Below are positions 1 through 64,000 of a stretch of 64,000 nucleotides of DNA, piece after piece. Position 1 is the stretch's first letter. Each line of letters opens with the position of its first letter. Source of the DNA: Tenacibaculum pacificus. GTDB taxonomy: Bacteria; Bacteroidota; Bacteroidia; Flavobacteriales; Flavobacteriaceae. The DNA lies in NCBI RefSeq assembly GCF_027941775.1, contig NZ_CP115917.1, positions 157,001 to 221,000 of the forward strand, read 5' to 3'. The notes under the pieces were generated by a model, which was not told the DNA's origin, made no database searches, and saw nothing but the letters and a program-made list of their open reading frames with translations. The position numbers and the translations under genes were made by a program.

Positions 1-362
1 TTGTAAAACAAATTTTTGCTATTGACCCTAGTGAGATGATGTTAGCTTTTCAACACATGATGAAACATAAAATTGTAATGCCTGCATATCATTTAAGACA
101 TTCTTTTGAAGCAAAAGGAAGTTTATTTGATGATTTTTCGACAGTAGCGCAAAGAGTAGGTGTATATACTGGTTTTGATTATGTAGATATTCTTAAGAAA
201 TTAAACGAAGCTTGGGAAATCGATAAAATTACAGGTTTAACACCTGAAGCAGAAAAAGCTCGTGATTATTTAATGAAATTACCAGCTAGAATGTATCGAA
301 TTACAGAACGTATTACAGTTCCTGATACAAAGTTCGAATTTAAATGGATGATTCCAGCATAA
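1..362 (+). CDS. Acyl-ACP desaturase, C-terminal part (gene enters from the left edge)
   Basis: Only the last 119 codons are in the window; the frame begins at base 3. The protein aligns by eye with the C-terminal third of the soluble di-iron stearoyl-ACP desaturase family (FA_desaturase_2). Recognisable blocks are IDPSEMMLAF, KIVMPAYHL, FSTVAQRVGVYT, ITGLTPEAEKARDY and the closing LPARMYRITER. These enzymes use reduced ferredoxin and O2 to put a cis double bond into acyl chains bound to acyl carrier protein, in the cytoplasm. The four-helix iron-binding core lies upstream of the window, so the metal ligands cannot be checked. The product ends FEFKWMIPA, close to the usual family end. A terminator follows directly. 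Identity rests on remembered family sequence. Confidence 0.85.
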   Translation, partial: VKQIFAIDPSEMMLAFQHMMKHKIVMPAYHLRHSFEAKGSLFDDFSTVAQRVGVYTGFDYVDILKKLNEAWEIDKITGLTPEAEKARDYLMKLPARMYRITERITVPDTKFEFKWMIPA

Positions 363-374
363 ATAAAAAACAAT

Positions 375-403
375 TAAAAAAGCAACCTTAGGGTTGCTTT
401 TTT
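375..403 (+). terminator. Rho-independent terminator after the desaturase
   Basis: Stem AAAAGCAACC / GGGTTGCTTTT with a four-base loop, followed by a T run, 13 bases after the desaturase stop. The A-rich left arm makes it usable from both strands, so it may also end the convergent amidase gene. Confidence 0.8.
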
Positions 404-411
404 ATTAAAAA

Positions 412-1196
412 TTAGTTAAAAACAATAGTATCTTTATCATTTAAAAATCCAAATTTACTACGGATTTTATTTTGTTCTTCTTTATTTAATTCGATGTGTA
501 AAGATATTTCTTTACTGTTATTATTTTTATCGATACAGTTTCCAAGCATATCATAACAAACAGAATTTCCATTATATTCATGTCCATTGGCATCAATTCC
601 AATTCTATTTACACCAATTGTAAAACTTATATTTTCAATTGCACGAGCTTTTAATAAAGTATCCCAAGCGTCAATTCTTGAAGTTGGCCAACTTGCTACG
701 TATAGTAATAAATCGTAATTTTCGGTGTTTCTTGCCCATGCAGGAAAACGCAAATCATAACAAATTAACAGACAAATTTTCCAATCTTTGTAATTAACAA
801 TATTTTTTTTAGTTCCAGCGGTAAATATTTTCTGCTCGCCAGCAAGGGTAAATAAGTGTTTTTTATCATAAAAATCAATCTTACCTGAAGGATGTACAAA
901 TAATAATCTGTTAAAATAAAGTTCATTTTCTTTGATAATAATACTTCCTGTAATGGCGCATTTTTTTCTTTTGATATTTTTTGCATCCAAATAATGGTAT
1001 CACCATTCATGGTTTCAGCTAATGAATTTGGATTCATAGTAAAACCAGTTGTAAACATTTCAGGCAAAATAATTAGGTCTATATCCGAAGAAAGTTTATT
1101 TATTTTTTCTTGAAAATTTTTTCTGTTTTCTTTCGGATTTTCCCATACAATATCAGATTGTACAAGTACTGTTTTAAGTTTATTATGAGTATGCAT
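412..1196 (-). pseudogene. Omega-amidase / carbon-nitrogen hydrolase (YafV/Nit2-like), frameshifted
   Basis: Two overlapping minus-strand frames together make one nitrilase-superfamily protein of the YafV (2-oxoglutarate omega-amidase) type, which hydrolyses alpha-ketoglutaramate. The N-terminal part (from ATG at 1196) carries the catalytic Glu in LPEMFTTGF. The C-terminal part (frame open from 990 to 412) carries the catalytic Lys in FYDKKHLF and Cys in ICYDLRFPAWAR, plus the conserved ARAIEN block. The frames must switch at the seven-T run 961-967 (seven A in the sense strand); eight would give an unbroken protein of about 261 residues, the usual family length. Either the gene is inactivated or a base is missing in the assembly. 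A -7 element lies 30 bases upstream of the start. The reconstructed function is secure; whether the gene is intact is not. Confidence 0.8.
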
Positions 1197-1225
1197 TATT
1201 CAAAAAATGAAGTGGTTATTCTTAT

Positions 1226-1233
1226 CAAAAATA
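1226..1233 (-). promoter_or_regulatory. -7 promoter element for the omega-amidase gene
   Basis: Reads TATTTTTG on the minus strand, an exact match to the Bacteroidota TAnnTTTG motif, 30 bases before the ATG at 1196. No clear -33 TTTG was found. Confidence 0.55.
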
Positions 1234-1272
1234 AGATAAAATTTGTACTTTGGGTTGATTAAAAAAAAAGCT

Positions 1273-4029
1273 ATGAATTCGTTTATTTCTGAAACTTTAA
1301 ACACAATTTTAGAAACCACTAAATCATTTGAAGATGTTGTATTTATTCTTCCATCTCAAAGAGCAGGAGTGTTTGTAAAACAAACATTTAAAGATAAAAT
1401 TTTTGCAGGTTTTTTGCCTGAAGTCATTAATATTGGCGATTTAGTTGAAGATATTTCTGAAATTACCAAAGTAGATTCTGTGCAATTATTATTTCATTTT
1501 TATACAATTTATAAAGATGTAGAAGAAAATCCGGTTTCTTTTGATATATTTTCTACATGGGCTTTTACGGTTTTAACTGATTTTAATGAGATTGACCAAC
1601 ATTTAATTGATCCGACTAAAATTTTCGTGTATTTACGAGATATTCATCGATTAGAAAAATGGTCAGTAAAGGGAGAGTTTAAAGAAACCGAATTGATAAA
1701 AGATCATTTTTCTTTTATAGAAAGATTAGAGAAATTTTACACAGTTTTTTATAAGTTTTTACTTGAAAATGAAATTGGTTATCAAGGTGTTTTATATCGA
1801 GAAGCAACCAAAAAAGTAACGAGTTTTCTTAAGAAAAATGAACATAAAAAATATTTTTTCATCGGATTTAATGCCTTAAATACTGCCGAAGAATTTTTAT
1901 TTAAAGCTTTTTTATCCGAAGGAAATAGCAAAGTATATTGGGATGTGGATAAATCATTTTATCAAACAAATCATCAAGCTGGTAGTTTTCTTAGAAAATA
2001 TAAAAAAGCATGGAAATATTATGAAAAAAACTCAATTGAAACGATAAAAAACTATTTTTCTGAATCTAAAAATATTCAAGTAATAGGTGCATCTAAAAAT
2101 ATAACACAAGTAAAACATGCAGGTGAAATTTTAGCAAAATTATCAAGTCATAACAATACAGCTTTGGTTTTGGCTGATGAAACTTTATTACCGATTACCC
2201 TAAATTCACTGCCAGAAAGCGTGAAAGCAATCAATATTACTATGGGATATCCGTTAAAAGATATTCCTACAACTACTTTAATTTTCGCTATTTTTCAGTT
2301 GTTTAATAATCAAGAAAAATTACAAAAACAAACCGAAAATTTATTTTATCATAAAGATGTGGTTCGTTTTGTAAAAGATGCATCAATATATAAATTATTA
2401 CAAATTAATGAACTTGAAAATATAGCAGAAATTATTTCATTAGCTATTGTAAAAGAAAATAATACATTTATAAGTCGTGCTAAAGTCAATGATTTTTTAG
2501 AGCCTTTAGATGATGAAATTAAAGAAGTTATTGGGCTTGTTTTTTCAAAGTTTTCAACAATATCAGAATTTTTATCAAGAATATTACAGTTAATAAATGT
2601 TTTAAAAGATAGAGCAAACGATTTAGAAAAGGAATATTTATTCCGTTTTTATACGGCTTTTACGCAATTACAAACCTTACATAACGAGTTTAATTATGTA
2701 CAAGATTTAAAAACGTTACATCAATTTTTTAAACAATTAATTCAATCTGAAAGTTTATCATTTCAAGGAGAACCACTTCAAGGATTACAATTAATGGGGG
2801 TTTTAGAAACTCGAATGTTAGATTTTGAAAATGTAATTATCACTTCTGTAAATGAAGGCGTATTACCTGCAAGTAGTCAGCAAAATACTTTTATTCCTTT
2901 TGATGTAAAAATTGAATTCGGTTTGCCTACTTACAAAGAAAAAGATGCACTTTTTTCGTATCACTTTTTCAGATTATTACAACGAGCTAAAAATATTTTT
3001 ATCCTATATAATACAGAACATGATGTTTTTGGAAGTGGTGAAAAAAGTCGTTTTGTAACACAATTAGAAATGATGCGAGATGATATTACTGAAAAAACAA
3101 TCAGCCCTAAATTAGTAACATCGCCTGTAAAATTAAAAGAAATTAAAAAAGATGTAAAGGCTTTAGAAAGTTTGCGAGAACTTGCTAAAAAAGGAATATC
3201 TCCATCGGCTTTAACGAATTATTTATACAATCCGATTGCATTTTATAAGCAGAAAATTTTAAAGATAAATGAGTTTGAAAATGTTGAAGAAACTGTTGCT
3301 TCAAATACGATGGGTAATGTAGTTCATGATGTTTTAGATGCTTTGTATAAACCTTATATTGGTGAGTTTTTATCGGTTGCTGATATTGATAAAATGAAAG
3401 TTAAAACAAAAAAATTAGTGATTTATTATTTTTCGAAACATTTTAAGAATGGAAATATTTCAACAGGGAAAAATAGGTTGATTTTTGAAGTAGCAAATCG
3501 TTTTGTTGAAAATTTTTTATCCAAAGAAAAAGAACTGTTAAAGGATGAGAATAATCGCTTAAAAATTATAGGAGTAGAAGATTTTTTAGCTACTGAAATT
3601 ATGGTTGAAGGAATTGATTTTCCTATAAAAATACACGGAAAAGTAGATAGGATAGATGAGTTAAATGGCGTTATTCGAATTATAGATTATAAAACAGGAA
3701 TGGTAGATTCAGGTAATCTTAAAGCTACTGATTTTACGAATATTCGAGATTTAAAACATCATAAAGCAATTCAAGTAATGTTGTATGCTTTTTTATATAC
3801 TAAAACGAATAATTTTGATTTTTCAAAGAATTTAGAAGCAGGAATTATCTCTTTTAAAAACTTAAATAGTGGTTTTTTGAAGATGAATTTTTCAGCTAAA
3901 AGAGGTGGGAATGATAATCTTGTTACAGAAGAAAAATTAGCCGATTTTATGGATGAAATAAAAACGTTTTTAATCGAGATATATAATCTAGAAGTTGATT
4001 TTATTGAACCAGCAGATTTGCCTTATTAA
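1273..4029 (+). CDS. PD-(D/E)XK nuclease family protein, AddB-like
   Basis: 918 residues from the ATG at 1273; an upstream in-frame TTG at 1243 is a less likely start because it lies in the intergenic region. The protein resembles the AddB half of the AddAB helicase-nuclease that resects double-strand breaks before RecA loading. The N-terminus (FILPSQRAGVFVKQTF) matches the degenerate ATPase-like start of this family. The C-terminal nuclease domain, about residues 650-900, has the signature KVDRID followed by IIDYKTG, giving the Asp and the D-x-K of the PD-(D/E)XK core. I see no cysteines near the C-terminus, so the iron-sulfur staple of Firmicutes AddB appears absent. No AddA helicase lies in the window. 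The role in recombination is inferred from the family. Confidence 0.82.
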   Translation: MNSFISETLNTILETTKSFEDVVFILPSQRAGVFVKQTFKDKIFAGFLPEVINIGDLVEDISEITKVDSVQLLFHFYTIYKDVEENPVSFDIFSTWAFTVLTDFNEIDQHLIDPTKIFVYLRDIHRLEKWSVKGEFKETELIKDHFSFIERLEKFYTVFYKFLLENEIGYQGVLYREATKKVTSFLKKNEHKKYFFIGFNALNTAEEFLFKAFLSEGNSKVYWDVDKSFYQTNHQAGSFLRKYKKAWKYYEKNSIETIKNYFSESKNIQVIGASKNITQVKHAGEILAKLSSHNNTALVLADETLLPITLNSLPESVKAINITMGYPLKDIPTTTLIFAIFQLFNNQEKLQKQTENLFYHKDVVRFVKDASIYKLLQINELENIAEIISLAIVKENNTFISRAKVNDFLEPLDDEIKEVIGLVFSKFSTISEFLSRILQLINVLKDRANDLEKEYLFRFYTAFTQLQTLHNEFNYVQDLKTLHQFFKQLIQSESLSFQGEPLQGLQLMGVLETRMLDFENVIITSVNEGVLPASSQQNTFIPFDVKIEFGLPTYKEKDALFSYHFFRLLQRAKNIFILYNTEHDVFGSGEKSRFVTQLEMMRDDITEKTISPKLVTSPVKLKEIKKDVKALESLRELAKKGISPSALTNYLYNPIAFYKQKILKINEFENVEETVASNTMGNVVHDVLDALYKPYIGEFLSVADIDKMKVKTKKLVIYYFSKHFKNGNISTGKNRLIFEVANRFVENFLSKEKELLKDENNRLKIIGVEDFLATEIMVEGIDFPIKIHGKVDRIDELNGVIRIIDYKTGMVDSGNLKATDFTNIRDLKHHKAIQVMLYAFLYTKTNNFDFSKNLEAGIISFKNLNSGFLKMNFSAKRGGNDNLVTEEKLADFMDEIKTFLIEIYNLEVDFIEPADLPY

Positions 4030-4041
4030 AAGAAATATTTA

Positions 4042-4464
4042 TTAAGGATGTGCATTTACCCAAACCTCCCCATCTTCAAAATATTCTTTTTTCCAGATTG
4101 GGACGGTTTCTTTTAAAGTATCAATAGCAAATTGACAAGCATCAAAAGCAGCGTTTCTGTGTGGAGAAGAAACGGTAATAATAACAGGAATATTTTTTAT
4201 TTGTAATAAACCTTCGGCATGATGAATAGCAATTTTTTTGATGCTAAATTTAGCGAGAGCTAAATCAGCAATTTTTTGCATTTCTTTAATTGCCATTGGT
4301 TTATAGGTAGAAAAATCTAACTGTGTGACATTTTTATTCTGGGTTGAATTTCTAACAGTTCCAACAAAAACAGCAATTCCACCGCAAGAGGAATCTTCTA
4401 CAAAATTATAACATTCTTGTAAATTTAGTTTTTCTGAAGTTACTTTTATAGAGGTTGTATTCAT
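4042..4464 (-). CDS. moaE: Molybdopterin synthase catalytic subunit MoaE
   Basis: 140 residues, the normal MoaE length. MoaE with the thiocarboxylated MoaD converts precursor Z (cPMP) to molybdopterin. Family signatures seen are GGIAVFVGTVRN near residue 30, AIHHAEGLL near residue 80, ITVSSPHRNAAFDAC near residue 97, and VPIWKKEYFEDGEVWVN at the end with the active-site lysine pair. The gene is alone and convergent with the nuclease gene (12-base gap); its partner MoaD is encoded at 15912-16154. No other molybdenum cofactor genes are in the window. A -7 element lies 20 bases upstream. Confidence 0.95.
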   Translation of the reverse strand: MNTTSIKVTSEKLNLQECYNFVEDSSCGGIAVFVGTVRNSTQNKNVTQLDFSTYKPMAIKEMQKIADLALAKFSIKKIAIHHAEGLLQIKNIPVIITVSSPHRNAAFDACQFAIDTLKETVPIWKKEYFEDGEVWVNAHP

Positions 4465-4483
4465 ATCAAATAATAAACAATCA

Positions 4484-4491
4484 CAAATATA
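4484..4491 (-). promoter_or_regulatory. -7 promoter element for moaE
   Basis: TATATTTG on the minus strand, exact TAnnTTTG match, 20 bases upstream of the moaE ATG. Confidence 0.55.
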
Positions 4492-4537
4492 TATGTTTGA
4501 AAAGGTAAATAGTACAAACGAATCAGATTTAAATAAT

Positions 4538-4545
4538 TATTTTTG
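4538..4545 (+). promoter_or_regulatory. -7 promoter element for pgk
   Basis: TATTTTTG, exact TAnnTTTG match, 36 bases before the pgk ATG. A -33 TTTG at the usual distance is not evident. Confidence 0.55.
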
Positions 4546-4581
4546 TAGGTAACAAAAACGAACACACTTTTAATAAAAAAT

Positions 4582-5769
4582 ATGAAAACACTAAACGATT
4601 TTAATTTCGAAAATAAAAAAGCCTTAATTCGTGTAGATTTTAATGTGCCTTTAAATGATGCATTTGAAGTAACTGATGCTACAAGAATTCAGGCAGCAAA
4701 ATCAACAATTATAAAAGTTTTAGAAGATGGAGGTAGTTGTGTATTAATGTCGCATTTAGGAAGACCAAAAGGAAAAGAAGACCAGTTTTCATTAGGTCAT
4801 ATTGTTGCTGAAGTAAGTAAAAATATAGGAGTTAAAGTTAAGTTTGTTAACGATTGTATCGGTGATAAAGTTAAAGAAGCTATTGCTAGTTTACAAAATG
4901 GAGAAATTTTATTGTTAGAAAATTTACGTTTTTATCCAGAAGAAAAAGCAGGAGATGTTGCTTTTGCTGAAAAATTATCAAAGTGGGGGGATATTTATGT
5001 AAACGATGCTTTTGGTACAGCACACAGAGCGCACGCTTCTACGGCTGTAATTGCTCAGTTTTTTACTGATAACAAATGTTTTGGTAATTTATTAGCTACT
5101 GAAATTGAAAGTATTGATAAGGTTTTAAATGATGCAGAAAAGCCTGTAACTGCTATTTTAGGAGGTGCAAAAGTATCATCTAAAATTGGAGTTATTGAAA
5201 ATATTATTGAAAAAGTAGACCACATTATTGTTGGTGGAGGAATGACCTTTACTTTTATAAAAGCTTTAGGTGGAAATATAGGAAATTCATTAGTAGAAGA
5301 TGATAAATTAAGTTTAGCATTGGCTATTTTGAAATTAGCAAAAGAAAAAAACACAGAAATTCACTTACCTGTAGATGCTGTAATTGCTGATGCTTTTTCT
5401 AATGATGCAAATACTCAAACAGTAGATACTACAAAAATTCCTGAAGGATGGATGGGACTTGATTGTGGACCTAAAACTTCAGAAAATTTTGCAACAGTAA
5501 TAGCAAAATCTAAAACTATTTTATGGAATGGTCCTTTAGGTGTTTTTGAATTAGAAAATTTTTCAAAAGGTACTATTGAATTAGGAAATGCTATTTCAAA
5601 AGCAACTGAAAACGGTGCATTTTCTTTAGTTGGAGGAGGAGATTCTGTAGCCGCTGTAAAACAGTTTGGTTTTGGTGATAAAGTAAGTTATGTTTCTACA
5701 GGTGGAGGTGCAATGTTAGAAATGTTAGAAGGAAAAACATTACCAGGGATTGATGCTATTTTAAAATAA
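4582..5769 (+). CDS. pgk: Phosphoglycerate kinase
   Basis: 395 residues, standard bacterial length. Catalyses 1,3-bisphosphoglycerate + ADP to 3-phosphoglycerate + ATP in glycolysis, and the reverse in gluconeogenesis, in the cytoplasm. Hallmarks in order: RVDFNVPL near residue 17, SHLGRPKG near residue 59, [12 protein letters not shown] near residue 112, [14 protein letters not shown] near residue 153, [13 protein letters not shown] near residue 193, [10 protein letters not shown] near residue 314, and the nucleotide loop GGGDSVAAV followed by [13 protein letters not shown]. All substrate-binding basic residues are where expected. The tas-like gene follows after 51 bases with no terminator, so the two are probably co-transcribed. 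Confidence 0.97.
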
Positions 5770-5820
5770 GCTATCTTTTAAGTGTAGCTAAAAAATATTA
5801 ATATTAATCAAATTGATAAA

Positions 5821-6861
5821 ATGAAATATACAACACTACCAAATACAGATATCAAGGTTTCTAAAATTTGTTTAGGAACAATGACTTGGGGAAATCAGAA
5901 TACAGAAACTGATGGACACGAACAAATGGATTATGCTTTAGAGCAAGGTGTAAATTTTTTTGATACTGCCGAATTATATTCAGTTCCTGCAACTCCTGAA
6001 ACTTACGGAGCAACGGAAAAAATTATAGGTTCTTGGTTTAAAAAAACAGGAAATCGTGATAAGGTAGTGTTAGCAAGTAAAATTGCTGGTGGTGGCGATT
6101 ATACCAAACATATTCGTACAGGTGGATTTACAAAACAAAATATTATTGATGCCGTTGAAGGAAGTTTAAATCGTTTACAAACCGATTATATGGATTTGTA
6201 TCAATTACACTGGCCTTCTCGTGGCGTAAATTGTTTTGGTGTGCGTGATTATCCGTATAAAACATCAGTAAAAGAAGCTGAAAATCATTTAGAAATTTTA
6301 GAAACTTTAAATGATTTAGTAAAACAAGGAAAGATAAAACATATCGGTTTATCAAATGAAACTCCTTGGGGAACAATGAAATATTTGCAAACCTCTGAGC
6401 AACATAATTTACCAAAAATGAGTACAATTCAAAATTCGTATTCGTTAATTCATAGAGGTTATGAAGTTGGAATGAGCGAGGTTTCTATGCGTGAAAATAT
6501 CGGTTTATTGGCATATTCGCCATTAGCACAAGGTGTTTTATCAGGAAAATATTTAGAAGGAAATCTTCCTGAAGGCGCACGAGGAACATTATTTCCAAGG
6601 TTTATAGCACGTTATATGAATGAAGGTTCATTAAAAGCAGTTTCAGAATATTTTAAAATTGCAGAGAAACATGGTTTAACACTTGCTGAATTATCATTAG
6701 CATATATTAATCAATTACCTTTTGTAACAAGTAATATTATTGGAGCTACGAAAATGCCTCAGTTAAAAGAAAATATCAATTCTATTAATATTGATTTATC
6801 CGAAGAAATTTTAATCGAAATTGAAGCTGTTCATGCTTTAATTCCGAATCCTGCGCCTTAA
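5821..6861 (+). CDS. tas: Aldo/keto reductase, Tas-like
   Basis: 346 residues. Closest by eye to E. coli Tas, an NADPH-dependent aldo/keto reductase of uncertain physiological substrate. Shared blocks include CLGTMTWGNQNTE near residue 17, FFDTAELYSVPATPET near residue 46 (catalytic Asp and Tyr), VVLASKIAGG with the catalytic Lys near residue 87, LYQLHWPSRGVNCFG with the catalytic His near residue 126, and the end EIEAVHALIPNPAP. It is a TIM-barrel enzyme of the cytoplasm. It follows pgk closely on the same strand and is closed by a strong terminator. Confidence 0.9.
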   Translation: MKYTTLPNTDIKVSKICLGTMTWGNQNTETDGHEQMDYALEQGVNFFDTAELYSVPATPETYGATEKIIGSWFKKTGNRDKVVLASKIAGGGDYTKHIRTGGFTKQNIIDAVEGSLNRLQTDYMDLYQLHWPSRGVNCFGVRDYPYKTSVKEAENHLEILETLNDLVKQGKIKHIGLSNETPWGTMKYLQTSEQHNLPKMSTIQNSYSLIHRGYEVGMSEVSMRENIGLLAYSPLAQGVLSGKYLEGNLPEGARGTLFPRFIARYMNEGSLKAVSEYFKIAEKHGLTLAELSLAYINQLPFVTSNIIGATKMPQLKENINSINIDLSEEILIEIEAVHALIPNPAP

Positions 6862-6882
6862 TAATTGCAGTTTTAATAGATG

Positions 6883-6919
6883 AAAAAATCCGAAGTAATA
6901 ATTACTTCGGATTTTTTTT
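6883..6919 (+). terminator. Rho-independent terminator after the pgk-tas pair
   Basis: Near-perfect stem AAAAATCCGAAGTAAT / ATTACTTCGGATTTTT followed by more T, 21 bases after the tas stop. Confidence 0.9.
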
Positions 6920-6981
6920 ATTCTAGTAAATTTTTCTAGTTTAGAATTCTATTAATAAAGGTGTGATTGAAATATAATGTA

Positions 6982-6989
6982 TATTTTTG
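6982..6989 (+). promoter_or_regulatory. -7 promoter element for the OmpA-like gene
   Basis: TATTTTTG, exact TAnnTTTG match, 20 bases before the ATG at 7010. It lies inside the longer reading frame that could begin at 6977, which argues for the later start. Confidence 0.6.
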
Positions 6990-7009
6990 CTTCAAAATTT
7001 AAAATAAAA

Positions 7010-9193
7010 ATGAAAAAAATAGGACTATTCGGATTTCTTTTATTTAGTAGTTTAGTTATGAAAGCACAATCTTATGTTGGTTTTCATTCTGATAACTATA
7101 ATGGTGTACACAGTGTAATTTTTAATCCTGCAAATATTGTAGATTCTCGTTTTAAAACCGATATCAATATGGTATCAGCAAGTTCATTTGTAGGTAATGA
7201 TTATTTTGCTGTTGATTTTGGTAAAATAGGTAGCAATAATTTTGATGAAGATAAACATACTGTCAAATCACCAACAAATAATAATAATTTGTTTGCTAAT
7301 GTAGATGTTATGGGACCTTCATTTATGTTTAACATCAATAAAAATAATTCGATAGCTATTTTTACTAGAGCACGATCGGTTGTAAATATAGCTGAAGTAA
7401 ATGGTGAACTTTTTGATGAATTGAGTAATGATTTTGATCAAAATAAAGACTTTAATATTAATGAAGGAGACTTCAGTGGAAATGCTCATGCTTGGGCAGA
7501 AGTAGGTATTTCTTATGCAAAGGTACTACTGAATAATGAACAACACTTTTTAAAAGGAGGTTTATCATTAAAGTATCTTCAAGGTTTAGGATTTTATAGT
7601 GCTCAAGGTAATAATGTTAATTTTGACTATGATTTAGATGGAACTGTTTTACCAAATGGGCAAACTACTGGATCTATTGATTCAAAAGGGTCAGTATCTT
7701 ATTCAAGAAGTAGTAATTTAATTGATGATTCAGCAGATTTTGAAATTGTTGATGGCGCTACTAGTTTTGGTGCTGATTTTGGTTTTGTATATGAATGGAG
7801 ACCTGATTATAAAAGTTATAAAACAAGTAATAAAAGTGGAAAATCATTTAACTTTAAAGATAAAAATAAATACAAATTAAAAGTTTCATTATCGGTTACT
7901 GATATAGGAGGAATATCTTATAAAGCATCAGAAAACAATAATTATAATTTATTAGGATTTAATATTAATGAAGATACTTTTAATAGTTATGATGATTTAG
8001 AGGCTGTTTTAGAAAATATTTATACAGAATCAAACACAATAGAAGATATTCGTATTTCGCTTCCAACAGCTTTACATACTGCGGTAGATTATAATATTAA
8101 TAATAAATTTTATGTAAACTTAAACTATGATGCAAGTTTAAGAAAAGTTACAGAAAATGCCAATAGTATTACAAGTAGTCTTACGTTAACACCACGATTT
8201 GAATCAAAATGGTTTAGTTTTTATTCTCCTATCGGAATTAATAAATACAGTAGTTTTTCAATGGGAGCAGGCCTTCGTGCAGGTCCTTTATTTGTTGGTT
8301 CTGGATCTGTTTTATCAAATTTAATTTCAAAAGAATCTAAAGCTGCAGATGTATATATTGGTTTAAAAATCCCTATTTATCAAGGGAAATTAAAAGATAA
8401 AGACAAAGATGGTATTTTTGATAAATTAGATGAATGTCCTAAGCAGGAAGGTCCTATTGAAAATGATGGTTGCCCTTGGAAAGATACAGATGGCGATAGT
8501 GTTTTAGATAAAGATGATACTTGTCCAAAAATAGCAGGAATACCTGAAAATAAAGGTTGTCCTTGGAAAGATACAGATGGAGATACAGTTTTAGATAAAG
8601 ATGATACTTGCCCAGAATTAGCAGGAACACCTGAAAATAATGGTTGTCCTGATACTGATAAAGATGGAATTTCTGATGATAAAGATGTTTGTAAAGAAGT
8701 TGCAGGACCTATAGAAAATAAAGGTTGTCCATGGGCTGATACAGATAAAGATGGTGTTGCTGATAAAGATGATAAATGTCCAAATGTAGTAGGTTTATTA
8801 GAAAAGCAAGGATGTCCTGAGGTAGTAATTACTAAAGAAGCAAAAGCTAAATTAGATGAATTTGCAAGAGCTATTTATTTTAACTCAGGTAAAACAACTT
8901 TTAAACAAGGAGTTACATCAAAATTAGATTTAATGGCTAAAATTATGCAAGAATATGCTACTGCAAAATTTAATATTGAAGGACATACAGATAGTGTAGG
9001 TTCAGCAGTAACAAATCAGCGTTTTTCTGATAAAAGAGCTAAAGCAGTTTTAGATTATTTAGTAAAAATAGCAGGAATTAAAGCTGATAGATTAACTTCT
9101 GTAGGTTATGGTGAAAACAATCCGATTTCAACAAACAAAACAAGAGCAGGAAGAGCAGAAAATAGGCGTGTAGAAATAAAATTAGTAAAATAA
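7010..9193 (+). CDS. OmpA-family outer membrane protein with DUF5723-like barrel and thrombospondin type 3 repeats
   Basis: 727 residues from ATG 7010, chosen because it opens a clean signal peptide (MKKIGLFGFLLFSSLVMKAQ) just after a -7 element. Residues about 20-455 resemble the DUF5723 beta-barrel domain of Bacteroidota. Residues about 460-610 hold five Asp-rich thrombospondin type 3 repeats of the form DTDGDxVxDKDDxCP, which bind calcium in this family. Residues about 615-727 form an OmpA peptidoglycan-binding domain with the pattern FNIEGHTDSVG, RAKAVLDYL and AENRRVEIKL. The likely role is an outer membrane protein tethered to peptidoglycan. It is a single-gene unit between two terminators. 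Confidence 0.88.
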   Translation: MKKIGLFGFLLFSSLVMKAQSYVGFHSDNYNGVHSVIFNPANIVDSRFKTDINMVSASSFVGNDYFAVDFGKIGSNNFDEDKHTVKSPTNNNNLFANVDVMGPSFMFNINKNNSIAIFTRARSVVNIAEVNGELFDELSNDFDQNKDFNINEGDFSGNAHAWAEVGISYAKVLLNNEQHFLKGGLSLKYLQGLGFYSAQGNNVNFDYDLDGTVLPNGQTTGSIDSKGSVSYSRSSNLIDDSADFEIVDGATSFGADFGFVYEWRPDYKSYKTSNKSGKSFNFKDKNKYKLKVSLSVTDIGGISYKASENNNYNLLGFNINEDTFNSYDDLEAVLENIYTESNTIEDIRISLPTALHTAVDYNINNKFYVNLNYDASLRKVTENANSITSSLTLTPRFESKWFSFYSPIGINKYSSFSMGAGLRAGPLFVGSGSVLSNLISKESKAADVYIGLKIPIYQGKLKDKDKDGIFDKLDECPKQEGPIENDGCPWKDTDGDSVLDKDDTCPKIAGIPENKGCPWKDTDGDTVLDKDDTCPELAGTPENNGCPDTDKDGISDDKDVCKEVAGPIENKGCPWADTDKDGVADKDDKCPNVVGLLEKQGCPEVVITKEAKAKLDEFARAIYFNSGKTTFKQGVTSKLDLMAKIMQEYATAKFNIEGHTDSVGSAVTNQRFSDKRAKAVLDYLVKIAGIKADRLTSVGYGENNPISTNKTRAGRAENRRVEIKLVK
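8392..8820 (+). repeat. In-gene tandem repeats encoding thrombospondin type 3 calcium-binding units
   Basis: Five imperfect units of 75-90 bases, each encoding D-x-D-x-D-G...D-x-C-P...GCP. Two adjacent units (about 8467-8530 and 8556-8619) are nearly identical in DNA, including the stretch encoding CPWKDTDGD, so unit number could change by recombination. This is protein-coding repetition, not a CRISPR. Confidence 0.8.
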
Positions 9194-9212
9194 TTAGAAC
9201 GCTTTACTTTAT

Positions 9213-9245
9213 AAAAAAAGCCTTGAAGAAATTCAAGGCTTTTTT
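9213..9245 (+). terminator. Rho-independent terminator, probably bidirectional
   Basis: Stem AAAAAGCCTTGAA / TTCAAGGCTTTTT with a four-base loop between the convergent OmpA-like and trpS genes. A runs on one side and T runs on the other allow both directions. Confidence 0.88.
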
Positions 9246-9290
9246 AGTTTATGATAATAGATTTAAAACTACTATTTTAAATTTTTAGAA

Positions 9291-10259
9291 TTAATATCCT
9301 ATTTTTTTACGAACTCTTTGTAAAACATCAGTAGCTACAGTTTTAGCTTTTTCGGCACCAATTGATAATGCTTTATCTATTTCATTTCTGTTTTCCATAT
9401 AGTGTGCATATTTTGCACGAATTTCAGCAAACTCTTCAATAATTAGCTCATATAATGCTTGTTTTGCATGACCGTAACCATAATTTCCACCTTCATAATT
9501 AGCACGCATTTCTGCAATTTGAGCATCCGAAGCTAATAATTTATAAATAGCAAAAACATTATCTGTATCAGGATTTTTAGGTTCTTCAAGGGCTTTACTA
9601 TCCGTTTGAATTCCCATTATTTGCTTGCGTAATTTTTTATCTGCTAAGAAAATATTGATAAAGTTATTTCTTGATTTACTCATTTTTTCACCATCAGTAC
9701 CAGGTACTAACTTGGTGTTTTCGTTGGTTTTTCCTTGAGGCAAAATTAAGGTTTCACCAACAGTATTATTTATTCTACTAGCTACATCACGAGCCATTTC
9801 TAAATGTTGTAATTGGTCTTTTCCTACGGGAACAATTTCAGCATCGTATAATAAAATATCGGCAGCCATTAACATAGGATATGTAAATAAACCACTATTT
9901 ACGTCTGATAAACGGTCAGATTTATCTTTAAAACCATGTGCCAATGTTAAACGTTGATATGGAAAATAACAACTCAAATACCAACTTAATTCGGTTACTT
10001 GAGGAATATCACTTTGGCGATAAAAAACAGTTTTATTGATGTCAATTCCACAGGCAAGCCAAGTAGCAGCAACACTGTAAGTGTTTTCTCTTAATTCGTT
10101 TCCATCTTTAATTTGGGTTAACGAGTGCATATCTGCAATAAAAATATAAGATTCATTTTTAGCATCGTTCGCCATTTCAATGGCTGGTAAAATAGCACCT
10201 AATAAGTTACCTAAGTGTGGAGTTCCTGTACTTTGTACTCCTGTTAAAATTCTTGACAT
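9291..10259 (-). CDS. trpS: Tryptophanyl-tRNA synthetase
   Basis: 322 residues from the ATG at 10259. A longer frame reaches 10346, but it would add 29 hydrophobic residues and includes the gene's own promoter, so I reject it. Class I synthetase charging tRNA-Trp. Features: RILTGVQSTGTPHLGNLLGA at the start, with the HIGH-type TPHLGN; the MLMAADILLYDA and VPVGKDQLQHLEMARD blocks of TrpRS; and the KMSKS loop as GEKMSKSRNNF. The length suits the compact bacterial form. It is convergent with the OmpA-like gene and divergent from the acyltransferase gene. Confidence 0.96.
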   Translation of the reverse strand: MSRILTGVQSTGTPHLGNLLGAILPAIEMANDAKNESYIFIADMHSLTQIKDGNELRENTYSVAATWLACGIDINKTVFYRQSDIPQVTELSWYLSCYFPYQRLTLAHGFKDKSDRLSDVNSGLFTYPMLMAADILLYDAEIVPVGKDQLQHLEMARDVASRINNTVGETLILPQGKTNENTKLVPGTDGEKMSKSRNNFINIFLADKKLRKQIMGIQTDSKALEEPKNPDTDNVFAIYKLLASDAQIAEMRANYEGGNYGYGHAKQALYELIIEEFAEIRAKYAHYMENRNEIDKALSIGAEKAKTVATDVLQRVRKKIGY

Positions 10260-10321
10260 ATAGTTGTTTTGAAAAATTATGTAAGCAATCGTAGTGATTG
10301 CTAATACTACTTGTATACTAG

Positions 10322-10329
10322 CAAAAATA
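10322..10329 (-). promoter_or_regulatory. -7 promoter element for trpS
   Basis: TATTTTTG on the minus strand, exact TAnnTTTG match, 63 bases upstream of ATG 10259. It falls inside the longer possible frame, supporting the shorter protein. Confidence 0.5.
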
Positions 10330-10373
10330 AGCTTAAAATTGTTCAAACAAAAGAAATTACTACATTCGCATAT

Positions 10374-11159
10374 ATGAAATACATACTTTTTCCTTTTCGA
10401 TTAATTTGGCGAATCTGGTTTTATCTTCTGATGATTGTTTCGGTGGTTGCCATATCTCCTTTTGTATTGTTTTTTTTATCTGAAGAAAAATATTATGGTT
10501 CTTTTTGGAAACTAATGAGAGCTTGGTCATTTTTCTTAATTTACGGAATGGGTTTTAGGCTTAAATTTGAAAGACAAGAAAAACTAAATCCTGAAAAAAG
10601 TTACATATTTATAGCAAATCATACTTCATTATTAGATCCTTGGATAATGATTGCATCGAGTAAAAACCCAATTTTATTTGTAGGGAAAATCGAATTAACA
10701 AAAGTACCATTGTTTGGTTTTTTCTATAAAAAAGCCGTGATTACTGTTGATAGAAAAGATCCAAAAAGTAGAAGGGAAGTATATGGACGCATCAAAAAAA
10801 GATTAGATACAGGTTTGAGTATTGCTATTTATCCTGAAGGATTAGTTCCTACGGAAGATGTTGTTTTAGCTCCTTTTATGAATGGTGCATTTAATTTAGC
10901 AATACAATATGAAATGCCAATTGTACCCCAAATATATTTTGATGCAAAACGCTTATTTTCTTGGGATATTTTTAAAGGACATCCAGGTGTTTTTAGAGTA
11001 AAACAATTACCCTTTATACAGGTAGAAGGCTTAGTTCTGAAAGATAGAAAAGTTTTAAATCAACAAGCTTTTGATTTGTTAGAGAATGAATTATTAAACG
11101 ATAAACGATATATGAAAGATACTAATCGATTAAGTAATGAGCGAAAAATTAAATCATAA
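10374..11159 (+). CDS. 1-acyl-sn-glycerol-3-phosphate acyltransferase (PlsC-like)
   Basis: 261 residues from ATG 10374; a longer frame from 10311 crosses the trpS promoter and is not favoured. PlsC-type enzymes put the second acyl chain onto lysophosphatidic acid at the inner membrane. The N-terminus has a hydrophobic segment (about residues 10-35). The catalytic H-x4-D motif is present as NHTSLLDPW near residue 78, followed by LFVGKIELTKVPLFG and the substrate-binding block YPEGLVP, a variant of the usual F/Y-P-E-G-T-R. The arginine of that block is missing, which could mean altered substrate. It overlaps the hemolysin III start by 23 bases, so translation is probably coupled. An imperfect -7 (TACATTCG, 10361-10368) precedes it. 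Confidence 0.85.
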   Translation: MKYILFPFRLIWRIWFYLLMIVSVVAISPFVLFFLSEEKYYGSFWKLMRAWSFFLIYGMGFRLKFERQEKLNPEKSYIFIANHTSLLDPWIMIASSKNPILFVGKIELTKVPLFGFFYKKAVITVDRKDPKSRREVYGRIKKRLDTGLSIAIYPEGLVPTEDVVLAPFMNGAFNLAIQYEMPIVPQIYFDAKRLFSWDIFKGHPGVFRVKQLPFIQVEGLVLKDRKVLNQQAFDLLENELLNDKRYMKDTNRLSNERKIKS

Positions 11160-11748
11160 TTATAGTAGTACCGAAGAAAAATTAAATGTTTTAACTCACG
11201 GTTTTGGCTTGTTATTATCAATAATAGCGTTGCCTTTTTTAATTTTAAAATCGGTAAGTTATCAAGGTTTTTGGCAAATTGCTAGTTTTAGTATTTTTGG
11301 TTGTAGCTTGATTATTTTATATGCTGCTTCAACTTTTTATCATGCGTCTAAAAACGCTAAAATCCGCCGAAGGCTTAATATTTTTGATCATGCTGCAATT
11401 TATGTATTAATCGCAGGAAGTTACACACCATTTTGTTTGGTCGTATTGCCTGAAAAAACAGGTTGGTATTTGTTCGTTTTTGTGTGGTTATTTGCTTTGA
11501 TAGGCGTTGTTTTAAAGCTTTTTTTTACAGGAAGATTTGATAAATTATCAACAGTTTTATATTTGATAATGGGCTGGCAAGTCATCTTTTTAATAAATCC
11601 ATTAATAGATAATTTACCTTGTGATGGATTATTTTATTTAATTGCAGGAGGCGTTTTTTATACTGTAGGAGCTATTTTATATTCGATTAAAAAAGTGCCT
11701 TATAATCACGCTATTTTTCAATGTTTTTGTGCTTTTAGGAAGCTTTAG
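11137..11748 (+). CDS. Hemolysin III / PAQR family membrane protein with a frameshifted C-terminus
   Basis: 203 residues as read. Multi-pass membrane protein of the HlyIII/AdipoR superfamily, thought to be zinc-dependent ceramidase-like hydrolases. Motifs seen: ASTFYHAS near residue 65 and FDHAAIYVLIAGSYTPF near residue 85. The last helix should carry H-x3-H, but after YNHAIF the frame shifts and ends CFCAFRKL. Reading on in the +1 frame gives VFVLLGSFSHFW and IYKYV with a stop at 11777-11779, exactly the expected ending. Removing one A from CAATG at 11719-11722 restores HAIFH, i.e. both metal-binding histidines. So this is either a recent mutation that destroys the metal site or an assembly error. 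The intact gene would span 11137-11779, touching the convergent CYTH gene. Confidence 0.82.
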   Translation: MSEKLNHNYSSTEEKLNVLTHGFGLLLSIIALPFLILKSVSYQGFWQIASFSIFGCSLIILYAASTFYHASKNAKIRRRLNIFDHAAIYVLIAGSYTPFCLVVLPEKTGWYLFVFVWLFALIGVVLKLFFTGRFDKLSTVLYLIMGWQVIFLINPLIDNLPCDGLFYLIAGGVFYTVGAILYSIKKVPYNHAIFQCFCAFRKL

Positions 11749-11781
11749 CCATTTTTGGACAATCTATAAATATGTGTAATT

Positions 11782-12252
11782 TTACCAGTTACAAAACGGT
11801 AGTTTACTTAAATTAGAATTATAATATTTTACAGTTCCTGTAACTTCTTTTCCTAGCCAATTTGGTTTTTCAAAAGCTTCGTTTTCTTCGGATAATTCTA
11901 TTTCAGCAACTACTAAGCCTTTATTATCACCTAAAAAATCATCGACTTCATATATATGATTATTTGATTTTACTAAATAACGATATTTTTCAATAATTCC
12001 TTCTTCGCATAAATTGAATAAATCTTGTGCTTCTTTTAAAGGAATCTCTTTTTCCCATTCATAACGAGTCGTTCCGCTTTTGTTTGATGCTCCTTTAATG
12101 GTTAAAAAACCGCTGTCATCTTTTATTCGAACTCGTACAACACGTTCTTTTTTAGAGTTTAAGAAACCTTGTTTTATATAGCTTTTTTGGTAAGCTACTT
12201 GTTTATAAGCATCAGAAGTTACTAAGAATTTACGTTCAATTTCAAAAGTCAT
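11782..12252 (-). CDS. CYTH domain protein (triphosphate tunnel metalloenzyme)
   Basis: 156 residues. It begins with the diagnostic E-x-E-x-K motif as FEIERKFLV, followed by alternating charged strands typical of the tunnel: RVVRVRIKDD, FLTIKGA, RYEWEKEIP, YEVDDFLGDNKGLVVAEIEL. Proteins of this length in bacteria are usually inorganic triphosphatases or of unknown role; the adenylate cyclase label often attached to CYTH is not supported here. The gene stands alone, convergent with the hemolysin III gene and divergent from recO. Cytoplasmic; no signal peptide. Confidence 0.88.
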   Translation of the reverse strand: MTFEIERKFLVTSDAYKQVAYQKSYIKQGFLNSKKERVVRVRIKDDSGFLTIKGASNKSGTTRYEWEKEIPLKEAQDLFNLCEEGIIEKYRYLVKSNNHIYEVDDFLGDNKGLVVAEIELSEENEAFEKPNWLGKEVTGTVKYYNSNLSKLPFCNW

Positions 12253-12317
12253 ATTAAAATTTATAAGAAGTTAAATCATATTTGTACGAATGTATCATTT
12301 TTGTTGATATTATTAAA

Positions 12318-12325
12318 TATCTTTG
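12318..12325 (+). promoter_or_regulatory. -7 promoter element for recO
   Basis: TATCTTTG, exact TAnnTTTG match, 40 bases before the recO ATG at 12366. A TTTG at 12300-12303 is closer than the usual -33 spacing. Confidence 0.5.
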
Positions 12326-12365
12326 AAGGTATATTGTTCTTATTCATTTTTAAACTTTTAATTTA

Positions 12366-13088
12366 ATGGCATTAATTACAACAAAAGCAATTGTTATTAG
12401 TGCGCTTAAATACGGAGATACTAGTTTAATTGTAAAGTGTTTTACTTTTGAAGACGGAATTCGTTCGTATATGATACGAGGCGTATTAAAATCGAGAAAA
12501 GGGAAACTTAAAAAAGCCTATTTTCAACCATTAACACAGTTGCTTATTGAAGCAAATCATAACAATAAAAACACTTTAAATTCGATAAAAGAAGCGCAAG
12601 TTATTAATCCTTATGAAAATATTTATACATCAGTAATAAAGCAATCTATTGTACTTTTTTTATCAGAAATACTTTCAAGTATTATTAAAGAAGAAGAAAA
12701 AAATGAAGTGCTATATGAGTATATTGAAACAAGTTTAATTTGGCTAGATACTCATGATACTGTTGCTAATTTTCACTTGCTTTTTTTGCTGAATTTATCA
12801 AGGTATTTAGGGTTTTATCCTGATGTTTCCGAAGCTTATAAACCTGCTTTTAGTTTAATTGAAGGACAATTTACAGATGCAACTTATGAAAAATTATTGT
12901 TAACAGGAGATGAACTAATTCTCTTTAAAAAGTTATTAGGTTTAAATTTTGATGAAATACCTAGTATTTCCTATCATAAAAGCGAAAGGCAAATCATCCT
13001 TAGAGCTATAATTAGATATTTTGAATTACATTTGGAAGGTTTTAAAAAGCCAAAATCATTAGATATTTTAGAAATAGTGTTTAGTTAA
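12366..13088 (+). CDS. recO: DNA repair protein RecO
   Basis: 240 residues, normal length. RecO acts with RecR and RecF to load RecA onto single-stranded gaps and to anneal SSB-coated strands. The N-terminal OB fold is recognisable as TKAIVISALKYGDTSLIVKCF with IRSYMIRGVLKSRKGKLKKAYFQPL (read in two pieces). A helical domain follows, with FHLLFLLNLSRYLGFYPD near residue 135. The C-terminal zinc-binding cysteines found in some RecO proteins are absent, as in other Bacteroidota. The TonB-dependent receptor starts three bases after the stop, so both are likely on one transcript. Confidence 0.93.
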   Translation: MALITTKAIVISALKYGDTSLIVKCFTFEDGIRSYMIRGVLKSRKGKLKKAYFQPLTQLLIEANHNNKNTLNSIKEAQVINPYENIYTSVIKQSIVLFLSEILSSIIKEEEKNEVLYEYIETSLIWLDTHDTVANFHLLFLLNLSRYLGFYPDVSEAYKPAFSLIEGQFTDATYEKLLLTGDELILFKKLLGLNFDEIPSISYHKSERQIILRAIIRYFELHLEGFKKPKSLDILEIVFS

Positions 13089-13091
13089 TTT

Positions 13092-15554
13092 ATGAAACAA
13101 TTTATAACCATAATATTTTTCTTTACAATCACGTTTGTTTTTTCACAAAAGCTTACTTTAATTGATGCTAAAACGGGTAAAAAAATTGATGGAGTTGCTG
13201 TATTTAATAAAAATAAAACAATAGCCGAAGTTAGTAATATTGATGGAATTGTAAATGTTTTTAATTTTAAAGAAGATGAAATTATTATATTTTCACATGT
13301 AGCTTATGCTGATTATCAAGAAATAAAATCGATATTAAAAAAAAATAAATATCAAGTTTATTTATCAAAATATTCGGAACAATTAGATGAAGTTGTAGTT
13401 TCGGTCTTTAAAAATAAAGAAAAAACAAATAGAATTGCTGAACAAATAGCAGTTGTTTCTTTACAAGATATTCAAAAAGTATCACCTCAAACATCGGCTG
13501 ATTTATTAGCAAGTATTCCTGGAATTAAAGTGCAAAAATCACAATTTGGAGGTGGAAGTCCTGTGCTTCGAGGAATGGAAAGTAATCGTGTTTTATTAGT
13601 AGTAGATGGTGTGCGAATGAATAATGCGATTTATAGAAAAGGACATTTACAAAATTCAATTACAGTTAATCCAAATTTATTAGAACGAACAGAAGTGGTT
13701 TTTGGACCTTCATCAGTTATTTATGGTTCTGATGCACTTGGCGGTGTGATTCATTATTATACGAAAACACCAAAATTATCCAACGAAAATAATATTAAAG
13801 GAAGTCATTTTTTACGATATAGTTCGATAAATAATGAAGTAACTAACTCTTTATCTGCTGAGTTACAATTTAAAAAATGGGCATCGTTAACAAGTGTATC
13901 ACATAGTAATTTTGGTGATTTAAAAATGGGTAAAAATAGAACTCATGGTTTTGATGATTGGGGAAAAGTGTTTTTTTATTCAGATAATTTAAACGTAAAC
14001 TATACTGAAAATCCGAAGAAAAATAAGGATGTAAATTTGCAGAAAAATACAGGATTTAGTCAAACTGATTTTTTACAGAAATTATTTATTCCTCTATCAA
14101 AAAATACCGATTTAAAATTTAATATTCAATATTCAACATCATCAGATATACCAAGATTTGATAAGTTGACAGAATTAAAAGATGGCAATTTAAAATTTGC
14201 TGAATGGTATTACGGACCACAAAACAGGTTGTTAATTTCTTCTCAACTAGATATCAATCCGAATAAAAATTGGTTAGAAAAAGGAACAATTACTTTAGCG
14301 TATCAAAATATTGAAGAAAGTCGTATCCAAAGAAAATTTGAAAGTTTAGAGCGATCTTATAAAAATGAAAATGTAAAAGTATATAGCGCAAATGTAGATT
14401 TTACAGTTCCTTTAGCAAAAAAACGTGATTTAGGTTATGGTTTTGAAGTTGCTTATAATGATGTGCAATCAGAAGCTTATGGAAAAACATTAAAAATATC
14501 TACGGATAAAATAATTAGTTTTGATGATGATTTTGTGGTGCAATCTCGTTATCCTGACGGAGGAAGCAGCTATTTTAGTACTGCAATGTATTTAGATTAC
14601 CGCCAAGATATTACTTCAAATTCTACTTTAAATACAGGAATTAGATTAACTAATACGCACTTGAATGCTAAGTGGATAGATGAAACATTTATAAAATTAC
14701 CAAACAATAATATTAGTTTGAACAATACCGCATTAACTGCAACTGCTGGTTATGTGTATAAACCTGTTAAAAATTTGCAATTAAATGCTGTATTATCATC
14801 AGGATTTCGTTCGCCAAATATTGATGATGTTGGTAAAGTTAGAGAGAAAAATGACGAAGTTACTGTGCCAAATATTAACTTAAAACCAGAATATGCTTAT
14901 AATGCAGAAATTGGTGCTCAAAAGTATTTTAATAATAAAAAGTTTCGAATCGGTGCAAATATGTATTATACTTTACTGAATAATTATATTTATCGAGAAG
15001 CTTTTATATTAAATAGTAGTCCTACAATTCCTTATGAAGGAGAAGATGTATTTACTGTGGCTAATGTGAATAAAGGAACGGCTTACATAACAGGTGTAAC
15101 GGTAAGTTATCAAGGTAAATTTTCTAGACATTGGAAAACATCGGGTTCTTTTACATATACAAAAGGAAGGTCATACGATACCGATTTACCATTGTCATCA
15201 ATTCCGCCATTATTTGGTCGTTTTGAATTGAATTATATTAATAAAAAATTTGAAAGTGGTGTTAATTTTATATTTAATGCTAAAAAAGATATTTCAGATT
15301 ATAATCTAGAAGAAGGTATTGATAATCATCAACAAACACCAATTATCAACAAAAATGCAACAAATGATGTTGATAAATATTACGGAACACCAAGTTGGAT
15401 GACTGTTGGTTTATATGCTAAATATACGTTGAATAAAAATATTTCAATACAAACGCAGTTTAGTAATTTATTTGACACTCATTATAAAGAATTTGCTTCA
15501 GGAATTTCAGCTCCAGGACGCAATATTTCAATATCATTATTAACTAATTTTTAA
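13092..15554 (+). CDS. TonB-dependent outer membrane receptor with N-terminal carboxypeptidase-like domain
   Basis: 820 residues. Signal peptide at residues 1-19 (MKQFITIIFFFTITFVFSQ). Residues about 20-95 are the carboxypeptidase regulatory-like domain common in Bacteroidota receptors, ending in the DEVVVS segment. The plug domain, about residues 110-225, includes ADLLASIPGIKVQ, SPVLRGMESNRVLLVVDGVR and VIYGSDALGGVI, a pattern seen in haemoglobin/haem or metal receptors. The rest is a 22-strand barrel ending in the terminal aromatic NISISLLTNF. The substrate cannot be told from sequence; the plug hints at haem or another iron source. Linked to recO by a three-base gap and to a small DUF3817 gene 12 bases later. 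Confidence 0.9.
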   Translation: MKQFITIIFFFTITFVFSQKLTLIDAKTGKKIDGVAVFNKNKTIAEVSNIDGIVNVFNFKEDEIIIFSHVAYADYQEIKSILKKNKYQVYLSKYSEQLDEVVVSVFKNKEKTNRIAEQIAVVSLQDIQKVSPQTSADLLASIPGIKVQKSQFGGGSPVLRGMESNRVLLVVDGVRMNNAIYRKGHLQNSITVNPNLLERTEVVFGPSSVIYGSDALGGVIHYYTKTPKLSNENNIKGSHFLRYSSINNEVTNSLSAELQFKKWASLTSVSHSNFGDLKMGKNRTHGFDDWGKVFFYSDNLNVNYTENPKKNKDVNLQKNTGFSQTDFLQKLFIPLSKNTDLKFNIQYSTSSDIPRFDKLTELKDGNLKFAEWYYGPQNRLLISSQLDINPNKNWLEKGTITLAYQNIEESRIQRKFESLERSYKNENVKVYSANVDFTVPLAKKRDLGYGFEVAYNDVQSEAYGKTLKISTDKIISFDDDFVVQSRYPDGGSSYFSTAMYLDYRQDITSNSTLNTGIRLTNTHLNAKWIDETFIKLPNNNISLNNTALTATAGYVYKPVKNLQLNAVLSSGFRSPNIDDVGKVREKNDEVTVPNINLKPEYAYNAEIGAQKYFNNKKFRIGANMYYTLLNNYIYREAFILNSSPTIPYEGEDVFTVANVNKGTAYITGVTVSYQGKFSRHWKTSGSFTYTKGRSYDTDLPLSSIPPLFGRFELNYINKKFESGVNFIFNAKKDISDYNLEEGIDNHQQTPIINKNATNDVDKYYGTPSWMTVGLYAKYTLNKNISIQTQFSNLFDTHYKEFASGISAPGRNISISLLTNF

Positions 15555-15566
15555 ACACACAGAAAA

Positions 15567-15839
15567 ATGATAAATATATTTAAAATTGTAAGTTTATTAG
15601 AAGGGATTTCTTACATATTATTACTTTTTATAGCAGTGCCTATTAAGTATCTTCAAGGAAATGCTGAGTATGTAAAAATGCTAGGAATGCCTCATGGAGT
15701 ATTATTTGTAGCCTATATAATTATAGCGATTATGCTAAAATTCGAACTAAATTGGAGTGCTAAAACTTTCGGGATTGTTAGCATATTATCAATTTTACCT
15801 TTCGGAACTTTTTTTGTTGGAAAGTATTTAAAAGCGTAA
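15567..15839 (+). CDS. DUF3817 small integral membrane protein
   Basis: 90 residues with three predicted membrane segments (about 5-25, 42-60 and 65-85). The start FKIVSLLEGISYILLLFIAVPIKY and the central MPHGVLFVAYI match the DUF3817 (YdzA-like) family, whose function is unknown. It follows the receptor by 12 bases and is probably the last gene of the recO transcript, which ends in the long hairpin at 15857-15910. Confidence 0.8.
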   Translation: MINIFKIVSLLEGISYILLLFIAVPIKYLQGNAEYVKMLGMPHGVLFVAYIIIAIMLKFELNWSAKTFGIVSILSILPFGTFFVGKYLKA

Positions 15840-15856
15840 TATTAGTAGTTTTTAAG

Positions 15857-15910
15857 AATAATATGGTAATATATTTATCTTTTAAAAGGTAAATATATTA
15901 CCATATTATT
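15857..15910. terminator. Long near-perfect hairpin between convergent genes (bidirectional terminator)
   Basis: Arms of about 27 bases pair almost completely (left arm AATAATATGGTAATATATTTA, first 20 bases AATAATATGGTAATATATTT, mirrored in full on the right), with an inner self-complementary CTTTTAAAAG. It separates the DUF3817 gene (+) from moaD (-) with two bases to spare on the moaD side. The AT-rich stem lacks a separate T tail, so terminator function is inferred from position. Confidence 0.6.
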
Positions 15911-15911
15911 A

Positions 15912-16154
15912 CTACCCACCACTAACAGGTGGAATAATAGCTATTGTACTGTTTTCTTTGATGATAATATCATCTTTAGCGTAACTTTCGTTGATAGCTA
16001 CAGCAAATGAGCTCATGCTTTTTAGTTCAGTGTGTTGTTTTACAAGTAATTCTTTAAAATGGCTGACACTACAATTAATAGGAAGCGCTACTTCTAAAGA
16101 AGAGTTTCCTATTAAATCTGTAGCAATACCAAAAAGTAGTACAGTTATGTTCAT
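15912..16154 (-). CDS. moaD: Molybdopterin synthase sulfur carrier subunit MoaD
   Basis: 80 residues of the ubiquitin-like MoaD/ThiS fold. It starts with the strand NITVLLFGIATDLIG and ends in IAIIPPVSGG; the terminal Gly-Gly is the site that is adenylated and then thiocarboxylated to donate sulfur. MoaD rather than ThiS is favoured by the PPVSGG ending and by the presence of moaE at 4042-4464. It lies downstream of the DUF5686 gene on the same strand with a 56-base gap, so it may share that transcript. Confidence 0.9.
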   Translation of the reverse strand: MNITVLLFGIATDLIGNSSLEVALPINCSVSHFKELLVKQHTELKSMSSFAVAINESYAKDDIIIKENSTIAIIPPVSGG

Positions 16155-16210
16155 ATTAGTATTTGAGGATTTTTCGCTTATAACCTCTATAAGCAGATTA
16201 AAAGTCTAAT

Positions 16211-18676
16211 TTACAATTTAATTCCGAAAACTATTCTATTTTCAGATTTTCCGTTAAAATTAGACTTAGCAAAATCGACACGTAAAAAACGCCACTTCCC
16301 AAAACCGATGTTATCCAAACCAATAGCAAATTCAGAATAAGGTTTGTTTTCAGCTGTAAATAATCCTTTTGCACCAGTAACTAAATGGAAATTTAATTTA
16401 TTAATTAATGGAATTTTAGTTAGTAAAGCACCTTTAAAATTATATTCTCCATGAAGTTCTCCATATTTATCATTAGTACTTAATTGATAATAAGGTAGCA
16501 TATAAAAGTTATCTAAATAATTATCTTTTGGAGCAATTAACAAACGATTTCCATTAAAATGAACATAATCTATAAACGGAATATCTTTTTTCTTTAAAAA
16601 TATGCCTCCTTTAGCTTTATATTTAAATTCTCCCCAATTACTTAAATTCATTTTTTGAGTTAATTGAGAATAGAATATATCAGAATTTAATGTAGTATTT
16701 CCTGAACCAAAATTTTTAGTATATCCGACAAATAAAGTAGGATATTTATTAGTTCCTATATTATATTTTCCATCAGGATATGACATATATTTTTGATCGA
16801 AATTAATATTTGCACCTAACTTAAGTGACCACATATGATGCGGTGTAAATGAACTTGTAAAATTTGTAGGTTCTTGCGGATTGTTAGCTGTATAATTAAC
16901 ATCATTTTTAGAAAACATAACATAATCGGTTGTATTAAATAAAGGTTTTCTATCTGCGTATTCTAAGGAAGAATAGAAACGAATACCATTATTTACTTCT
17001 TCTGAAAAAGCAATTTTGGCAAATGTTTTTTCATAAATTTTCATATAATTTCTTTTAAAATAAGTGCTGCTAATTGTATTCCATAATCTTGAAATAGGTT
17101 TTTTAGCATTAAATTGCGAAGTAGTAATACCTCCCGAAGCAGTTAAAATAGGTTTATTTGTATTGTTCCATCTGTAAAAAAAGTTTGCTGTTGGTCTTAA
17201 TTTTTTATCAGAAAAACCATAATTTATTTTTGTACCAATATTAAATCGTTCTCCTTTTTTGTTGACTGTTTTAGAATATTTAATTCCAATAGATGAATTC
17301 CATCCTTGTACCGTGTTAAAGTTTAAATCTTCAATAGGGGAAGAAATATCGATATTCCATTTGTCATAGGTATTATCATAAGAATATCCTGAAATAATAT
17401 TTATAAGATTAAAATTATTATGTTTTGTATCTGTAGAATCTAAATATTTTTTTGAACTTCGGATACTTTTAATGCTGTCTTTTAATTTGTAATCTGCATT
17501 TTCTTCGGATGTTAAACTTACTGGACGAATTTTATTCCAATATAAACTATCTTTTTCGGTGGCATTTTCAGCAAAAGATAAAACTTCATTACCAAATGAT
17601 TTTTTAGTGAAATTAGGGGTGAAATTATAATTTGAATATGCTGCAGAAAAGCGTCCATTAAAATTAAAACCAAAAATACCAGCTTTAAAATCGATTGTTT
17701 GTGTAACAGGAATCCAAACGTTGTTTTTTAGCGAATAATTATAACTTTGTTTGATGAGTAAAGTATCAATCATAGGTGTATTTGCTTGTGCACCTGTAAC
17801 GAAAACATCAGTTCCGTAAATAGCCCAATCGTCTTCGGATATATAAATAAATCCGCTAAAAACACGATCATTTTTTCTCTTCGGAAGTAATTTTATTTTA
17901 CTGATTAGTTTTTTGTTTTTATCATAAAAACTTCCAGTTAATTGATACTTGTAATAATTAAATGCTTCGTTCGCAATTGGCGAAATCATTTGAGCATCTG
18001 CTAAATTAAAAGAGTTTTTATAAAAGTTAAAGTCAACTTCTTTAGCTTGATTAAAACTAATTCCGTTATTACTTCCCGAAACTTTAGAAGCAATAATATG
18101 TTCTTTAAAATTGGTTGGTTTTTTCTGATATGAAATTTTAGAAATGGTTTCTGAAAGATATACAATTCCACTTCTTGTAGAATCTAAACCACCGCCCATA
18201 TCATCAATTTTATTACCTAGAAATTTTTTGGGAAGGTTTTTTACTTTAAATAATCCACGAGAATAAAAGTCGGCAGTATATTGAGAAAATTTAGCGGTAT
18301 TTTTCTTTTTAGAAGCAATTACATTTCTAATAATTTTATTTGCAGGATTTTCTTTAGATGAAATTAAAACTTCATCTAAAGTAACTTTTTCTTCAGAAAG
18401 TGTAGTGTTTAAAATAAAAGGAAACTTGGTAATAGTAATATTTTTTGTTACTGTTTTGTATCCTAAAAGCTGAAAAATAACGGTGTATTCTCCTTTTTTA
18501 TTTACTGATAATTCATAATCACCATTATTATTTGTGGTAGTTCCTGTAATTGTATTTTCTAAATAAATACTAACAAAAGATAAAGGTTGATTATTTGTAT
18601 CGATAACTTTTCCTTTAATTTGAGCAATAGCGATATTAGTAAATACTACAAATAATAGTGTAATTAATCTTTTCAA
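16211..18676 (-). CDS. DUF5686 family outer membrane protein with carboxypeptidase-like domain
   Basis: 821 residues. Signal peptide at residues 1-18 (MKRLITLLFVVFTNIAIA), then a carboxypeptidase regulatory-like domain, about residues 20-100 (IKGKVIDTNNQPLSFVSIYL). The following region, with NPANKIIRNVIASKKKN, FYSRGLFKV and GIVYLSETISK, is characteristic of DUF5686. The C-terminal half is beta-barrel-like with a BamA/Omp85-type look, ending NRIVFGIKL. These proteins are widespread in Flavobacteriia and their role is unknown; they are not TonB-dependent receptors because no plug is present. A -7 element lies 15 bases upstream. Confidence 0.85.
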   Translation of the reverse strand: MKRLITLLFVVFTNIAIAQIKGKVIDTNNQPLSFVSIYLENTITGTTTNNNGDYELSVNKKGEYTVIFQLLGYKTVTKNITITKFPFILNTTLSEEKVTLDEVLISSKENPANKIIRNVIASKKKNTAKFSQYTADFYSRGLFKVKNLPKKFLGNKIDDMGGGLDSTRSGIVYLSETISKISYQKKPTNFKEHIIASKVSGSNNGISFNQAKEVDFNFYKNSFNLADAQMISPIANEAFNYYKYQLTGSFYDKNKKLISKIKLLPKRKNDRVFSGFIYISEDDWAIYGTDVFVTGAQANTPMIDTLLIKQSYNYSLKNNVWIPVTQTIDFKAGIFGFNFNGRFSAAYSNYNFTPNFTKKSFGNEVLSFAENATEKDSLYWNKIRPVSLTSEENADYKLKDSIKSIRSSKKYLDSTDTKHNNFNLINIISGYSYDNTYDKWNIDISSPIEDLNFNTVQGWNSSIGIKYSKTVNKKGERFNIGTKINYGFSDKKLRPTANFFYRWNNTNKPILTASGGITTSQFNAKKPISRLWNTISSTYFKRNYMKIYEKTFAKIAFSEEVNNGIRFYSSLEYADRKPLFNTTDYVMFSKNDVNYTANNPQEPTNFTSSFTPHHMWSLKLGANINFDQKYMSYPDGKYNIGTNKYPTLFVGYTKNFGSGNTTLNSDIFYSQLTQKMNLSNWGEFKYKAKGGIFLKKKDIPFIDYVHFNGNRLLIAPKDNYLDNFYMLPYYQLSTNDKYGELHGEYNFKGALLTKIPLINKLNFHLVTGAKGLFTAENKPYSEFAIGLDNIGFGKWRFLRVDFAKSNFNGKSENRIVFGIKL

Positions 18677-18690
18677 TGTTTTTTACTACA

Positions 18691-18698
18691 AACATAAA
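18691..18698 (-). promoter_or_regulatory. -7 promoter element for the DUF5686 gene
   Basis: TATGTTTG on the minus strand, exact TAnnTTTG match, 15 bases before the ATG at 18676, implying a very short 5' leader. Confidence 0.5.
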
Positions 18699-18733
18699 AA
18701 AACAGGTTTCAACTAACTGTTAAAACCTGTTAA
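18699..18733 (-). terminator. Rho-independent terminator after the AsmA-family gene
   Basis: On the minus strand: AACAGGTTT ... AAACCTGTT followed by T residues, 43 bases after the AsmA-family stop. It abuts the promoter of the next gene. Confidence 0.75.
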
Positions 18734-18775
18734 ATATTTTATTTAGAGTGTTTAAGGTCTAAAGTCAATGTTTTA

Positions 18776-21412
18776 TTATTTCTTCTTTTTTCCAAATAAT
18801 CCGCCTAAAACATCTGTTACTTTTTTAACTGTTTCTGTTGTTTTTTCTTTTTTAGTGGTGGTGGTTTTGGTTGAATCTGTTTTTTTATTACCTAATAAAT
18901 TATTAATTGTATTAACGGTATTTCCAGTTTTATTTCCTGATATTTTACCAATTGCATTGTTAATTAAATTGTCTTTTTGCTGTTGAATTAATTTTTGACT
19001 CAATTTAGTTACTGATGATGATAAATCTGTTTTTACAGCAGGATTTTTCATATTTCCTGTAATATTAGCGGTAACAGGTACAGTTGTATTTTGGTCTTTT
19101 GCACTTACTTTAGAAAGCAATCCTTGAACTTCGCTTCCTAAATATTTAGCAGGTACATCTAAAGTTACGTTATAATTCATCTTTTGATCAAAACTATGAC
19201 TTCCGCCAACATTTATATTGATGTCTTTATATTTTAACTTAAATGGTTTTACAGATACTTGTCCTTTATCAAAAGATAATTTTGTTTTAATATCAGATAA
19301 ATCTAATTTACTTAAATCGATAAAAGATAATTTATTGTTTAATAAACTTAAAGCTTTACTATTTTTAGGTTCAATTTTAGTACTTAATAATTCCGCTAAA
19401 GCTTTTCCTGAAACAGATGATAAATCAGGAGTAAAATCACTGTTTAAATTCCCTGATAAATTAATGTCAGAATTTAATTTTCCGTTTAAAGCGGTTGCAA
19501 TTGGGCTAATCGATTTTAATAAATCTAAACCGTTAAAAGATTCTGAAATATCAAAAGATTTCATTCTTAAATTCATGTTGAAAACAGGTGTTTTTTCTTT
19601 GGTATTTACTTCACCGTTAAAAGAAATTTGACCTTTAAACATATTCGCATTTACATTTTGTAAAATTGCTTTTTCATCTTTTATTAATAAAGTTCCTTTT
19701 ACGTTTTTTAATGTTAAGTTGTCGTAATAAACTGTTTTTGAATCTGCTAAAATTTTACAATCTAAAAAAGCAGGAATTTTTAAAGAAGCAACAGGTTGTT
19801 CTTCTTGAGTAGTATTTTCTTCTTCTTTTTGATTATCATCAGTGCTTTCTTGCATAAAATCACTAATATGAAAAGCATTCGATTTTAAGTTAAAAGTTCC
19901 TTGTAGTTTTTTGTCAGCAAGTAAAAATCCTAATAAATTTTGAATATTTCCAGTAGCATTTAAATCACTTTTACCAGTAGTCGCATTAAATTTATTTAAG
20001 GTAATTGTAGCAGGAGTAAAACTTACTTTAGAGTTTTTGATATTAATAGAATTAACGATGTCTTTAGAAGCATATACAAAATCGTTTAGTTCAATGTTTC
20101 CATTGTTTTTAATACGATTTAAGGTGTTGTTTTCAATTGCTTTTAAATCGAATTTGGTATGTAAATTAGCTTTTAAAATCCCTTGTAATTCATTTTCTAA
20201 ATCAACAGGATATGCTTTGTTGATGTTCGCTAAATTTAAAGTTCCGTTTAATTTAGCATCAATAGTTGGGTTGGTTGTAATATTGTAGGCTTTTCCGCTA
20301 CTAGAAAAAACATCTTCATCAATTTTAAAAGATAACTTGTTAATATCAACAAATGTTTTATCAAGATAACCGCTTGTGTTTTTTAATTGTACATCGATAT
20401 TAATATCACGTACACTTTTAGGTAAATCAGGATATTTAAAAGAAGCATTGTTCGATTTAAGCCTGATATCTAAAAGCGGAATTGTGTTATTTGTAACAAG
20501 TCCTTTAACAGTTCCTGCAACACTAAAATCACCACTTGTTTTTACATTTTCAATACTTTTGGTATATGTTTCAGGTACTAATCCTAAAAAATTTTTAAAG
20601 TCTGATGAAGGCGTTTTAAAGTTAAGGTCTATTTCTTGATTATTTTCGTTTATTTGAACGTAACCATCAAAGATTAAAGGTAAATTATTAAGTTTAGCTT
20701 CGTTTTTTAAGAATGAAAATTTGCTATTAACTAAGTCCATTCCTAAAATAGCATCTAAAGTTATTTTTTGATTTTTAGCATATGAAGCGCCGTCCATTTC
20801 AAAAGAAACTAATGTTGATGTACTCGTGTTTAATTCTGAATTAGTTTGAGAAAAATCGCCACTTCCGCTATGATTAAAATCAGTTAATTGTACTTTTAAC
20901 TTTCCTTTTTTATCATGATATTTTATCAAGGCATTATTAATTGCATACGAATTTATAGAAAGCCCGAAATTAGAAGGAGTTTCATCCGTATTTTCAATTT
21001 TTACATCTGAAGGTTTTGCAATATCATAATTTGCAATTCCTATTTCATTGACTAAAACATTAACGTTTGGATCATCAATAGAAAAAGATTGAATATTCAG
21101 TTGCTCTGAAGTTTTTTTGAATAACTCGGTAAGTTTTAATTCTAAGTTAATTTCTTTAGCAAATAATAAAGTGTCTCCTTTAAAAGGTTTTCCGTTGATA
21201 ATTGAAACATCAGAAAGTTGTAAAGATGCATTCGGAAAATCTCTTAATAAACTAAGGTTTGCATCTGAAAAATCTAATTGTGCAGTAATGTTATTGTTAA
21301 CTGTTTTTTTAACTAGATTAATAATTTTATCTTGAAATAAAAACGGTGTTAAAATTAGTATCATTAACAAAGTAACAAATATGGTTAACAGTATTTTATA
21401 TATTTTTTTCAT
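18776..21412 (-). CDS. AsmA-family protein
   Basis: 878 residues. One N-terminal membrane anchor (about residues 5-27) is followed by a long repetitive beta-rich region with the features of AsmA/TamB-like proteins: ANLSLLRDFPNASLQLSDVSI near residue 52 and many short strands of alternating hydrophobicity. Such proteins form hydrophobic grooves in the envelope and are linked to phospholipid transport and outer membrane protein assembly. A Glu/Gln-rich linker (near residue 525) and a Lys/Thr-rich C-terminal tail ending LGGLFGKKKK are visible. The tail is low complexity and may be variable. It is a single-gene unit with its own terminator. Confidence 0.85.
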   Translation of the reverse strand: MKKIYKILLTIFVTLLMILILTPFLFQDKIINLVKKTVNNNITAQLDFSDANLSLLRDFPNASLQLSDVSIINGKPFKGDTLLFAKEINLELKLTELFKKTSEQLNIQSFSIDDPNVNVLVNEIGIANYDIAKPSDVKIENTDETPSNFGLSINSYAINNALIKYHDKKGKLKVQLTDFNHSGSGDFSQTNSELNTSTSTLVSFEMDGASYAKNQKITLDAILGMDLVNSKFSFLKNEAKLNNLPLIFDGYVQINENNQEIDLNFKTPSSDFKNFLGLVPETYTKSIENVKTSGDFSVAGTVKGLVTNNTIPLLDIRLKSNNASFKYPDLPKSVRDINIDVQLKNTSGYLDKTFVDINKLSFKIDEDVFSSSGKAYNITTNPTIDAKLNGTLNLANINKAYPVDLENELQGILKANLHTKFDLKAIENNTLNRIKNNGNIELNDFVYASKDIVNSINIKNSKVSFTPATITLNKFNATTGKSDLNATGNIQNLLGFLLADKKLQGTFNLKSNAFHISDFMQESTDDNQKEEENTTQEEQPVASLKIPAFLDCKILADSKTVYYDNLTLKNVKGTLLIKDEKAILQNVNANMFKGQISFNGEVNTKEKTPVFNMNLRMKSFDISESFNGLDLLKSISPIATALNGKLNSDINLSGNLNSDFTPDLSSVSGKALAELLSTKIEPKNSKALSLLNNKLSFIDLSKLDLSDIKTKLSFDKGQVSVKPFKLKYKDININVGGSHSFDQKMNYNVTLDVPAKYLGSEVQGLLSKVSAKDQNTTVPVTANITGNMKNPAVKTDLSSSVTKLSQKLIQQQKDNLINNAIGKISGNKTGNTVNTINNLLGNKKTDSTKTTTTKKEKTTETVKKVTDVLGGLFGKKKK

Positions 21413-21530
21413 GAATAATAAATTATTTAGAATGTTATTATAGTTTGCTAAGTTCTGTAATTATTTGTTAAGGAAAAGATAATAAATTATAACTTTTATA
21501 TTTTTTAGATAGAAGAAATTAAATTGTAAA

Positions 21531-21568
21531 AAAAAAAGTTATCTGATTTTTATTTCAGATAACTTTTT
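21531..21568 (-). terminator. Rho-independent terminator after the first PAS gene
   Basis: On the minus strand: AAAAAAGTTATCTGA, loop, TCAGATAACTTTTTT and further T, 12 bases past the PAS gene stop. Confidence 0.88.
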
Positions 21569-21579
21569 TGAGTTGTTTT

Positions 21580-22224
21580 TTATAGAAAATCACCAAAGAA
21601 AAACCAATTTAATCCTTTTTTAATTTTACCTTTTCCATTTTCTTCTAGTTTTGGATTAGCATCTATTTGTTGTTGTTTTTCCATTTTTAAAGATTCTTCG
21701 GTAAATAAATCAACTACAAAATCATCGTAATTTTTACCAATTTCTTCTTTTAAATATGCATCAAAATATAACTCACTTGCTGCTTCACCTTTTACTTTTT
21801 CAATATTTAAAAGAGTTTCATATAGTGGTTTTATCTTTTCGATAACACTATTTGGTACTGCTTTTCTACGACCAGTATAACCAGTAACATTTCCTTTTTC
21901 ATCTTTATCAATTGTAAAATCGGTAATAACCCAATAATATCTACCTGTTCTGGTAAGGTTTTTAACAATTGCATGAAAATTATTTTTATTTTTTAAGTTA
22001 TCCCATAATACTTTAAAAACAACCTTAGGCATATCTGGGTGTCTGATAATACTATGTGGTTCACCAATTAATTCTATTTTATTATACTCTGAAACTGTTT
22101 CAAAAGTATCATTCATATAAAGAATTGTACCAGAAGCATCCGTTTTACTACTAATGGTTTGTGTTTTGTTCCATTTTATTTCTTCATCAATAATTTGTTG
22201 TGGACGTAGGGGATTTTTTATCAT
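21580..22224 (-). CDS. Single-PAS-domain protein, Aer-like (copy 1 of a tandem pair)
   Basis: 214 residues. One PAS domain at about residues 15-125, with the block ELIGEPHSIIRHPDMP and GRYYWVITDFTI that is typical of the FAD-binding PAS of the aerotaxis sensor Aer. There is no HAMP, kinase, GGDEF or methyl-accepting domain after it. Instead the chain continues as a short helical region and ends GLNWFFFGDFL. That ending is shared exactly with the neighbouring paralogue, so it must matter; an amphipathic aromatic tail could dock on a membrane or partner. It has its own promoter and terminator. The function as a redox or oxygen sensor is inferred from the PAS type only. Confidence 0.82.
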   Translation of the reverse strand: MIKNPLRPQQIIDEEIKWNKTQTISSKTDASGTILYMNDTFETVSEYNKIELIGEPHSIIRHPDMPKVVFKVLWDNLKNKNNFHAIVKNLTRTGRYYWVITDFTIDKDEKGNVTGYTGRRKAVPNSVIEKIKPLYETLLNIEKVKGEAASELYFDAYLKEEIGKNYDDFVVDLFTEESLKMEKQQQIDANPKLEENGKGKIKKGLNWFFFGDFL

Positions 22225-22246
22225 AAAGTTTTAGCTTTTAAAGCTG

Positions 22247-22254
22247 CAAAATTA
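22247..22254 (-). promoter_or_regulatory. -7 promoter element for PAS gene copy 1
   Basis: TAATTTTG on the minus strand, exact TAnnTTTG match, 23 bases before the ATG at 22224. Confidence 0.55.
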
Positions 22255-22298
22255 TAACATTCTCTTAATATAATAGTGTTAAAATAGTTTAATAATTA

Positions 22299-22330
22299 GA
22301 AAGGCTATCTATTTTATTTAAATAACCTTT
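22299..22330 (-). terminator. Probable terminator after PAS gene copy 2
   Basis: Stem AAAGGTTAT / ATAGCCTTT (one G-U pair) on the minus strand, 16 bases after the copy 2 stop. The T tail on this strand is weak. Confidence 0.4.
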
Positions 22331-22345
22331 TTTTATGTTGTTGAT

Positions 22346-22978
22346 TTACAAGAAGTCACCAAAGAAAAACCAATTTAGTCCTTTTTTGAATTTATTTTCT
22401 TCTTCAACAGCAACTTCAATTTTAGGTTCGTTGGAAGTAGCTAGTTGTTTCTTTTTTGCATTTTTTAGAGATTCTTCTTCAAATAAAGAAACAACAAATT
22501 CATCGTAGCTTTTACCTGCTTCTTCTTTTAAAAAACCTTCAAAATATAATTCACTTACTTTTTCACCTTTTAGTTTTTCTATTTCTAAAAGTGTTTTATA
22601 TAAAGGTTCAATTTTTTCAATAACACTGTTTGGTACTGCTTTTCTACGACCTGTATATCCAATAATTTTTCCATCATCATCTTTATCAATCGTAAAATCG
22701 GTAATAACCCAATAATATCTACCTGTTTTTGTTAAGTTTTTAACAATTGCATGATAATTTTTTCCTTTTTTTAAGGCATCCCACAAGGCTTTGAAAGCTA
22801 CTTTTGGCATGTCTGGATGTCGAATAATATTATGAGGTTCACCTATTAATTCAATAGTACTGTACTCACAAGCTTCTGTAAAAGCTGTATTTGCGTAAAG
22901 AATAGTTCCGTGAATATCTGTTTTACTAACAATTGTTTGGGTTTTATCCCATTTTACTTCTTCATTGATTATTTGCAT
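22346..22978 (-). CDS. Single-PAS-domain protein, Aer-like (copy 2 of a tandem pair)
   Basis: 210 residues, clearly paralogous to the gene at 21580-22224: the same PAS core (ELIGEPHNIIRHPDMPK, GRYYWVITDFTIDKD, YTGRRKAVPNSVIEKI) and the same tail KKGLNWFFFGDFL, with a diverged linker just before it. Copy 1 has an extra MIKNPLRP start. As in copy 1, no output domain is attached, so the protein must act through a partner or be a stand-alone sensor. It is divergent from maeB. The inverted repeat at 23047-23070 lies in the shared upstream region. Confidence 0.82.
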   Translation of the reverse strand: MQIINEEVKWDKTQTIVSKTDIHGTILYANTAFTEACEYSTIELIGEPHNIIRHPDMPKVAFKALWDALKKGKNYHAIVKNLTKTGRYYWVITDFTIDKDDDGKIIGYTGRRKAVPNSVIEKIEPLYKTLLEIEKLKGEKVSELYFEGFLKEEAGKSYDEFVVSLFEEESLKNAKKKQLATSNEPKIEVAVEEENKFKKGLNWFFFGDFL

Positions 22979-23046
22979 CGGGGGAATTTTTATGGTTTAG
23001 TTTTAAATTTAATAGTTATTGCAAATTTCTTAAGTAAATTATTATT

Positions 23047-23070
23047 AAAACATGATTTTAGTCATGTTTT
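23047..23070. promoter_or_regulatory. Inverted repeat between PAS gene copy 2 and maeB
   Basis: AAAACATGA-6-TCATGTTTT, nine-base arms, in the divergent intergenic region and 26 bases upstream of the maeB -7 element. The position suits an operator, but nothing identifies a regulator. Confidence 0.35.
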
Positions 23071-23096
23071 AAATTTTAAACTAAATAACAAAAATG

Positions 23097-23104
23097 TATA
23101 TTTG
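23097..23104 (+). promoter_or_regulatory. -7 promoter element for maeB
   Basis: TATATTTG, exact TAnnTTTG match, 27 bases before the maeB ATG at 23132. Confidence 0.6.
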
Positions 23105-23131
23105 TGAGTTCAAACAAACAACAACGAACCT

Positions 23132-25414
23132 ATGAGTGATTCTAGAAAAAGACGTGAAGCTTTGTTATATCATGCCAAGCCAAAACCAGGAAAAATAGCA
23201 GTAGTACCTACTAAAAAATATGCAACACAACACGATTTAGCGTTAGCATATTCACCTGGGGTTGCAGAACCTTGTTTAGAAATAGCAAAAGATAAAAATA
23301 ATGTTTATAAATATACAGCGAAAGGAAATTTAGTAGCTGTTATATCTAACGGAACAGCTGTATTAGGGTTAGGAGATATAGGTCCTGAAGCCTCTAAGCC
23401 AGTAATGGAAGGAAAAGGATTGTTGTTTAAGATTTTTGCAGATATTGATGTTTTTGATATTGAAGTAGATGCTACTGATGTAGATAAATTTGTAGAAACC
23501 GTTAAAGCAATAGCACCAACTTTTGGAGGTATTAATTTAGAAGATATTAAAGCTCCTGAAGCTTTTGAAATAGAAAGAAGATTAATTGAGGAATTAGATA
23601 TTCCTGTAATGCATGATGATCAGCATGGTACTGCTATTATTTCAACAGCAGCTTTAAAAAATGCACTTGAAATTATAGGTAAAGATATTGCAGATGTAAA
23701 AATTGTAGTAAACGGAGCTGGAGCAGCAGCTATTTCTTGTACACGTTTATATTTAGCATTAGGTGCTAAAAGAGAAAACGTAGTAATGTGCGATAGTAAA
23801 GGTGTTATCAGAAAAGATAGAGGTAACTTAACTTCTCAAAAAGCAGAATTTGCAACAGATAATGATGTAAATACTTTAGAGGAAGCAATGCATAATGCCG
23901 ATGTTTTTATTGGTTTATCTAAAGGTGATGTAGTAACACCTGAAATGTTATTAGTAATGGCTAAAGATCCTATTGTTTTTGCAATGGCTAATCCAGATCC
24001 TGAAATTGAATATCAATTAGCTGTTGATACTCGTGATGATATTATTATGGCTACCGGAAGATCAGATCATCCTAATCAAGTAAATAATGTACTTGGATTT
24101 CCGTTTATTTTTAGAGGTGCTTTAGATGTTAGAGCAACCAAAATTAATGAAGAAATGAAAATGGCAGCTGTACATGCTTTAGCTGATTTAGCTAAAAAAT
24201 CAGTTCCTGAGCAAGTAAATATTGTGTACGATGAAGTAAGTCTTTCATTCGGTAGAGAATATATTATTCCTAAACCATTTGACCCGAGATTAATTTATGA
24301 AATTCCTCCAGCAATAGCAAAAGCTGCAATGAGTTCTGGCGTAGCGCAAGAGCCAATTACAGACTGGGATGCTTATAGAGAAGAGTTAATGGATAGGTCT
24401 GGTAGTGGAAATAAAGAAATAAGATTATTACATAACAGAGCAAAAAAAGATCCTAAACGCATTGTATTTGCTGAAGCAGATCATATAGATGTTTTAAAAG
24501 CAGCTCAACGAGTTTCTGATGAAAAAATAGGTATTCCTATTTTATTAGGTAGAAAAGAAGTTATTTTAGAATTAAAAGAAGAGCTTGGTTTTGATGCTGA
24601 GGTTGTTATTATTGATCCTAAAACAGATGAAGAAACAGATAGAAGAAACAGATATGCTGAGTTTTTCTGGAAAACAAGACAACGTAAAGGAATTACTTTC
24701 TTAGAAGCACAAAAGTGGATGCGTGAACGTAATTACTTTGCTGCAATGATGGTAAATACAGGTGAAGCGGATGCTTTAATTACTGGATACTCAAGGTCAT
24801 ACGCTTCTGTTGTAAAACCAATGTTAGAGTTAATCGAAAAAGACAAAGGTGTTACTAGAGTTGCAGCAACAAACATGATGCTTACCAAACAAGGACCAAT
24901 GTTTTTAGCTGATACTACAATTAATATAAATCCAACAGCAAAAGATTTAGCTAAAATAAGTCAGTTAACATCTGGTTTAGCAAAAATGTTTGGTATGACA
25001 CCACATATTGCAATGTTAGGTTTTTCTAATTTTGGATCATCAAAAGCTGAAAGTTCAGTAAAAATAAGGGAGGCAGTATCTTATATACACCGTAATCATC
25101 CAAATGTAATTGTAGATGGAGAGTTACAAGCAGATTTTGCTTTGAACCCTGAATTGTTAGCAAAAGAATTTCCTTTTTCTAAGTTGAATGGTAAAAGAGC
25201 AAATATTTTAATATTTCCGAATTTAGAATCGGCAAATATTACTTATAAATTAATGAAAGAGACTGAGGGTGTAGAATCTATCGGACCTATTTTATTAGGA
25301 ATGAGTAAGCCTGTACACATTTTACAATTAGGTGCAAGTGTAGATGAAATGGTTAATATGGCAGCCGTGGCAGTTGTAGATGCTCAAAATAAAGAAAGAA
25401 AAAATAAAATCTAA
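23132..25414 (+). CDS. maeB: NADP-dependent malic enzyme (MaeB type, with phosphotransacetylase-like domain)
   Basis: 760 residues, the length of the two-domain MaeB form. It decarboxylates malate to pyruvate, making NADPH. Residues about 1-420 are the malic enzyme: LAYSPGVAEPCL near residue 38, the metal-binding ... MHDDQHGTAII near residue 160, the nucleotide loop VVNGAGAAAISC near residue 192, and MANPDPEIEY near residue 286. Residues about 430-755 form the phosphotransacetylase-like domain (IVFAEADHIDVLKAA, LITGYSRSY, VDGELQADFALNP, ILIFPNLESANI), which in E. coli MaeB regulates activity, e.g. by acetyl-CoA, rather than catalysing. ruvA follows after 53 bases. Confidence 0.96.
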   Translation: MSDSRKRREALLYHAKPKPGKIAVVPTKKYATQHDLALAYSPGVAEPCLEIAKDKNNVYKYTAKGNLVAVISNGTAVLGLGDIGPEASKPVMEGKGLLFKIFADIDVFDIEVDATDVDKFVETVKAIAPTFGGINLEDIKAPEAFEIERRLIEELDIPVMHDDQHGTAIISTAALKNALEIIGKDIADVKIVVNGAGAAAISCTRLYLALGAKRENVVMCDSKGVIRKDRGNLTSQKAEFATDNDVNTLEEAMHNADVFIGLSKGDVVTPEMLLVMAKDPIVFAMANPDPEIEYQLAVDTRDDIIMATGRSDHPNQVNNVLGFPFIFRGALDVRATKINEEMKMAAVHALADLAKKSVPEQVNIVYDEVSLSFGREYIIPKPFDPRLIYEIPPAIAKAAMSSGVAQEPITDWDAYREELMDRSGSGNKEIRLLHNRAKKDPKRIVFAEADHIDVLKAAQRVSDEKIGIPILLGRKEVILELKEELGFDAEVVIIDPKTDEETDRRNRYAEFFWKTRQRKGITFLEAQKWMRERNYFAAMMVNTGEADALITGYSRSYASVVKPMLELIEKDKGVTRVAATNMMLTKQGPMFLADTTININPTAKDLAKISQLTSGLAKMFGMTPHIAMLGFSNFGSSKAESSVKIREAVSYIHRNHPNVIVDGELQADFALNPELLAKEFPFSKLNGKRANILIFPNLESANITYKLMKETEGVESIGPILLGMSKPVHILQLGASVDEMVNMAAVAVVDAQNKERKNKI

Positions 25415-25467
25415 AGACTTAATACTAAATAATTTGTCTACTTTTAGACATGTTAAAATTCAATTAA

Positions 25468-26049
25468 ATGATAACACAAATAAAAGGTAAACTTGTAGAA
25501 AAAAGTCCTACAAATGTGGTAATTGACTGTAATGGAGTAGGCTACTTATTGCATATTTCTTTACAAACTTATTCGTTATTACCTGCGGATGAAAATGTGT
25601 TGTTATATACTCATTTATCTATTCGTGATGATGCGCATACTTTATATGGATTTTTTACTAAAGTAGAACGAGAAATATTTAGATTGCTTACTTCCGTTTC
25701 TGGAGTAGGACCAAGTATTGCCAGAACAATGTTATCATCAATGACATCCGAAGAAATACAACAAGCTATTGCTTCGGAAAATGTAAAAGCAATACAATCG
25801 GTTAAAGGAATCGGAATAAAAACAGCGCAACGTGTTATTGTTGATTTAAAAGATAAAATTGTAAAACTTTTTGATTTAGATGAAGTTTCAATTACTCAAA
25901 ACAATACAAACAAAGAAGAAGCGTTATCAGCTTTAGAAGTTCTTGGTTTTTTACGTAAACAAGCAGATAGAGTTATTGGAAATATACTAAAAGAAACACC
26001 TGATGCTAGTGTTGAAACACTAATAAAAAAGGCGTTGAAAAACTTATAA
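25468..26049 (+). CDS. ruvA: Holliday junction branch migration protein RuvA
   Basis: 193 residues. RuvA tetramers bind Holliday junctions and load the RuvB motor. The N-terminal OB fold shows MITQIKGKLVEKSPTNVVID and CNGVGYLLHIS. The two helix-hairpin-helix motifs are VSGVGPSIARTMLS near residue 74 and VKGIGIKTAQRVIVDL near residue 111. The C-terminal RuvB-contacting domain (ALSALEVLGFLRKQADRVI) is present. sprA begins six bases after the stop, so the two genes are translated from one message. Confidence 0.96.
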   Translation: MITQIKGKLVEKSPTNVVIDCNGVGYLLHISLQTYSLLPADENVLLYTHLSIRDDAHTLYGFFTKVEREIFRLLTSVSGVGPSIARTMLSSMTSEEIQQAIASENVKAIQSVKGIGIKTAQRVIVDLKDKIVKLFDLDEVSITQNNTNKEEALSALEVLGFLRKQADRVIGNILKETPDASVETLIKKALKNL

Positions 26050-26055
26050 AACGGA

Positions 26056-29000
26056 TTGAAAAAGACAGTCATTAATATATTCTTAACAACACTTACTTTA
26101 TTAGTAAGTGTTGTTTCGTTTTCGCAAAACACAGTAAGTAATAAAAAAAATGCTGTTAAAAAAGATACCGTTATACCTCTTAAGTATAATTTTAGTAACA
26201 ATCAAAAAGGAGGTCTTTTTTTAAATAATCCAACAGAAAAAATTGTCAGCTATGACAAGGCTATTAATAAATTTGTATTGGTAGAAAAAATTGGTGATTA
26301 CTATATTGGTACACCTATTTTTATGACTCCAAATGAATATAAAAAATATCGCTTAAATAATGATTTGAAAGATTATTTCAAAGAAAAAATAGATGCGACT
26401 AACCCGAATAAAAAAGGAAGTAAAAAAGCTAGAAAAAACTTATTGCCAAAATATTATGTAAATTCTAAATTTTTTGAATCTATTTTTGGCGGAAATACAG
26501 TTGATGTAAAACCTACAGGTCAAGTAAATATAAAATTAGGAGGAGTTTATCAAAAAAATGAAAATCCTCAAATATCTATTGAAAATCAAACTAGTTTTAC
26601 TTTTGATTTTGATCAGCAAATAAGCCTTGGTTTACAAGCAAAAATTGGAGAACGATTAAAGGTAACAGCAAATTATGATACCCAATCTACTTTTGATTTT
26701 CAAAATATTATTAAGTTAGAGTACGCCCCAACCGAAGATGATATTATACAAAACATTGAAGCGGGTAACATTAGTATGCCAATTAAAAACTCCTTAATAA
26801 ACGGAGCGCAAACATTATTTGGTGTAAAAACAGAATTACAGTTTGGTAAAACATTTATAACGGCTGCATTTTCACAGCAAAATTCACAATCTAAAACAGT
26901 TGTTGCAGAAGGCGGTGCTACCATTGAGCCATTTGAATTACGTGCTTCCGATTATGATAATGATAGACACTTTTTTTTAGGACAGTATTTTAGAGAAACT
27001 TATAAAAAAGCATTAGGTAATTATCCATTAATAAATAGTCCAATAAATATTACTCGTGTTGAGGTTTGGGTTACCAATACTTCGCAAAATGTAACCGATT
27101 ATCGTAGTATTGTAGGACTTGCCGATTTAGGTGAATCGAACACAAAAAGCACATCAAATAACTTAGTTAATGATGAAGTTGAAGACTTAACTATAAATCC
27201 TGCAAAGGCAAATGGGTTTAACATACCTGATAATAATGTTAATAATTTAAAAGGTTTATTAGCTGAAGGCAGTAAAATTAGAGATGTAGCAACTGTTGAT
27301 GCTGCAATTAATGAATTAGGTATTCCTGCTAAACAAGGATACAATTATTCGTATTTGCAAAATGCAAGAAAGCTACAACCAAACGAGTTTAAAGTACATA
27401 ATCAATTAGGTTTTGTATCTTTAAATAGAAGATTAAATGACGGAGAAGTTTTAGCCGTTGCTTATGAATATACTGTTGTTGGAGCTTCTAACGGAGAAAC
27501 AGTATTTAAAGTAGGAGAGTTTTCTAATGATGGAGTCGTAGCGCCATCAAACTTAGTAGTAAAATTATTACGTAGTGAAATTTTAAATACGATTCGTCCG
27601 AATACAAGTGCACCAGGGTTTTTAGGAGTAGCATTTCCGACTTGGCAATTAATGATGAAAAATGTATATGCTTTAGGTGCTTTTCCGTTACAGCGTGAAG
27701 GTTTTCGTATTGAATTACTATATCGTGATGACCAAACAGGAACATTACAAAATACTTTACAAAAAGCATTAACGCCAGATGTATCAGAGAAACCACTATT
27801 GCGAATATTTAATCTAGATAAATTAGATCAAAGTGAGTATGCTGTACCTGAAGGAGATGGTTTTTTTGATTATGTAGAAGGAGTAACAGTTAGTTCAGAA
27901 AGAGGTTATGTTATTTTTCCTGAGCCAGAACCTTTTGGAAATGATTTAAAAGGCGAACTTACAAATACTACAGATCAAGAAAAATATCTTTTTGAAGAAT
28001 TGTATTTAACGACTAAAATTCAAGCAAAAAATGAATATCAAAATAAAGATAAATTCTTTTTAAAAGGATATTTTAAATCAGCAACAAGTAGAGGTATTTC
28101 TCTTGGAGGATTTAATATTCCTAGAGGATCTGTTAGTGTTACTGCTGGTGGACGACAATTAGTAGAAGGAATTGATTATGTAGTAGATTATCAATTAGGA
28201 AGAGTACAAATTTTAGATCCAGGTTTAGAAGCATCAGGAATTCCTATAAATGCAACTACAGAAAGTAATAATTTATTCAGTCAACAACGAAAAACATTTA
28301 TCGGTATTGATGTAGAACATCGTTTTTCCGAAGATTTTACTTTAGGAGGAACTTACTTAAATGTAAGTGAAAAACCAATAACACCAAAAGTGAATTTTGG
28401 TGGAGAACCTATCAATAATACAATGTTAGGTTTAAATTTAGATTATTCATCAGAAGTACCTTATTTAACAAAATTAGCAAACAGATTGCCGTTTGTAGAA
28501 ACGGAAGTTCCATCAAATGTATCGGTTAGAGCAGATTTCGCATATTTGATACCTGGTTCGCCAAGTGGAATTGATATTGATGGAGCAGCAACATCTTATT
28601 TAGATGATTTTGAAGCATCAGAAATACCAATAAATTTAAGCTCACCACAACAATGGTTTTTAGCAAGTACACCAGAATCTCCAGGTTTTAATGGAGGGTC
28701 AGGTGATTTATCATATAATTATAACAGAGCAAAAATAGCTTGGTATAATGTAGATCAACTTTTTTATGCTAATGGAAACAGACCTAGTAACATTGATGAA
28801 AATGAACTATCAAGAAATGAAGTTCGTCAGATTCGTTACAACGAATTATTTCCAAATACTGATTTAGATATAACTCAACAAAACTTAGTACGAACTTTAG
28901 ATTTAGCTTATTATCCATCAGAAAGAGGTCCCTATAATTATAATGTAAGCCCAGAAATAGCTGAAAAACGTTGGGGTGGAATTATGCGCCCGTTAACAAC

Positions 29001-32000
29001 TAATAATTTTGAACAAGCGAATGTAGAATATATTCAGTTTTGGTTAATGGATCCGTATGAAAATTATTCAATTACAGAAGCAGAAGGTTTACCAGCAGGT
29101 GTCAATCATCAAGATTTAAGTAATCAGGTTGGTAAATTATTCATCAATTTAGGAAATGTTTCTGAAGATATTTTAAAAGATGGTCGAAAACAATATGAAA
29201 ATGGTTTGCCTGAAGATGGAGTTAAAACAGACGAACTTAACGTAAACAAAACTGCTTGGGGTAATATACCGATTAATCCATCTATTTTGTATGCCTTTGA
29301 TAATGATGATGGACATAGAACAAATCAAGATATTGGTTTAGATGGATTGAATGATGAAGATGAAAAAACACATCTTAAAGAACGTCATAGTTTTACTGAT
29401 ACTCAAATAGCTACTTTTGGAGATGATCCTGCGGGAGATAATTTTCAATATTTTAGAGGTGGAGCTATTGAAGCATCAAGTCCATCTGTTTTATCACGAT
29501 ATAAAAATTTTAACGGTACACAAGGAAACTCGCCAACGGCATCGCAATCAACAGAGTCGTATCCTACTTCATCAACTGCATATCCTGATACCGAAGATAT
29601 TAATAAGGATCAAACAATGAATCCTGTTAATAGTTATTTTGAATATGAAATTTCATTAAATCATGATGATTTAAAAAAAGGTCAAAATAATATTATTGAT
29701 GCGAAAAGCGAACCAATTACTTTGGCTAACGGAACAACACGAAATACTACTTGGTATCAATTTAGAATTCCTGTTAGAAATGATGCTAAGGCAATTAATG
29801 GAATTTCCGATTTTAATAGTATTCGTTTTATAAGAATGTTTCTTACTGAGTTTAAAATGCCAGTTGTTTTACGATTTGGTGAACTAGAATTAGTTCGTGG
29901 AGATTGGCGACGTTACACTAAAACTTTTCCAGAAACTGGAGTTCCTGAAAATTTAAAATCAGAAGAACTTAATAAGTTTGAAGTAGGTGTAGTAAGTATT
30001 GAACAAAACCAAGAAAAATATCAGTTACCGCCAGGAATTACACGTGAAGAATTACAAGGAACTAATAGAATTCAACGTCAGAATGAACAATCGGTTACTT
30101 TAAAAGTTACTGATTTACCTGCAGGTGAAAAAAGAACTATCTATAAAAATATAAGTATAGATATGCGTAGGTATAAAAAATTATTGATGTTTCTACATGC
30201 TGAAGCACCAACAGGTTCTAGAACAGATAATGATGATATGACAGCTATTATTCGTTTAGGAACTGATTTGAATGATAATTATTACGAAATTGAAAAACCA
30301 TTAAAATTATCAACCTCGAATACTACTTCACGAGATGTTTGGCCAGAGGTAAATGATTTAGAAATTCCATTAGAAGAATTAGCAAACTTAAAGCTTGAGA
30401 GATCAGATGTTAGCGATGTTTTTTCATCAACAAGTTCTAATGGTTTAAAAATATCAGTAAAAGGAAATCCAACATTAGCACAGATAAGAACGGTAATGCT
30501 GGGAGTAAAAAATAATTCTAATTTAGAAGAAACAGCAGAAGTTTGGTTTAATGAATTGCGTGTAGTAGGTTTTGATAATAAAGGCGGATGGGCGACTGTT
30601 ATAAATGCTGATGCAAATCTTGCTGATGTTATGGATTTATCTTTAGCAGGGAAAATGTCAACTATTGGTTTTGGAAGTATTGAAGATAGAGTACAGCAAA
30701 GAAGTATTGAAGAAATTAAACAATATAGTGTTGCAACTAATATTCAGTTAGGTAAAATGATGCCTAAAAAATGGAATATGCAATTGCCGATGAGTTATAG
30801 TTATGGTGAAGAATTTAGAGATCCTAAATATGATCCTCAATTTCAAGATATCGAATTAAAAAATGCTTTAGATAAAAATCCGAATAGTAAAAATGCGCAA
30901 GATTATACTCGTAGAAAAAGTATAAGCTTTATCAATGTTAAAAAGAATAAGAACTCTGAAAGTAAAAAAATACCAAAGTTTTATGATGTAGAAAATGTAT
31001 CAGTTTCTTATGCTCATAATGAAGAACTTCATAAAGATTATAATATTGAAAAATTTGAAAATAAAAATGTAATGGCAGCGGCTAGTTATAATTTTAACTT
31101 TAAGCCTTTCGTTATTGAACCTTTTAAAAAATCAAAATTATTTAAAAGTAAATATTTAAAATTAGTAAAAGATTTAAATATAAATCCTGTTCCTAAAACA
31201 CTAGCTTTTAATTCACGTATCAATAGAAATTATAATTCTCAGAAATCAAGAAATTTAATTGAAGGATTAAGTGAACAAACAGAATTAGTTCAGCGTAGGT
31301 TTTTATTTAATTGGGATTATACTATCGGTTTTGATTTAACAAAATCATTACAGTTGAATTTTAATGCAACCAATAACTATATTTATGATAGTTTTGGAAA
31401 TGATGAAGATTTAGAAATATATGATCAGTTTTTTACTCTAGGACGACCTGATAATTATCATCAAAAATTAAATGCAACTTATAAATTGCCTCTTAAAAAA
31501 ATACCATATTTAAATTTTATAACAGCAGATTATGGCTATACAGCAGATTTTGACTGGAAAGCTGGTTCGCAGAGTGTTGTAAATCAGGTAGATGAAACCA
31601 CAGGAGAAACGACAGTTCTTGATTATCAGGATGTAGTTGGTAATATGGTTCAGAATGCGAATACACATAGTTTAAACGCGAATATTAATTTTGGTCGTTT
31701 TTATAAAACTTTGGGTATTGATAAATTATTATTAAAAGGAACTAAAAAGCAACCCATTAAAAAAGGACAAGCTACTTTAGGATCAAACGCTTCTGTAAAA
31801 AAGGCAAAGCTGAAAAAGAATGCTTCTTTTGGTCATAAAATATTGAAAGGTACATATGATGTATTAACATCAATAAAAAAAGGTAAAATTAGTTATTCTG
31901 AAAATAATGGAACTTTATTACAAGGATACAAACCTTCTGTAGGTTTCTTAGGAAGAAATAATTTTGAAGGAGGTTCTGCACCATCTTTAGGATTTGTTTT

Positions 32001-33201
32001 TGGTAGTCAAACAGAAATTTTAAATACTGCTATTCAAAACGGATGGTTAGTAACAAGAGATACAGATGATCCTTATTATAGTAAAAATTACGGAAAAACC
32101 AGATATAAAAAATTAGACTATACTGTTTCTGTAAAACCATTTAAAAATTTATCTATTGATTTAAGAGGAAATAGAATTCATACTAGTAATTTGAATCAAC
32201 AGTTAGATGTAATTTCAGATGGTAATGGTAATTTTGAACAAAATCCAGCAATTAAAGTCTTTGAAACAGGTAATTATAGTATTAGTCATTTTATGTTAAG
32301 TACTGCTTTTACAGATAGTGAAGCTTTATATGAAACATTTTTAGCAAATAGAGCAACAATTTCAGAACGATTATCTGCTGCATCAGGGTTACCAAATAAT
32401 GATGATGGAGCCGGATACAAAACAACAGGACAACAAGCAATGTTACCCGCATTTATTGCTGCTTATTCAGGTACTAGTGCAACTTCTGTAAGTACAAATG
32501 TGTTTAAGAGTATTCCAATTCCAAACTGGACATTACGTTTTAATGGGTTAATGAAGTATAAGTGGTTTAAAAAATCATTCTCTTCTTTTACGGTGTCTCA
32601 TGGTTATAAATCATCATATACAGTAGGTAATTACACAAATAACCTACAATATGACACTTCTACACCAACAAATACAAATAATTCTGGTAATTATCAGTCA
32701 GAACTATTACTTTCGTCGGCAACTTTAATTGACGAGTTTTCTCCATTGGTAAAAGTTGATTTTAGAATGAAAAATGACTTTTCATTTAAAGGAGAAATAA
32801 GAAGAGATAGAAGTTTAACATTAAATTTCAATAATAATACTTTAACCGATGTTAAAGGAACAGAATATGTTGTTGGTTTTGGTTATAAAATTAAAGATGT
32901 TAAATTTGTAACCAGATTTACAGGTAAAAAACAAACCTTGAAAGGAGATGTTAATTTAAGAGCTGATATCTCTTTAAGAGATAATTTAACATTAATACGA
33001 AGTGTTGATAAAGAAAATAGTCAGATAACAGGAGGAGAGAAATTATTTGGGTTAAAATTTATAGCCGATTATAATTTAAGTAGTAGTTTAACAGCGTCGT
33101 TTTATTATAACCATCAAACGTTTCAATATGCGGTGTCAACTACGTTTCCAAGGCAATCTATCAATGCAGGAATCAATATTATATATAACTTAGGAAATTA
33201 A
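26056..33201 (+). CDS. sprA: SprA, type 9 secretion system outer membrane translocon / gliding motility protein
   Basis: 2381 residues, matching the roughly 2400-residue SprA that forms the giant 36-strand outer membrane channel of the type 9 secretion system, needed for adhesin export and gliding. The start is TTG: it is the only start codon between the ruvA stop and a good signal peptide (KKTVINIFLTTLTLL, ending VSFSQ), and the first internal Met is about 90 residues in. Early family blocks include YYVNSKFFESIFGGNTVDVK, GGVYQKNENPQIS, and AGNISMPIKNSLINGAQTLFG near residue 238. The C-terminus ends in barrel strands (INAGINIIYNLGN). It is joined to ruvA upstream and gcvH 24 bases downstream. 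No frameshift was found across its 7.1 kb. Confidence 0.95.
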   Translation: MKKTVINIFLTTLTLLVSVVSFSQNTVSNKKNAVKKDTVIPLKYNFSNNQKGGLFLNNPTEKIVSYDKAINKFVLVEKIGDYYIGTPIFMTPNEYKKYRLNNDLKDYFKEKIDATNPNKKGSKKARKNLLPKYYVNSKFFESIFGGNTVDVKPTGQVNIKLGGVYQKNENPQISIENQTSFTFDFDQQISLGLQAKIGERLKVTANYDTQSTFDFQNIIKLEYAPTEDDIIQNIEAGNISMPIKNSLINGAQTLFGVKTELQFGKTFITAAFSQQNSQSKTVVAEGGATIEPFELRASDYDNDRHFFLGQYFRETYKKALGNYPLINSPINITRVEVWVTNTSQNVTDYRSIVGLADLGESNTKSTSNNLVNDEVEDLTINPAKANGFNIPDNNVNNLKGLLAEGSKIRDVATVDAAINELGIPAKQGYNYSYLQNARKLQPNEFKVHNQLGFVSLNRRLNDGEVLAVAYEYTVVGASNGETVFKVGEFSNDGVVAPSNLVVKLLRSEILNTIRPNTSAPGFLGVAFPTWQLMMKNVYALGAFPLQREGFRIELLYRDDQTGTLQNTLQKALTPDVSEKPLLRIFNLDKLDQSEYAVPEGDGFFDYVEGVTVSSERGYVIFPEPEPFGNDLKGELTNTTDQEKYLFEELYLTTKIQAKNEYQNKDKFFLKGYFKSATSRGISLGGFNIPRGSVSVTAGGRQLVEGIDYVVDYQLGRVQILDPGLEASGIPINATTESNNLFSQQRKTFIGIDVEHRFSEDFTLGGTYLNVSEKPITPKVNFGGEPINNTMLGLNLDYSSEVPYLTKLANRLPFVETEVPSNVSVRADFAYLIPGSPSGIDIDGAATSYLDDFEASEIPINLSSPQQWFLASTPESPGFNGGSGDLSYNYNRAKIAWYNVDQLFYANGNRPSNIDENELSRNEVRQIRYNELFPNTDLDITQQNLVRTLDLAYYPSERGPYNYNVSPEIAEKRWGGIMRPLTTNNFEQANVEYIQFWLMDPYENYSITEAEGLPAGVNHQDLSNQVGKLFINLGNVSEDILKDGRKQYENGLPEDGVKTDELNVNKTAWGNIPINPSILYAFDNDDGHRTNQDIGLDGLNDEDEKTHLKERHSFTDTQIATFGDDPAGDNFQYFRGGAIEASSPSVLSRYKNFNGTQGNSPTASQSTESYPTSSTAYPDTEDINKDQTMNPVNSYFEYEISLNHDDLKKGQNNIIDAKSEPITLANGTTRNTTWYQFRIPVRNDAKAINGISDFNSIRFIRMFLTEFKMPVVLRFGELELVRGDWRRYTKTFPETGVPENLKSEELNKFEVGVVSIEQNQEKYQLPPGITREELQGTNRIQRQNEQSVTLKVTDLPAGEKRTIYKNISIDMRRYKKLLMFLHAEAPTGSRTDNDDMTAIIRLGTDLNDNYYEIEKPLKLSTSNTTSRDVWPEVNDLEIPLEELANLKLERSDVSDVFSSTSSNGLKISVKGNPTLAQIRTVMLGVKNNSNLEETAEVWFNELRVVGFDNKGGWATVINADANLADVMDLSLAGKMSTIGFGSIEDRVQQRSIEEIKQYSVATNIQLGKMMPKKWNMQLPMSYSYGEEFRDPKYDPQFQDIELKNALDKNPNSKNAQDYTRRKSISFINVKKNKNSESKKIPKFYDVENVSVSYAHNEELHKDYNIEKFENKNVMAAASYNFNFKPFVIEPFKKSKLFKSKYLKLVKDLNINPVPKTLAFNSRINRNYNSQKSRNLIEGLSEQTELVQRRFLFNWDYTIGFDLTKSLQLNFNATNNYIYDSFGNDEDLEIYDQFFTLGRPDNYHQKLNATYKLPLKKIPYLNFITADYGYTADFDWKAGSQSVVNQVDETTGETTVLDYQDVVGNMVQNANTHSLNANINFGRFYKTLGIDKLLLKGTKKQPIKKGQATLGSNASVKKAKLKKNASFGHKILKGTYDVLTSIKKGKISYSENNGTLLQGYKPSVGFLGRNNFEGGSAPSLGFVFGSQTEILNTAIQNGWLVTRDTDDPYYSKNYGKTRYKKLDYTVSVKPFKNLSIDLRGNRIHTSNLNQQLDVISDGNGNFEQNPAIKVFETGNYSISHFMLSTAFTDSEALYETFLANRATISERLSAASGLPNNDDGAGYKTTGQQAMLPAFIAAYSGTSATSVSTNVFKSIPIPNWTLRFNGLMKYKWFKKSFSSFTVSHGYKSSYTVGNYTNNLQYDTSTPTNTNNSGNYQSELLLSSATLIDEFSPLVKVDFRMKNDFSFKGEIRRDRSLTLNFNNNTLTDVKGTEYVVGFGYKIKDVKFVTRFTGKKQTLKGDVNLRADISLRDNLTLIRSVDKENSQITGGEKLFGLKFIADYNLSSSLTASFYYNHQTFQYAVSTTFPRQSINAGINIIYNLGN

Positions 33202-33225
33202 AACAAACACAATAAAAATAGTACA

Positions 33226-33606
33226 ATGAACATTCCATCAGAATTAAAGTTTACAAAAGACCACGAGTGGGTTAAGATAGAAGAAGGTGTAGCTACAATT
33301 GGTATTACTGATTTTGCACAAGGAGAATTAGGAGATATCGTATATGTAGATGTTGATACTTTAGATGAAACTTTAGATATTGAAGAAGTTTTTGGTTCAG
33401 TAGAAGCAGTTAAAACAGTATCTGACCTTTTTATGCCTTTATCAGGAGAGGTAATCGAATTTAATGAAAAGTTAGAAGATGAGCCAGAATTGGTAAACTC
33501 TGATCCTTACGGTAACGGTTGGATGATAAAAATTAAATTATCAGACGATTCACAAGTAGCAGATTTATTAAGTGCTGAAGGGTATCAAGAGCTTATTAAA
33601 GGATAA
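33226..33606 (+). CDS. gcvH: Glycine cleavage system H protein
   Basis: 126 residues, standard length. GcvH carries the lipoyl arm between the P, T and L proteins of glycine cleavage. The start matches the family: [20 protein letters not shown], then [11 protein letters not shown]. The lipoylated lysine is in [14 protein letters not shown], at about residue 65. The end NGWMIKIKL is also typical. The other glycine cleavage genes are not in the window. It lies 24 bases downstream of sprA, and the VanZ gene overlaps its 3' end. Confidence 0.96.
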
Positions 33607-33946
33607 TTTAACAAAAATAGCAATACTAATAACCATTAGTATTGCTATTCTTAGTTTAATTAAAATTGGAAAGCAACCAGCTATAATTCAAATAAATCAT
33701 TTAGATAAATACGAGCATGCATTTGCTTATTTTGTTTTATGCTTTGTTTGGTTATTGGCTTATAGTAAAACAAAAAATAATAGTTTTATAGTTGTTTTTT
33801 GCTGCGTATTTTACGGCATAATTATTGAAGCTCTTCAAGTTACAATAACTACATACCGTTCAGGTGATGTTTTAGACATTGTAGCAAATACGACGGGTAT
33901 TTTAATAGCTTATATTACGTACTTTCTTTTTTTAGAAAAAATGTAA
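33572..33946 (+). CDS. VanZ family membrane protein
   Basis: 124 residues with three to four membrane segments. The motif [18 protein letters not shown] near residue 43, with conserved Asp/Lys/His, then IIIEALQ and [19 protein letters not shown], are the signatures of the VanZ-like family. VanZ gives low teicoplanin resistance in enterococci, but most family members have no known role. The start is GTG at 33572, which overlaps gcvH by 35 bases in another frame; no ATG is available before the first membrane segment, so overlap is real but the exact start is uncertain. Confidence 0.85.
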
Positions 33947-34018
33947 CTATTTAAAGAATTAGCTTGTAAAAGTTGAAATAAATTAATTAAATTAGCGAAC
34001 TATTAAAAAACATTTAGG

Positions 34019-34741
34019 ATGGAAATTAAGAAGAATCCAAAGTCAAACTTAGAGAATTATAGTAAACTGTTTATGCAGTTAGGTTTGGTTTTAGCTTTAT
34101 TTGTAACATATGTTGCAATTGAAAATAAAACATATGATAAAACATATGGAGATTTAGGTGAAGTGACTATGGCTTCTGAAATTGAAGAAGAAACAATAGA
34201 ACTTAATATTGAACCACCAAAACCAAAACAAAACACACCTCCACCACCAGCACCAGAAAAAATAGAGGTTGTTGAAGATGAAAAGGAAGTTGAAGAAACC
34301 GTTATTGAATCGACTGAAACTGATGAATCTGAAGCTGTTGAAGTAGAAGATATTGAAGAGGCTGTTGAAGAAGAAGAAGTTGTAGAAGATGTACCTTTTT
34401 CTATTATTGAAGAAGTGCCTATTTACCCTGGATGTACAGGTTCTAAAGCTGAGAAAAAAGCTTGTTTAAATAAAAAATTACAAAAGCATATCCAACGTAA
34501 TTTTGATGCTGAATTAGCAAACGAATTAGGGTTATCTCCTGGTAAGAAACGTATTTATGTTCAATTTAAAATTGATAAAGACGGATCTATAACAAGTGTT
34601 AATGCAAGAGCACCTCACCCAAGATTAAAAAAAGAAGCTATTCGTATAGCTAAAAAGATACCTAAAATGAAACCAGGTAGACAAAGAGGTAGACCAGTAA
34701 GAGTAGGGTATACATTACCTATTACTTTTAATGTAGAATAA
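34019..34741 (+). CDS. tonB: Energy transducer TonB
   Basis: 240 residues. One membrane anchor near the N-terminus (FMQLGLVLALFVTYVAIE, about residues 18-35), then a Pro-rich stretch (EPPKPKQNTPPPPAPEK) and a long Glu/Val-rich periplasmic spacer. The C-terminal TonB domain (about residues 140-240) ends GYTLPITFNVE. In this domain YPGCTGSKAEKKACLNKKL matches the Bacteroidota TonB subgroup with its paired cysteines. It transmits proton-motive energy to TonB-dependent receptors such as those at 13092 and 58282. No exbB/exbD genes are adjacent. A paralogue, broken by frameshifts, follows at 34847. Confidence 0.9.
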   Translation: MEIKKNPKSNLENYSKLFMQLGLVLALFVTYVAIENKTYDKTYGDLGEVTMASEIEEETIELNIEPPKPKQNTPPPPAPEKIEVVEDEKEVEETVIESTETDESEAVEVEDIEEAVEEEEVVEDVPFSIIEEVPIYPGCTGSKAEKKACLNKKLQKHIQRNFDAELANELGLSPGKKRIYVQFKIDKDGSITSVNARAPHPRLKKEAIRIAKKIPKMKPGRQRGRPVRVGYTLPITFNVE

Positions 34742-34761
34742 TTTACTTCTAATTATAATAT

Positions 34762-34796
34762 AAAAAAAAGCAATCCAATTTGGGTTGCTTTTTTTA
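34762..34796 (+). terminator. Rho-independent terminator after tonB
   Basis: Stem AAAAGCAATCCA / TGGGTTGCTTTT (one wobble) with T run, about 20 bases after the tonB stop. Confidence 0.82.
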
Positions 34797-34846
34797 TTGG
34801 CATACTTCTTGGTTTTAACAGTGTATTAACTTAAAAATTAATTACT

Positions 34847-35611
34847 ATGAAAAATTTAAAGAATACGTCAAACAAAATTTTAAAGAAAAACCCAAGAAAA
34901 CAATTAGAAAAATTTTCTTCTATTTTTATGCAGCTAGGTTTAGTACTTACATTATTTGTTGTTTTTATTTCATTAGAACATTGAAACAGAAAAAAAGACA
35001 GCCGATGTATTTATTCCTTTTGAAACAAATCAATCTACTGTTTTTACTTTTTCACGTTCTGTGGTTATCAAAAAAGTAGAAAAAAAGTAGTTCCTGTGGT
35101 TAAAAAACGAGTAATGAAAATAATTAGTACCCCAGTAATTGTTAAAAATACTAATGTTATTGAAGAAACAATTATAAAATCAACAAAAGAAAATAAGAAA
35201 ACAACAATTAAATCGATTATAAAAGAACCGAAAATTGTTGAAATAGTAGAGAAAACAATACCTATAAATAATGTTCAAAATGCGCCAGTTTTTAAAGGTT
35301 GTGAAGGTTTATCCGAAGAAGAAAATAGAAAATGCTTCGAGCGTAAAATACAACGACATGTTCAGCGACATTTTAATTCAGAAATAGCACAAGATGTAGG
35401 ATTAAGTTCTGGTAAATATAAAATATTAACTCAATTTATAATAAATAAATCAGGAATAGTATCTGATATCAAAATTAGAGCTCCTCATAAAAAATTAGAA
35501 AAAGAAACAAATAAAGTAGTGCGTAAAATACCTAATTTTACACCAGGAAAACAAAATAAGAAAGCTGTAAAAGTTAAATATACCTTACCGATTACTTTTA
35601 AAGTAGAATAA
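34847..35611 (+). pseudogene. Second TonB-like energy transducer, broken by two frameshifts
   Basis: Paralogue of the gene at 34019. Frame 1 from ATG 34847 gives a charged start and the membrane anchor IFMQLGLVLTLFVVFISLEH, then a stop at 34982. The next piece, ETEKKTADVFIPFETNQ to KKVEKK, is in a second frame. The third piece runs from about 35090 to 35611 and contains the C-terminal TonB domain, with FKGCEGLSEEENRKCFERK and the end [10 protein letters not shown] matching the first copy. The second shift sits at a seven-A run (35080-35086) where eight would keep frame; the first sits at CATTGAAA. As read, the TonB domain has no membrane anchor and could not work. Either a degraded duplicate or assembly errors. 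Confidence 0.8.
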
Positions 35612-35614
35612 AAT

Positions 35615-35645
35615 CAAAAACTCAACTATTAAGGTTGAGTTTTTT
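35615..35645 (+). terminator. Rho-independent terminator after the second TonB-like gene
   Basis: Stem AAAACTCAAC / GTTGAGTTTT with a seven-base loop and T run, directly after the stop at 35611. Confidence 0.85.
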
Positions 35646-35652
35646 ACTTTTG
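35645..35652 (+). promoter_or_regulatory. -7 promoter element for the sugar N-acetyltransferase gene
   Basis: TACTTTTG, exact TAnnTTTG match. Its end is only five bases from the ATG at 35658, so the message would start at or next to the start codon (leaderless). Confidence 0.55.
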
Positions 35653-35657
35653 TATAT

Positions 35658-36239
35658 ATGGATAAAACGAACTCTTATTTTTCTCACGAAACTGCTATAA
35701 TTGATGATAATTGTATTATTGGTAAAGAAACCAAAATTTGGCATTTTAGTCATATAATGTCTAATTGTAAAATTGGTAATTATTGTAATATAGGTCAAAA
35801 TGTAGTGATTTCTCCAGAAGTAATTTTAGGAAATAATGTGAAAGTGCAAAATAATGTATCTATTTATACAGGTGTTATTTGTGAAGATGATGTTTTTTTA
35901 GGTCCATCAATGGTTTTTACCAATGTAATAAATCCTAGAAGCGCTATAAATAGAAAAGATCAATATTTAAAAACTATAGTTAAAAAAGGTGCTAGTATTG
36001 GTGCTAATGCAACTATAGTTTGTGGTAATAATATTGGTGAATATGCATTTGTAGGAGCAGGAGCAGTGGTTACAAAAGAAGTACTTCCTTATGCTTTGGT
36101 TGTAGGAAATCCATCTAAACAAATAGGATGGGTTAGTGAATATGGACATCGATTAGAATTTGATGAGAATAATGAAGCAATATGCTTTGAAAGCTTTCAA
36201 AAATATTATTTAGAAAAAGATAAAGTAATTAAATTATAA
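35658..36239 (+). CDS. wbpD: UDP-sugar N-acetyltransferase, WbpD/WlbB-like (hexapeptide repeat)
   Basis: 193 residues. Left-handed beta-helix acetyltransferase with hexapeptide repeats from about residue 12 to 150 ([20 protein letters not shown], then [20 protein letters not shown] in two turns). The blocks [37 protein letters not shown] and [14 protein letters not shown] match WbpD/WlbB, which acetylates UDP-2-acetamido-3-amino-glucuronate during O-antigen sugar synthesis. The other genes of that pathway are not adjacent, so the exact sugar is unproven. No Met is available to start later without losing the first helix turns, so translation must begin at 35658, right at the promoter. Confidence 0.85.
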
Positions 36240-36289
36240 TTTTTTAATGTCTAATTACTTGTGTATTAGATATAACTTACTTATATTTG

Positions 36290-36318
36290 AGTAGTGGTTT
36301 TAAAACCACTACTTTTTC
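36290..36318 (+). terminator. Rho-independent terminator after the N-acetyltransferase gene
   Basis: Perfect stem AGTAGTGGTTTT / AAAACCACTACT followed by T run, 51 bases past the stop at 36239. Confidence 0.85.
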
Positions 36319-36322
36319 TTTT

Positions 36323-37702
36323 TCATAGCAATTTTTCCCACTCAATTTTTTGAGTGGGTTTTTTTATGAATAATTCCCAAATTAAATAACCATAAACAAA
36401 TAGATATTCTAAACTAACAAACCATAAGTTTTCTTTCCATGGTTCATTTGAATATGCTTGATAACTTAAAATTATGACAATACTCCAAATTAAAGGAAAT
36501 CGATATTTAGTAAATACAGATAATATTAAAAGTGTTGCGATGTACCATGGATGCATTGTTGTTGTTGTAAAATAATAAAAAGATAAACCAAATAACATTG
36601 CTGTAATTAATTCTATCATTGATTTATTTCTTCTAAAAAATGTAATCCCTATTAAAAATAAAATAGTTAATAAAGGACCTATTTTTCCTATGATTGCTAT
36701 TTCGTTATAACCTCTAAATAAATAACCTATTTCTCTAGCGATATAGTAAAAACTACCATTAAATTCGAAATTCCGAAACCATAATCCAACAGAATTAGAG
36801 TAATTTGAAATAAATAAAGGCGAGTAAAAAGGAAGAAATAATACAATAATGCTCACTAGAATAATTCCATAGAAACAAATAAGTTTTGTTATTTTTATTA
36901 TTGATGAAATTTCTGTCTTTTCTTTTTTGATAAACCATTGAAAAAATAATGGTAAAAATAACAACGGAATTAATTTTACAGTAACAGAATAGGCAAGTAA
37001 TAACCCTGCTGATATCCATTTTTTTTGTTGTAATTGATATAAACTCAAAATTAAGAAAAATAACATTACAGGTTCAAAATGTAAATTACCTGTCATTTCA
37101 ATAATGATAAACGGGTTTAAAGTATATAAAAAGATATTATGAATAGGTAAATTTAGTTTTTCTAAGAGTTTTTTTCCAAAATATAAAATTCCAATATCTG
37201 CCGAAATTATAATAATTCGCATCACAATTACACTGCCTAAAATGCTTTTGTTAGCCAAAATAGCAGCTATTAAAAAGCATAATTGATTTATAGGTGGATA
37301 ATTAGTATAATGACTTCCATTCATTTCTCCCATTCCCTTATATAAAGAAATAGCTTCATTTATAGGATACTTTTGTTGTTCTATAAAGATTTTAGGCAAT
37401 GATAAATACGGATTAAATCCTTCTAAAATCATTCTTCCATCCCAAATAAATCGATAAAAATCTTGTGATAAATTAGGGATTGCAAACAGAAAAATCAATC
37501 TAAATAAAATAGAAACACCAACTAGAAGAGGAAAATTATGCTGATTTTTTTTCCATAAAAAATAAGTGCTACTAAATAGTGCACACCATAAGAAAAATAG
37601 TTGTAAAAAATTTGTTCTATCTAAAAAAAAAGCGACTAAAAAATAAAGAATACTGCTAATAAAAGTTAGCAGTATTGCATTGTTTTTTTTCCAGAAGTAC
37701 AT
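36323..37702 (-). CDS. GT-C type membrane glycosyltransferase (GT87/mannosyltransferase-like)
   Basis: 459 residues with about ten membrane segments. The first periplasmic loop contains SQDFYRFIWDGRMILEG, with the acidic residues typical of the catalytic loop in polyprenyl-phosphate-dependent GT-C transferases; the following NPYLSLP and HYTNYPPINQL also fit the family. Such enzymes add a sugar, often mannose, from a polyprenyl-phosphate donor on the outer face of the inner membrane. It is the last gene of a six-gene minus-strand run and overlaps the preceding gene by one base. The preceding GT2 genes may supply the lipid-linked donor or acceptor. The sugar and acceptor are not known. Confidence 0.75.
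   Translation of the reverse strand: MYFWKKNNAILLTFISSILYFLVAFFLDRTNFLQLFFLWCALFSSTYFLWKKNQHNFPLLVGVSILFRLIFLFAIPNLSQDFYRFIWDGRMILEGFNPYLSLPKIFIEQQKYPINEAISLYKGMGEMNGSHYTNYPPINQLCFLIAAILANKSILGSVIVMRIIIISADIGILYFGKKLLEKLNLPIHNIFLYTLNPFIIIEMTGNLHFEPVMLFFLILSLYQLQQKKWISAGLLLAYSVTVKLIPLLFLPLFFQWFIKKEKTEISSIIKITKLICFYGIILVSIIVLFLPFYSPLFISNYSNSVGLWFRNFEFNGSFYYIAREIGYLFRGYNEIAIIGKIGPLLTILFLIGITFFRRNKSMIELITAMLFGLSFYYFTTTTMHPWYIATLLILSVFTKYRFPLIWSIVIILSYQAYSNEPWKENLWFVSLEYLFVYGYLIWELFIKKPTQKIEWEKLL
36337..36365 (+). terminator. Second plus-strand terminator, inside the 3' end of the convergent glycosyltransferase gene
   Basis: Stem CCCACTCAA / TTGAGTGGG followed by seven T, reading on the plus strand, in tandem with the terminator at 36290. 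It overlaps the last codons of the minus-strand gene, so it would stop plus-strand read-through into the operon. Confidence 0.6.
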
Positions 37703-39192
37703 TAGGCTTTAGAAAATAATGATTTGAAAAATACATAACCAAAACCTACACATAGCATTAAGTGAAAAGGAAACAATCCAAAATCACCGCCTTGGTCACC
37801 TACAATAAAAGCACTATACATACCAAATGCAAAATAAAGAGCCAAAAGACCTTCAAAAATTACATGTAAAGAAACTTTTTTTCTGATATATTTATTGTTT
37901 TTCCAACCATCTTTTACCGACTTAATATTAAATTTAGGTGTACGAACAAATTCACTTTTTTTACCATAATGACCCTCTAAAACAGCAATAGAGTTATGTA
38001 ATGAAAATCCCATCGCAATAGAAAAAAAGGTAAAAAATGTACCAATATAACTAAAGAAACTCTTAATTCCACTACCGTAAGTTCTTTTGTACATATGCCA
38101 ATAGCAAACAAAAAATATAACAGAGCTAATTACAAAAAAGCTCATCATATAAAAATATGGTTTTAAATGTTCATATTCGTTTTTTATATATAGCATAGGA
38201 ATACTTAGTACACCAACTAAAAATACATTTAAAAACATTGAACTATTTAATAAATGTAATAATCCGTGAACTTTAGATTTAAAAGGCAAGTTATTATTAC
38301 CAATAACTCTTTTTGCCATTTTCTGAAAGTTTTCAGCACCACCTTTATTCCATCGAAATTGTTGCGAGCGTGCAGCACTAATAATTACGGGTAATTCAGC
38401 AGGAGTTTCAACATTTTCTAAGTATTTAAACTTCCAGTTTTTAAGTTGCGCTCTATAACTTAAATCTAAATCTTCAGTTAAAGTATCGCCTTCCCAGTTA
38501 CCAGCATCATAAATACATTGTTTACGCCATATACCAGCAGTACCATTAAAATTGATAAAATGACCTTTACTATTTCGTCCTACTTGTTCTAAAGTAAAAT
38601 GAGCATCTAAGGCAAAAGCTTGAATTTTAGTTAAGGTAGAATAATTTCTATTGATGTGTCCCCAACGAGTTTGAACAACACCAATTTCTGAATCTTTAAA
38701 ATAAGGAACTGTTTTTTCTAGCCAATCTTCTTGAGGTAAAAAATCAGCATCAAAAATAACAATAAACTCTCCTTTGGCAACTTCTAAACCTTCTTTTAAT
38801 GCTCCTGCTTTAAATCCTTGTCTGTTTTTTCGACAAATATGTACAATATCTAATCCTGTTTTTTGAAGCTCTTTTATTTGTTTTTCTGTAGATATTACAG
38901 ATTCATCCGTAGAGTCATCTAAAACTTGAATTTCTAACTTTTTATTTGGGTATTTTATTTTGGCGATGTTAGTTAACAAACGCTCCATCACATATAATTC
39001 GTTAAAAACGGGCAATTGTATGGTTACAAAAGGAATTTCTTCAGGTTTTGAAAAATCGAATTTAGGTGAATTATCTTTTTGTTTTTGAGCCTTTAAATAA
39101 TTAAACAATAAGTTTAATTGTGCCAAAGCATACATAAAAATAAGAATTAACGAAATAGCATAAACTACTATTATAATGTATTCTACAATCAT
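37702..39192 (-). CDS. Membrane glycosyltransferase family 2, processive (cellulose synthase/CESA-like)
   Basis: 496 residues. One N-terminal membrane segment, a cytoplasmic GT-A domain at about residues 50-290, and four or more C-terminal membrane segments. The GT2 processive signature is complete: VLDDSTDES, the metal-binding FDADF, the catalytic TEDLDLSYR and the acceptor-site QQFRW. The overall layout resembles CslA/mannan synthase or bacterial glucosyl-lipid synthases. It overlaps its neighbours by one base on both sides, showing tight coupling. The C-terminal tail is hydrophobic and ends FKSLFSKA. Product not predictable from sequence. Confidence 0.82.
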   Translation of the reverse strand: MIVEYIIIVVYAISLILIFMYALAQLNLLFNYLKAQKQKDNSPKFDFSKPEEIPFVTIQLPVFNELYVMERLLTNIAKIKYPNKKLEIQVLDDSTDESVISTEKQIKELQKTGLDIVHICRKNRQGFKAGALKEGLEVAKGEFIVIFDADFLPQEDWLEKTVPYFKDSEIGVVQTRWGHINRNYSTLTKIQAFALDAHFTLEQVGRNSKGHFINFNGTAGIWRKQCIYDAGNWEGDTLTEDLDLSYRAQLKNWKFKYLENVETPAELPVIISAARSQQFRWNKGGAENFQKMAKRVIGNNNLPFKSKVHGLLHLLNSSMFLNVFLVGVLSIPMLYIKNEYEHLKPYFYMMSFFVISSVIFFVCYWHMYKRTYGSGIKSFFSYIGTFFTFFSIAMGFSLHNSIAVLEGHYGKKSEFVRTPKFNIKSVKDGWKNNKYIRKKVSLHVIFEGLLALYFAFGMYSAFIVGDQGGDFGLFPFHLMLCVGFGYVFFKSLFSKA

Positions 39193-39884
39193 TATTTGAA
39201 ACTATATTTGAATATCCAACTTAATATTTTAACGCCCGCAAATATACTACCTTTTACCGTTCCTGAAACTTTTGAAACTCCAATTCTGTTTCTATATTTC
39301 ATAGGAATTTCTACGTAACTAAATTTTTGTTTTAGTGCTTTTAATTGCATTTCTACTGTCCATCCGTAGGTTTTATCTTCCATATTTAAGGATAGTAATT
39401 TATCATATTTAATAGCTCTAAAAGGTCCTAAATCGGTGAATTTTGCTCTAAAAAATAATTTCATTAAAAAGGTAGCTAACCAATTTCCGAATATTTGTTG
39501 CGGTGTCATAGCACCATCTTCTCGTAATTCTTTTACACGAGCACCAATTACAAAATCGATGTTTTTATCTATAATAGGAGCAATAAGTTCGGTTAATTGT
39601 TCAGGATAATCAGAATAATCGCCATCTAAAAAAACAATAATTGTTGGTTTTTTTTCTGATGATGCAATATAATCCATACCTTTTAAACAAGCGTATCCAT
39701 AGCCTTTTCTGTTTTCTTGTAGAACAGTAGCACCTGAATTTGTAGCATTTTCAACTGTGGCATCCGTAGAATTATTACTAATCACGATTATTTCATCAAC
39801 AATTGATGGAATATCGTTAATAACTTTTGCGATAGAATCTTGCTCGTTATAAGCAGGAATAATCACTTTAATTGATTGTTTCAT
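39192..39884 (-). CDS. Glycosyltransferase family 2, dolichol-phosphate mannose/glucose synthase-like
   Basis: 230 residues. GT-A fold with IKVIIPAYNEQDSIAKVI at the start, IIVISNNSTDATV, RKGYGYACLKGMD and VFLDGDYSDYPEQL with the metal-binding Asp residues. The closest theme is transfer of a sugar from a nucleotide donor to a lipid phosphate or similar acceptor. It lacks a strong membrane segment, apart from a mildly hydrophobic C-terminal stretch (GSIFAGVKILSWIFKYSF). The start is one base from the MORN gene stop and the end overlaps the next gene by one base. Confidence 0.82.
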   Translation of the reverse strand: MKQSIKVIIPAYNEQDSIAKVINDIPSIVDEIIVISNNSTDATVENATNSGATVLQENRKGYGYACLKGMDYIASSEKKPTIIVFLDGDYSDYPEQLTELIAPIIDKNIDFVIGARVKELREDGAMTPQQIFGNWLATFLMKLFFRAKFTDLGPFRAIKYDKLLSLNMEDKTYGWTVEMQLKALKQKFSYVEIPMKYRNRIGVSKVSGTVKGSIFAGVKILSWIFKYSFK

Positions 39885-40361
39885 TTATCTTAAGTCGAAC
39901 AAATTATTTTCTTTTTTAAAAGATTTTAAATCTGTCCATTCTTTTATTTTTTTTCCTTGATGATATTTTTCAGCACGAATTAATTCTTGATTATAATATC
40001 GTAAACAATATCCATTTTTTTGGTTATCTTTTAATTGGCATTTATGATTTACAACTCCTTTACTATCATAAAATAACCACCATTTACTTTTTTTACCATC
40101 AATAAAATGACCTTCTTTTAAAGTCGTTCCATTTTGGCGATAAAAATACCAATATTTTACGGAGCGGTTTCGCTTAAAGTTACCTTCTTTTTTTAATTGA
40201 CCATTTCTATAATAAAATTTCCAATAATCAGATTTAAAAGATTTTTTAATCCAGCCTTCTTGTTTCAAATTACCATTATCAAAATATTTTTTTTGATATG
40301 TTTTTTGCGAAAACATTATCATCGAAATAAAAAACAAGAAGATGAATAGTTTATTTTTCAT
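39885..40361 (-). CDS. Secreted MORN/YwqK-like repeat protein
   Basis: 158 residues. Signal peptide at about residues 1-18 (MKNKLFIFLFFISMIMFS). The mature part consists of about five repeats of the MORN/YwqK form, e.g. YYRNGQLKKEGNFK and YRQNGTTLKEGHFIDGKK, each a beta-hairpin with Gly and aromatic positions. The family is often labelled as an antitoxin (YwqK), but there is no toxin next to it. It overlaps the end of the polyferredoxin gene by 11 bases, so it belongs to the operon. A structural or binding role is inferred. Confidence 0.72.
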   Translation of the reverse strand: MKNKLFIFLFFISMIMFSQKTYQKKYFDNGNLKQEGWIKKSFKSDYWKFYYRNGQLKKEGNFKRNRSVKYWYFYRQNGTTLKEGHFIDGKKSKWWLFYDSKGVVNHKCQLKDNQKNGYCLRYYNQELIRAEKYHQGKKIKEWTDLKSFKKENNLFDLR

Positions 40362-41973
40362 TGATTAAATCCATTAAATTAACATCGTTTCCTAATAATA
40401 TTTCAGTAGGATTAATTCTTCCTTTTTCAGGACCATTTTCCAATTTTAAAACGCCTCTTGGGCAAACTGCCGAGCAAACTCCACATCCAACACAGCTAGA
40501 ACGTACAATATTTTCGCCTTTTTGAGCATAGGCTCTTACATCAATTCCTTGTTCACAGTAAGTAGAACAATTTCCACAAGAAATACATTGCCCTCCGTTT
40601 GTTGTAATTCTAAATCGAGATTTAAAACGTTGGATAAAACCTAAATAAGCAGCTAAAGGACATCCGAATCTACACCAAACACGATTTCCAAAAATAGGAT
40701 AGAACCCTGTACCAATTACACCTGCAAAAATAGCACCGATTAAAAATCCATAAATATCTTGAATTGTTTGTGTTTTAATACCAATAACTTCATTTGCACC
40801 CGAAAAGAAAGTATATAAAGCAAAGCCTGTCATCACCAAAACAAAAATAAGTACTGTATGAATTACAATACGTTCGACTCTCCAAGAAAGTAATGTTTTG
40901 CTTGATAATTGTCTGTAAGGATCTCCTAGTGTTTCTGCCAATCCACCACATCCACAAACCCATGAACAATACCATCTTTTTCCGAAGAAATAAACCATTA
41001 CAGGAACTATAATAATGGTTAAAATAACTCCCCAAACCAAAATAAATAAACCAAAACCACCGCTGGCTAATAATTCATCTAAATTCCATTTGAAAAAAAA
41101 ATCATAATCTAAAGGAAAGGCATTTTTAAAGTCGTACCAAGGTTTTTCGAAGCGAACTAAAATTTCTGGAATTAAAAAAGCAAATACAATTTGAAAGAAT
41201 AAAACAGAGGTTGTTCTTAAAATTTGATATTTATTATGACGATATTTAATATACATTCTTACTGCCATAACCGACATTACTGTACAATATAAAAATCCGT
41301 ATAAAAACCATTGACTTGCAGGATTTCCACTAATTGATTCACTAATCGGATCAACTAAATATACCCAGTTTACTATGAAATCAGGATAAAAATATAACAG
41401 TATATAAAAAGTAACCAAGAAGATAAAAGCAAACCAACCAATCCAACCACGATTTGTAGCTGCGTTTAAAAATATTCCATCATTTTTGATACCTGCATTT
41501 CCTAATAAAACGACATCAGGAACGATAAAAAGTAACGCACCAATAATTCCTAAACCGAATGTTAAAAACCACATCAAACCTGTATTGTCGGAAGCAAGTC
41601 TGTTTCCTGCTTTTTTAGCAAGCGTAAAACTTAAACTATGCGGTTTTCCAAATATTTTATATTGATATTGTTCTCCTTTTTTAGCCCAATTTTTTTCAGC
41701 ATCATATTTTGCAATAAGTCCGTTATAATGTGTGTTAGAATTTTCATACGCTTTTATAACACGACTCGAAAATTGAAAAATATTTAAATCTTCTGAAGTT
41801 ACAACAGCCTTGCTTAATTCATCATTTATAACCGTACTTTTATACTGTTTTTCTTTGATAAAAGAATCTAATTCGGCTTGTTCTAAACGGAAAGAACCTG
41901 TGAAAATAGTTCCTATAAAGATACTTAATCCGATTAAGAAAATTATTAGACCTGTTTGTTTTATGATTTTCAT
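40351..41973 (-). CDS. Membrane polyferredoxin (NosR/NapH-like 4Fe-4S protein)
   Basis: 540 residues. An N-terminal membrane segment (about 8-27) is followed by a roughly 110-residue soluble part and six further membrane segments. Two conserved cysteine pairs at the membrane face appear as WYCSWVCGCGG and WCRFGCPLAAYLG, as in NapH/NosR. Near the C-terminus are two [4Fe-4S] ferredoxin motifs: CISCGNCSTYC and CVGCGVCSAVCPRG, the first set lacking its terminal Pro. The protein would pass electrons between the quinone pool or a cytoplasmic donor and an exported acceptor. The adjoining FAD oxidoreductase gene (3 bases upstream) is the likely electron donor. No nos or nap genes are near, so the acceptor is unknown. 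Confidence 0.85.
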   Translation of the reverse strand: MKIIKQTGLIIFLIGLSIFIGTIFTGSFRLEQAELDSFIKEKQYKSTVINDELSKAVVTSEDLNIFQFSSRVIKAYENSNTHYNGLIAKYDAEKNWAKKGEQYQYKIFGKPHSLSFTLAKKAGNRLASDNTGLMWFLTFGLGIIGALLFIVPDVVLLGNAGIKNDGIFLNAATNRGWIGWFAFIFLVTFYILLYFYPDFIVNWVYLVDPISESISGNPASQWFLYGFLYCTVMSVMAVRMYIKYRHNKYQILRTTSVLFFQIVFAFLIPEILVRFEKPWYDFKNAFPLDYDFFFKWNLDELLASGGFGLFILVWGVILTIIIVPVMVYFFGKRWYCSWVCGCGGLAETLGDPYRQLSSKTLLSWRVERIVIHTVLIFVLVMTGFALYTFFSGANEVIGIKTQTIQDIYGFLIGAIFAGVIGTGFYPIFGNRVWCRFGCPLAAYLGFIQRFKSRFRITTNGGQCISCGNCSTYCEQGIDVRAYAQKGENIVRSSCVGCGVCSAVCPRGVLKLENGPEKGRINPTEILLGNDVNLMDLINEK

Positions 41974-41976
41974 ATA

Positions 41977-43320
41977 TTATGATTTACTAAAAATTCGTAT
42001 CCAACTTTTCTTTTTTAGTTGAATAGTACTATTATTTTCTTTGTTGAATTGTGCTATTATTTCTGGCTCATGAAGTTTATAAAATTCGGGATCAAAATTA
42101 GCATCGGCTAAATGTTCTAACACATATTCTACAGAACGTTTTTCGGTTAAAACTTTATCAAAAAAATGATGACGCATTCTAATTCCGAAGGTATTTATTC
42201 CGATAAATTGATGCGTTTTTTTATCATAATTAATATGAATACATTTTTTACCACTTTGATGTTCCCAATAAAAACGAGCTTCATTTTCTTTTGTTTCTGC
42301 CCAAACCCAACCATAAGTTTGATATTCAATATCCATAAATTTGGCAGAGTTAAACCAATGTCCAGGTTTATATGCTGTTTTATTATCACAAATAGTTTGC
42401 GCAACAGTTTCGCCCATCATTCTTCCTGTGTACCAAACGGCTTCAATAGGTGGGCGCTGATTTATGGCGTTGTGTTGTTGGGCACAATCGCCAATTGCAT
42501 ATATGTTTTTAATATTTGTTTCTAAAAATCGATTTACTTTTACGCCTCTTTCTATTTCAATTTCAGATTCTTTAATAAAATCAATATTAGGAGAAACACC
42601 TGCTGTTAATCCAACAACATTACATTGAATTTCTTCACCTGTTTCTTCAATAATAATCGATTTTACGTGTCCGTTTTCATCAGCTTTAATTTCTTTTAAA
42701 TTGACACCTAAACGTAAATCAATATGATTTGCTAAAATTTCTTTGTTAAGCATTTCCGATTCTTGAGCAGGCAAAACACCATTCCAAAAACTTTTATCAC
42801 GAACTAAAAATGTTACAGGAATATTTCTGCTGTGTAACATTTCTGCTAATTCTATTCCAATCAAACCGCCACCAACAATTACAGCTCTTTTACAGGTTTT
42901 ATTATCAGGAGCAAATTTTTCTAATTTTTCTAAATCTTGTTTATGATACATTCCCATAACGCCTTCTAAATCTTGTCCTTTCCAACCGAATTTATTGGGT
43001 TTACTTCCTGTAGCAATAATTAATTTATCATATGCTAGGGTTTCATTGTTATCAAAAATGACTTCTTTATTAGATGTATTTATCTTAGAAATGAGTCCTT
43101 TTTTAAGCACGATTCGGTTTTTTTTCCAAAACCAAGGTTCGTAAGGTTGTGTGTGCTCAAATTTCATGTGTCCCATATAAACATACATTAAAGCAGTTCT
43201 TGAGAAAAAATATTTAGTTTCAGATGAAATAATAGTAATTCTTTTGTCTGATAATTTTCGAATATGTCTGGCAGCAGTAACACCAGAAATTCCATTACCA
43301 ATAATAACAACATGTTCCAT
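41977..43320 (-). CDS. NAD(P)/FAD-dependent oxidoreductase
   Basis: 447 residues. Two Rossmann folds: VVIIGNGISGVTAARHIRK at residues 4-22 (FAD) and RAVIVGGGLIGIELAEML near residue 144 (NAD(P)H). The FAD ribityl contact ATGS...K is near residue 104, and the closing NIYAIGDCAQQ near residue 292. The class is the nitrite reductase/rubredoxin reductase/AIFM type. The C-terminal 110 residues do not resemble a usual dimerisation domain and may hold partner contacts. It is the first gene of the six-gene run and is three bases ahead of the polyferredoxin gene, so it probably hands electrons to that protein. No exact -7 element was found upstream. Confidence 0.85.
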   Translation of the reverse strand: MEHVVIIGNGISGVTAARHIRKLSDKRITIISSETKYFFSRTALMYVYMGHMKFEHTQPYEPWFWKKNRIVLKKGLISKINTSNKEVIFDNNETLAYDKLIIATGSKPNKFGWKGQDLEGVMGMYHKQDLEKLEKFAPDNKTCKRAVIVGGGLIGIELAEMLHSRNIPVTFLVRDKSFWNGVLPAQESEMLNKEILANHIDLRLGVNLKEIKADENGHVKSIIIEETGEEIQCNVVGLTAGVSPNIDFIKESEIEIERGVKVNRFLETNIKNIYAIGDCAQQHNAINQRPPIEAVWYTGRMMGETVAQTICDNKTAYKPGHWFNSAKFMDIEYQTYGWVWAETKENEARFYWEHQSGKKCIHINYDKKTHQFIGINTFGIRMRHHFFDKVLTEKRSVEYVLEHLADANFDPEFYKLHEPEIIAQFNKENNSTIQLKKKSWIRIFSKS

Positions 43321-43460
43321 AAAAGTTGATTTGCAGTTAGGTCGTTGTTAAAGTTAATAACTTAACAGGATAAATAAATTTAGAATCAATTTAAATAAGG
43401 ATGTAATGTAAGTTGATTAAAAATATGTCGTCTTATTATATAAATATAAAAAAGCTTAAA

Positions 43461-44336
43461 ATGGAAATTAAATCAAGATACATTGCTGTATTAATCGTTT
43501 TATTTGGTTTTTCTGAAGTGTTTTCTCAAGAAAAACAAGAAGAAGAAAAAAGTAATATTCAAACTTACACACCTTCTAAATTATTGAATAAAGGACAGTG
43601 GGATATTAAATGGGGAAATAATTTATACACAGAAACAAAGTTTACTAATGAAAATGGAAATTCATTATCAAAAGACCGAGCTAATTTTTTTACTTCATCA
43701 GTAGAAATTTTTACAGGAATTTCTGATAATAATCGTTTTAATGTTGGTCTTTTAGCAGAATTTCGTTCTAATACTATCGGAGGTAGGCAAGCATTTTCTG
43801 TTTTTAGTTTAGAAGATACAAATTCTGATAGAAAAGGAATTACATCAATAGCGCCTGCAATAAAATTTCAACCTTTTAAAAATATTGCTAATTTTTCGGC
43901 ACAGTCAGCAATTCATATTCCTTTAGTAAAGAATGAATCTGATAGTAATGGTGTGTATTTAGATCAAACTTCATGGATATTTCAAAACAGGTTTTTTTAT
44001 GATTATACTTTCGAAGGAGATAAATGGCAGTTATTTACAGAACTAAATACCGAATACAGTTTTGGAGAAGAAAAAAGTTACGCAAACAATACTTATTTAT
44101 TAGCACCAAGTATTTTTATGAGTTATTTTCCAACAAATAAATCGACTGTTTTAGGTTTTGCACAACACTCGCAACGCTTTGGCGATTTTACACAAGATTA
44201 TACTGCTTTAGGTTTTGGAGGTAAATATCAGATAACAAAAGTTTTAAATTTAGAAGCGATATACAGTAATTTTGTAAGAGGAAATAACAACGGATTAGGG
44301 CAAAGTTTTAATATAGGAGTACGAGCATTGTTTTAA
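43461..44336 (+). CDS. Outer membrane beta-barrel protein of unknown function
   Basis: 291 residues from ATG 43461, chosen because it opens a signal peptide (MEIKSRYIAVLIVLFGFSEVFSQ); the frame is open back to 43413 without a signal. The mature chain has a short Glu/Lys-rich start followed by alternating strands and ends with the aromatic GQSFNIGVRALF, as a transporter-like barrel would. I do not recognise a named family. It is divergent from the redox operon and ends in a probable terminator. Confidence 0.65.
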   Translation: MEIKSRYIAVLIVLFGFSEVFSQEKQEEEKSNIQTYTPSKLLNKGQWDIKWGNNLYTETKFTNENGNSLSKDRANFFTSSVEIFTGISDNNRFNVGLLAEFRSNTIGGRQAFSVFSLEDTNSDRKGITSIAPAIKFQPFKNIANFSAQSAIHIPLVKNESDSNGVYLDQTSWIFQNRFFYDYTFEGDKWQLFTELNTEYSFGEEKSYANNTYLLAPSIFMSYFPTNKSTVLGFAQHSQRFGDFTQDYTALGFGGKYQITKVLNLEAIYSNFVRGNNNGLGQSFNIGVRALF

Positions 44337-44412
44337 AAAACAGTATTTGATAATTTGTTTTTTATTCTGTAAAAGTTAAAAAATAATCATCAATATGTTT
44401 CCCCTTTTTTAT

Positions 44413-44449
44413 AGGTATTGACCAACTATGTTGTGTTGATACCTTTTTT
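44413..44449 (+). terminator. Probable Rho-independent terminator
   Basis: Imperfect stem AGGTATTGACCAAC / GTTGTGTTGATACCT with G-U pairs and a T run TTTTTT, about 76 bases after the barrel gene stop. Confidence 0.5.
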
Positions 44450-44523
44450 GGTTTATTAAATATTTGTTGTCATCTAAAATAAGTTATACTTTAACAATAA
44501 AATTTTTATAAATAATAAAATAT

Positions 44524-45786
44524 ATGCGAAATAAAATAACAATCATTTTAATTATTTGTATTTGTTTTAGTTCTTTTTCACAAGAAAATATTATTTCTGA
44601 TGTAAAAATTATTGGATTAAAAAAGACTAAAATTTCGTTTATAAAAAAGATAATATCATCTAAAAAAAATACGCTTTTAGATTCTGTGAAATTATCCGAA
44701 GATATTGTGCGTTTAAAGCGTTTACCTGCAATATCAAACGCTTATTTTCAGGTAGTTTTTATTTCTGATGATAAACAGAATGTTTTAATCCATATTGAAG
44801 AAAACTTTACAATTATTCCTGAATTTAATATTTGGACAACTACAAATAAGAAAACAGCTTATAAAATTGGGCTGTATGATTATAATTTTTTAGGCGAAAA
44901 TATTACTCTTGGAGGTTTTTATCAAAATAATGGATTCGATTCTTATGGTATTAATTTTAGTGCGCCAACATTATTTTCTAATAAATGGGGTTTAGGATTG
45001 CATCATCAAAAATGGATTAGTGAAGAACCTTTGTATTTTGCTGATAAAACGGCTAATTATAAATATCAAAATACTTCCTACGAAGCACTGGCTATTTATC
45101 AAATAAATTTTAAAAATAACCTTCAATTCGGTTTCAATTATTTCAAAGAAAAATACGATTATTTAAAAGGAAGTACATCGCCTGATATTCCTTTAACTTT
45201 AGATGTTAACAAGTGGTTATTTAAAACTGTTTATACTTATGATAATTTAAATTATCATTATGAATATATAAACGGTTTTAAAAATGAATTATACGCACAA
45301 TATGTAATTTCTGAAAATTTGTATCAAGATGATTTTTTAATTTTTTGGAACGATTTCTTCTATTTTAAAAGAGTTGGAAAAAAAGGAAATTGGGCAAACA
45401 GATTGCGTGTAGGATTGTCATCAAATATAAAAAGTCCTTTTGCGCCTTTTGCTTTAGATAATAATGTGAATTTACGTGGCGTAGGTGTTTTGGTTGATAG
45501 AGGTACGGGAAGTATCGTTTGGAACACAGAATACAGACATACTTTGTACAATAATAAATGGTTGGCAATACAAGGAAATGCTTTTGTTGATACTGGTAGT
45601 TGGCGAAATCCTGGAGGTAATCTTAGTGATTTTGTTCAAGAAAAAAATATTCAAGTTTACTCTGGGTTTGGATTGCGATGTATCAATAAAAAAATATTTA
45701 ATGCCGTATTTAGAATCGATTATGGTTACGGATTAACTAAAAATACATCTAAAGGATTTGTTTTTGGTATTGGTCAATATTTTTAA
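44524..45786 (+). CDS. Omp85/BamA-like outer membrane protein with a POTRA-like domain
   Basis: 420 residues. Signal peptide at 1-19 (MRNKITIILIICICFSSFS). A POTRA-like domain at about residues 22-95 (ISDVKIIGLKKTKISFIKKI, followed by LPAISNAYFQVVF and a VLIHIEEN strand). Residues about 100-420 form a barrel; the loop VNLRGVGVLVDRGTG with its L-R-G matches the L6 loop VRGF motif of Omp85 proteins. The end GFVFGIGQYF is the expected C-terminal aromatic. Much shorter than BamA (one POTRA rather than five), so it is probably a specialised translocase or assembly factor rather than BamA itself. Convergent with the sterol desaturase-family gene. Confidence 0.75.
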   Translation: MRNKITIILIICICFSSFSQENIISDVKIIGLKKTKISFIKKIISSKKNTLLDSVKLSEDIVRLKRLPAISNAYFQVVFISDDKQNVLIHIEENFTIIPEFNIWTTTNKKTAYKIGLYDYNFLGENITLGGFYQNNGFDSYGINFSAPTLFSNKWGLGLHHQKWISEEPLYFADKTANYKYQNTSYEALAIYQINFKNNLQFGFNYFKEKYDYLKGSTSPDIPLTLDVNKWLFKTVYTYDNLNYHYEYINGFKNELYAQYVISENLYQDDFLIFWNDFFYFKRVGKKGNWANRLRVGLSSNIKSPFAPFALDNNVNLRGVGVLVDRGTGSIVWNTEYRHTLYNNKWLAIQGNAFVDTGSWRNPGGNLSDFVQEKNIQVYSGFGLRCINKKIFNAVFRIDYGYGLTKNTSKGFVFGIGQYF

Positions 45787-45796
45787 TTTGATATTA

Positions 45797-46684
45797 TCAA
45801 CTTTCTTTATTTAACGGATATATTTCTTGATTGATAAAATCTTTCGGAAAATATTCATCACCATTAAAACCTATTTCAATATCTCTACCAGAATGTGGAA
45901 TGTAATTTGTTTTAAAAATATAATCCCAAATACTTAATGTAATTCCGAAGTTTACACCAGTTCTTCTTTCTTTAGGTAATTCTTTTGCATGATGCCAAAT
46001 GTGCATTTTCGGATTGTTTAAAATATATTTTAAATAACCATAATCCCAATTAATATTTGCGTGATTTAAGTGTCCGATAGTAATATTAAAAAAATGGACT
46101 ATTGCAATATCTTTTGCTGTAAATCCGCCCATAATAGCGAGTGGAATATATTTCATTGAATTATAAAGTACAGGTTCCATCCAGTGATAACGTAAATGTG
46201 CTGCAAATCCCATTTCTTTTACAGAGTGATGTACTTTGTGAAAATTCCATAGAAATTCATACTTGTGTAAAAGAGTATGAGTAAACCATTGTACAAAATC
46301 AATAATGATAAAAAAAGTAAATATTCTTAGCCAAAAAGGGAATTTATTAATATCAAAAAGTTGAAAATTAGCTATTGATAAATCAGCAATACTTAAAATA
46401 TCATTAAAAAATTGTGCTGTTGCATTTGATAAAGCAATTAGAATAATAAGATTCAATAGAAAAAAATTGAAGAACATATAAAAAACATCAAGCCAAAAAT
46501 CTTTTCTAAATATTGATTGATGTTTACGCCAAGGAAAAACCATTTCTAATATCCAAACAACTAAAGAAATAATAATTAATCCGTAGAAATAATTTTCCCA
46601 GTTTAATTCCATTAAAACAGATTGTTTTATATAATTCCAATAATCGGAATAAGAGTTTTTGATAATATTTAGATAGCTATCCAT
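45797..46684 (-). CDS. Sterol desaturase / fatty acid hydroxylase family membrane protein
   Basis: 295 residues with about four membrane segments. The di-iron histidine motifs of the family are present: HTLLH near residue 136, HKVHH near residue 149, HLNHAN near residue 207 and HIWHH near residue 230. The class performs O2-dependent hydroxylation or desaturation of lipid chains (also carotenoid and sterol). The substrate is not determined. The gene stands alone, convergent with the Omp85-like gene and downstream of hemD's terminator. Confidence 0.88.
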   Translation of the reverse strand: MDSYLNIIKNSYSDYWNYIKQSVLMELNWENYFYGLIIISLVVWILEMVFPWRKHQSIFRKDFWLDVFYMFFNFFLLNLIILIALSNATAQFFNDILSIADLSIANFQLFDINKFPFWLRIFTFFIIIDFVQWFTHTLLHKYEFLWNFHKVHHSVKEMGFAAHLRYHWMEPVLYNSMKYIPLAIMGGFTAKDIAIVHFFNITIGHLNHANINWDYGYLKYILNNPKMHIWHHAKELPKERRTGVNFGITLSIWDYIFKTNYIPHSGRDIEIGFNGDEYFPKDFINQEIYPLNKES

Positions 46685-46783
46685 ATAAATTATTTGCCTA
46701 AAAAATGTCCTTTAAAATAAGAAAATAAAGTGATATTTTGTTCTAAATAAAATAATTTCGAAGATTATATTAATTATTGGAAC

Positions 46784-46815
46784 AAAAAAAACCATCAAAA
46801 ATTTTTGATGGTTTT
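46784..46815 (-). terminator. Rho-independent terminator after hemD
   Basis: On the minus strand: AAACCATCAAAAATTTTTGATGGTTT is palindromic in two 13-base arms, followed by a T run; 21 bases after the hemD stop. Confidence 0.85.
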
Positions 46816-46836
46816 GTAATCGTTTAAAAAGTATTG

Positions 46837-47583
46837 TTACTTTTTATTATTTTCTTTAATGTATTTATCTAAAGCCATAGTCATTGAAGGAGTTTCAGGA
46901 GTTGGTGCAGCAACATCTACACGTAAACCTCTATCTTCAACAGCTTTAATAGTTGAGTTTCCAAAAACAGCAATTTTTGTTTTATTTTGCTTAAAGTTAG
47001 GAAAGTTTTCAAATAAACTATCAATTCCAGAAGGACTAAAAAATACTAAAACATCGTAAAAAACATCTTCTAAATCAGATAAATTACTTACAACAGTTTT
47101 GTATAAATTGGCACGTTTCCAGTTAATTCCTAATTTATCTAATTCTTCAGGAATTAATGGTTTTAATTTATCAGAAGAAGGCAATAAAAATGTTTCATCT
47201 TTATGCTTTTTTATCAATTTAATTAAATCAGGAAAAGTTCTACTTCCAACATAAATTTTACGTTTTCTGTACACAACATATTTTTGTAAGTAGTAAGCTA
47301 CTGCTTCTGATTGACAAAAATATTTCATAGAATCAGGAACTGTAAAACGCATTTCTTCAGCAATTCTAAAAAAATGATCGACAGCATTTCTACTTGTTAA
47401 AATAATTGCAGTATAGTTTTTTAAGTCGATTTTTTGAGATCTAACCTCTTTTCCATCAATCCCTTCAACATGAATAAAAGAGCGAAAATCGATTTTCACT
47501 TTTTGTTTTTCTGCTAAATCAAAATAAGGAGAAGTTTCCGTTTTTGGAGCGGGTTGAGAGACTAAAATAGTTTTCACTTTCAT
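46837..47583 (-). CDS. hemD: Uroporphyrinogen-III synthase
   Basis: 248 residues, normal length for HemD, which closes hydroxymethylbilane to uroporphyrinogen III in haem synthesis. The family is poorly conserved; recognisable elements are ILVSQPAPKTE at the start, AIILTSRNAVDHFF near residue 58, LLPSSDKLKPLIPEEL near residue 128, VLVFFSPSGIDSLFENF near residue 180 and IAVFGNSTIKAVEDRG near residue 205, which form the two-domain sulfatase-like fold. In Flavobacteriia this gene is commonly paired with a DUF4271 gene, as here 12 bases upstream. Confidence 0.9.
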   Translation of the reverse strand: MKVKTILVSQPAPKTETSPYFDLAEKQKVKIDFRSFIHVEGIDGKEVRSQKIDLKNYTAIILTSRNAVDHFFRIAEEMRFTVPDSMKYFCQSEAVAYYLQKYVVYRKRKIYVGSRTFPDLIKLIKKHKDETFLLPSSDKLKPLIPEELDKLGINWKRANLYKTVVSNLSDLEDVFYDVLVFFSPSGIDSLFENFPNFKQNKTKIAVFGNSTIKAVEDRGLRVDVAAPTPETPSMTMALDKYIKENNKK

Positions 47584-47595
47584 ATATTTTCTCTT

Positions 47596-48236
47596 TTACG
47601 TAGTAGTTGTTATTTTATAAACAATTATTAGGGGCGCTATTTCAAGAGTGCAAAAGTACAAAATAAAATAAAACAACTTACGTATAACTATTTTTTTGTT
47701 ATTAATTAAAACTAAAAAAGCCCTGAAAACAAATAAGATAACAGAAAATATAAGTAAAAAAATATGAGATTTAAACGCATATTGATATATAATTATACCA
47801 GGAAATAACCATAAACTAAGGCTGTTTAAATAGCCTGATTTTGTTGCTAAAAAATACTTAGTATTGTAGTTCGATTCAATAATATTAGCTAATATAAAAT
47901 CTAATAAATTTTTGAGTATAAAATATATTGAAACGAAACAACATAATATTATATAGTTAAAAAAACTAGGTAAATAGGCACTAGGAAGCAGTATTAAAAA
48001 AAGTAATAAGGAAATTGTAATTGTTGAGAAAAAAAGAATATTATGTAAAAAGGAGAAAAAAATGAAGTATTATCTTCTACTTTTCTTTTGAAAAAACCAG
48101 TTGTAAAAAAGGCAAGACTATAATCTCGTAATTTATTTGGTTTTAGAAGTTTCATTATTGCTAACAAAACAATAGCAAATATAATTACTAAGGTAATCCA
48201 GTTATTATCAGTTATAATGCGTTCAATTGCTTGCAA
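47596..48236 (-). pseudogene. DUF4271 membrane protein, frameshifted
   Basis: As read from ATG 48236, the frame gives MQAIERIITDNNWITLVIIF and a first membrane segment, then DYSLAFFTTGFFKRK, and drifts into nonsense after EDNTSFF, stopping at 47994. A second frame is open from about 48060 to a stop at 47596-47598. It encodes five or so membrane segments (e.g. NSLSLWLFPGIIIYQYAF) and the ending YFCTLEIAPLIIVYKI, which is characteristic of DUF4271. The break lies at the seven-A run 48056-48062 (seven T in sense); eight would give an uninterrupted protein of about 213 residues. Function unknown; hemD follows after 12 bases, and the pair is probably one transcript from the -7 at 48266-48273. Confidence 0.8.
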
Positions 48237-48265
48237 TCGTATTTGTTTTATGCTTTAATTTAACA

Positions 48266-48273
48266 CAAAATTA
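48266..48273 (-). promoter_or_regulatory. -7 promoter element for the DUF4271-hemD pair
   Basis: TAATTTTG on the minus strand, exact TAnnTTTG match, 30 bases before ATG 48236. Divergent from the promoter at 48288. Confidence 0.55.
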
Positions 48274-48287
48274 GTGATAAATTAGTG

Positions 48288-48295
48288 TATATTTG
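48288..48295 (+). promoter_or_regulatory. -7 promoter element for the dolichol-phosphate mannose synthase-like gene
   Basis: TATATTTG, exact TAnnTTTG match, 23 bases before ATG 48318. It overlaps a longer possible frame beginning at GTG 48285, which is therefore rejected. Confidence 0.6.
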
Positions 48296-48317
48296 CTTAG
48301 TTTTAGATGAAAATTAC

Positions 48318-49040
48318 ATGAAATCAGACGCTTTAGTTATAATACCTACTTATAACGAAAAAGAAAACATAGCGGCGATAATACAAGCAACTTTTAATCA
48401 AAAAAAAGAGTTTGATATTTTAGTTGTCGATGATAACTCACCAGACGGAACAGCTAATATCGTAGCGAAATTACAAAAAGAATATCCTAATAAACTTTAT
48501 ATTGAAAAAAGAACAGGAAAAAATGGATTAGGTACTGCCTATATTCATGGTTTTAAATGGGCAATTGCTAAAAAATACGATTATATAATTGAAATGGATG
48601 CCGATTTTTCGCACAATCCTAATGATTTAATTAAATTATATAATGCCTGCGCTATTGATGGAGCTGATGTTTCTGTCGGTTCTCGTTATTCAATTGGTGT
48701 AAACGTAGTAAATTGGCCAATGCGCAGAGTTTTATTGTCGTATTGTGCATCTAAATATGTCCGTTTTGTTACAGGAATTCCTGTGCACGATACCACTGCT
48801 GGTTTTGTATGTTGGAAACGAAAAGTTTTAGAAACTATTCGATTTGATAAAATTAAATTTATAGGATATGCTTTTCAAATTGAAATGAAATTTAAAGCAT
48901 GGAAGCATAAATTTACCATTAAAGAAGTTTCTGTTATTTTTACAGATAGAGTTTTAGGAACATCGAAATTAAATTCGGGTATTATTAAAGAGGCAATATT
49001 CGGAGTATTAAAAATGAGAATTAAAGGTTTACCAAAATAA
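48318..49040 (+). CDS. Polyprenol monophosphomannose synthase-like glycosyltransferase (GT2)
   Basis: 240 residues from ATG 48318. A DPM1/Ppm1-type GT2 enzyme that moves mannose (or glucose) from a nucleotide to polyprenyl phosphate. Motifs: ALVIIPTYNEKENI at the start, ILVVDDNSPDGTANI, KNGLGTAYIHGFKWA, IIEMDADFSHNPNDL with the metal-binding Asp-x-Asp, and VGSRYSIGVNVVNWPMRR, which is strongly conserved in this subgroup. No C-terminal membrane domain, as in the soluble bacterial form. pyrC begins ten bases after the stop, so the genes share a transcript. Confidence 0.9.
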   Translation: MKSDALVIIPTYNEKENIAAIIQATFNQKKEFDILVVDDNSPDGTANIVAKLQKEYPNKLYIEKRTGKNGLGTAYIHGFKWAIAKKYDYIIEMDADFSHNPNDLIKLYNACAIDGADVSVGSRYSIGVNVVNWPMRRVLLSYCASKYVRFVTGIPVHDTTAGFVCWKRKVLETIRFDKIKFIGYAFQIEMKFKAWKHKFTIKEVSVIFTDRVLGTSKLNSGIIKEAIFGVLKMRIKGLPK

Positions 49041-49050
49041 TAACACAATT

Positions 49051-50388
49051 ATGAAATCATACTTAATTAAAAACGCAACAATCGTTAACGAAAACAAGGT
49101 TTTTAAAGGCGATGTTTTAATCGAAGGAAATTATATTAAAGAAATTTCAACTGAAATAAATACAACTTCAGATATTGAAGTTATCAATGCCGAGGGTAAA
49201 TATTTAATTCCAGGTATGATTGATGATCAGGTGCATTTTCGTGAACCAGGTTTAACACATAAAGCAAACATTGGTACTGAAAGTAAAGCCGCTATTGCTG
49301 GTGGAATTACTTCTTTTATTGAAATGCCAAACACAGTTCCACAAGCTACAACTCAAGATTTATTAGAAGATAAATTTCAAATAGCAGCTAAAACATCATA
49401 TGCAAATTATTCGTTTATGTTTGGTGGAACAAATGATAATTTAGAAGAATTATTAAAAACAAATCCAAGAAATGTAGCGGGAATTAAACTTTTCTTAGGT
49501 TCATCAACAGGAAATATGTTGGTTGATAACGAAGAAGTTTTAGAAAAAATATTCTCTTCTACTGATATGTTAATTTCGGTACATTGTGAAGACGAAGCAA
49601 CTATCAGAAAAAATACGGAAGAATATGTTGCCAAATATGGCGATGATATTCCATTAAAATATCACCCAATTATCAGAAGTGAAGAAGCTTGTTATTTATC
49701 TTCATCAAAAGCAATTGAATTAGCTAAAAAAACAGGAGCAAGGTTACACGTTTTCCATTTATCAACAGAAAAAGAAACGCATTTATTCAGAAATGATATT
49801 CCTTTAGAAGAAAAGAAAATTACAGCAGAGGTTTGTGTACATCATTTATGGTTTACCGATAAAGATTATGATGAAAAAGGAACACATATTAAATGGAATC
49901 CAGCGGTAAAATCTCAAAAAGATAAAGACGGATTATGGAAAGCTTTATTAGATGATAGAATCGATGTAATTGCAACTGACCGTACACCTCATACTTTAGA
50001 AGAAAAAGATAACTTATACACAAAAGCACCAAGTGGAGGACCTTTAGTTCAACATGCAGTAACGGCAATTTTAGAAAAAGTAAAAGAAGGCGTTATACCA
50101 ATTGAAAAAGCGGTAGAAAAAATGTGTCATAATCCTGCAAAACTATTTAAAGTTGAAAAACGTGGTTTTATTAAAGAAGGATATTATGCCGATTTAGTGT
50201 TAATAGATAATAATCAAAATTGGACGGTTTCAAAAGATAATATTTTGTATAAATGTGGTTGGTCTCCTTTTGAAGGAACAGAATTTTCAAGTAAAATTAC
50301 GCATACTTTTGTAAATGGAAACTTAATGTTTGCAAACGGTATTTTTGATGAAAACACAAAAGGAAAACGTTTAGAATTTAAAATATAA
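49051..50388 (+). CDS. pyrC: Dihydroorotase
   Basis: 445 residues, class I dihydroorotase of pyrimidine synthesis (carbamoyl aspartate to dihydroorotate). Blocks: MIDDQVHFREPGLTHKA near residue 57, SFIEMPNTVP near residue 90, AGIKLFLGSSTGNMLVD near residue 145, LISVHCEDEA near residue 173, RLHVFHLSTEKE near residue 230 and IATDRTPHTLEEKDN near residue 311. Two departures from the textbook motifs are visible: the first His of the metal-binding H-x-H is Gln, and the usual TDHAPHT is TDRTPHT. The Gln form is, as I recall, common in Bacteroidota; the Arg I cannot vouch for. The DUF4296 gene starts immediately after the stop. Confidence 0.92.
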   Translation: MKSYLIKNATIVNENKVFKGDVLIEGNYIKEISTEINTTSDIEVINAEGKYLIPGMIDDQVHFREPGLTHKANIGTESKAAIAGGITSFIEMPNTVPQATTQDLLEDKFQIAAKTSYANYSFMFGGTNDNLEELLKTNPRNVAGIKLFLGSSTGNMLVDNEEVLEKIFSSTDMLISVHCEDEATIRKNTEEYVAKYGDDIPLKYHPIIRSEEACYLSSSKAIELAKKTGARLHVFHLSTEKETHLFRNDIPLEEKKITAEVCVHHLWFTDKDYDEKGTHIKWNPAVKSQKDKDGLWKALLDDRIDVIATDRTPHTLEEKDNLYTKAPSGGPLVQHAVTAILEKVKEGVIPIEKAVEKMCHNPAKLFKVEKRGFIKEGYYADLVLIDNNQNWTVSKDNILYKCGWSPFEGTEFSSKITHTFVNGNLMFANGIFDENTKGKRLEFKI

Positions 50389-50834
50389 ATGAAAAATTTT
50401 TTTACATACTGGTTTCTTTACTTTTTATGTCTTGTACTACAAGTAATACCATATATGAAAAACCAAAAAATTTGATACCAAAAGATTCTATGGTAGCATT
50501 ATTAACAGATATGTATATTGCATCATCTGTTAGTAATGTTAAAAATAAGTTTTTAGAAAAAAAGAAAAACTATGTTTTTTTGGTTTATGATAAGTATAAA
50601 ATAGATAGTACTCGCTTTAGTGAAAGTAATATATATTATACATCAAAAACAGAAGATTATACTTTAATACTTAAAGATGTAAAATATAATTTGGATTCTC
50701 TGAAGAATTATTATTTAGAAAAAAGTAAAATAAAAGATTCGTTACTTAAAGAAGCTCCAAATAAAAAGTTATCATTAGAGTTGATTAAGAGAAATAAAAG
50801 ACTCTCAGAAGAAAAAAAATCTAAGTTAAAATAA
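50389..50834 (+). CDS. DUF4296 lipoprotein, signal peptide out of frame
   Basis: The in-frame reading starts at ATG 50427 and gives 135 residues (MSCTTSNTIYEKPKNLIP to the Lys-rich end), matching the DUF4296 family of Flavobacteriia (function unknown). That product has no signal peptide. Directly after pyrC an ATG at 50389 starts MKNFF; with one more T in the seven-T run 50397-50403 it would continue YILVSLLFMSCTTSN, a perfect lipoprotein signal with lipobox FMSC, joining the DUF4296 frame. So the true gene almost certainly spans 50389-50834 and is frameshifted as given. It is cotranscribed with pyrC. Confidence 0.75.
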
Positions 50835-50837
50835 TTA

Positions 50838-51839
50838 TCAAATTTGAATTTCTTGACAAATACGAGTAATTGTTTTGTTAATTAATTCAAATTTGAAATT
50901 TAATTCTTCTGTTATCTTTTTAGATGAATAGTAAGAAATATTATGAGAAGACCTTGCCGAATTTTTTGTTAATAAAGGTTCTTTTTTTGTTACTTTTGAT
51001 ATCAACCAGCTAATTCTCCAAGCAATTGCTGTTATTACTTTTTGAACTTTTATTGATGGTCTTTTTTTCTGTAAACCATCAGCAATAGCAAATAAAATAT
51101 CTTTAAACGATTTGTTTTCTGAAACTAAAATAAAACGTTCGTTTTTAACGTTTGAATTCATCAATAAAACCATTGCTTTTACTACATCTTGTACATCAAC
51201 AAAACCAGTGATTCCTTCAGTATAAAACTTAAAACCATTTTTTATTTGTGTAAATAATTTACCAGATCCTTCTTGCCAAAAACCACTTCCTAAAATAACA
51301 CCAGGATTTACAATAACAACCTCTAAACCTTCTTGGCTAGCTCTCCAAACTTCCATTTCAGCACCATATTTTGTAATGGAATAACCGCTATGAACGTCAT
51401 TATCTGACCATTCATTTTCTTCATCGATTATTTTTCCATTGATAGCATCGCCAACGGCAGCAATTGAACTCACAAAACATAGTTTTTTGATGTTGTTTTC
51501 AATAGAAAAATTAACAATATTTGCTGTTCCATCAATATTTACTTGACGCATTTTATCATAATCTTTCGGGTTAAAAGAAACCAAAGCAGCACAATGATAA
51601 ACTTCTGTAATATTTTTAAAAACATTTTCTAAAGAAGGAATATCTGTAATATCTGCTTGTATCCAAATTATTTTAGAAAATAACTGTTCAACATCATCAG
51701 TATAAAAAGAAAATATTTTTTTTAGATGTGTTCGTTTTTCATCAGTTCTATAAATAGCTGTGATTTCATCATTTTTTTGAGTTAAATGATATAATAAATG
51801 TGCTCCTACTAAACCTGTTCCGCCTGTAACTAAAATCAT
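50838..51839 (-). CDS. NAD-dependent epimerase/dehydratase family protein
   Basis: 333 residues. Extended short-chain dehydrogenase with the nucleotide loop LVTGGTGLVGAHLLYHL at residues 3-19, SSIAAVG near residue 124 and the catalytic pair in YSITKYGAE near residue 152. The middle resembles dihydroflavonol-4-reductase-like or sugar epimerases; the substrate is not assignable. The ATG is only four bases from a -7 element, so the message may be leaderless. Convergent with the DUF4296 gene (three-base gap). Confidence 0.85.
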   Translation of the reverse strand: MILVTGGTGLVGAHLLYHLTQKNDEITAIYRTDEKRTHLKKIFSFYTDDVEQLFSKIIWIQADITDIPSLENVFKNITEVYHCAALVSFNPKDYDKMRQVNIDGTANIVNFSIENNIKKLCFVSSIAAVGDAINGKIIDEENEWSDNDVHSGYSITKYGAEMEVWRASQEGLEVVIVNPGVILGSGFWQEGSGKLFTQIKNGFKFYTEGITGFVDVQDVVKAMVLLMNSNVKNERFILVSENKSFKDILFAIADGLQKKRPSIKVQKVITAIAWRISWLISKVTKKEPLLTKNSARSSHNISYYSSKKITEELNFKFELINKTITRICQEIQI

Positions 51840-51843
51840 GATT

Positions 51844-51851
51844 CAAAGATA
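51844..51851 (-). promoter_or_regulatory. -7 promoter element for the epimerase gene
   Basis: TATCTTTG on the minus strand, exact TAnnTTTG match, with its end five bases from the ATG at 51839; predicts a leaderless mRNA. Confidence 0.5.
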
Positions 51852-51864
51852 AATTATTTTAAAC

Positions 51865-51897
51865 AAAAAAAGAGGTCGAAATTTCGACCTCTTTTTA
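51865..51897. terminator. Rho-independent terminator after the lipoprotein gene
   Basis: Perfect palindrome AAAAGAGGTCGAAA / TTTCGACCTCTTTT with a T run on the minus strand, 19 bases past the lipoprotein stop at 51917. Confidence 0.88.
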
Positions 51898-51916
51898 TTA
51901 TTATTTAACTGTTTTA

Positions 51917-52988
51917 TTATAATTTAATATACTCAACATTTTGAATTTTTACATCAAAATATATTTTACCTGAATTTCCATCAGTTCCTTCTATTTTGGT
52001 TACTTTAATTAAACCTTTAGCACCGTTTTTATCTTCAAATTCTAAAACAGCTCCTGTACTTAAATTAGTAACTTTTTCAGAAGTAGGAGTAACAATAGTT
52101 TCTAATTCAGAAGTAGTTACAGTATCAAAATCTTTAGTAGATTTAGCTATATAAAAATTATTTAAAGGCTCTTGTGTGATATTTATGTTAGCTTTATCAG
52201 CAATATCAACAATAGCTTTAGGAAAATCTGAAGCTGAAGCAAAAGAAGCTTTATGAGTATTACCATAATAGTATCCAAAATCCCAAAAAGAAGCAGTTTC
52301 TAACCCTGCATTAATAGCATAAGTTTCTCCGTTATATACTGATATAAAAGATTTAGAAGAACCATTTGCTAAAGGAGCGGCTAAAATAACTGCTGAAAAT
52401 TGTTTGATAGTGGTAGCAGTTGCAGTTGCATTTCCTGCTTTAATAGTAATGGTACCAAAAGCGTTTAAATCGCCATAAGCATTTCTTTTAGAAACATCTC
52501 TAAAATCTCCTTTACTAGTTGTTCCTAAAGTGGCAAGACGAGTTGTCCATAATTTATATACAACAACACCATCAGTACTTGTTGGAGCTTCAAAAGGAAT
52601 TTTGTAGGTAAATTCTTGTCCTTCTTTAGTACCTAAGTCGATTGAACCATCACCTTTAGTTTTAACTGCTGCGGCAACAGTTGATAAATCATAAGCAATA
52701 GCTCCTTGTTCACTTCCGTATACATTTTTAGTTATGTATAATCTTTTCAATGTTCTTTTCAGCGTCTGAAAATTTTACAACAACATCTAAAGTAGTACTA
52801 GGTTCAGCTGTTAATTCTAATGTTGGGTAATAATCATTAGTATCAATAACTAATTCTTTAGGCGTATTAATACTAGGAACATCAGGGTCTATAGCAAGTC
52901 CATTCTGTTCTTCACTACAAGCTGTAAAAGTTGTTCCGATTAAAAATGCACTACATGCGATAAATAATGGTTTCAATAAATTTTTCAT
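51917..52988 (-). pseudogene. Cell-surface lipoprotein of unknown function, frameshifted
   Basis: The first part starts at ATG 52988 (an in-frame extension to 53048 lacks support) with a lipoprotein signal: MKNLLKPLFIACSAFLIG and the lipobox-like TFTAC at residue 20. It runs through a Pro/Asp-rich linker to VVVKFSDAEKNI and stops at 52728 after a few odd residues. The second frame, open from 52750 to 51917, continues naturally with KRLYITKNVYGSEQG and ends KIQNVEYIKL. One extra base near 52745-52752 accounts for the break; unlike others in the window it is not in a long homopolymer. The whole would be about 356 residues. No known family recognised; it looks like a Bacteroidota surface lipoprotein with immunoglobulin-like repeats. 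It is divergent from tyrS. Confidence 0.72.
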
Positions 52989-53055
52989 TTTTTTTGTTTT
53001 AAATTCTTTTTGATAAAAGTATATATTGTTTTTCAAAATATATGCCAAAGAGCTT

Positions 53056-53063
53056 TATATTTG
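53056..53063 (+). promoter_or_regulatory. -7 promoter element for tyrS
   Basis: TATATTTG, exact TAnnTTTG match, 87 bases before the tyrS ATG, leaving a leader of about 80 bases in which I see no riboswitch or T-box structure. Confidence 0.5.
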
Positions 53064-53150
53064 TGTTAAAAACATAAATATGTTTAATATTTAGAAACAG
53101 ATTGTGTTTGAATGTCACATTTTTAGCAAATTTTAAGAAATAGTAATCAA

Positions 53151-54452
53151 ATGAAGAATTTAGTAGAAGAATTACGTTGGCGTGGAATGATTCACGACAT
53201 GATGCCAGGAACAGAAGAGCAATTGCAAAAAGAAATGACAGCGGCATATATTGGTTTTGATCCAACCTCTGATTCGTTACATATTGGAAGTTTAGTGCCA
53301 ATTATATTACTTGTACATTTAGAAAAATCGGGGCATAAACCTGTAGCTTTAGTTGGAGGTGCAACAGGAATGATTGGAGATCCTTCAGGGAAATCAGATG
53401 AGCGTAATTTGTTAAACGAAGAGGCTTTAGCTAAAAATGTAGCAGGAATTCAACGAACTTTAGGACGTTTCTTAAATTTTGATAGTTCTGCTAAAAATGC
53501 TCCTTTACTTGTTAATAATTATGATTGGATGAAAGATTTTTCATTCATTGAATTTGCTAGAGATGTAGGTAAACGTATTACCGTAAACTACATGATGGGA
53601 AAAGAATCTGTTAAAAAAAGAATTTCTGGAGAAGGTGCTGGAGGGATGAGTTTTACAGAGTTTACTTACCAATTAATTCAAGGATATGATTTTTATCATT
53701 TATATAAAAACCACAATTGTTTATTACAAATGGGTGGTTCAGACCAATGGGGAAACATTACCACAGGTACTGAATTAGTTCGTAGAATGAATGTCGGTGA
53801 AGAGGCAAAAGCCTACGCAATGACTTGTCCATTAATTACCAAAGCTGATGGTTCAAAATTTGGGAAATCTGAAGGTGGAAATATTTGGTTAGATGCTGAT
53901 AAAACATCAGTATATAAATTCTATCAATTTTGGTTAAATACTTCGGATGCAGATGCAGAAAAGTATATTAAAATTTTTACTTTTTTAGATCAACAAACTG
54001 TTGAAGATTTAATTAAAAAACATCAAGAAACGCCACATGAAAGAGCGCTTCAAAAAACATTAGCAAATGCAGTTACAACTTTTGTACACTCGGAAGAAGC
54101 ATTAGAAAAAGCAATTGCAGCTTCTAATATTTTATTCGGAAAATCTACTGCTGATGATTTAAAAGGTTTAGACGAACAGACTTTTTTAGATGTTTTTGAT
54201 GGAGTTCCACAAGCAGAAGTTTCTAAAGATGATATTTCAGAAGGGTTATCAATGATTGATGCTTTATCAGGAAAAACAAATTTCTTAAAATCAAATGGAG
54301 ATGCTAAGAGAGCTCTAAAAGAAAATGCTGTTTCTGTAAATAAAGAAAAAGTAAAAGAAGATTTTGTAATTACTTCAGAAGATTTAATAGCTGATAAATA
54401 TGTGTTATTACAACGTGGAAAAAAGAGTTATTTTTTATTGAAAGTAGCATAG
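53151..54452 (+). CDS. tyrS: Tyrosyl-tRNA synthetase
   Basis: 433 residues. Class I synthetase charging tRNA-Tyr. Signatures: [18 protein letters not shown] (HIGH as HIGS) near residue 35, [14 protein letters not shown] near residue 72, [17 protein letters not shown] near residue 195, and the KMSKS loop as [11 protein letters not shown] near residue 240. The C-terminal S4-like RNA-binding domain is present at about residues 370-433 (SDAL-type helix SMIDALSG, then [15 protein letters not shown]). Length and order are normal. Single-gene unit with its own terminator. Confidence 0.96.
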
Positions 54453-54469
54453 TTTTCAAAACTTAAATA

Positions 54470-54506
54470 TAAAAAAAAGCCTTGAGAATTTCTCAAGGCT
54501 TTTTTA
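54470..54506 (+). terminator. Rho-independent terminator after tyrS (bidirectional)
   Basis: Stem AAAAGCCTTGAGAA / TTCTCAAGGCTTTT with flanking A and T runs, 18 bases after the tyrS stop. It also lies just past the stop of the convergent small Cys-rich gene. Confidence 0.85.
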
Positions 54507-54518
54507 TGTAAATATTTT

Positions 54519-54707
54519 TTATGAAACAGCTTTTAAACCAAAAGATAAAGGGCATCGCTTACAATTAATTCCTTTCTTTTTGTATTTATTACAGCAGTTA
54601 GTTTTTGGTTTTAAACAATTAGAGCTACAAACAGTATCACATATAGTTTCTTTCTGTAGTGAAACTACAGGTATAACTTTCTTATTATCAGTATAAAATA
54701 TAATCAT
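54519..54707 (-). CDS. Small Cys-rich protein of unknown function
   Basis: 62 residues with seven cysteines in the pattern C-x3-C-x3-C-x6-C-C-x10-C-x2-C (ICDTVCSSNC, TNCCNKYKKK, NCKRCPLSF). No signal peptide. The spacing suggests metal binding or a zinc-ribbon-like fold. It is supported as real by an exact -7 element 17 bases upstream and by a terminator at its end. I do not recognise a named family. It lies next to the MbnP/MbnH metal locus but on the other strand, so a link to metal is only a possibility. Confidence 0.55.
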   Translation of the reverse strand: MIIFYTDNKKVIPVVSLQKETICDTVCSSNCLKPKTNCCNKYKKKGINCKRCPLSFGLKAVS

Positions 54708-54723
54708 AATCTATAATATGATG

Positions 54724-54731
54724 CAAATGTA
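54724..54731 (-). promoter_or_regulatory. -7 promoter element for the small Cys-rich gene
   Basis: TACATTTG on the minus strand, exact TAnnTTTG match, 17 bases before ATG 54707. Confidence 0.5.
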
Positions 54732-54833
54732 GTAATTTATTTAGAATAAATAAGAATAATATTTATACCTATTTTTAATTGATAAAAAAAAATACTTGAA
54801 CTACCTTTACACCTCCTATTTAAAAAATAATTT

Positions 54834-55223
54834 TTGTTACAAAAACTAAGTATATATTTTTTCATTTTATTATACATGCTTGCTATGTTGCGCCCTATTG
54901 CGCCATTTGTTGAGTATGCTATAAATTATGATTATATATCAAAAGTATTATGTATCAATAAAGACAAACCGATGCTTCAGTGTAATGGTAAATGTCAATT
55001 AATGCTAAAAATAGCAGAACAACAAGATGATGATTTTAAATCATTACGAATTGTAGCGAAAGATTATCCAATAGGTTTTGTTGAATTTATAGGTGTACCA
55101 AAGAAAACTTTAATAACACTTCATAAAAAGGCATTATTTTCATACAATCAAACATATTCTTATTTGTTTGAGGTGTCTATATTTCATCCACCCAACACTT
55201 TACTTTTATATAGGTTCGCTTAA
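54834..55223 (+). CDS. Small membrane-anchored Cys protein at the head of the metal locus
   Basis: 129 residues from TTG 54834; a later ATG at 54876 (MLAMLRPIAPF) is possible, so the start is uncertain. One N-terminal hydrophobic segment (about 6-20) is followed by a periplasmic-type part with Cys40, and Cys50/Cys54 in the motif CNGKC, then a Lys/Asp-rich stretch and IGVPKK. I do not recognise a family name, though similar short proteins occur beside metal-uptake genes in Bacteroidota. The CxxxC and its place upstream of mbnP suggest copper binding or thiol exchange. Reads toward mbnP with a 106-base gap. Confidence 0.55.
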   Translation: MLQKLSIYFFILLYMLAMLRPIAPFVEYAINYDYISKVLCINKDKPMLQCNGKCQLMLKIAEQQDDDFKSLRIVAKDYPIGFVEFIGVPKKTLITLHKKALFSYNQTYSYLFEVSIFHPPNTLLLYRFA

Positions 55224-55329
55224 TATTCACTGGTGTTTTTAACACGGGGTTTATTGGCTGTTTTATTAATTTTTTTAAAATAATTTGTTGATGATTTCAA
55301 TAGTTCATCAGCATATAAACACATATAAA

Positions 55330-56130
55330 ATGAAAAAAATATTTAATTTATTAGCAATTACTATTGCTTTTACTTTCGCTTCTTGTAATAACGATGATAC
55401 TCCTTCAACTTTAGAAGGAACAAATAATGTTTCAATTGAATTTGATGCTTCTTTTGGAGATGATGATTTAATTTTAGGAAGTTCATATACTACTGAAAAT
55501 GCTGAAAAGTTAAAAATATCATCTTTTGATTACATTCTAAGTAATTTTATCTTAGTAACTGATAATGGTGTTGAGATAGAATATCCAAAGGAAAAAGGCT
55601 ACTTTATTATTAGTGAAGGAGGCGTAGATAAAAAGAAAAATGTAAAAGTTATTTTAGAAGATATTCCTGCAGGAACTTATAATAAAGTGAAATTTGGTAT
55701 TGGTATAGATCAAGAAAGATATATTGATGGACAAGCTGCACAAGAAGATTTTTGGACAAAAGCCGAAGATTACAGTTTAACATGGAGCTGGCAAGCAGGT
55801 TATAAATTTGTTGTTTTAGAAGGTGATTTTACATCAGAAACTCAAACTGAAGAAAGTAAATTTATGTTACATATTGCGAGTAGAGGTACTACTGTTGATT
55901 TATATAAAGAAGTAGAATTATCTATGGAAACAGCTTTAGTTAGTAATGATAAATCTCCGCAAATACATATTAAAGTAAATGCTGATAAGATGCTTGATGG
56001 TTCTAATAAGATTAAATTATCTGAAGGAGAAACTATTATGGGAGGAGATAAAGCTGCTTTAATTGCTGATAACAATAAAGAAATGTTTTCGGTACATCAC
56101 GTACATAATGGAAGTGATAGTCATCACTAA
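55330..56130 (+). CDS. mbnP: MbnP-like periplasmic copper-binding lipoprotein
   Basis: 266 residues from ATG 55330; the frame is open to 55285 but only this start gives the lipoprotein signal (MKKIFNLLAITIAFTFASC, Cys at 19). The mature part matches the MbnP family: VSIEFDASFGD near residue 34, LKISSFDYILSNFILV near residue 61, IPAGTYNKVKFGIGID near residue 112, and the Trp-rich YSLTWSWQAGYKF near residues 148-160. In MbnP a Trp is oxidised to kynurenine by the partner MbnH and the product binds copper. Trp152 and Trp154 are the candidates here. The C-terminus is His-rich (HHVHNGSDSHH). A strong hairpin separates it from mbnH. Confidence 0.85.
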   Translation: MKKIFNLLAITIAFTFASCNNDDTPSTLEGTNNVSIEFDASFGDDDLILGSSYTTENAEKLKISSFDYILSNFILVTDNGVEIEYPKEKGYFIISEGGVDKKKNVKVILEDIPAGTYNKVKFGIGIDQERYIDGQAAQEDFWTKAEDYSLTWSWQAGYKFVVLEGDFTSETQTEESKFMLHIASRGTTVDLYKEVELSMETALVSNDKSPQIHIKVNADKMLDGSNKIKLSEGETIMGGDKAALIADNNKEMFSVHHVHNGSDSHH

Positions 56131-56142
56131 AAAACTATAAAA

Positions 56143-56190
56143 ACCAACAGCATTACATTAAAAAATTATCGATTATGTAATGTTGTTGGT
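56143..56190 (+). promoter_or_regulatory. Stable hairpin between mbnP and mbnH
   Basis: Arms ACCAACAGCATTACAT and ATGTAATGTTGTTGGT pair over 16 bases with one G-U, loop of 16 bases. A T tail is weak (TCTATTTT). It begins 12 bases after the mbnP stop and ends 31 before the mbnH ATG; it could be a partial terminator or a 3' stabiliser that lets mbnP be made in excess. Confidence 0.55.
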
Positions 56191-56221
56191 TCTATTTTAA
56201 TCATCCTAAATATTTATACAA

Positions 56222-57262
56222 ATGAAGAAGATTCTACTATTTATAGTTAGTATCTGTCTTTTTACAAGTTGTAATAAAGACCAAGGAGTTTATGAAAAAG
56301 TTCCATTAGCTTTTGAAAAACCTAGTAATTTTCCAGAAATAAAATATAACTTAGATAATAATCCGTTAACAGAAAAAGGATTTGAGTTAGGTAAAAAATT
56401 GTTTTATGAAGGGAAATTATCTTCTGATGGAGTAGTTGCTTGTGCATTTTGTCATCAACAAAAATTTGCATTTACACATCATGGGCATACTTTTAGTCAT
56501 GGAGTTGATAATAGAGAAGGTACTCGTAATGCACCACCTATACAGAACATGGCGTTTCAAAGTCAATTTGCATGGGATGGAGCTGCTTTTCATCTAGATT
56601 TATTTTCGATAATTCCTATAACGAACCCTGATGAAATGGGGGAAACAGTTACCAATATTTTAGCTAAATTAAAGCAAGATAAGGCTTATGAAAATTTATA
56701 TTCTTTGGCTTTTGATGATGGTAAAATAAATACAGAAAATACTTTAAAGGCATTATCTCAATTTATGATTATGATGGTTTCTTCAAACTCGAAATACGAT
56801 AAATATGTTAGAGATGAAGAAGGTGGAGTTTTTACTGATGATGAAAAAGAGGGTTTAAAACTATTTGAAAACAAATGTGCTTCTTGTCATAAAACAGCTT
56901 TATTTACGGATGATTCTTTTAGAAATAATGGTTTGCCAATTAATCAAGAAATTAACGATTTAGGTAGAATGCGTGTTACTCTTTTAGAAGATGATAAATT
57001 TAAATTTAAAGTTCCTAGTTTAAGAAACATAGCATTAACAGCACCTTATATGCACGATGGTCGTTTTGGGTCGTTAAAATCGGTACTTAATTTTTATGCT
57101 AACGGAGTAGAAGAAACTACAAATTTAGATCCATTATTAAAACACTCAGATGGTAGCTTAGGTATTTTAATGTCTGCCAATGAGAAAAATAAAATTATTG
57201 CATTTTTAAACACATTAACTGATGAAGAATTTATTAAAGATAAAAGATTTGCTGAAAATTAA
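56222..57262 (+). CDS. mbnH: MbnH-like di-heme peroxidase (cytochrome c peroxidase/MauG family)
   Basis: 346 residues. Lipoprotein signal MKKILLFIVSICLFTSC with Cys17. Two c-type haem motifs: CAFCH at residues 74-78 and CASCH at residues 219-223. Other family points are GKKLFYEGKLSSDG near residue 58, ATRNAPPIQN-type block (REGTRNAPPIQNMAF) near residue 98, DPDEMG as NPDEMGE near residue 135, and APYMHDGRFGSLKSVL near residue 285. In methanobactin-linked operons MbnH oxidises a Trp of MbnP to kynurenine. The mbnP gene directly upstream supports this role here rather than peroxide removal. No methanobactin genes are present. The next gene overlaps its 3' end by up to 41 bases. Confidence 0.87.
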   Translation: MKKILLFIVSICLFTSCNKDQGVYEKVPLAFEKPSNFPEIKYNLDNNPLTEKGFELGKKLFYEGKLSSDGVVACAFCHQQKFAFTHHGHTFSHGVDNREGTRNAPPIQNMAFQSQFAWDGAAFHLDLFSIIPITNPDEMGETVTNILAKLKQDKAYENLYSLAFDDGKINTENTLKALSQFMIMMVSSNSKYDKYVRDEEGGVFTDDEKEGLKLFENKCASCHKTALFTDDSFRNNGLPINQEINDLGRMRVTLLEDDKFKFKVPSLRNIALTAPYMHDGRFGSLKSVLNFYANGVEETTNLDPLLKHSDGSLGILMSANEKNKIIAFLNTLTDEEFIKDKRFAEN

Positions 57263-58220
57263 AAAAACATACTTGTTATTTTTTACTTTATTAACTACAG
57301 TTATGTATTCAGAAAATCCTTTTCCTTCTGATTACCGTCTTTTTTTAGAAGAAGATTGTGATGCTTGTGGTTGCAGTAATAATGGAGGTAGTTTAGGCAT
57401 GGGAGGTATTCTTGAAAATAATTTTATTGGAGTTAGGTATTTACATCAACAATATGAATCAAAAGATGGTATTTTTAATAATTCGCCTAAAATAGAAGAA
57501 TCATTTAATACCATGCAAATTTGGTCACGTATTCCAATTACATCAAAATTAGATGTACAAGTATTTGTTCCTTATCATTTTCATACTAGAAATTATATTG
57601 ATAAATCTACTCAAATAAGCGGTTTAGGAGATGTAAGTTTATTTGCAAATTATACGTTAATTAATCAACAAAAAGGAGCGTATAATGAAACTTCAGATAA
57701 AGTAACATCAACAAATCATTTGTTAAAAATAGGAGGGGGGATAAAACTTCCAACAGGTAGTTTTAATGAAAAAAATAATAATGCTATTAATCCGAGTTTT
57801 CAATTAGGAACAGGAAGCGTAGATTATATAGCCAATGTACAATATGTATACAAGTATAATAAATTAGGAGTTACAAATTATGTAAATTATTATTATAAAA
57901 CAATCAATAAAAAAGAGTATAAATTTGGAAATCAATTCAATTTTAACAGTGCTTTTTTCTATGTTTTTAAAGATAATCAAAAGCATTCTTTTGTACCTTC
58001 TTTAGGTGTTTCAGGTGAGTTTTATCAAAGTAATGAAAAATTTAACTTAGAGATAAAAAATACCAAAGGACATGCTTTGTTTACAAATATTGGTTTTGAA
58101 TATAATACAGAAAAAATAACTTTTGGAGCATTAGGAATGTATCCAATAAATCAAAATTTAGCTCAAGGAACTATTGATGTAAAGTATAGAACAAGTTTAT
58201 ACTTTAATTATAATTTTTAA
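57222..58220 (+). CDS. Outer membrane beta-barrel protein of the MbnP/MbnH locus
   Basis: 332 residues from ATG 57222, overlapping mbnH; TTG at 57249 is an alternative that gives a cleaner signal peptide (LKIKKTYLLFFTLLTTV). The mature N-terminus has DCDACGCSNNGGSLGMGG, with three cysteines in C-x2-C-x-C, a plausible metal-binding plug before the barrel. The rest alternates strands with Tyr/Phe and ends with the aromatic SLYFNYNF. Barrels with similar Cys starts occur beside MbnP/MbnH genes, so a role in metal or haem passage is inferred. The TonB-dependent receptor follows after 61 bases. Confidence 0.7.
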   Translation: MKNLLKIKDLLKIKKTYLLFFTLLTTVMYSENPFPSDYRLFLEEDCDACGCSNNGGSLGMGGILENNFIGVRYLHQQYESKDGIFNNSPKIEESFNTMQIWSRIPITSKLDVQVFVPYHFHTRNYIDKSTQISGLGDVSLFANYTLINQQKGAYNETSDKVTSTNHLLKIGGGIKLPTGSFNEKNNNAINPSFQLGTGSVDYIANVQYVYKYNKLGVTNYVNYYYKTINKKEYKFGNQFNFNSAFFYVFKDNQKHSFVPSLGVSGEFYQSNEKFNLEIKNTKGHALFTNIGFEYNTEKITFGALGMYPINQNLAQGTIDVKYRTSLYFNYNF

Positions 58221-58281
58221 AGAATAAAAAATATTAATATTTAAAATAGATACTTAAATATCAATAGAACAAAATACAATA

Positions 58282-60624
58282 ATGAAAAAAACAATAATAA
58301 TTTTATTCATAGCGCTTTTAGTGCCTATGATTAATGGTTTTGCACAAATAGTATATAAAGGAAAAATTACTGATAAAAATAATAACCCTATTATAGGAGC
58401 TACTATTATTTCTAGTAATAATAAAGGAACAGCTTCTGATTTTGAAGGTGGTTTTTCTATCAAATTAAAAAATCCGAAAGTAAAAATTACAACAGTTGGA
58501 TATCAAACAAAAATTGTAACATTTTTAAATAAGTTAAACACAATTCAATTAGAAGAAGACTTAGAAAGTTTAGAGGAGGTAATTATATCAGCAAGTAGAG
58601 AGGTTCAAAAACGAAAAGATATTCCTGCAGCAATTGGAATAGTATCTGAAAAAGATATTGAAGAAACAAAAGCTTTTGGAATCGAACAGTTGGTAAATCA
58701 AGTTCCTGGAGTGTATATGAGTACTTCAATGGCGGCAAGTAATGAACAACATATGATGGCTATTCGTAGTCCGATATCAACAAAATCGTTGTTTTTATAC
58801 TTAGAAGATGGTTTGCCGATTCGTCCTGTTGCGGTGTTTAATCACAATGCTTTGTTGGAAATGAATAGTACTGCTTTTGGTAGAGTTGAGGTAGTAAAAG
58901 GACCTGCATCGAGTATTTATGGAAGTGAAGCTATTGGAGGAAGTATTAATTTTATGACTAAAAATCCGAGAAAAGAATTCGGAGGATCTGTCGATATTGA
59001 AGCAAATACTTTAGGATTACAAAAAATAGGAGCAGAAATATCAACAACAGTTTTAGATAAACACGGTTTTTATGTAGGTGTACATAAAATACGTCGTGTA
59101 AATGGATTACTTGAACATTCTGATTATGAAAAATTTGCGATTACTTTTAAAAATGTAAACGATTTTTCTGAAAATTTACGTTGGACAAATACTGTTTCTT
59201 TTATCGATTTTCGTTCAGATATGGGATCAAGTTCTTTATCCGAAGAAAATTATTTAGCAGGAAAATATAAGAGTAATCACACGTTTGCAGAAAGAGTTGC
59301 TACAACTTTACGTTTTCGTACTACGTTAGATAAAAAATGGAATGAGAACAATAAAACGTCTTTTAATTTTATCTATAGAAATAACGAAATGAATCAAATT
59401 CCTTCTTATAGAATTTCAACAAGAAGTCCGTTTGGAGAAATTAATTCGAATAAATTTACAAGTGCAGTAGGGCTTGTGCAACATAAAATAGACTTTAATT
59501 TTGCTGATGCTTCTTTAATTGTTGGTGGTACTGTTGATTATTCTCCGCAAGATTATTATGCCAAGAAAATTGAAGTAACTTATAATGAAGATACACAAAA
59601 GTTTGTTAGTTATAAAATGACTGATTTGTATAATATGTTTTATCAGGCTGATATTTTAAATTATGCAACTTATGCTCAATTTGAAATTTCGCCGTTAGAT
59701 AATTTGAAATTAACAGCCGCGGTTCGTTACGATGGTTTTAGTTATGATTACGATAATAAAGATGAAGGAGCTTCAGGAGTTAATGACCAAAAAGTAACTT
59801 ATAATAATATTTCGCCTAAAGTTGGATTAAATTATAATATCACTAATAAATCAGGGATTTACTCAAATTATTCAAAAGGATTTACTCCGCCACAAATAGG
59901 TTCGTTATTTAGAAATAGCGGTATTGAAGGAGAAGTTTACAAATTAAAACCAGCAAATTTTGATAATTATGAAATTGGAGGATATGTTACTGTAAATTCT
60001 GAGATTAAATTAGATGTTGCTGTATATCGATTAGACGGTAAAAACAGATTAGTTACAACTTCTGATGATAGCGGAAATTATTTACAGCAAAATGCTGGAA
60101 AAACTCGTTCGCAAGGAGTTGAGTTAGGTTTTAATTGGGAAATATTAAATAACTTAACTTTTGATTATAACGGAAGTTATGCATCACATAAATATCTTGA
60201 TTTTTATGAGGCTGTAAAAGATAATAAAACAAAAACATATTCAAAAATTGACCATTCAAATACGGATATGCAAACTGCGCCAAATTATATCGCTTCAATG
60301 TCGTTAAAATATAAGCCTATTGATAATTTATTATTGACTTTACAGCACGAGCAAATAGGAAAATATAATACTAGTTATGAAAATCAAGTAGTAATTGGAG
60401 AAGATACTTTAGGAAACGATATTATGGGAACGGCTGTTTATGATGGGCATCATCTTTTTAATTTAAAAGCTGTTTATACTTACAAAAAAATTGATATTTG
60501 TGCACAAGCTTTAAATATTTTTGATGAATTATATTCTACAAGAGCTTCTTATCGATATGGTAAAAACTCTTATAGTGTAGGTGCTCCAAGAGCATTTCAT
60601 TTTGGAATGAAGTATAACTTTTAA
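58282..60624 (+). CDS. TonB-dependent receptor of the MbnP/MbnH locus
   Basis: 780 residues. Signal peptide (MKKTIIILFIALLVPMING) then a carboxypeptidase-like domain, about residues 22-100 (IVYKGKITDKNNNPIIGATI). The plug, about residues 110-225, has EQLVNQVPGVYMSTSMAAS, HMMAIRSPISTKSLFLYLED and the box YGSEAIGGSINFMTKNPR. The barrel ends with FHFGMKYNF. Met and His residues near the plug (EQHMMAIRSP) would suit a metal or metallophore ligand. Together with the two preceding genes it suggests uptake of a copper complex; the exact ligand is not known. Closed by a terminator five bases after the stop. Confidence 0.88.
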   Translation: MKKTIIILFIALLVPMINGFAQIVYKGKITDKNNNPIIGATIISSNNKGTASDFEGGFSIKLKNPKVKITTVGYQTKIVTFLNKLNTIQLEEDLESLEEVIISASREVQKRKDIPAAIGIVSEKDIEETKAFGIEQLVNQVPGVYMSTSMAASNEQHMMAIRSPISTKSLFLYLEDGLPIRPVAVFNHNALLEMNSTAFGRVEVVKGPASSIYGSEAIGGSINFMTKNPRKEFGGSVDIEANTLGLQKIGAEISTTVLDKHGFYVGVHKIRRVNGLLEHSDYEKFAITFKNVNDFSENLRWTNTVSFIDFRSDMGSSSLSEENYLAGKYKSNHTFAERVATTLRFRTTLDKKWNENNKTSFNFIYRNNEMNQIPSYRISTRSPFGEINSNKFTSAVGLVQHKIDFNFADASLIVGGTVDYSPQDYYAKKIEVTYNEDTQKFVSYKMTDLYNMFYQADILNYATYAQFEISPLDNLKLTAAVRYDGFSYDYDNKDEGASGVNDQKVTYNNISPKVGLNYNITNKSGIYSNYSKGFTPPQIGSLFRNSGIEGEVYKLKPANFDNYEIGGYVTVNSEIKLDVAVYRLDGKNRLVTTSDDSGNYLQQNAGKTRSQGVELGFNWEILNNLTFDYNGSYASHKYLDFYEAVKDNKTKTYSKIDHSNTDMQTAPNYIASMSLKYKPIDNLLLTLQHEQIGKYNTSYENQVVIGEDTLGNDIMGTAVYDGHHLFNLKAVYTYKKIDICAQALNIFDELYSTRASYRYGKNSYSVGAPRAFHFGMKYNF

Positions 60625-60628
60625 CACG

Positions 60629-60663
60629 AAAAAACTTCTTATCTATTAAGATAAGAAGTTTTT
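60629..60663 (+). terminator. Terminator or attenuator between the TonB-dependent receptor and PepSY genes
   Basis: Perfect 15-base stem AAAAACTTCTTATCT / AGATAAGAAGTTTTT with a four-base loop and T run. It lies only 15 bases before the PepSY ATG, so it may attenuate rather than fully stop transcription. Confidence 0.8.
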
Positions 60664-60677
60664 AAATTTTTTATAAA

Positions 60678-61913
60678 ATGAAAAATAGAAAACTAAATCA
60701 ATGGCTTTGGAAATGGCATTTTATTGCAGGAATTATTTCCTTGCCTTTTATATTGGTGTTATCTATTACTGGAGCTATTTATTTGTTCAATCCAGATGTA
60801 GAAAGTAAAGAGGTTGCAAAAATTCAAGACGTTGAAAATTTGCATAAAACACCAATTTCGTATCAACAACAGTGGGAGAATGCTAAAGAAAAATTAAAAA
60901 AGAAACCAAGTTCAATGGTTATTAATACAAATCCTGATAAAGCAACAGCATTTATTTCAGGTAGGTTCAGTCATAAAACAACAGTTTTTGTAAATCAATA
61001 TACAGGTGAAGCTACAGGAACTTTTAGTCCTAAAGATACTTGGATGTACACCGTTAGAAAATTACATGGTGAGTTATTAGGAGGCAAAATAGGAACTAAA
61101 ATTATTGAGTTAATTGCCAGTTGGATGGTGGTTTTAATTTTAACAGGAATCTATATTTGGTGGCCATTTTCTAGTGGGATAAAAGGTGTTTTTACAATCC
61201 GATTTAAAGAAGGAAAAAGAATTTTATTTAGAGATTTACATGCTGTTACAGGTTTTTGGATGTCTCTTTTATTATTACTTGTTTTAGCGGGTGGTTTACC
61301 TTGGACAGATGTTTTTGGAAGTAATTTTAAATGGGTTCAAAAAGTAACCAATACAGGATTTCCTAAAACATGGAGCGGACGTGGTTTAACATCCGAAGTA
61401 AAAGAAAAAAGAATGACCATTGAAGAAATGGTTGCTATTGCAAATCAGCAAAAATTACAAGGAACTGTTAGTATTGGTTTGCCAAAATCAGCAAAAAGTA
61501 CTTTTAGTGTTTCGAATAGTACTTTTCCTTTAGATGCTCAAAAAAAGTTGCATTTCGATCAGTATTCAGGTAAATTAATAAAAGAACATACTTGGAGCGA
61601 TGTCGGGTTTTTAATGCGTGGCAGAATGTGGGTTATGGCATTTCATCAAGGGCAATTTGGTGGTTGGAATTGGTGGTTGATGTTTGGCGTTGCTGTGGGT
61701 TTAACATTAATGACTGTTGCAGGTTTATTTTCGTATTTATATAGAAAACAAAAAGGAAGTTGGTGTATTCCAAAAGTATCATCTCAATTTAAAGTAGGGA
61801 AATCAATTTTATTGATATTGGTGTTATTAGCTATTTTATTACCTGTTTTTGGTGTGAGTCTAATTTTGATTTTAATCGTTGAAAAACTTTTTAAATTTAA
61901 AAAAACTCATTAA
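60678..61913 (+). CDS. PepSY-associated inner membrane protein
   Basis: 411 residues with four membrane segments (about 15-37, 155-175, 200-220 and 345-365). The start LWKWHFIAGIISLPFILVLSITGAIYLF, seen in parts, the RKLHGELLGG near residue 128, LHAVTGFWMSLLLLL near residue 193 and the central FLMRGRMWVMAFHQGQFGG near residue 315 are hallmarks of the PepSY-TM family. Such proteins act as reductases or regulators for metal-chelate uptake (FsrB/PiuB-like) next to TonB-dependent receptors. The position supports reduction of the imported metal complex, most likely copper or iron. It may be expressed by read-through of the terminator before it. Confidence 0.87.
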   Translation: MKNRKLNQWLWKWHFIAGIISLPFILVLSITGAIYLFNPDVESKEVAKIQDVENLHKTPISYQQQWENAKEKLKKKPSSMVINTNPDKATAFISGRFSHKTTVFVNQYTGEATGTFSPKDTWMYTVRKLHGELLGGKIGTKIIELIASWMVVLILTGIYIWWPFSSGIKGVFTIRFKEGKRILFRDLHAVTGFWMSLLLLLVLAGGLPWTDVFGSNFKWVQKVTNTGFPKTWSGRGLTSEVKEKRMTIEEMVAIANQQKLQGTVSIGLPKSAKSTFSVSNSTFPLDAQKKLHFDQYSGKLIKEHTWSDVGFLMRGRMWVMAFHQGQFGGWNWWLMFGVAVGLTLMTVAGLFSYLYRKQKGSWCIPKVSSQFKVGKSILLILVLLAILLPVFGVSLILILIVEKLFKFKKTH

Positions 61914-61970
61914 AACTACTTTTAACAAAAGTATAGCTAATGATTACGGAATAGTTTTTGTAAGTATTTG

Positions 61971-61978
61971 TAATTTTG
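61971..61978 (+). promoter_or_regulatory. -7 promoter element for the DUF2911 gene
   Basis: TAATTTTG, exact TAnnTTTG match, 42 bases before ATG 62021. Confidence 0.5.
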
Positions 61979-62020
61979 AAGACGAAATAGTCATAATAAC
62001 AACTTTTAAAATAATTTATA

Positions 62021-62563
62021 ATGAAAAATAGAATCTTTCTTACAGCGGTTTTAATGCTTACAGTATTTTTTTCTAATACTGTAATGGGGCAGAAATTTGA
62101 AAAATTAGATAGAAGCCCGATGGATGCCGCAAGTTATCCAAGTAGTTCTCGTATTTCAGATAAATTAGTGAAAGTAATTTACAGCCGTCCGCAATTAAAA
62201 AGAAGAGCTATTTCTAAATTAGCACCGAATGAAAAAGTTTGGAGAACAGGAGCTAACGAAGCTCCAGAAATTACGTTTTATAAAGATGTAAATTTTGGAG
62301 GTAAAGAAGTTAAATCAGGAACTTATACTTTGTTTACGATTCCTGGGGATAAAGAATGGACGGTAATTTTAAGTACAGCAAAAAATGTTTGGGGTGCTTA
62401 TTCTTATAGTGAATCTGAAGATGTGGTAAGAGTATCGGCTACTATTTCTAAATCAAAAAAATCGATTGAAGCATTTTCAATTGTATTCAACGGACAAGAA
62501 AATGATGCAATCATGTATTTAGGATGGGGAAAAGTAATTGTATCTGTACCAGTAAAAGGATAA
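62021..62563 (+). CDS. DUF2911 family exported protein
   Basis: 180 residues with a signal peptide (MKNRIFLTAVLMLTVFFSNTVMGQ). The mature part has the DUF2911 signature: KVIYSRPQLKRRAI near residue 53, NEKVWRTGANEAPEITFYKD near residue 71, SGTYTLFTIPGDKEWTVI near residue 99, and ENDAIMYLGWGKVIVSVPV at the end. The family is common in Bacteroidota and has no known function. Single-gene unit between its promoter and terminator. Confidence 0.88.
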   Translation: MKNRIFLTAVLMLTVFFSNTVMGQKFEKLDRSPMDAASYPSSSRISDKLVKVIYSRPQLKRRAISKLAPNEKVWRTGANEAPEITFYKDVNFGGKEVKSGTYTLFTIPGDKEWTVILSTAKNVWGAYSYSESEDVVRVSATISKSKKSIEAFSIVFNGQENDAIMYLGWGKVIVSVPVKG

Positions 62564-62585
62564 TCATAAGCGATTAAATAATAGT

Positions 62586-62632
62586 AAAAAACTAGGTTTG
62601 AAAATCATACGATTTTTGAACCTAGTTTTTTT
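62586..62632 (+). terminator. Rho-independent terminator after the DUF2911 gene
   Basis: Stem AAAACTAGGTT ... AACCTAGTTTT with inner GAAAATC / GATTTTT pairing and T run, 23 bases after the stop. Confidence 0.82.
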
Positions 62633-62689
62633 TGCTTCAGTTTGTTTTTATTAGCAATAAATAAACAAATATATTATTTAAAATAAACG

Positions 62690-62697
62690 TAAATTTG
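62690..62697 (+). promoter_or_regulatory. -7 promoter element for leuS
   Basis: TAAATTTG, exact TAnnTTTG match, 22 bases before the leuS ATG at 62719. Confidence 0.6.
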
Positions 62698-62718
62698 TAG
62701 CTTCTTAAACGAAATACA

Positions 62719-64000
62719 ATGCAATATAATCATCAAGATATAGAAAAGAAATGGCAACAGTTTTGGGCAGATAACCAAACATTTAAAGCCAGTAATGAAT
62801 CAGAGAAACCTAAATATTATGTGTTAGATATGTTTCCTTATCCTTCAGGAGCGGGTTTACATGTTGGGCATCCTTTAGGATATATTGCATCTGATATTTA
62901 TGCACGTTATAAGCGTCATAAAGGATTTAACGTATTGCATCCGCAAGGATATGATTCTTTTGGTTTACCAGCAGAACAATACGCAATTCAAACAGGTCAG
63001 CATCCAGCAATTACTACCGAAACAAACATTAATACGTACCGTCGTCAGTTAGATACTATTGGTTTTTCTTTCGATTGGTCTCGTGAGGTGAGAACTTCTA
63101 GTCCTGAATATTATAAATGGACACAGTGGATTTTTATCCAATTATTTAATTCTTGGTATAATAAAGATTCTGATAAAGCAGAAGATGTTTCAACTTTAAT
63201 TTCAGTATTTGAAACGGAAGGAAATGCATCTGTAAATGCAGTTTCAGAAGAAGATATCGCAGTTTTTTCTGCGGAACAATGGAATGGTTTTTCTGATAAA
63301 GAAAAAGAAGCTATTTTATTACAATATCGTTTAACTTATTTATCTGATACCGAAGTAAACTGGTGTCCAGGATTAGGAACGGTATTGGCAAATGATGAAA
63401 TTATAAACGGAGTATCAGAACGTGGTGCGCATCCTGTAATTCGTAAGAAAATGACCCAATGGTCTATGCGAATTTCAGCATATTCACAACGTTTGTTAGA
63501 TGGTTTAGAAAACATCGATTGGCCACAACCTTTAAAAGATAGCCAAACAAATTGGATTGGAAGAAGCGAAGGAGCAATGGTAACTTTTAAAGTTGATGCT
63601 TTAGAAGTGGAAGCTGGTGTAAAATTATCGTTCAAAGAATTAGAGGCATTAAAAGAAATGCGTTTAAACTTATCAAAGGCAGAAGAAGTTCTTTGGAATG
63701 AATTAAAAAATAAAAAAGGAGCATCAAAATTTAGAAAAAAATATACTATTGGTACATTTTTAGTAGATTATGTATGTTTAGCAAAAAATATTGTTGTCGA
63801 ATTTTCTGGTAAAGAAGACGAAGCAGCAAGAACTACGTATTTTACAAACGAAGGACTTCATATAGTTCGTTTTACAAATGAAGAGGTTTTAGAAAATGTT
63901 TTAGGTGTTGTATCTAAAATTAATAATACCATTCAATTTGCAAAACCTCTTGAAAAATCAACAGTTGAGGTAGCAGAAACAGTAGTACAAAACGATTATA
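62719..64000 (+). CDS. leuS: Leucyl-tRNA synthetase with an inserted DUF559 endonuclease-like domain (5' part, runs off the right edge)
   Basis: 427 residues are visible. Class I synthetase charging tRNA-Leu. The N-terminus is typical: [17 protein letters not shown], the HIGH motif as [10 protein letters not shown] (residues 46-55) and [20 protein letters not shown]. The Bacteroidota-type insert [20 protein letters not shown] near residue 155 is present, then [16 protein letters not shown] and [16 protein letters not shown]. After [17 protein letters not shown] (about residue 283), where the editing (CP1) domain should go on to a TTRPDT motif, residues about 305-403 are a different domain: [62 protein letters not shown]. 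This matches DUF559. The frame stays open and codon use is like the rest. The catalytic core with KMSKS lies beyond the window. Confidence 0.92.

What the first reader, a model, noticed from the sequence alone, without database searches (positions are those of the whole stretch)
63628..63930. DUF559 nuclease-like domain spliced into the editing domain of leucyl-tRNA synthetase
Seen: after the first strand of the CP1 editing domain ([17 protein letters not shown]) LeuRS is interrupted by about 100 residues with the full DUF559 pattern, i.e. S-x-A-E-x-x-L-W-x-x-L, F-R-x-x-x-x-I-G-x-F-x-V-D-Y, V-V-E-F-x-G, and V-R-F-x-N-x-E-V-L. DUF559 has a restriction-endonuclease (Vsr/PD-(D/E)XK) fold. The first catalytic Asp (VDY, residue 350) and Glu361 are kept, but the usual E-L-D-G-G-Q-H is E-F-S-G-K-E-D, so the Asp and His are lost. 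A nuclease-fold insert in an editing domain could bind the tRNA acceptor end, or be a degenerate domain kept as a spacer. I have a vague memory of DUF559 in some Bacteroidota LeuRS entries but cannot confirm it. I know of no functional study.
Basis: partly seen in the sequence, partly recalled or inferred. Interest (0 to 1): 0.78.

Follow-up and report, generated by a model that had tools for sequence, protein, structure and literature searches.

The report
Dead mobile nuclease inside leucyl-tRNA synthetase
An essential protein-building enzyme in this marine bacterium carries what looks like the worn-out remains of a tiny mobile DNA element, whose intact relatives, edged by hairpin repeats, sit in frame inside many housekeeping genes of related bacteria.

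Summary
Confirmed: the window's LeuRS carries a DUF559 domain in its CP1 editing domain (residues 311-405), with two of four catalytic residues gone. Best explanation: a fossil mobile element. Intact relatives (D-E-D-H in 44/44 LeuRS copies) occupy the same LeuRS loop and, in frame, about 20 other gene families. Intact LeuRS copies are bounded by inverted REP-like C-rich hairpins at both ends in 40/44; copies in other genes 8/16 and, class-wide, 25/40; free-standing copies only 2/11; random blocks 0/1300 and 0/800. Similar repeats are dispersed in the genomes; all 11 of 199 genomes with five or more copies of one subtype carry DUF559. The layout resembles REP/RAYT units with a Vsr-fold nuclease; movement by DUF559 is inferred, not shown. 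Insert presence changes 17 times on the LeuRS tree. The window's copy belongs to one dead clade without hairpins (0/52), yet under purifying selection (dN/dS 0.15): ballast or domesticated RNA-binding module, undecided. No paper I could search links DUF559 to LeuRS or palindromic repeats.

The parts
62719..63600 (+). LeuRS, N-terminal part up to the CP1 loop (residues 1-294); the gene goes on beyond the window, 1105 residues in all
   Evidence: ORF; Pfam tRNA-synt_1; TIGR00396 leuS_bact 869 bits, cut-off 548
63601..63996 (+). whole in-frame insertion relative to insert-free LeuRS (about residues 295-426; ends approximate because no terminal repeats are left)
   Evidence: comparison with insert-free relatives, e.g. 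L166, L177
63649..63933 (+). DUF559 domain (Vsr-like nuclease fold), residues 311-405, catalytically incomplete
   Evidence: PF04480; AlphaFold and Foldseek on the 97% identical Tenacibaculum dicentrarchi copy
63766..63768 (+). Asp350, first catalytic Asp, kept
   Evidence: D in 52/52 low-scoring (window-class plus L045) and 44/44 canonical LeuRS copies
63799..63801 (+). Glu361, catalytic Glu, kept
   Evidence: E in 50/52 low-scoring LeuRS copies
63805..63807 (+). Ser363 in place of the second catalytic Asp; the catalytic His further on is missing
   Evidence: D 44/44 and H 44/44 in canonical LeuRS copies; S 44/52 and no His in 51/52 low-scoring LeuRS copies; the one with both is the broken canonical frame L045

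Best explanation
The insert is the degenerate, mostly vertically inherited remnant of a small mobile element. The intact element (418, 504 and 593 bp in three measured copies) carries one gene, a DUF559/Vsr-fold nuclease, between two inverted REP-like C-rich hairpins; inside genes its whole length is open in the host's frame, so it is translated as an extra domain. Such modules have entered the same LeuRS CP1 loop repeatedly, and about 20 other gene families. Shown: fold, hairpin ends (clearest in LeuRS), dispersed repeats, many hosts, patchy presence, different insert lineages at one site in close relatives. Inferred: that DUF559 cuts DNA at these hairpins or at empty alleles and so moves itself and the repeats (homing by repair, or a REP/RAYT-like reaction). 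In the window's lineage the nuclease died, the hairpins decayed and the domain stayed, kept by selection on folding or as an RNA-binding module.
For: Inward-facing hairpins at both ends: 50/71 distinct canonical loci (LeuRS 40/44, other genes 8/16, free-standing 2/11) vs 0/1300 random blocks; 25/40 class-level in-gene loci vs 0/800; 5 of 8 plasmid DUF559 loci of other phyla, no control run. Inverted repeats of 42 bp, 100% and 97.6% alike, bound two copies in one genome. Dispersed copies of one repeat subtype, up to 43 per genome, reversed pattern 0 in 10 genomes; in 199 genomes 212 matches against 5 for the reversed pattern (my sum). In the two genomes checked most copies lie away from DUF559 and some form 94-134 bp facing pairs without a gene. 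All 11 genomes with 5 or more copies carry DUF559, 63 of 199 overall, Fisher p 1.7e-6. Hosts. Catalytic tetrad kept in canonical copies, lost in the window class. Host mixing in the DUF559 tree; 17 presence changes on the LeuRS tree, 14 forced by starred branches; Leeuwenhoekiella LeuRS 5.5-9.4% apart with inserts 42-44% apart; a Polaribacter-group pair closer in the insert than in the host. Own genome: both DUF559 copies have lost the second Asp, no match to any of four repeat patterns, no such hairpin in the window.
Against: No movement was caught in the act, no target-site duplication was found, no nuclease activity was tested. Free-standing copies have both oriented hairpins in only 2 of 11, and 8 of 71 canonical loci have neither. 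Orientation is clear in LeuRS (wrong-way pair 1/44) but not elsewhere: in the class set 15 of 40 also score the wrong way round. 8 of 36 genomes with at least one repeat match have no strong DUF559. Random control blocks are mostly coding, while free-standing copies are intergenic. Insert and host distances correlate (Mantel r 0.58 in both classes), so much inheritance is vertical. Loci are related, so counts are not independent; the trees are quick ones with many open forks. Something else may move the repeats.
Confidence: 0.72

Rival explanations
1. The dead DUF559 is a domesticated RNA-binding domain of LeuRS: having lost cleavage, it contacts the acceptor arm of tRNA-Leu (or another RNA) next to the editing site, as Vsr-fold RAP domains bind RNA without cutting it.
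For: dN/dS 0.154 for the dead domain vs 0.414 for its linkers, 24 disjoint pairs. Twelve basic positions conserved in at least 95% of 50 dead copies, five of them not so in canonical copies (K320, K330, K333, K341, K365). RAP-domain precedent: FASTKD4 binds RNA with an inactive Vsr-like site (PMC11879112, passages); mitoribosomal chains among the Foldseek hits (that these are RAP proteins is recalled).
Against: Dispensable: 23 of 58 genomes of the genus group have LeuRS without DUF559 (my reading); 14 of 19 such LeuRS fetched have the plain 23-residue spacing. Canonical copies show the same dN/dS (0.153), so constraint may be folding alone. Seven acidic positions are as conserved as the basic ones. 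No docking was possible: the full LeuRS model was poor (pTM 0.32).
Confidence: 0.3
2. Tolerated ballast: the insert has no function; once in the loop it must fold, so selection only removes misfolding variants.
For: Same dN/dS as canonical copies; many relatives lack it; length-variable, fast linkers.
Against: New conserved basic residues specific to the dead class; wide retention across Tenacibaculum, Polaribacter and Lutibacter relatives.
Confidence: 0.42
3. DUF559 is a passenger: the C-rich hairpin repeats are moved by another enzyme, such as a Y1 (RAYT-like) transposase, and DUF559 merely lies between two of them.
For: Y1 transposase matches occur in 9 of 12 genomes searched, the window's own being weak and broken; free-standing DUF559 copies seldom show both hairpins (2/11).
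Against: None in G023 (33 copies), G027 (9) and G176 (5). Of 11 Y1 loci examined (30 matches were listed) none has the oriented hairpins at both ends, against 50/71 for DUF559. The measured elements leave no room for another gene.
Confidence: 0.17
4. An intein or intron, i.e. the insert is spliced out.
For: One genome has a DUF559 between intein-like stretches (L047; intein profile E 2e-6 but below Pfam's cut-off).
Against: No intein domain reported in the LeuRS, RecG or MetH hosts scanned; the insert is one domain plus short linkers.
Confidence: 0.02
5. An ordinary LeuRS-specific accessory domain, acquired once and inherited.
For: The window-class inserts form one clade.
Against: Same module in about 20 other gene families and in a second LeuRS position; many presence changes.
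Confidence: 0.05

Closest known systems
REP / RAYT elements (REP-associated tyrosine transposases; PMC2817692, abstract read)
   Same: One gene between two inverted palindromic repeats; dispersed copies of the repeat, also as facing pairs without a gene; repeat abundance goes with gene presence
   Different: The protein is a DUF559/Vsr-fold nuclease, not a Y1 transposase; the repeats start with a C-run guide (e.g. CCCCNAACCC) rather than the GTAG or CGTC tags named in the title of PMC3733652 (listing only); many copies lie in frame inside genes
EDxHD/Vsr-like homing endonucleases (I-Bth0305I, PDB 3r3p)
   Same: Fold and distant sequence relation (E 4e-5; Foldseek E 3e-3); same-site presence/absence among relatives
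   Different: No intron or intein around it in LeuRS, RecG or MetH; palindromic ends; many different host genes
Stand-alone DUF559 proteins (NGO0050, PDB 3hrl; Caulobacter VsrA, PMC12907096)
   Same: Same domain; 3hrl is the best solved match (E 4.7e-28)
   Different: 3hrl is titled endonuclease-like; VsrA is hypothesised to be a mismatch-repair protein in the one passage seen, which does not mention mobility or repeats
Rickettsia palindromic elements (recalled)
   Same: Palindromic repeats inserted in frame in protein genes
   Different: They carry no gene (recalled)
RAP domains (FASTKD4, PMC11879112, passages read)
   Same: Vsr fold with an inactive site; possible parallel for the dead LeuRS insert
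   Different: Eukaryotic RNA-binding proteins; no mobility (recalled)

Membership tests
DUF559 (PF04480) | profile score over the curated cut-off | tested here: met
   62.1 bits vs 20.6; 67.1 bits in the genome scan
DUF559 (PF04480) | catalytic D, E-x-D, H set | tested here: not met
   window copy keeps D350 and E361, lacks the second D and the H; canonical LeuRS copies keep all four, 44/44
Vsr-like homing endonuclease | Vsr/PD-(D/E)XK fold | tested here: met
   3hrl, 3r3p, on the 97% identical copy L158
Vsr-like homing endonuclease | gains, losses and different lineages at one conserved site in close relatives | tested here: met
   for the LeuRS CP1 site as a whole; quick trees
Vsr-like homing endonuclease | cleaves the insert-free allele | not testable with these tools
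   needs a bench assay
REP/RAYT element | gene flanked by two inverted palindromic repeats | tested here: inconclusive
   met by canonical LeuRS copies (40/44), half of other in-gene copies (8/16; 25/40), 2/11 free-standing; not met by the window copy
REP/RAYT element | encodes a Y1 tyrosine transposase | tested here: not met
   the only domain found in the inserts scanned is DUF559; so not filed as RAYT
Intein | HINT/intein splicing domain around the nuclease | tested here: not met
   absent in LeuRS and RecG; only L047 has a weak, below-cut-off intein match
Bacterial LeuRS | equivalog profile over its cut-off | tested here: met
   TIGR00396 869 bits vs 548.4

The most novel reading that the evidence does not exclude
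DUF559 nucleases define an unrecognised class of bacterial mobile element: a Vsr-fold nuclease mobilises itself and the widespread C-rich palindromic repeats (the CCCC-NAACCC hairpins) in several phyla, and its element is built to be read through in frame, so that it can live inside essential genes such as aminoacyl-tRNA synthetases and occasionally be domesticated there as a dead extra domain.
Probability: 0.45. Interest if true: 0.92.

Novelty: new variant of a known kind. Interest (0 to 1): 0.8.

Why it matters
It would give dispersed bacterial palindromic repeats a candidate mobiliser other than RAYT transposases, and a function to a large domain of unknown function. It would explain odd DUF559 domains in LeuRS, IleRS, MetH, RecG and others as mobile inserts rather than enzyme domains, and it offers a natural series from intact to dead to possibly domesticated insert in one essential enzyme. 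All of this is directly testable with small proteins and short DNA substrates.

Tried and rejected
Whole-LeuRS AlphaFold model (A1, 31 sequences): pTM 0.32, not used for placement. A plain inverted-repeat score on 120-bp flanks separated canonical copies only in part: 29 of 76 reached the 99th percentile of 568 control blocks, low-scoring copies 4 of 66; the two ends often carry different variants of the hairpin. The oriented-hairpin test was designed after seeing the repeats; the class-level set is its check on new loci. A breakdown made while checking this report showed that the signal is strongest in LeuRS and weak in free-standing copies; I lowered the best explanation from 0.74 to 0.72 and the novel case from 0.5 to 0.45 for that, and raised the passenger rival from 0.15 to 0.17. 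Within-genome copies did not give a clean recent transposition with sharp ends, except tandem copies and the 42-bp repeats. The second repeat pattern (CTCTCC type) was found in 18 of 199 genomes and not used for the correlation. In one search the DUF559-positive set is 63 genomes with best E of about 1e-21 or lower, taken by hand; G000, G002, G113 (weaker matches) and fragment-only genomes such as G110 and G013 were counted as negative; one overlapping repeat row of G144 was left out (19 of 20). In one search the window class was reduced to 14 rows, and L047, L049 and duplicate loci were left out. LeuRS frames broken on draft contigs (L045, L111) were described, not mended; L111 was too short for the LeuRS tree. 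The intein rival and assembly error were rejected.

Literature searches (open-licence PMC only) listed no paper whose title or abstract links DUF559 with LeuRS, in-frame insertion or palindromic repeats. Of the 14 papers that hold the word DUF559 I opened one, at one passage; the rest I saw as listing only. Subscription papers were not searchable.

Full report
What is in the window. Pfam finds DUF559 at residues 311-405 (window 63649-63933), 62 bits against a cut-off of 20.6, between the catalytic N-part and the editing-domain profile that starts at residue 416. NCBIfam calls the protein leuS_bact (869 bits). Compared with insert-free LeuRS, the spacing between WIGRS and FTTRPD grows from 23 to 153 residues. 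D350 and E361 are kept, S363 replaces the second Asp and the His is missing.

A second copy changed the question. A whole-genome scan found one other DUF559 in this genome, in frame inside RecG between helicase motifs II and III (motif names recalled). Among 199 genomes of the same family, 89 have a DUF559 match, and many lie in long frames. Pfam places scanned examples inside LeuRS, RecG and the B12-dependent methionine synthase (between cap and B12 domains), fused to the end of histidinol dehydrogenase, and to the start of HemD and of a PLP enzyme; one lies between intein-like stretches whose profile scores are below Pfam's cut-off. A class-wide scan (122 of 247 genomes with a match) and 40 long-frame loci picked for varied length add a second LeuRS position (by eye from flanks), IleRS, the MetH activation domain, RecJ, acetyl-CoA synthetase, HsdR, SpoIIE-type phosphatase, methylmalonyl-CoA mutase, a UvrD-family helicase, a CoA-transferase, an M23 peptidase, N-formylglutamate amidohydrolase (end fusion), a pseudouridine synthase (start fusion), three kinds of restriction-modification protein and a TsaB-like protein. 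Of these 40, 19 were scanned with Pfam, 11 were assigned to LeuRS by phmmer, 8 by eye from flanks like those of a scanned sibling, and 2 were left unassigned. In the family set, four of the six HemD and four of the six RecG examples were also assigned by eye.

The ends are inverted hairpins, most clearly in LeuRS. At DNA level the canonical inserts start and end with REP-like repeats: a C-run guide followed by a C/T-rich hairpin, facing inward, for example ATTCCCCCTAGCCCCCAAAGGGGGAAC on the left and, reverse-complemented, AATCCCCCTAACCCCCGAAGGGGGAAC on the right in Leeuwenhoekiella polynyae (L035, L085). The peptide stretches beside the domain (ILSFPKGEG, VPPSGARG and so on) are these repeats, translated. 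With an oriented-hairpin detector, 50 of 71 distinct canonical loci have both ends (57 left, 56 right), against 0 of 1300 random blocks from the same loci. Broken down: LeuRS 40 of 44, other genes 8 of 16, free-standing copies 2 of 11. Low-scoring LeuRS copies have 1 of 53, and that one is L045, a canonical copy with a broken frame, so the window's class has 0 of 52. On class-level loci fetched afterwards, all in long frames, the counts are 25 of 40 against 0 of 800; there the orientation is less clean, 15 of 40 also scoring the wrong way round, against 1 of 44 in LeuRS. Two copies in one genome are bounded by 42-bp inverted repeats, 100% and 97.6% alike. Of 8 DUF559 loci examined on plasmids of other phyla (8 of 30 rows listed), 5 have both ends (Picosynechococcus, Pseudanabaena, Synechocystis, Sphingomonas, Deinococcus), two one end and one none, with no control run.

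The repeats are dispersed. One subtype occurs up to 43 times in a genome, with none for the reversed control pattern in 10 genomes. In 199 family genomes 36 have at least one match, 212 matches in all against 5 for the reversed pattern (my sums); 28 of the 36 carry a strong DUF559 (63 of 199 overall), 8 do not; all 11 genomes with five or more copies carry one (Fisher p 1.7e-6; relatedness not corrected, nearly always one genome per genus). In the two genomes checked most copies lie away from any DUF559 (1 of 15 within 400 bp in G125, 2 of 19 in G144), and both show facing pairs of 94-134 bp with no gene, like REPINs. Y1 transposases do not explain all of them: three repeat-bearing genomes (33, 9 and 5 copies) have no Y1 match, and none of 11 Y1 loci examined, of 30 listed, has the hairpins at both ends.

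Mobility by pattern. In a quick tree of 130 domains, with few columns and 62 of 127 inner branches open, hosts mix: one starred clade (98) holds MetH, SpoIIE, M23 and acetyl-CoA synthetase inserts. On a quick LeuRS tree of 135 rows (51 low-scoring, 44 canonical, 40 without), presence of an insert changes 17 times, 14 forced by starred branches (two long branches meet in it). Leeuwenhoekiella species whose LeuRS differ by 5.5-9.4% carry inserts that differ by 42-44%, and others of the genus have none. Six canonical inserts of the Polaribacter group belong to one starred domain clade but are scattered among window-class LeuRS, and one pair is less diverged in the insert (dN 0.012, dS 0.32) than in the host (0.068, 0.72). 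Against this, insert and host distances do correlate (Mantel r 0.58 in both classes), so vertical descent is also common.

The window's copy is a fossil, but not a random one. Its class is one clade with full support (14 rows). The canonical tetrad is complete in 44 of 44 LeuRS copies and each of its residues in 71-72 of 72 others; among 52 low-scoring LeuRS copies the second Asp is Ser in 44 and the His is missing in 51 (the exception is L045). The genome has no match to any of four repeat patterns, and the 64-kb window has no such hairpin; the RecG copy has also lost the second Asp (EVNGKYH). Yet the dead domain evolves under constraint: dN/dS 0.154 over 24 disjoint pairs, LeuRS flanks 0.099, linkers 0.414; canonical copies (10 pairs) give 0.153, 0.086 and 0.417. 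Twelve basic and seven acidic positions are at least 95% conserved in 50 dead copies, five of the basic ones unlike canonical copies. In the genus group, LeuRS has the insert in 33 of 58 genomes, lacks DUF559 in 23, and two could not be scored (my reading), so it is dispensable; 14 of 19 insert-free LeuRS fetched have the plain spacing, 5 have short extra stretches.

Structure. The insert alone folds confidently (pLDDT 84, pTM 0.75; predicted from the Tenacibaculum dicentrarchi copy, 97% identical over the domain). Its best solved relatives are the DUF559 protein 3hrl and, more distantly, the homing endonuclease I-Bth0305I. The full LeuRS model was too poor to place the domain.

Mechanism. Best supported: a one-gene element with palindromic ends that enters genes in frame; the DUF559 nuclease is the only protein it has room for and is the likely driver, either by cutting insert-free alleles, with repair copying the element (homing), or by acting on the hairpins as RAYT does on REPs. 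The architecture, host range and patchiness are shown; cutting and movement are inferred. For the dead LeuRS copy I favour tolerated ballast slightly over a domesticated RNA-binding role; Vsr-fold RAP domains show that an inactive Vsr fold can bind RNA (PMC11879112, passages read).

Known or new. The architecture is that of REP/RAYT units (PMC2817692, abstract read) with a different enzyme, so it is not a RAYT; the fold is that of EDxHD homing endonucleases without intron or intein. DUF559 has been described as Vsr-like in Caulobacter (PMC12907096, one passage). My searches of open-licence papers listed no link of DUF559 to LeuRS, in-frame insertion or palindromic repeats (mostly titles and abstracts seen). 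I rate it a new variant of a known kind, with a little under an even chance that it is a new class.

Noticed in passing
G000:C1:1164156-1164464 (L004:2824-5352): Second DUF559 of the window's genome, in frame inside RecG; second catalytic Asp replaced by Asn, long branch, no hairpins.
   Followed up: yes
L047:3366-5516 (minus strand), genome G125: A DUF559-like nuclease between intein-like stretches (intein and HINT profiles significant but below Pfam's cut-offs): perhaps the same fold used as a homing endonuclease in an intein.
   Followed up: partly
L121, L152, L133, L135, L167, L179 (LeuRS CP1 loop): LeuRS without DUF559 that carry short in-frame peptides looking like other translated interspersed repeats (e.g. 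MLKQVQHDKSERHSELDSES, VTSSAVEKSQ) at the same spot; the loop seems a hotspot for insertions.
   Followed up: partly
L265 (G050:C21:62500-72123): Cluster of 11 or more copies of the repeat between repeated genes; one gene type begins with a DUF559-like N-terminus (by eye) joined to another domain.
   Followed up: partly
L020, L023, L027 and other free-standing DUF559 genes: Free-standing copies often have palindromes of another build or the other orientation, missed by my detector; they may belong to a different repeat subfamily.
   Followed up: partly
L267 (G144:C6:204200-205200): A facing pair of repeats without a gene; the right one appears to run in frame into the start of what looks like hisH (by eye).
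   Followed up: no
L245-L252 (plasmids of cyanobacteria, Alphaproteobacteria, Deinococcus): DUF559 genes of other phyla, 5 of 8 with the same type of inverted hairpins at both ends.
   Followed up: partly
LeuRS residues about 777-831 (L003): A second length-variable stretch in LeuRS, missing in many relatives of the genus group (alignment gaps).
   Followed up: no
L045 (G112:C53): LeuRS frame broken inside a canonical DUF559 insert on a draft contig; assembly error or real, not decided.
   Followed up: no
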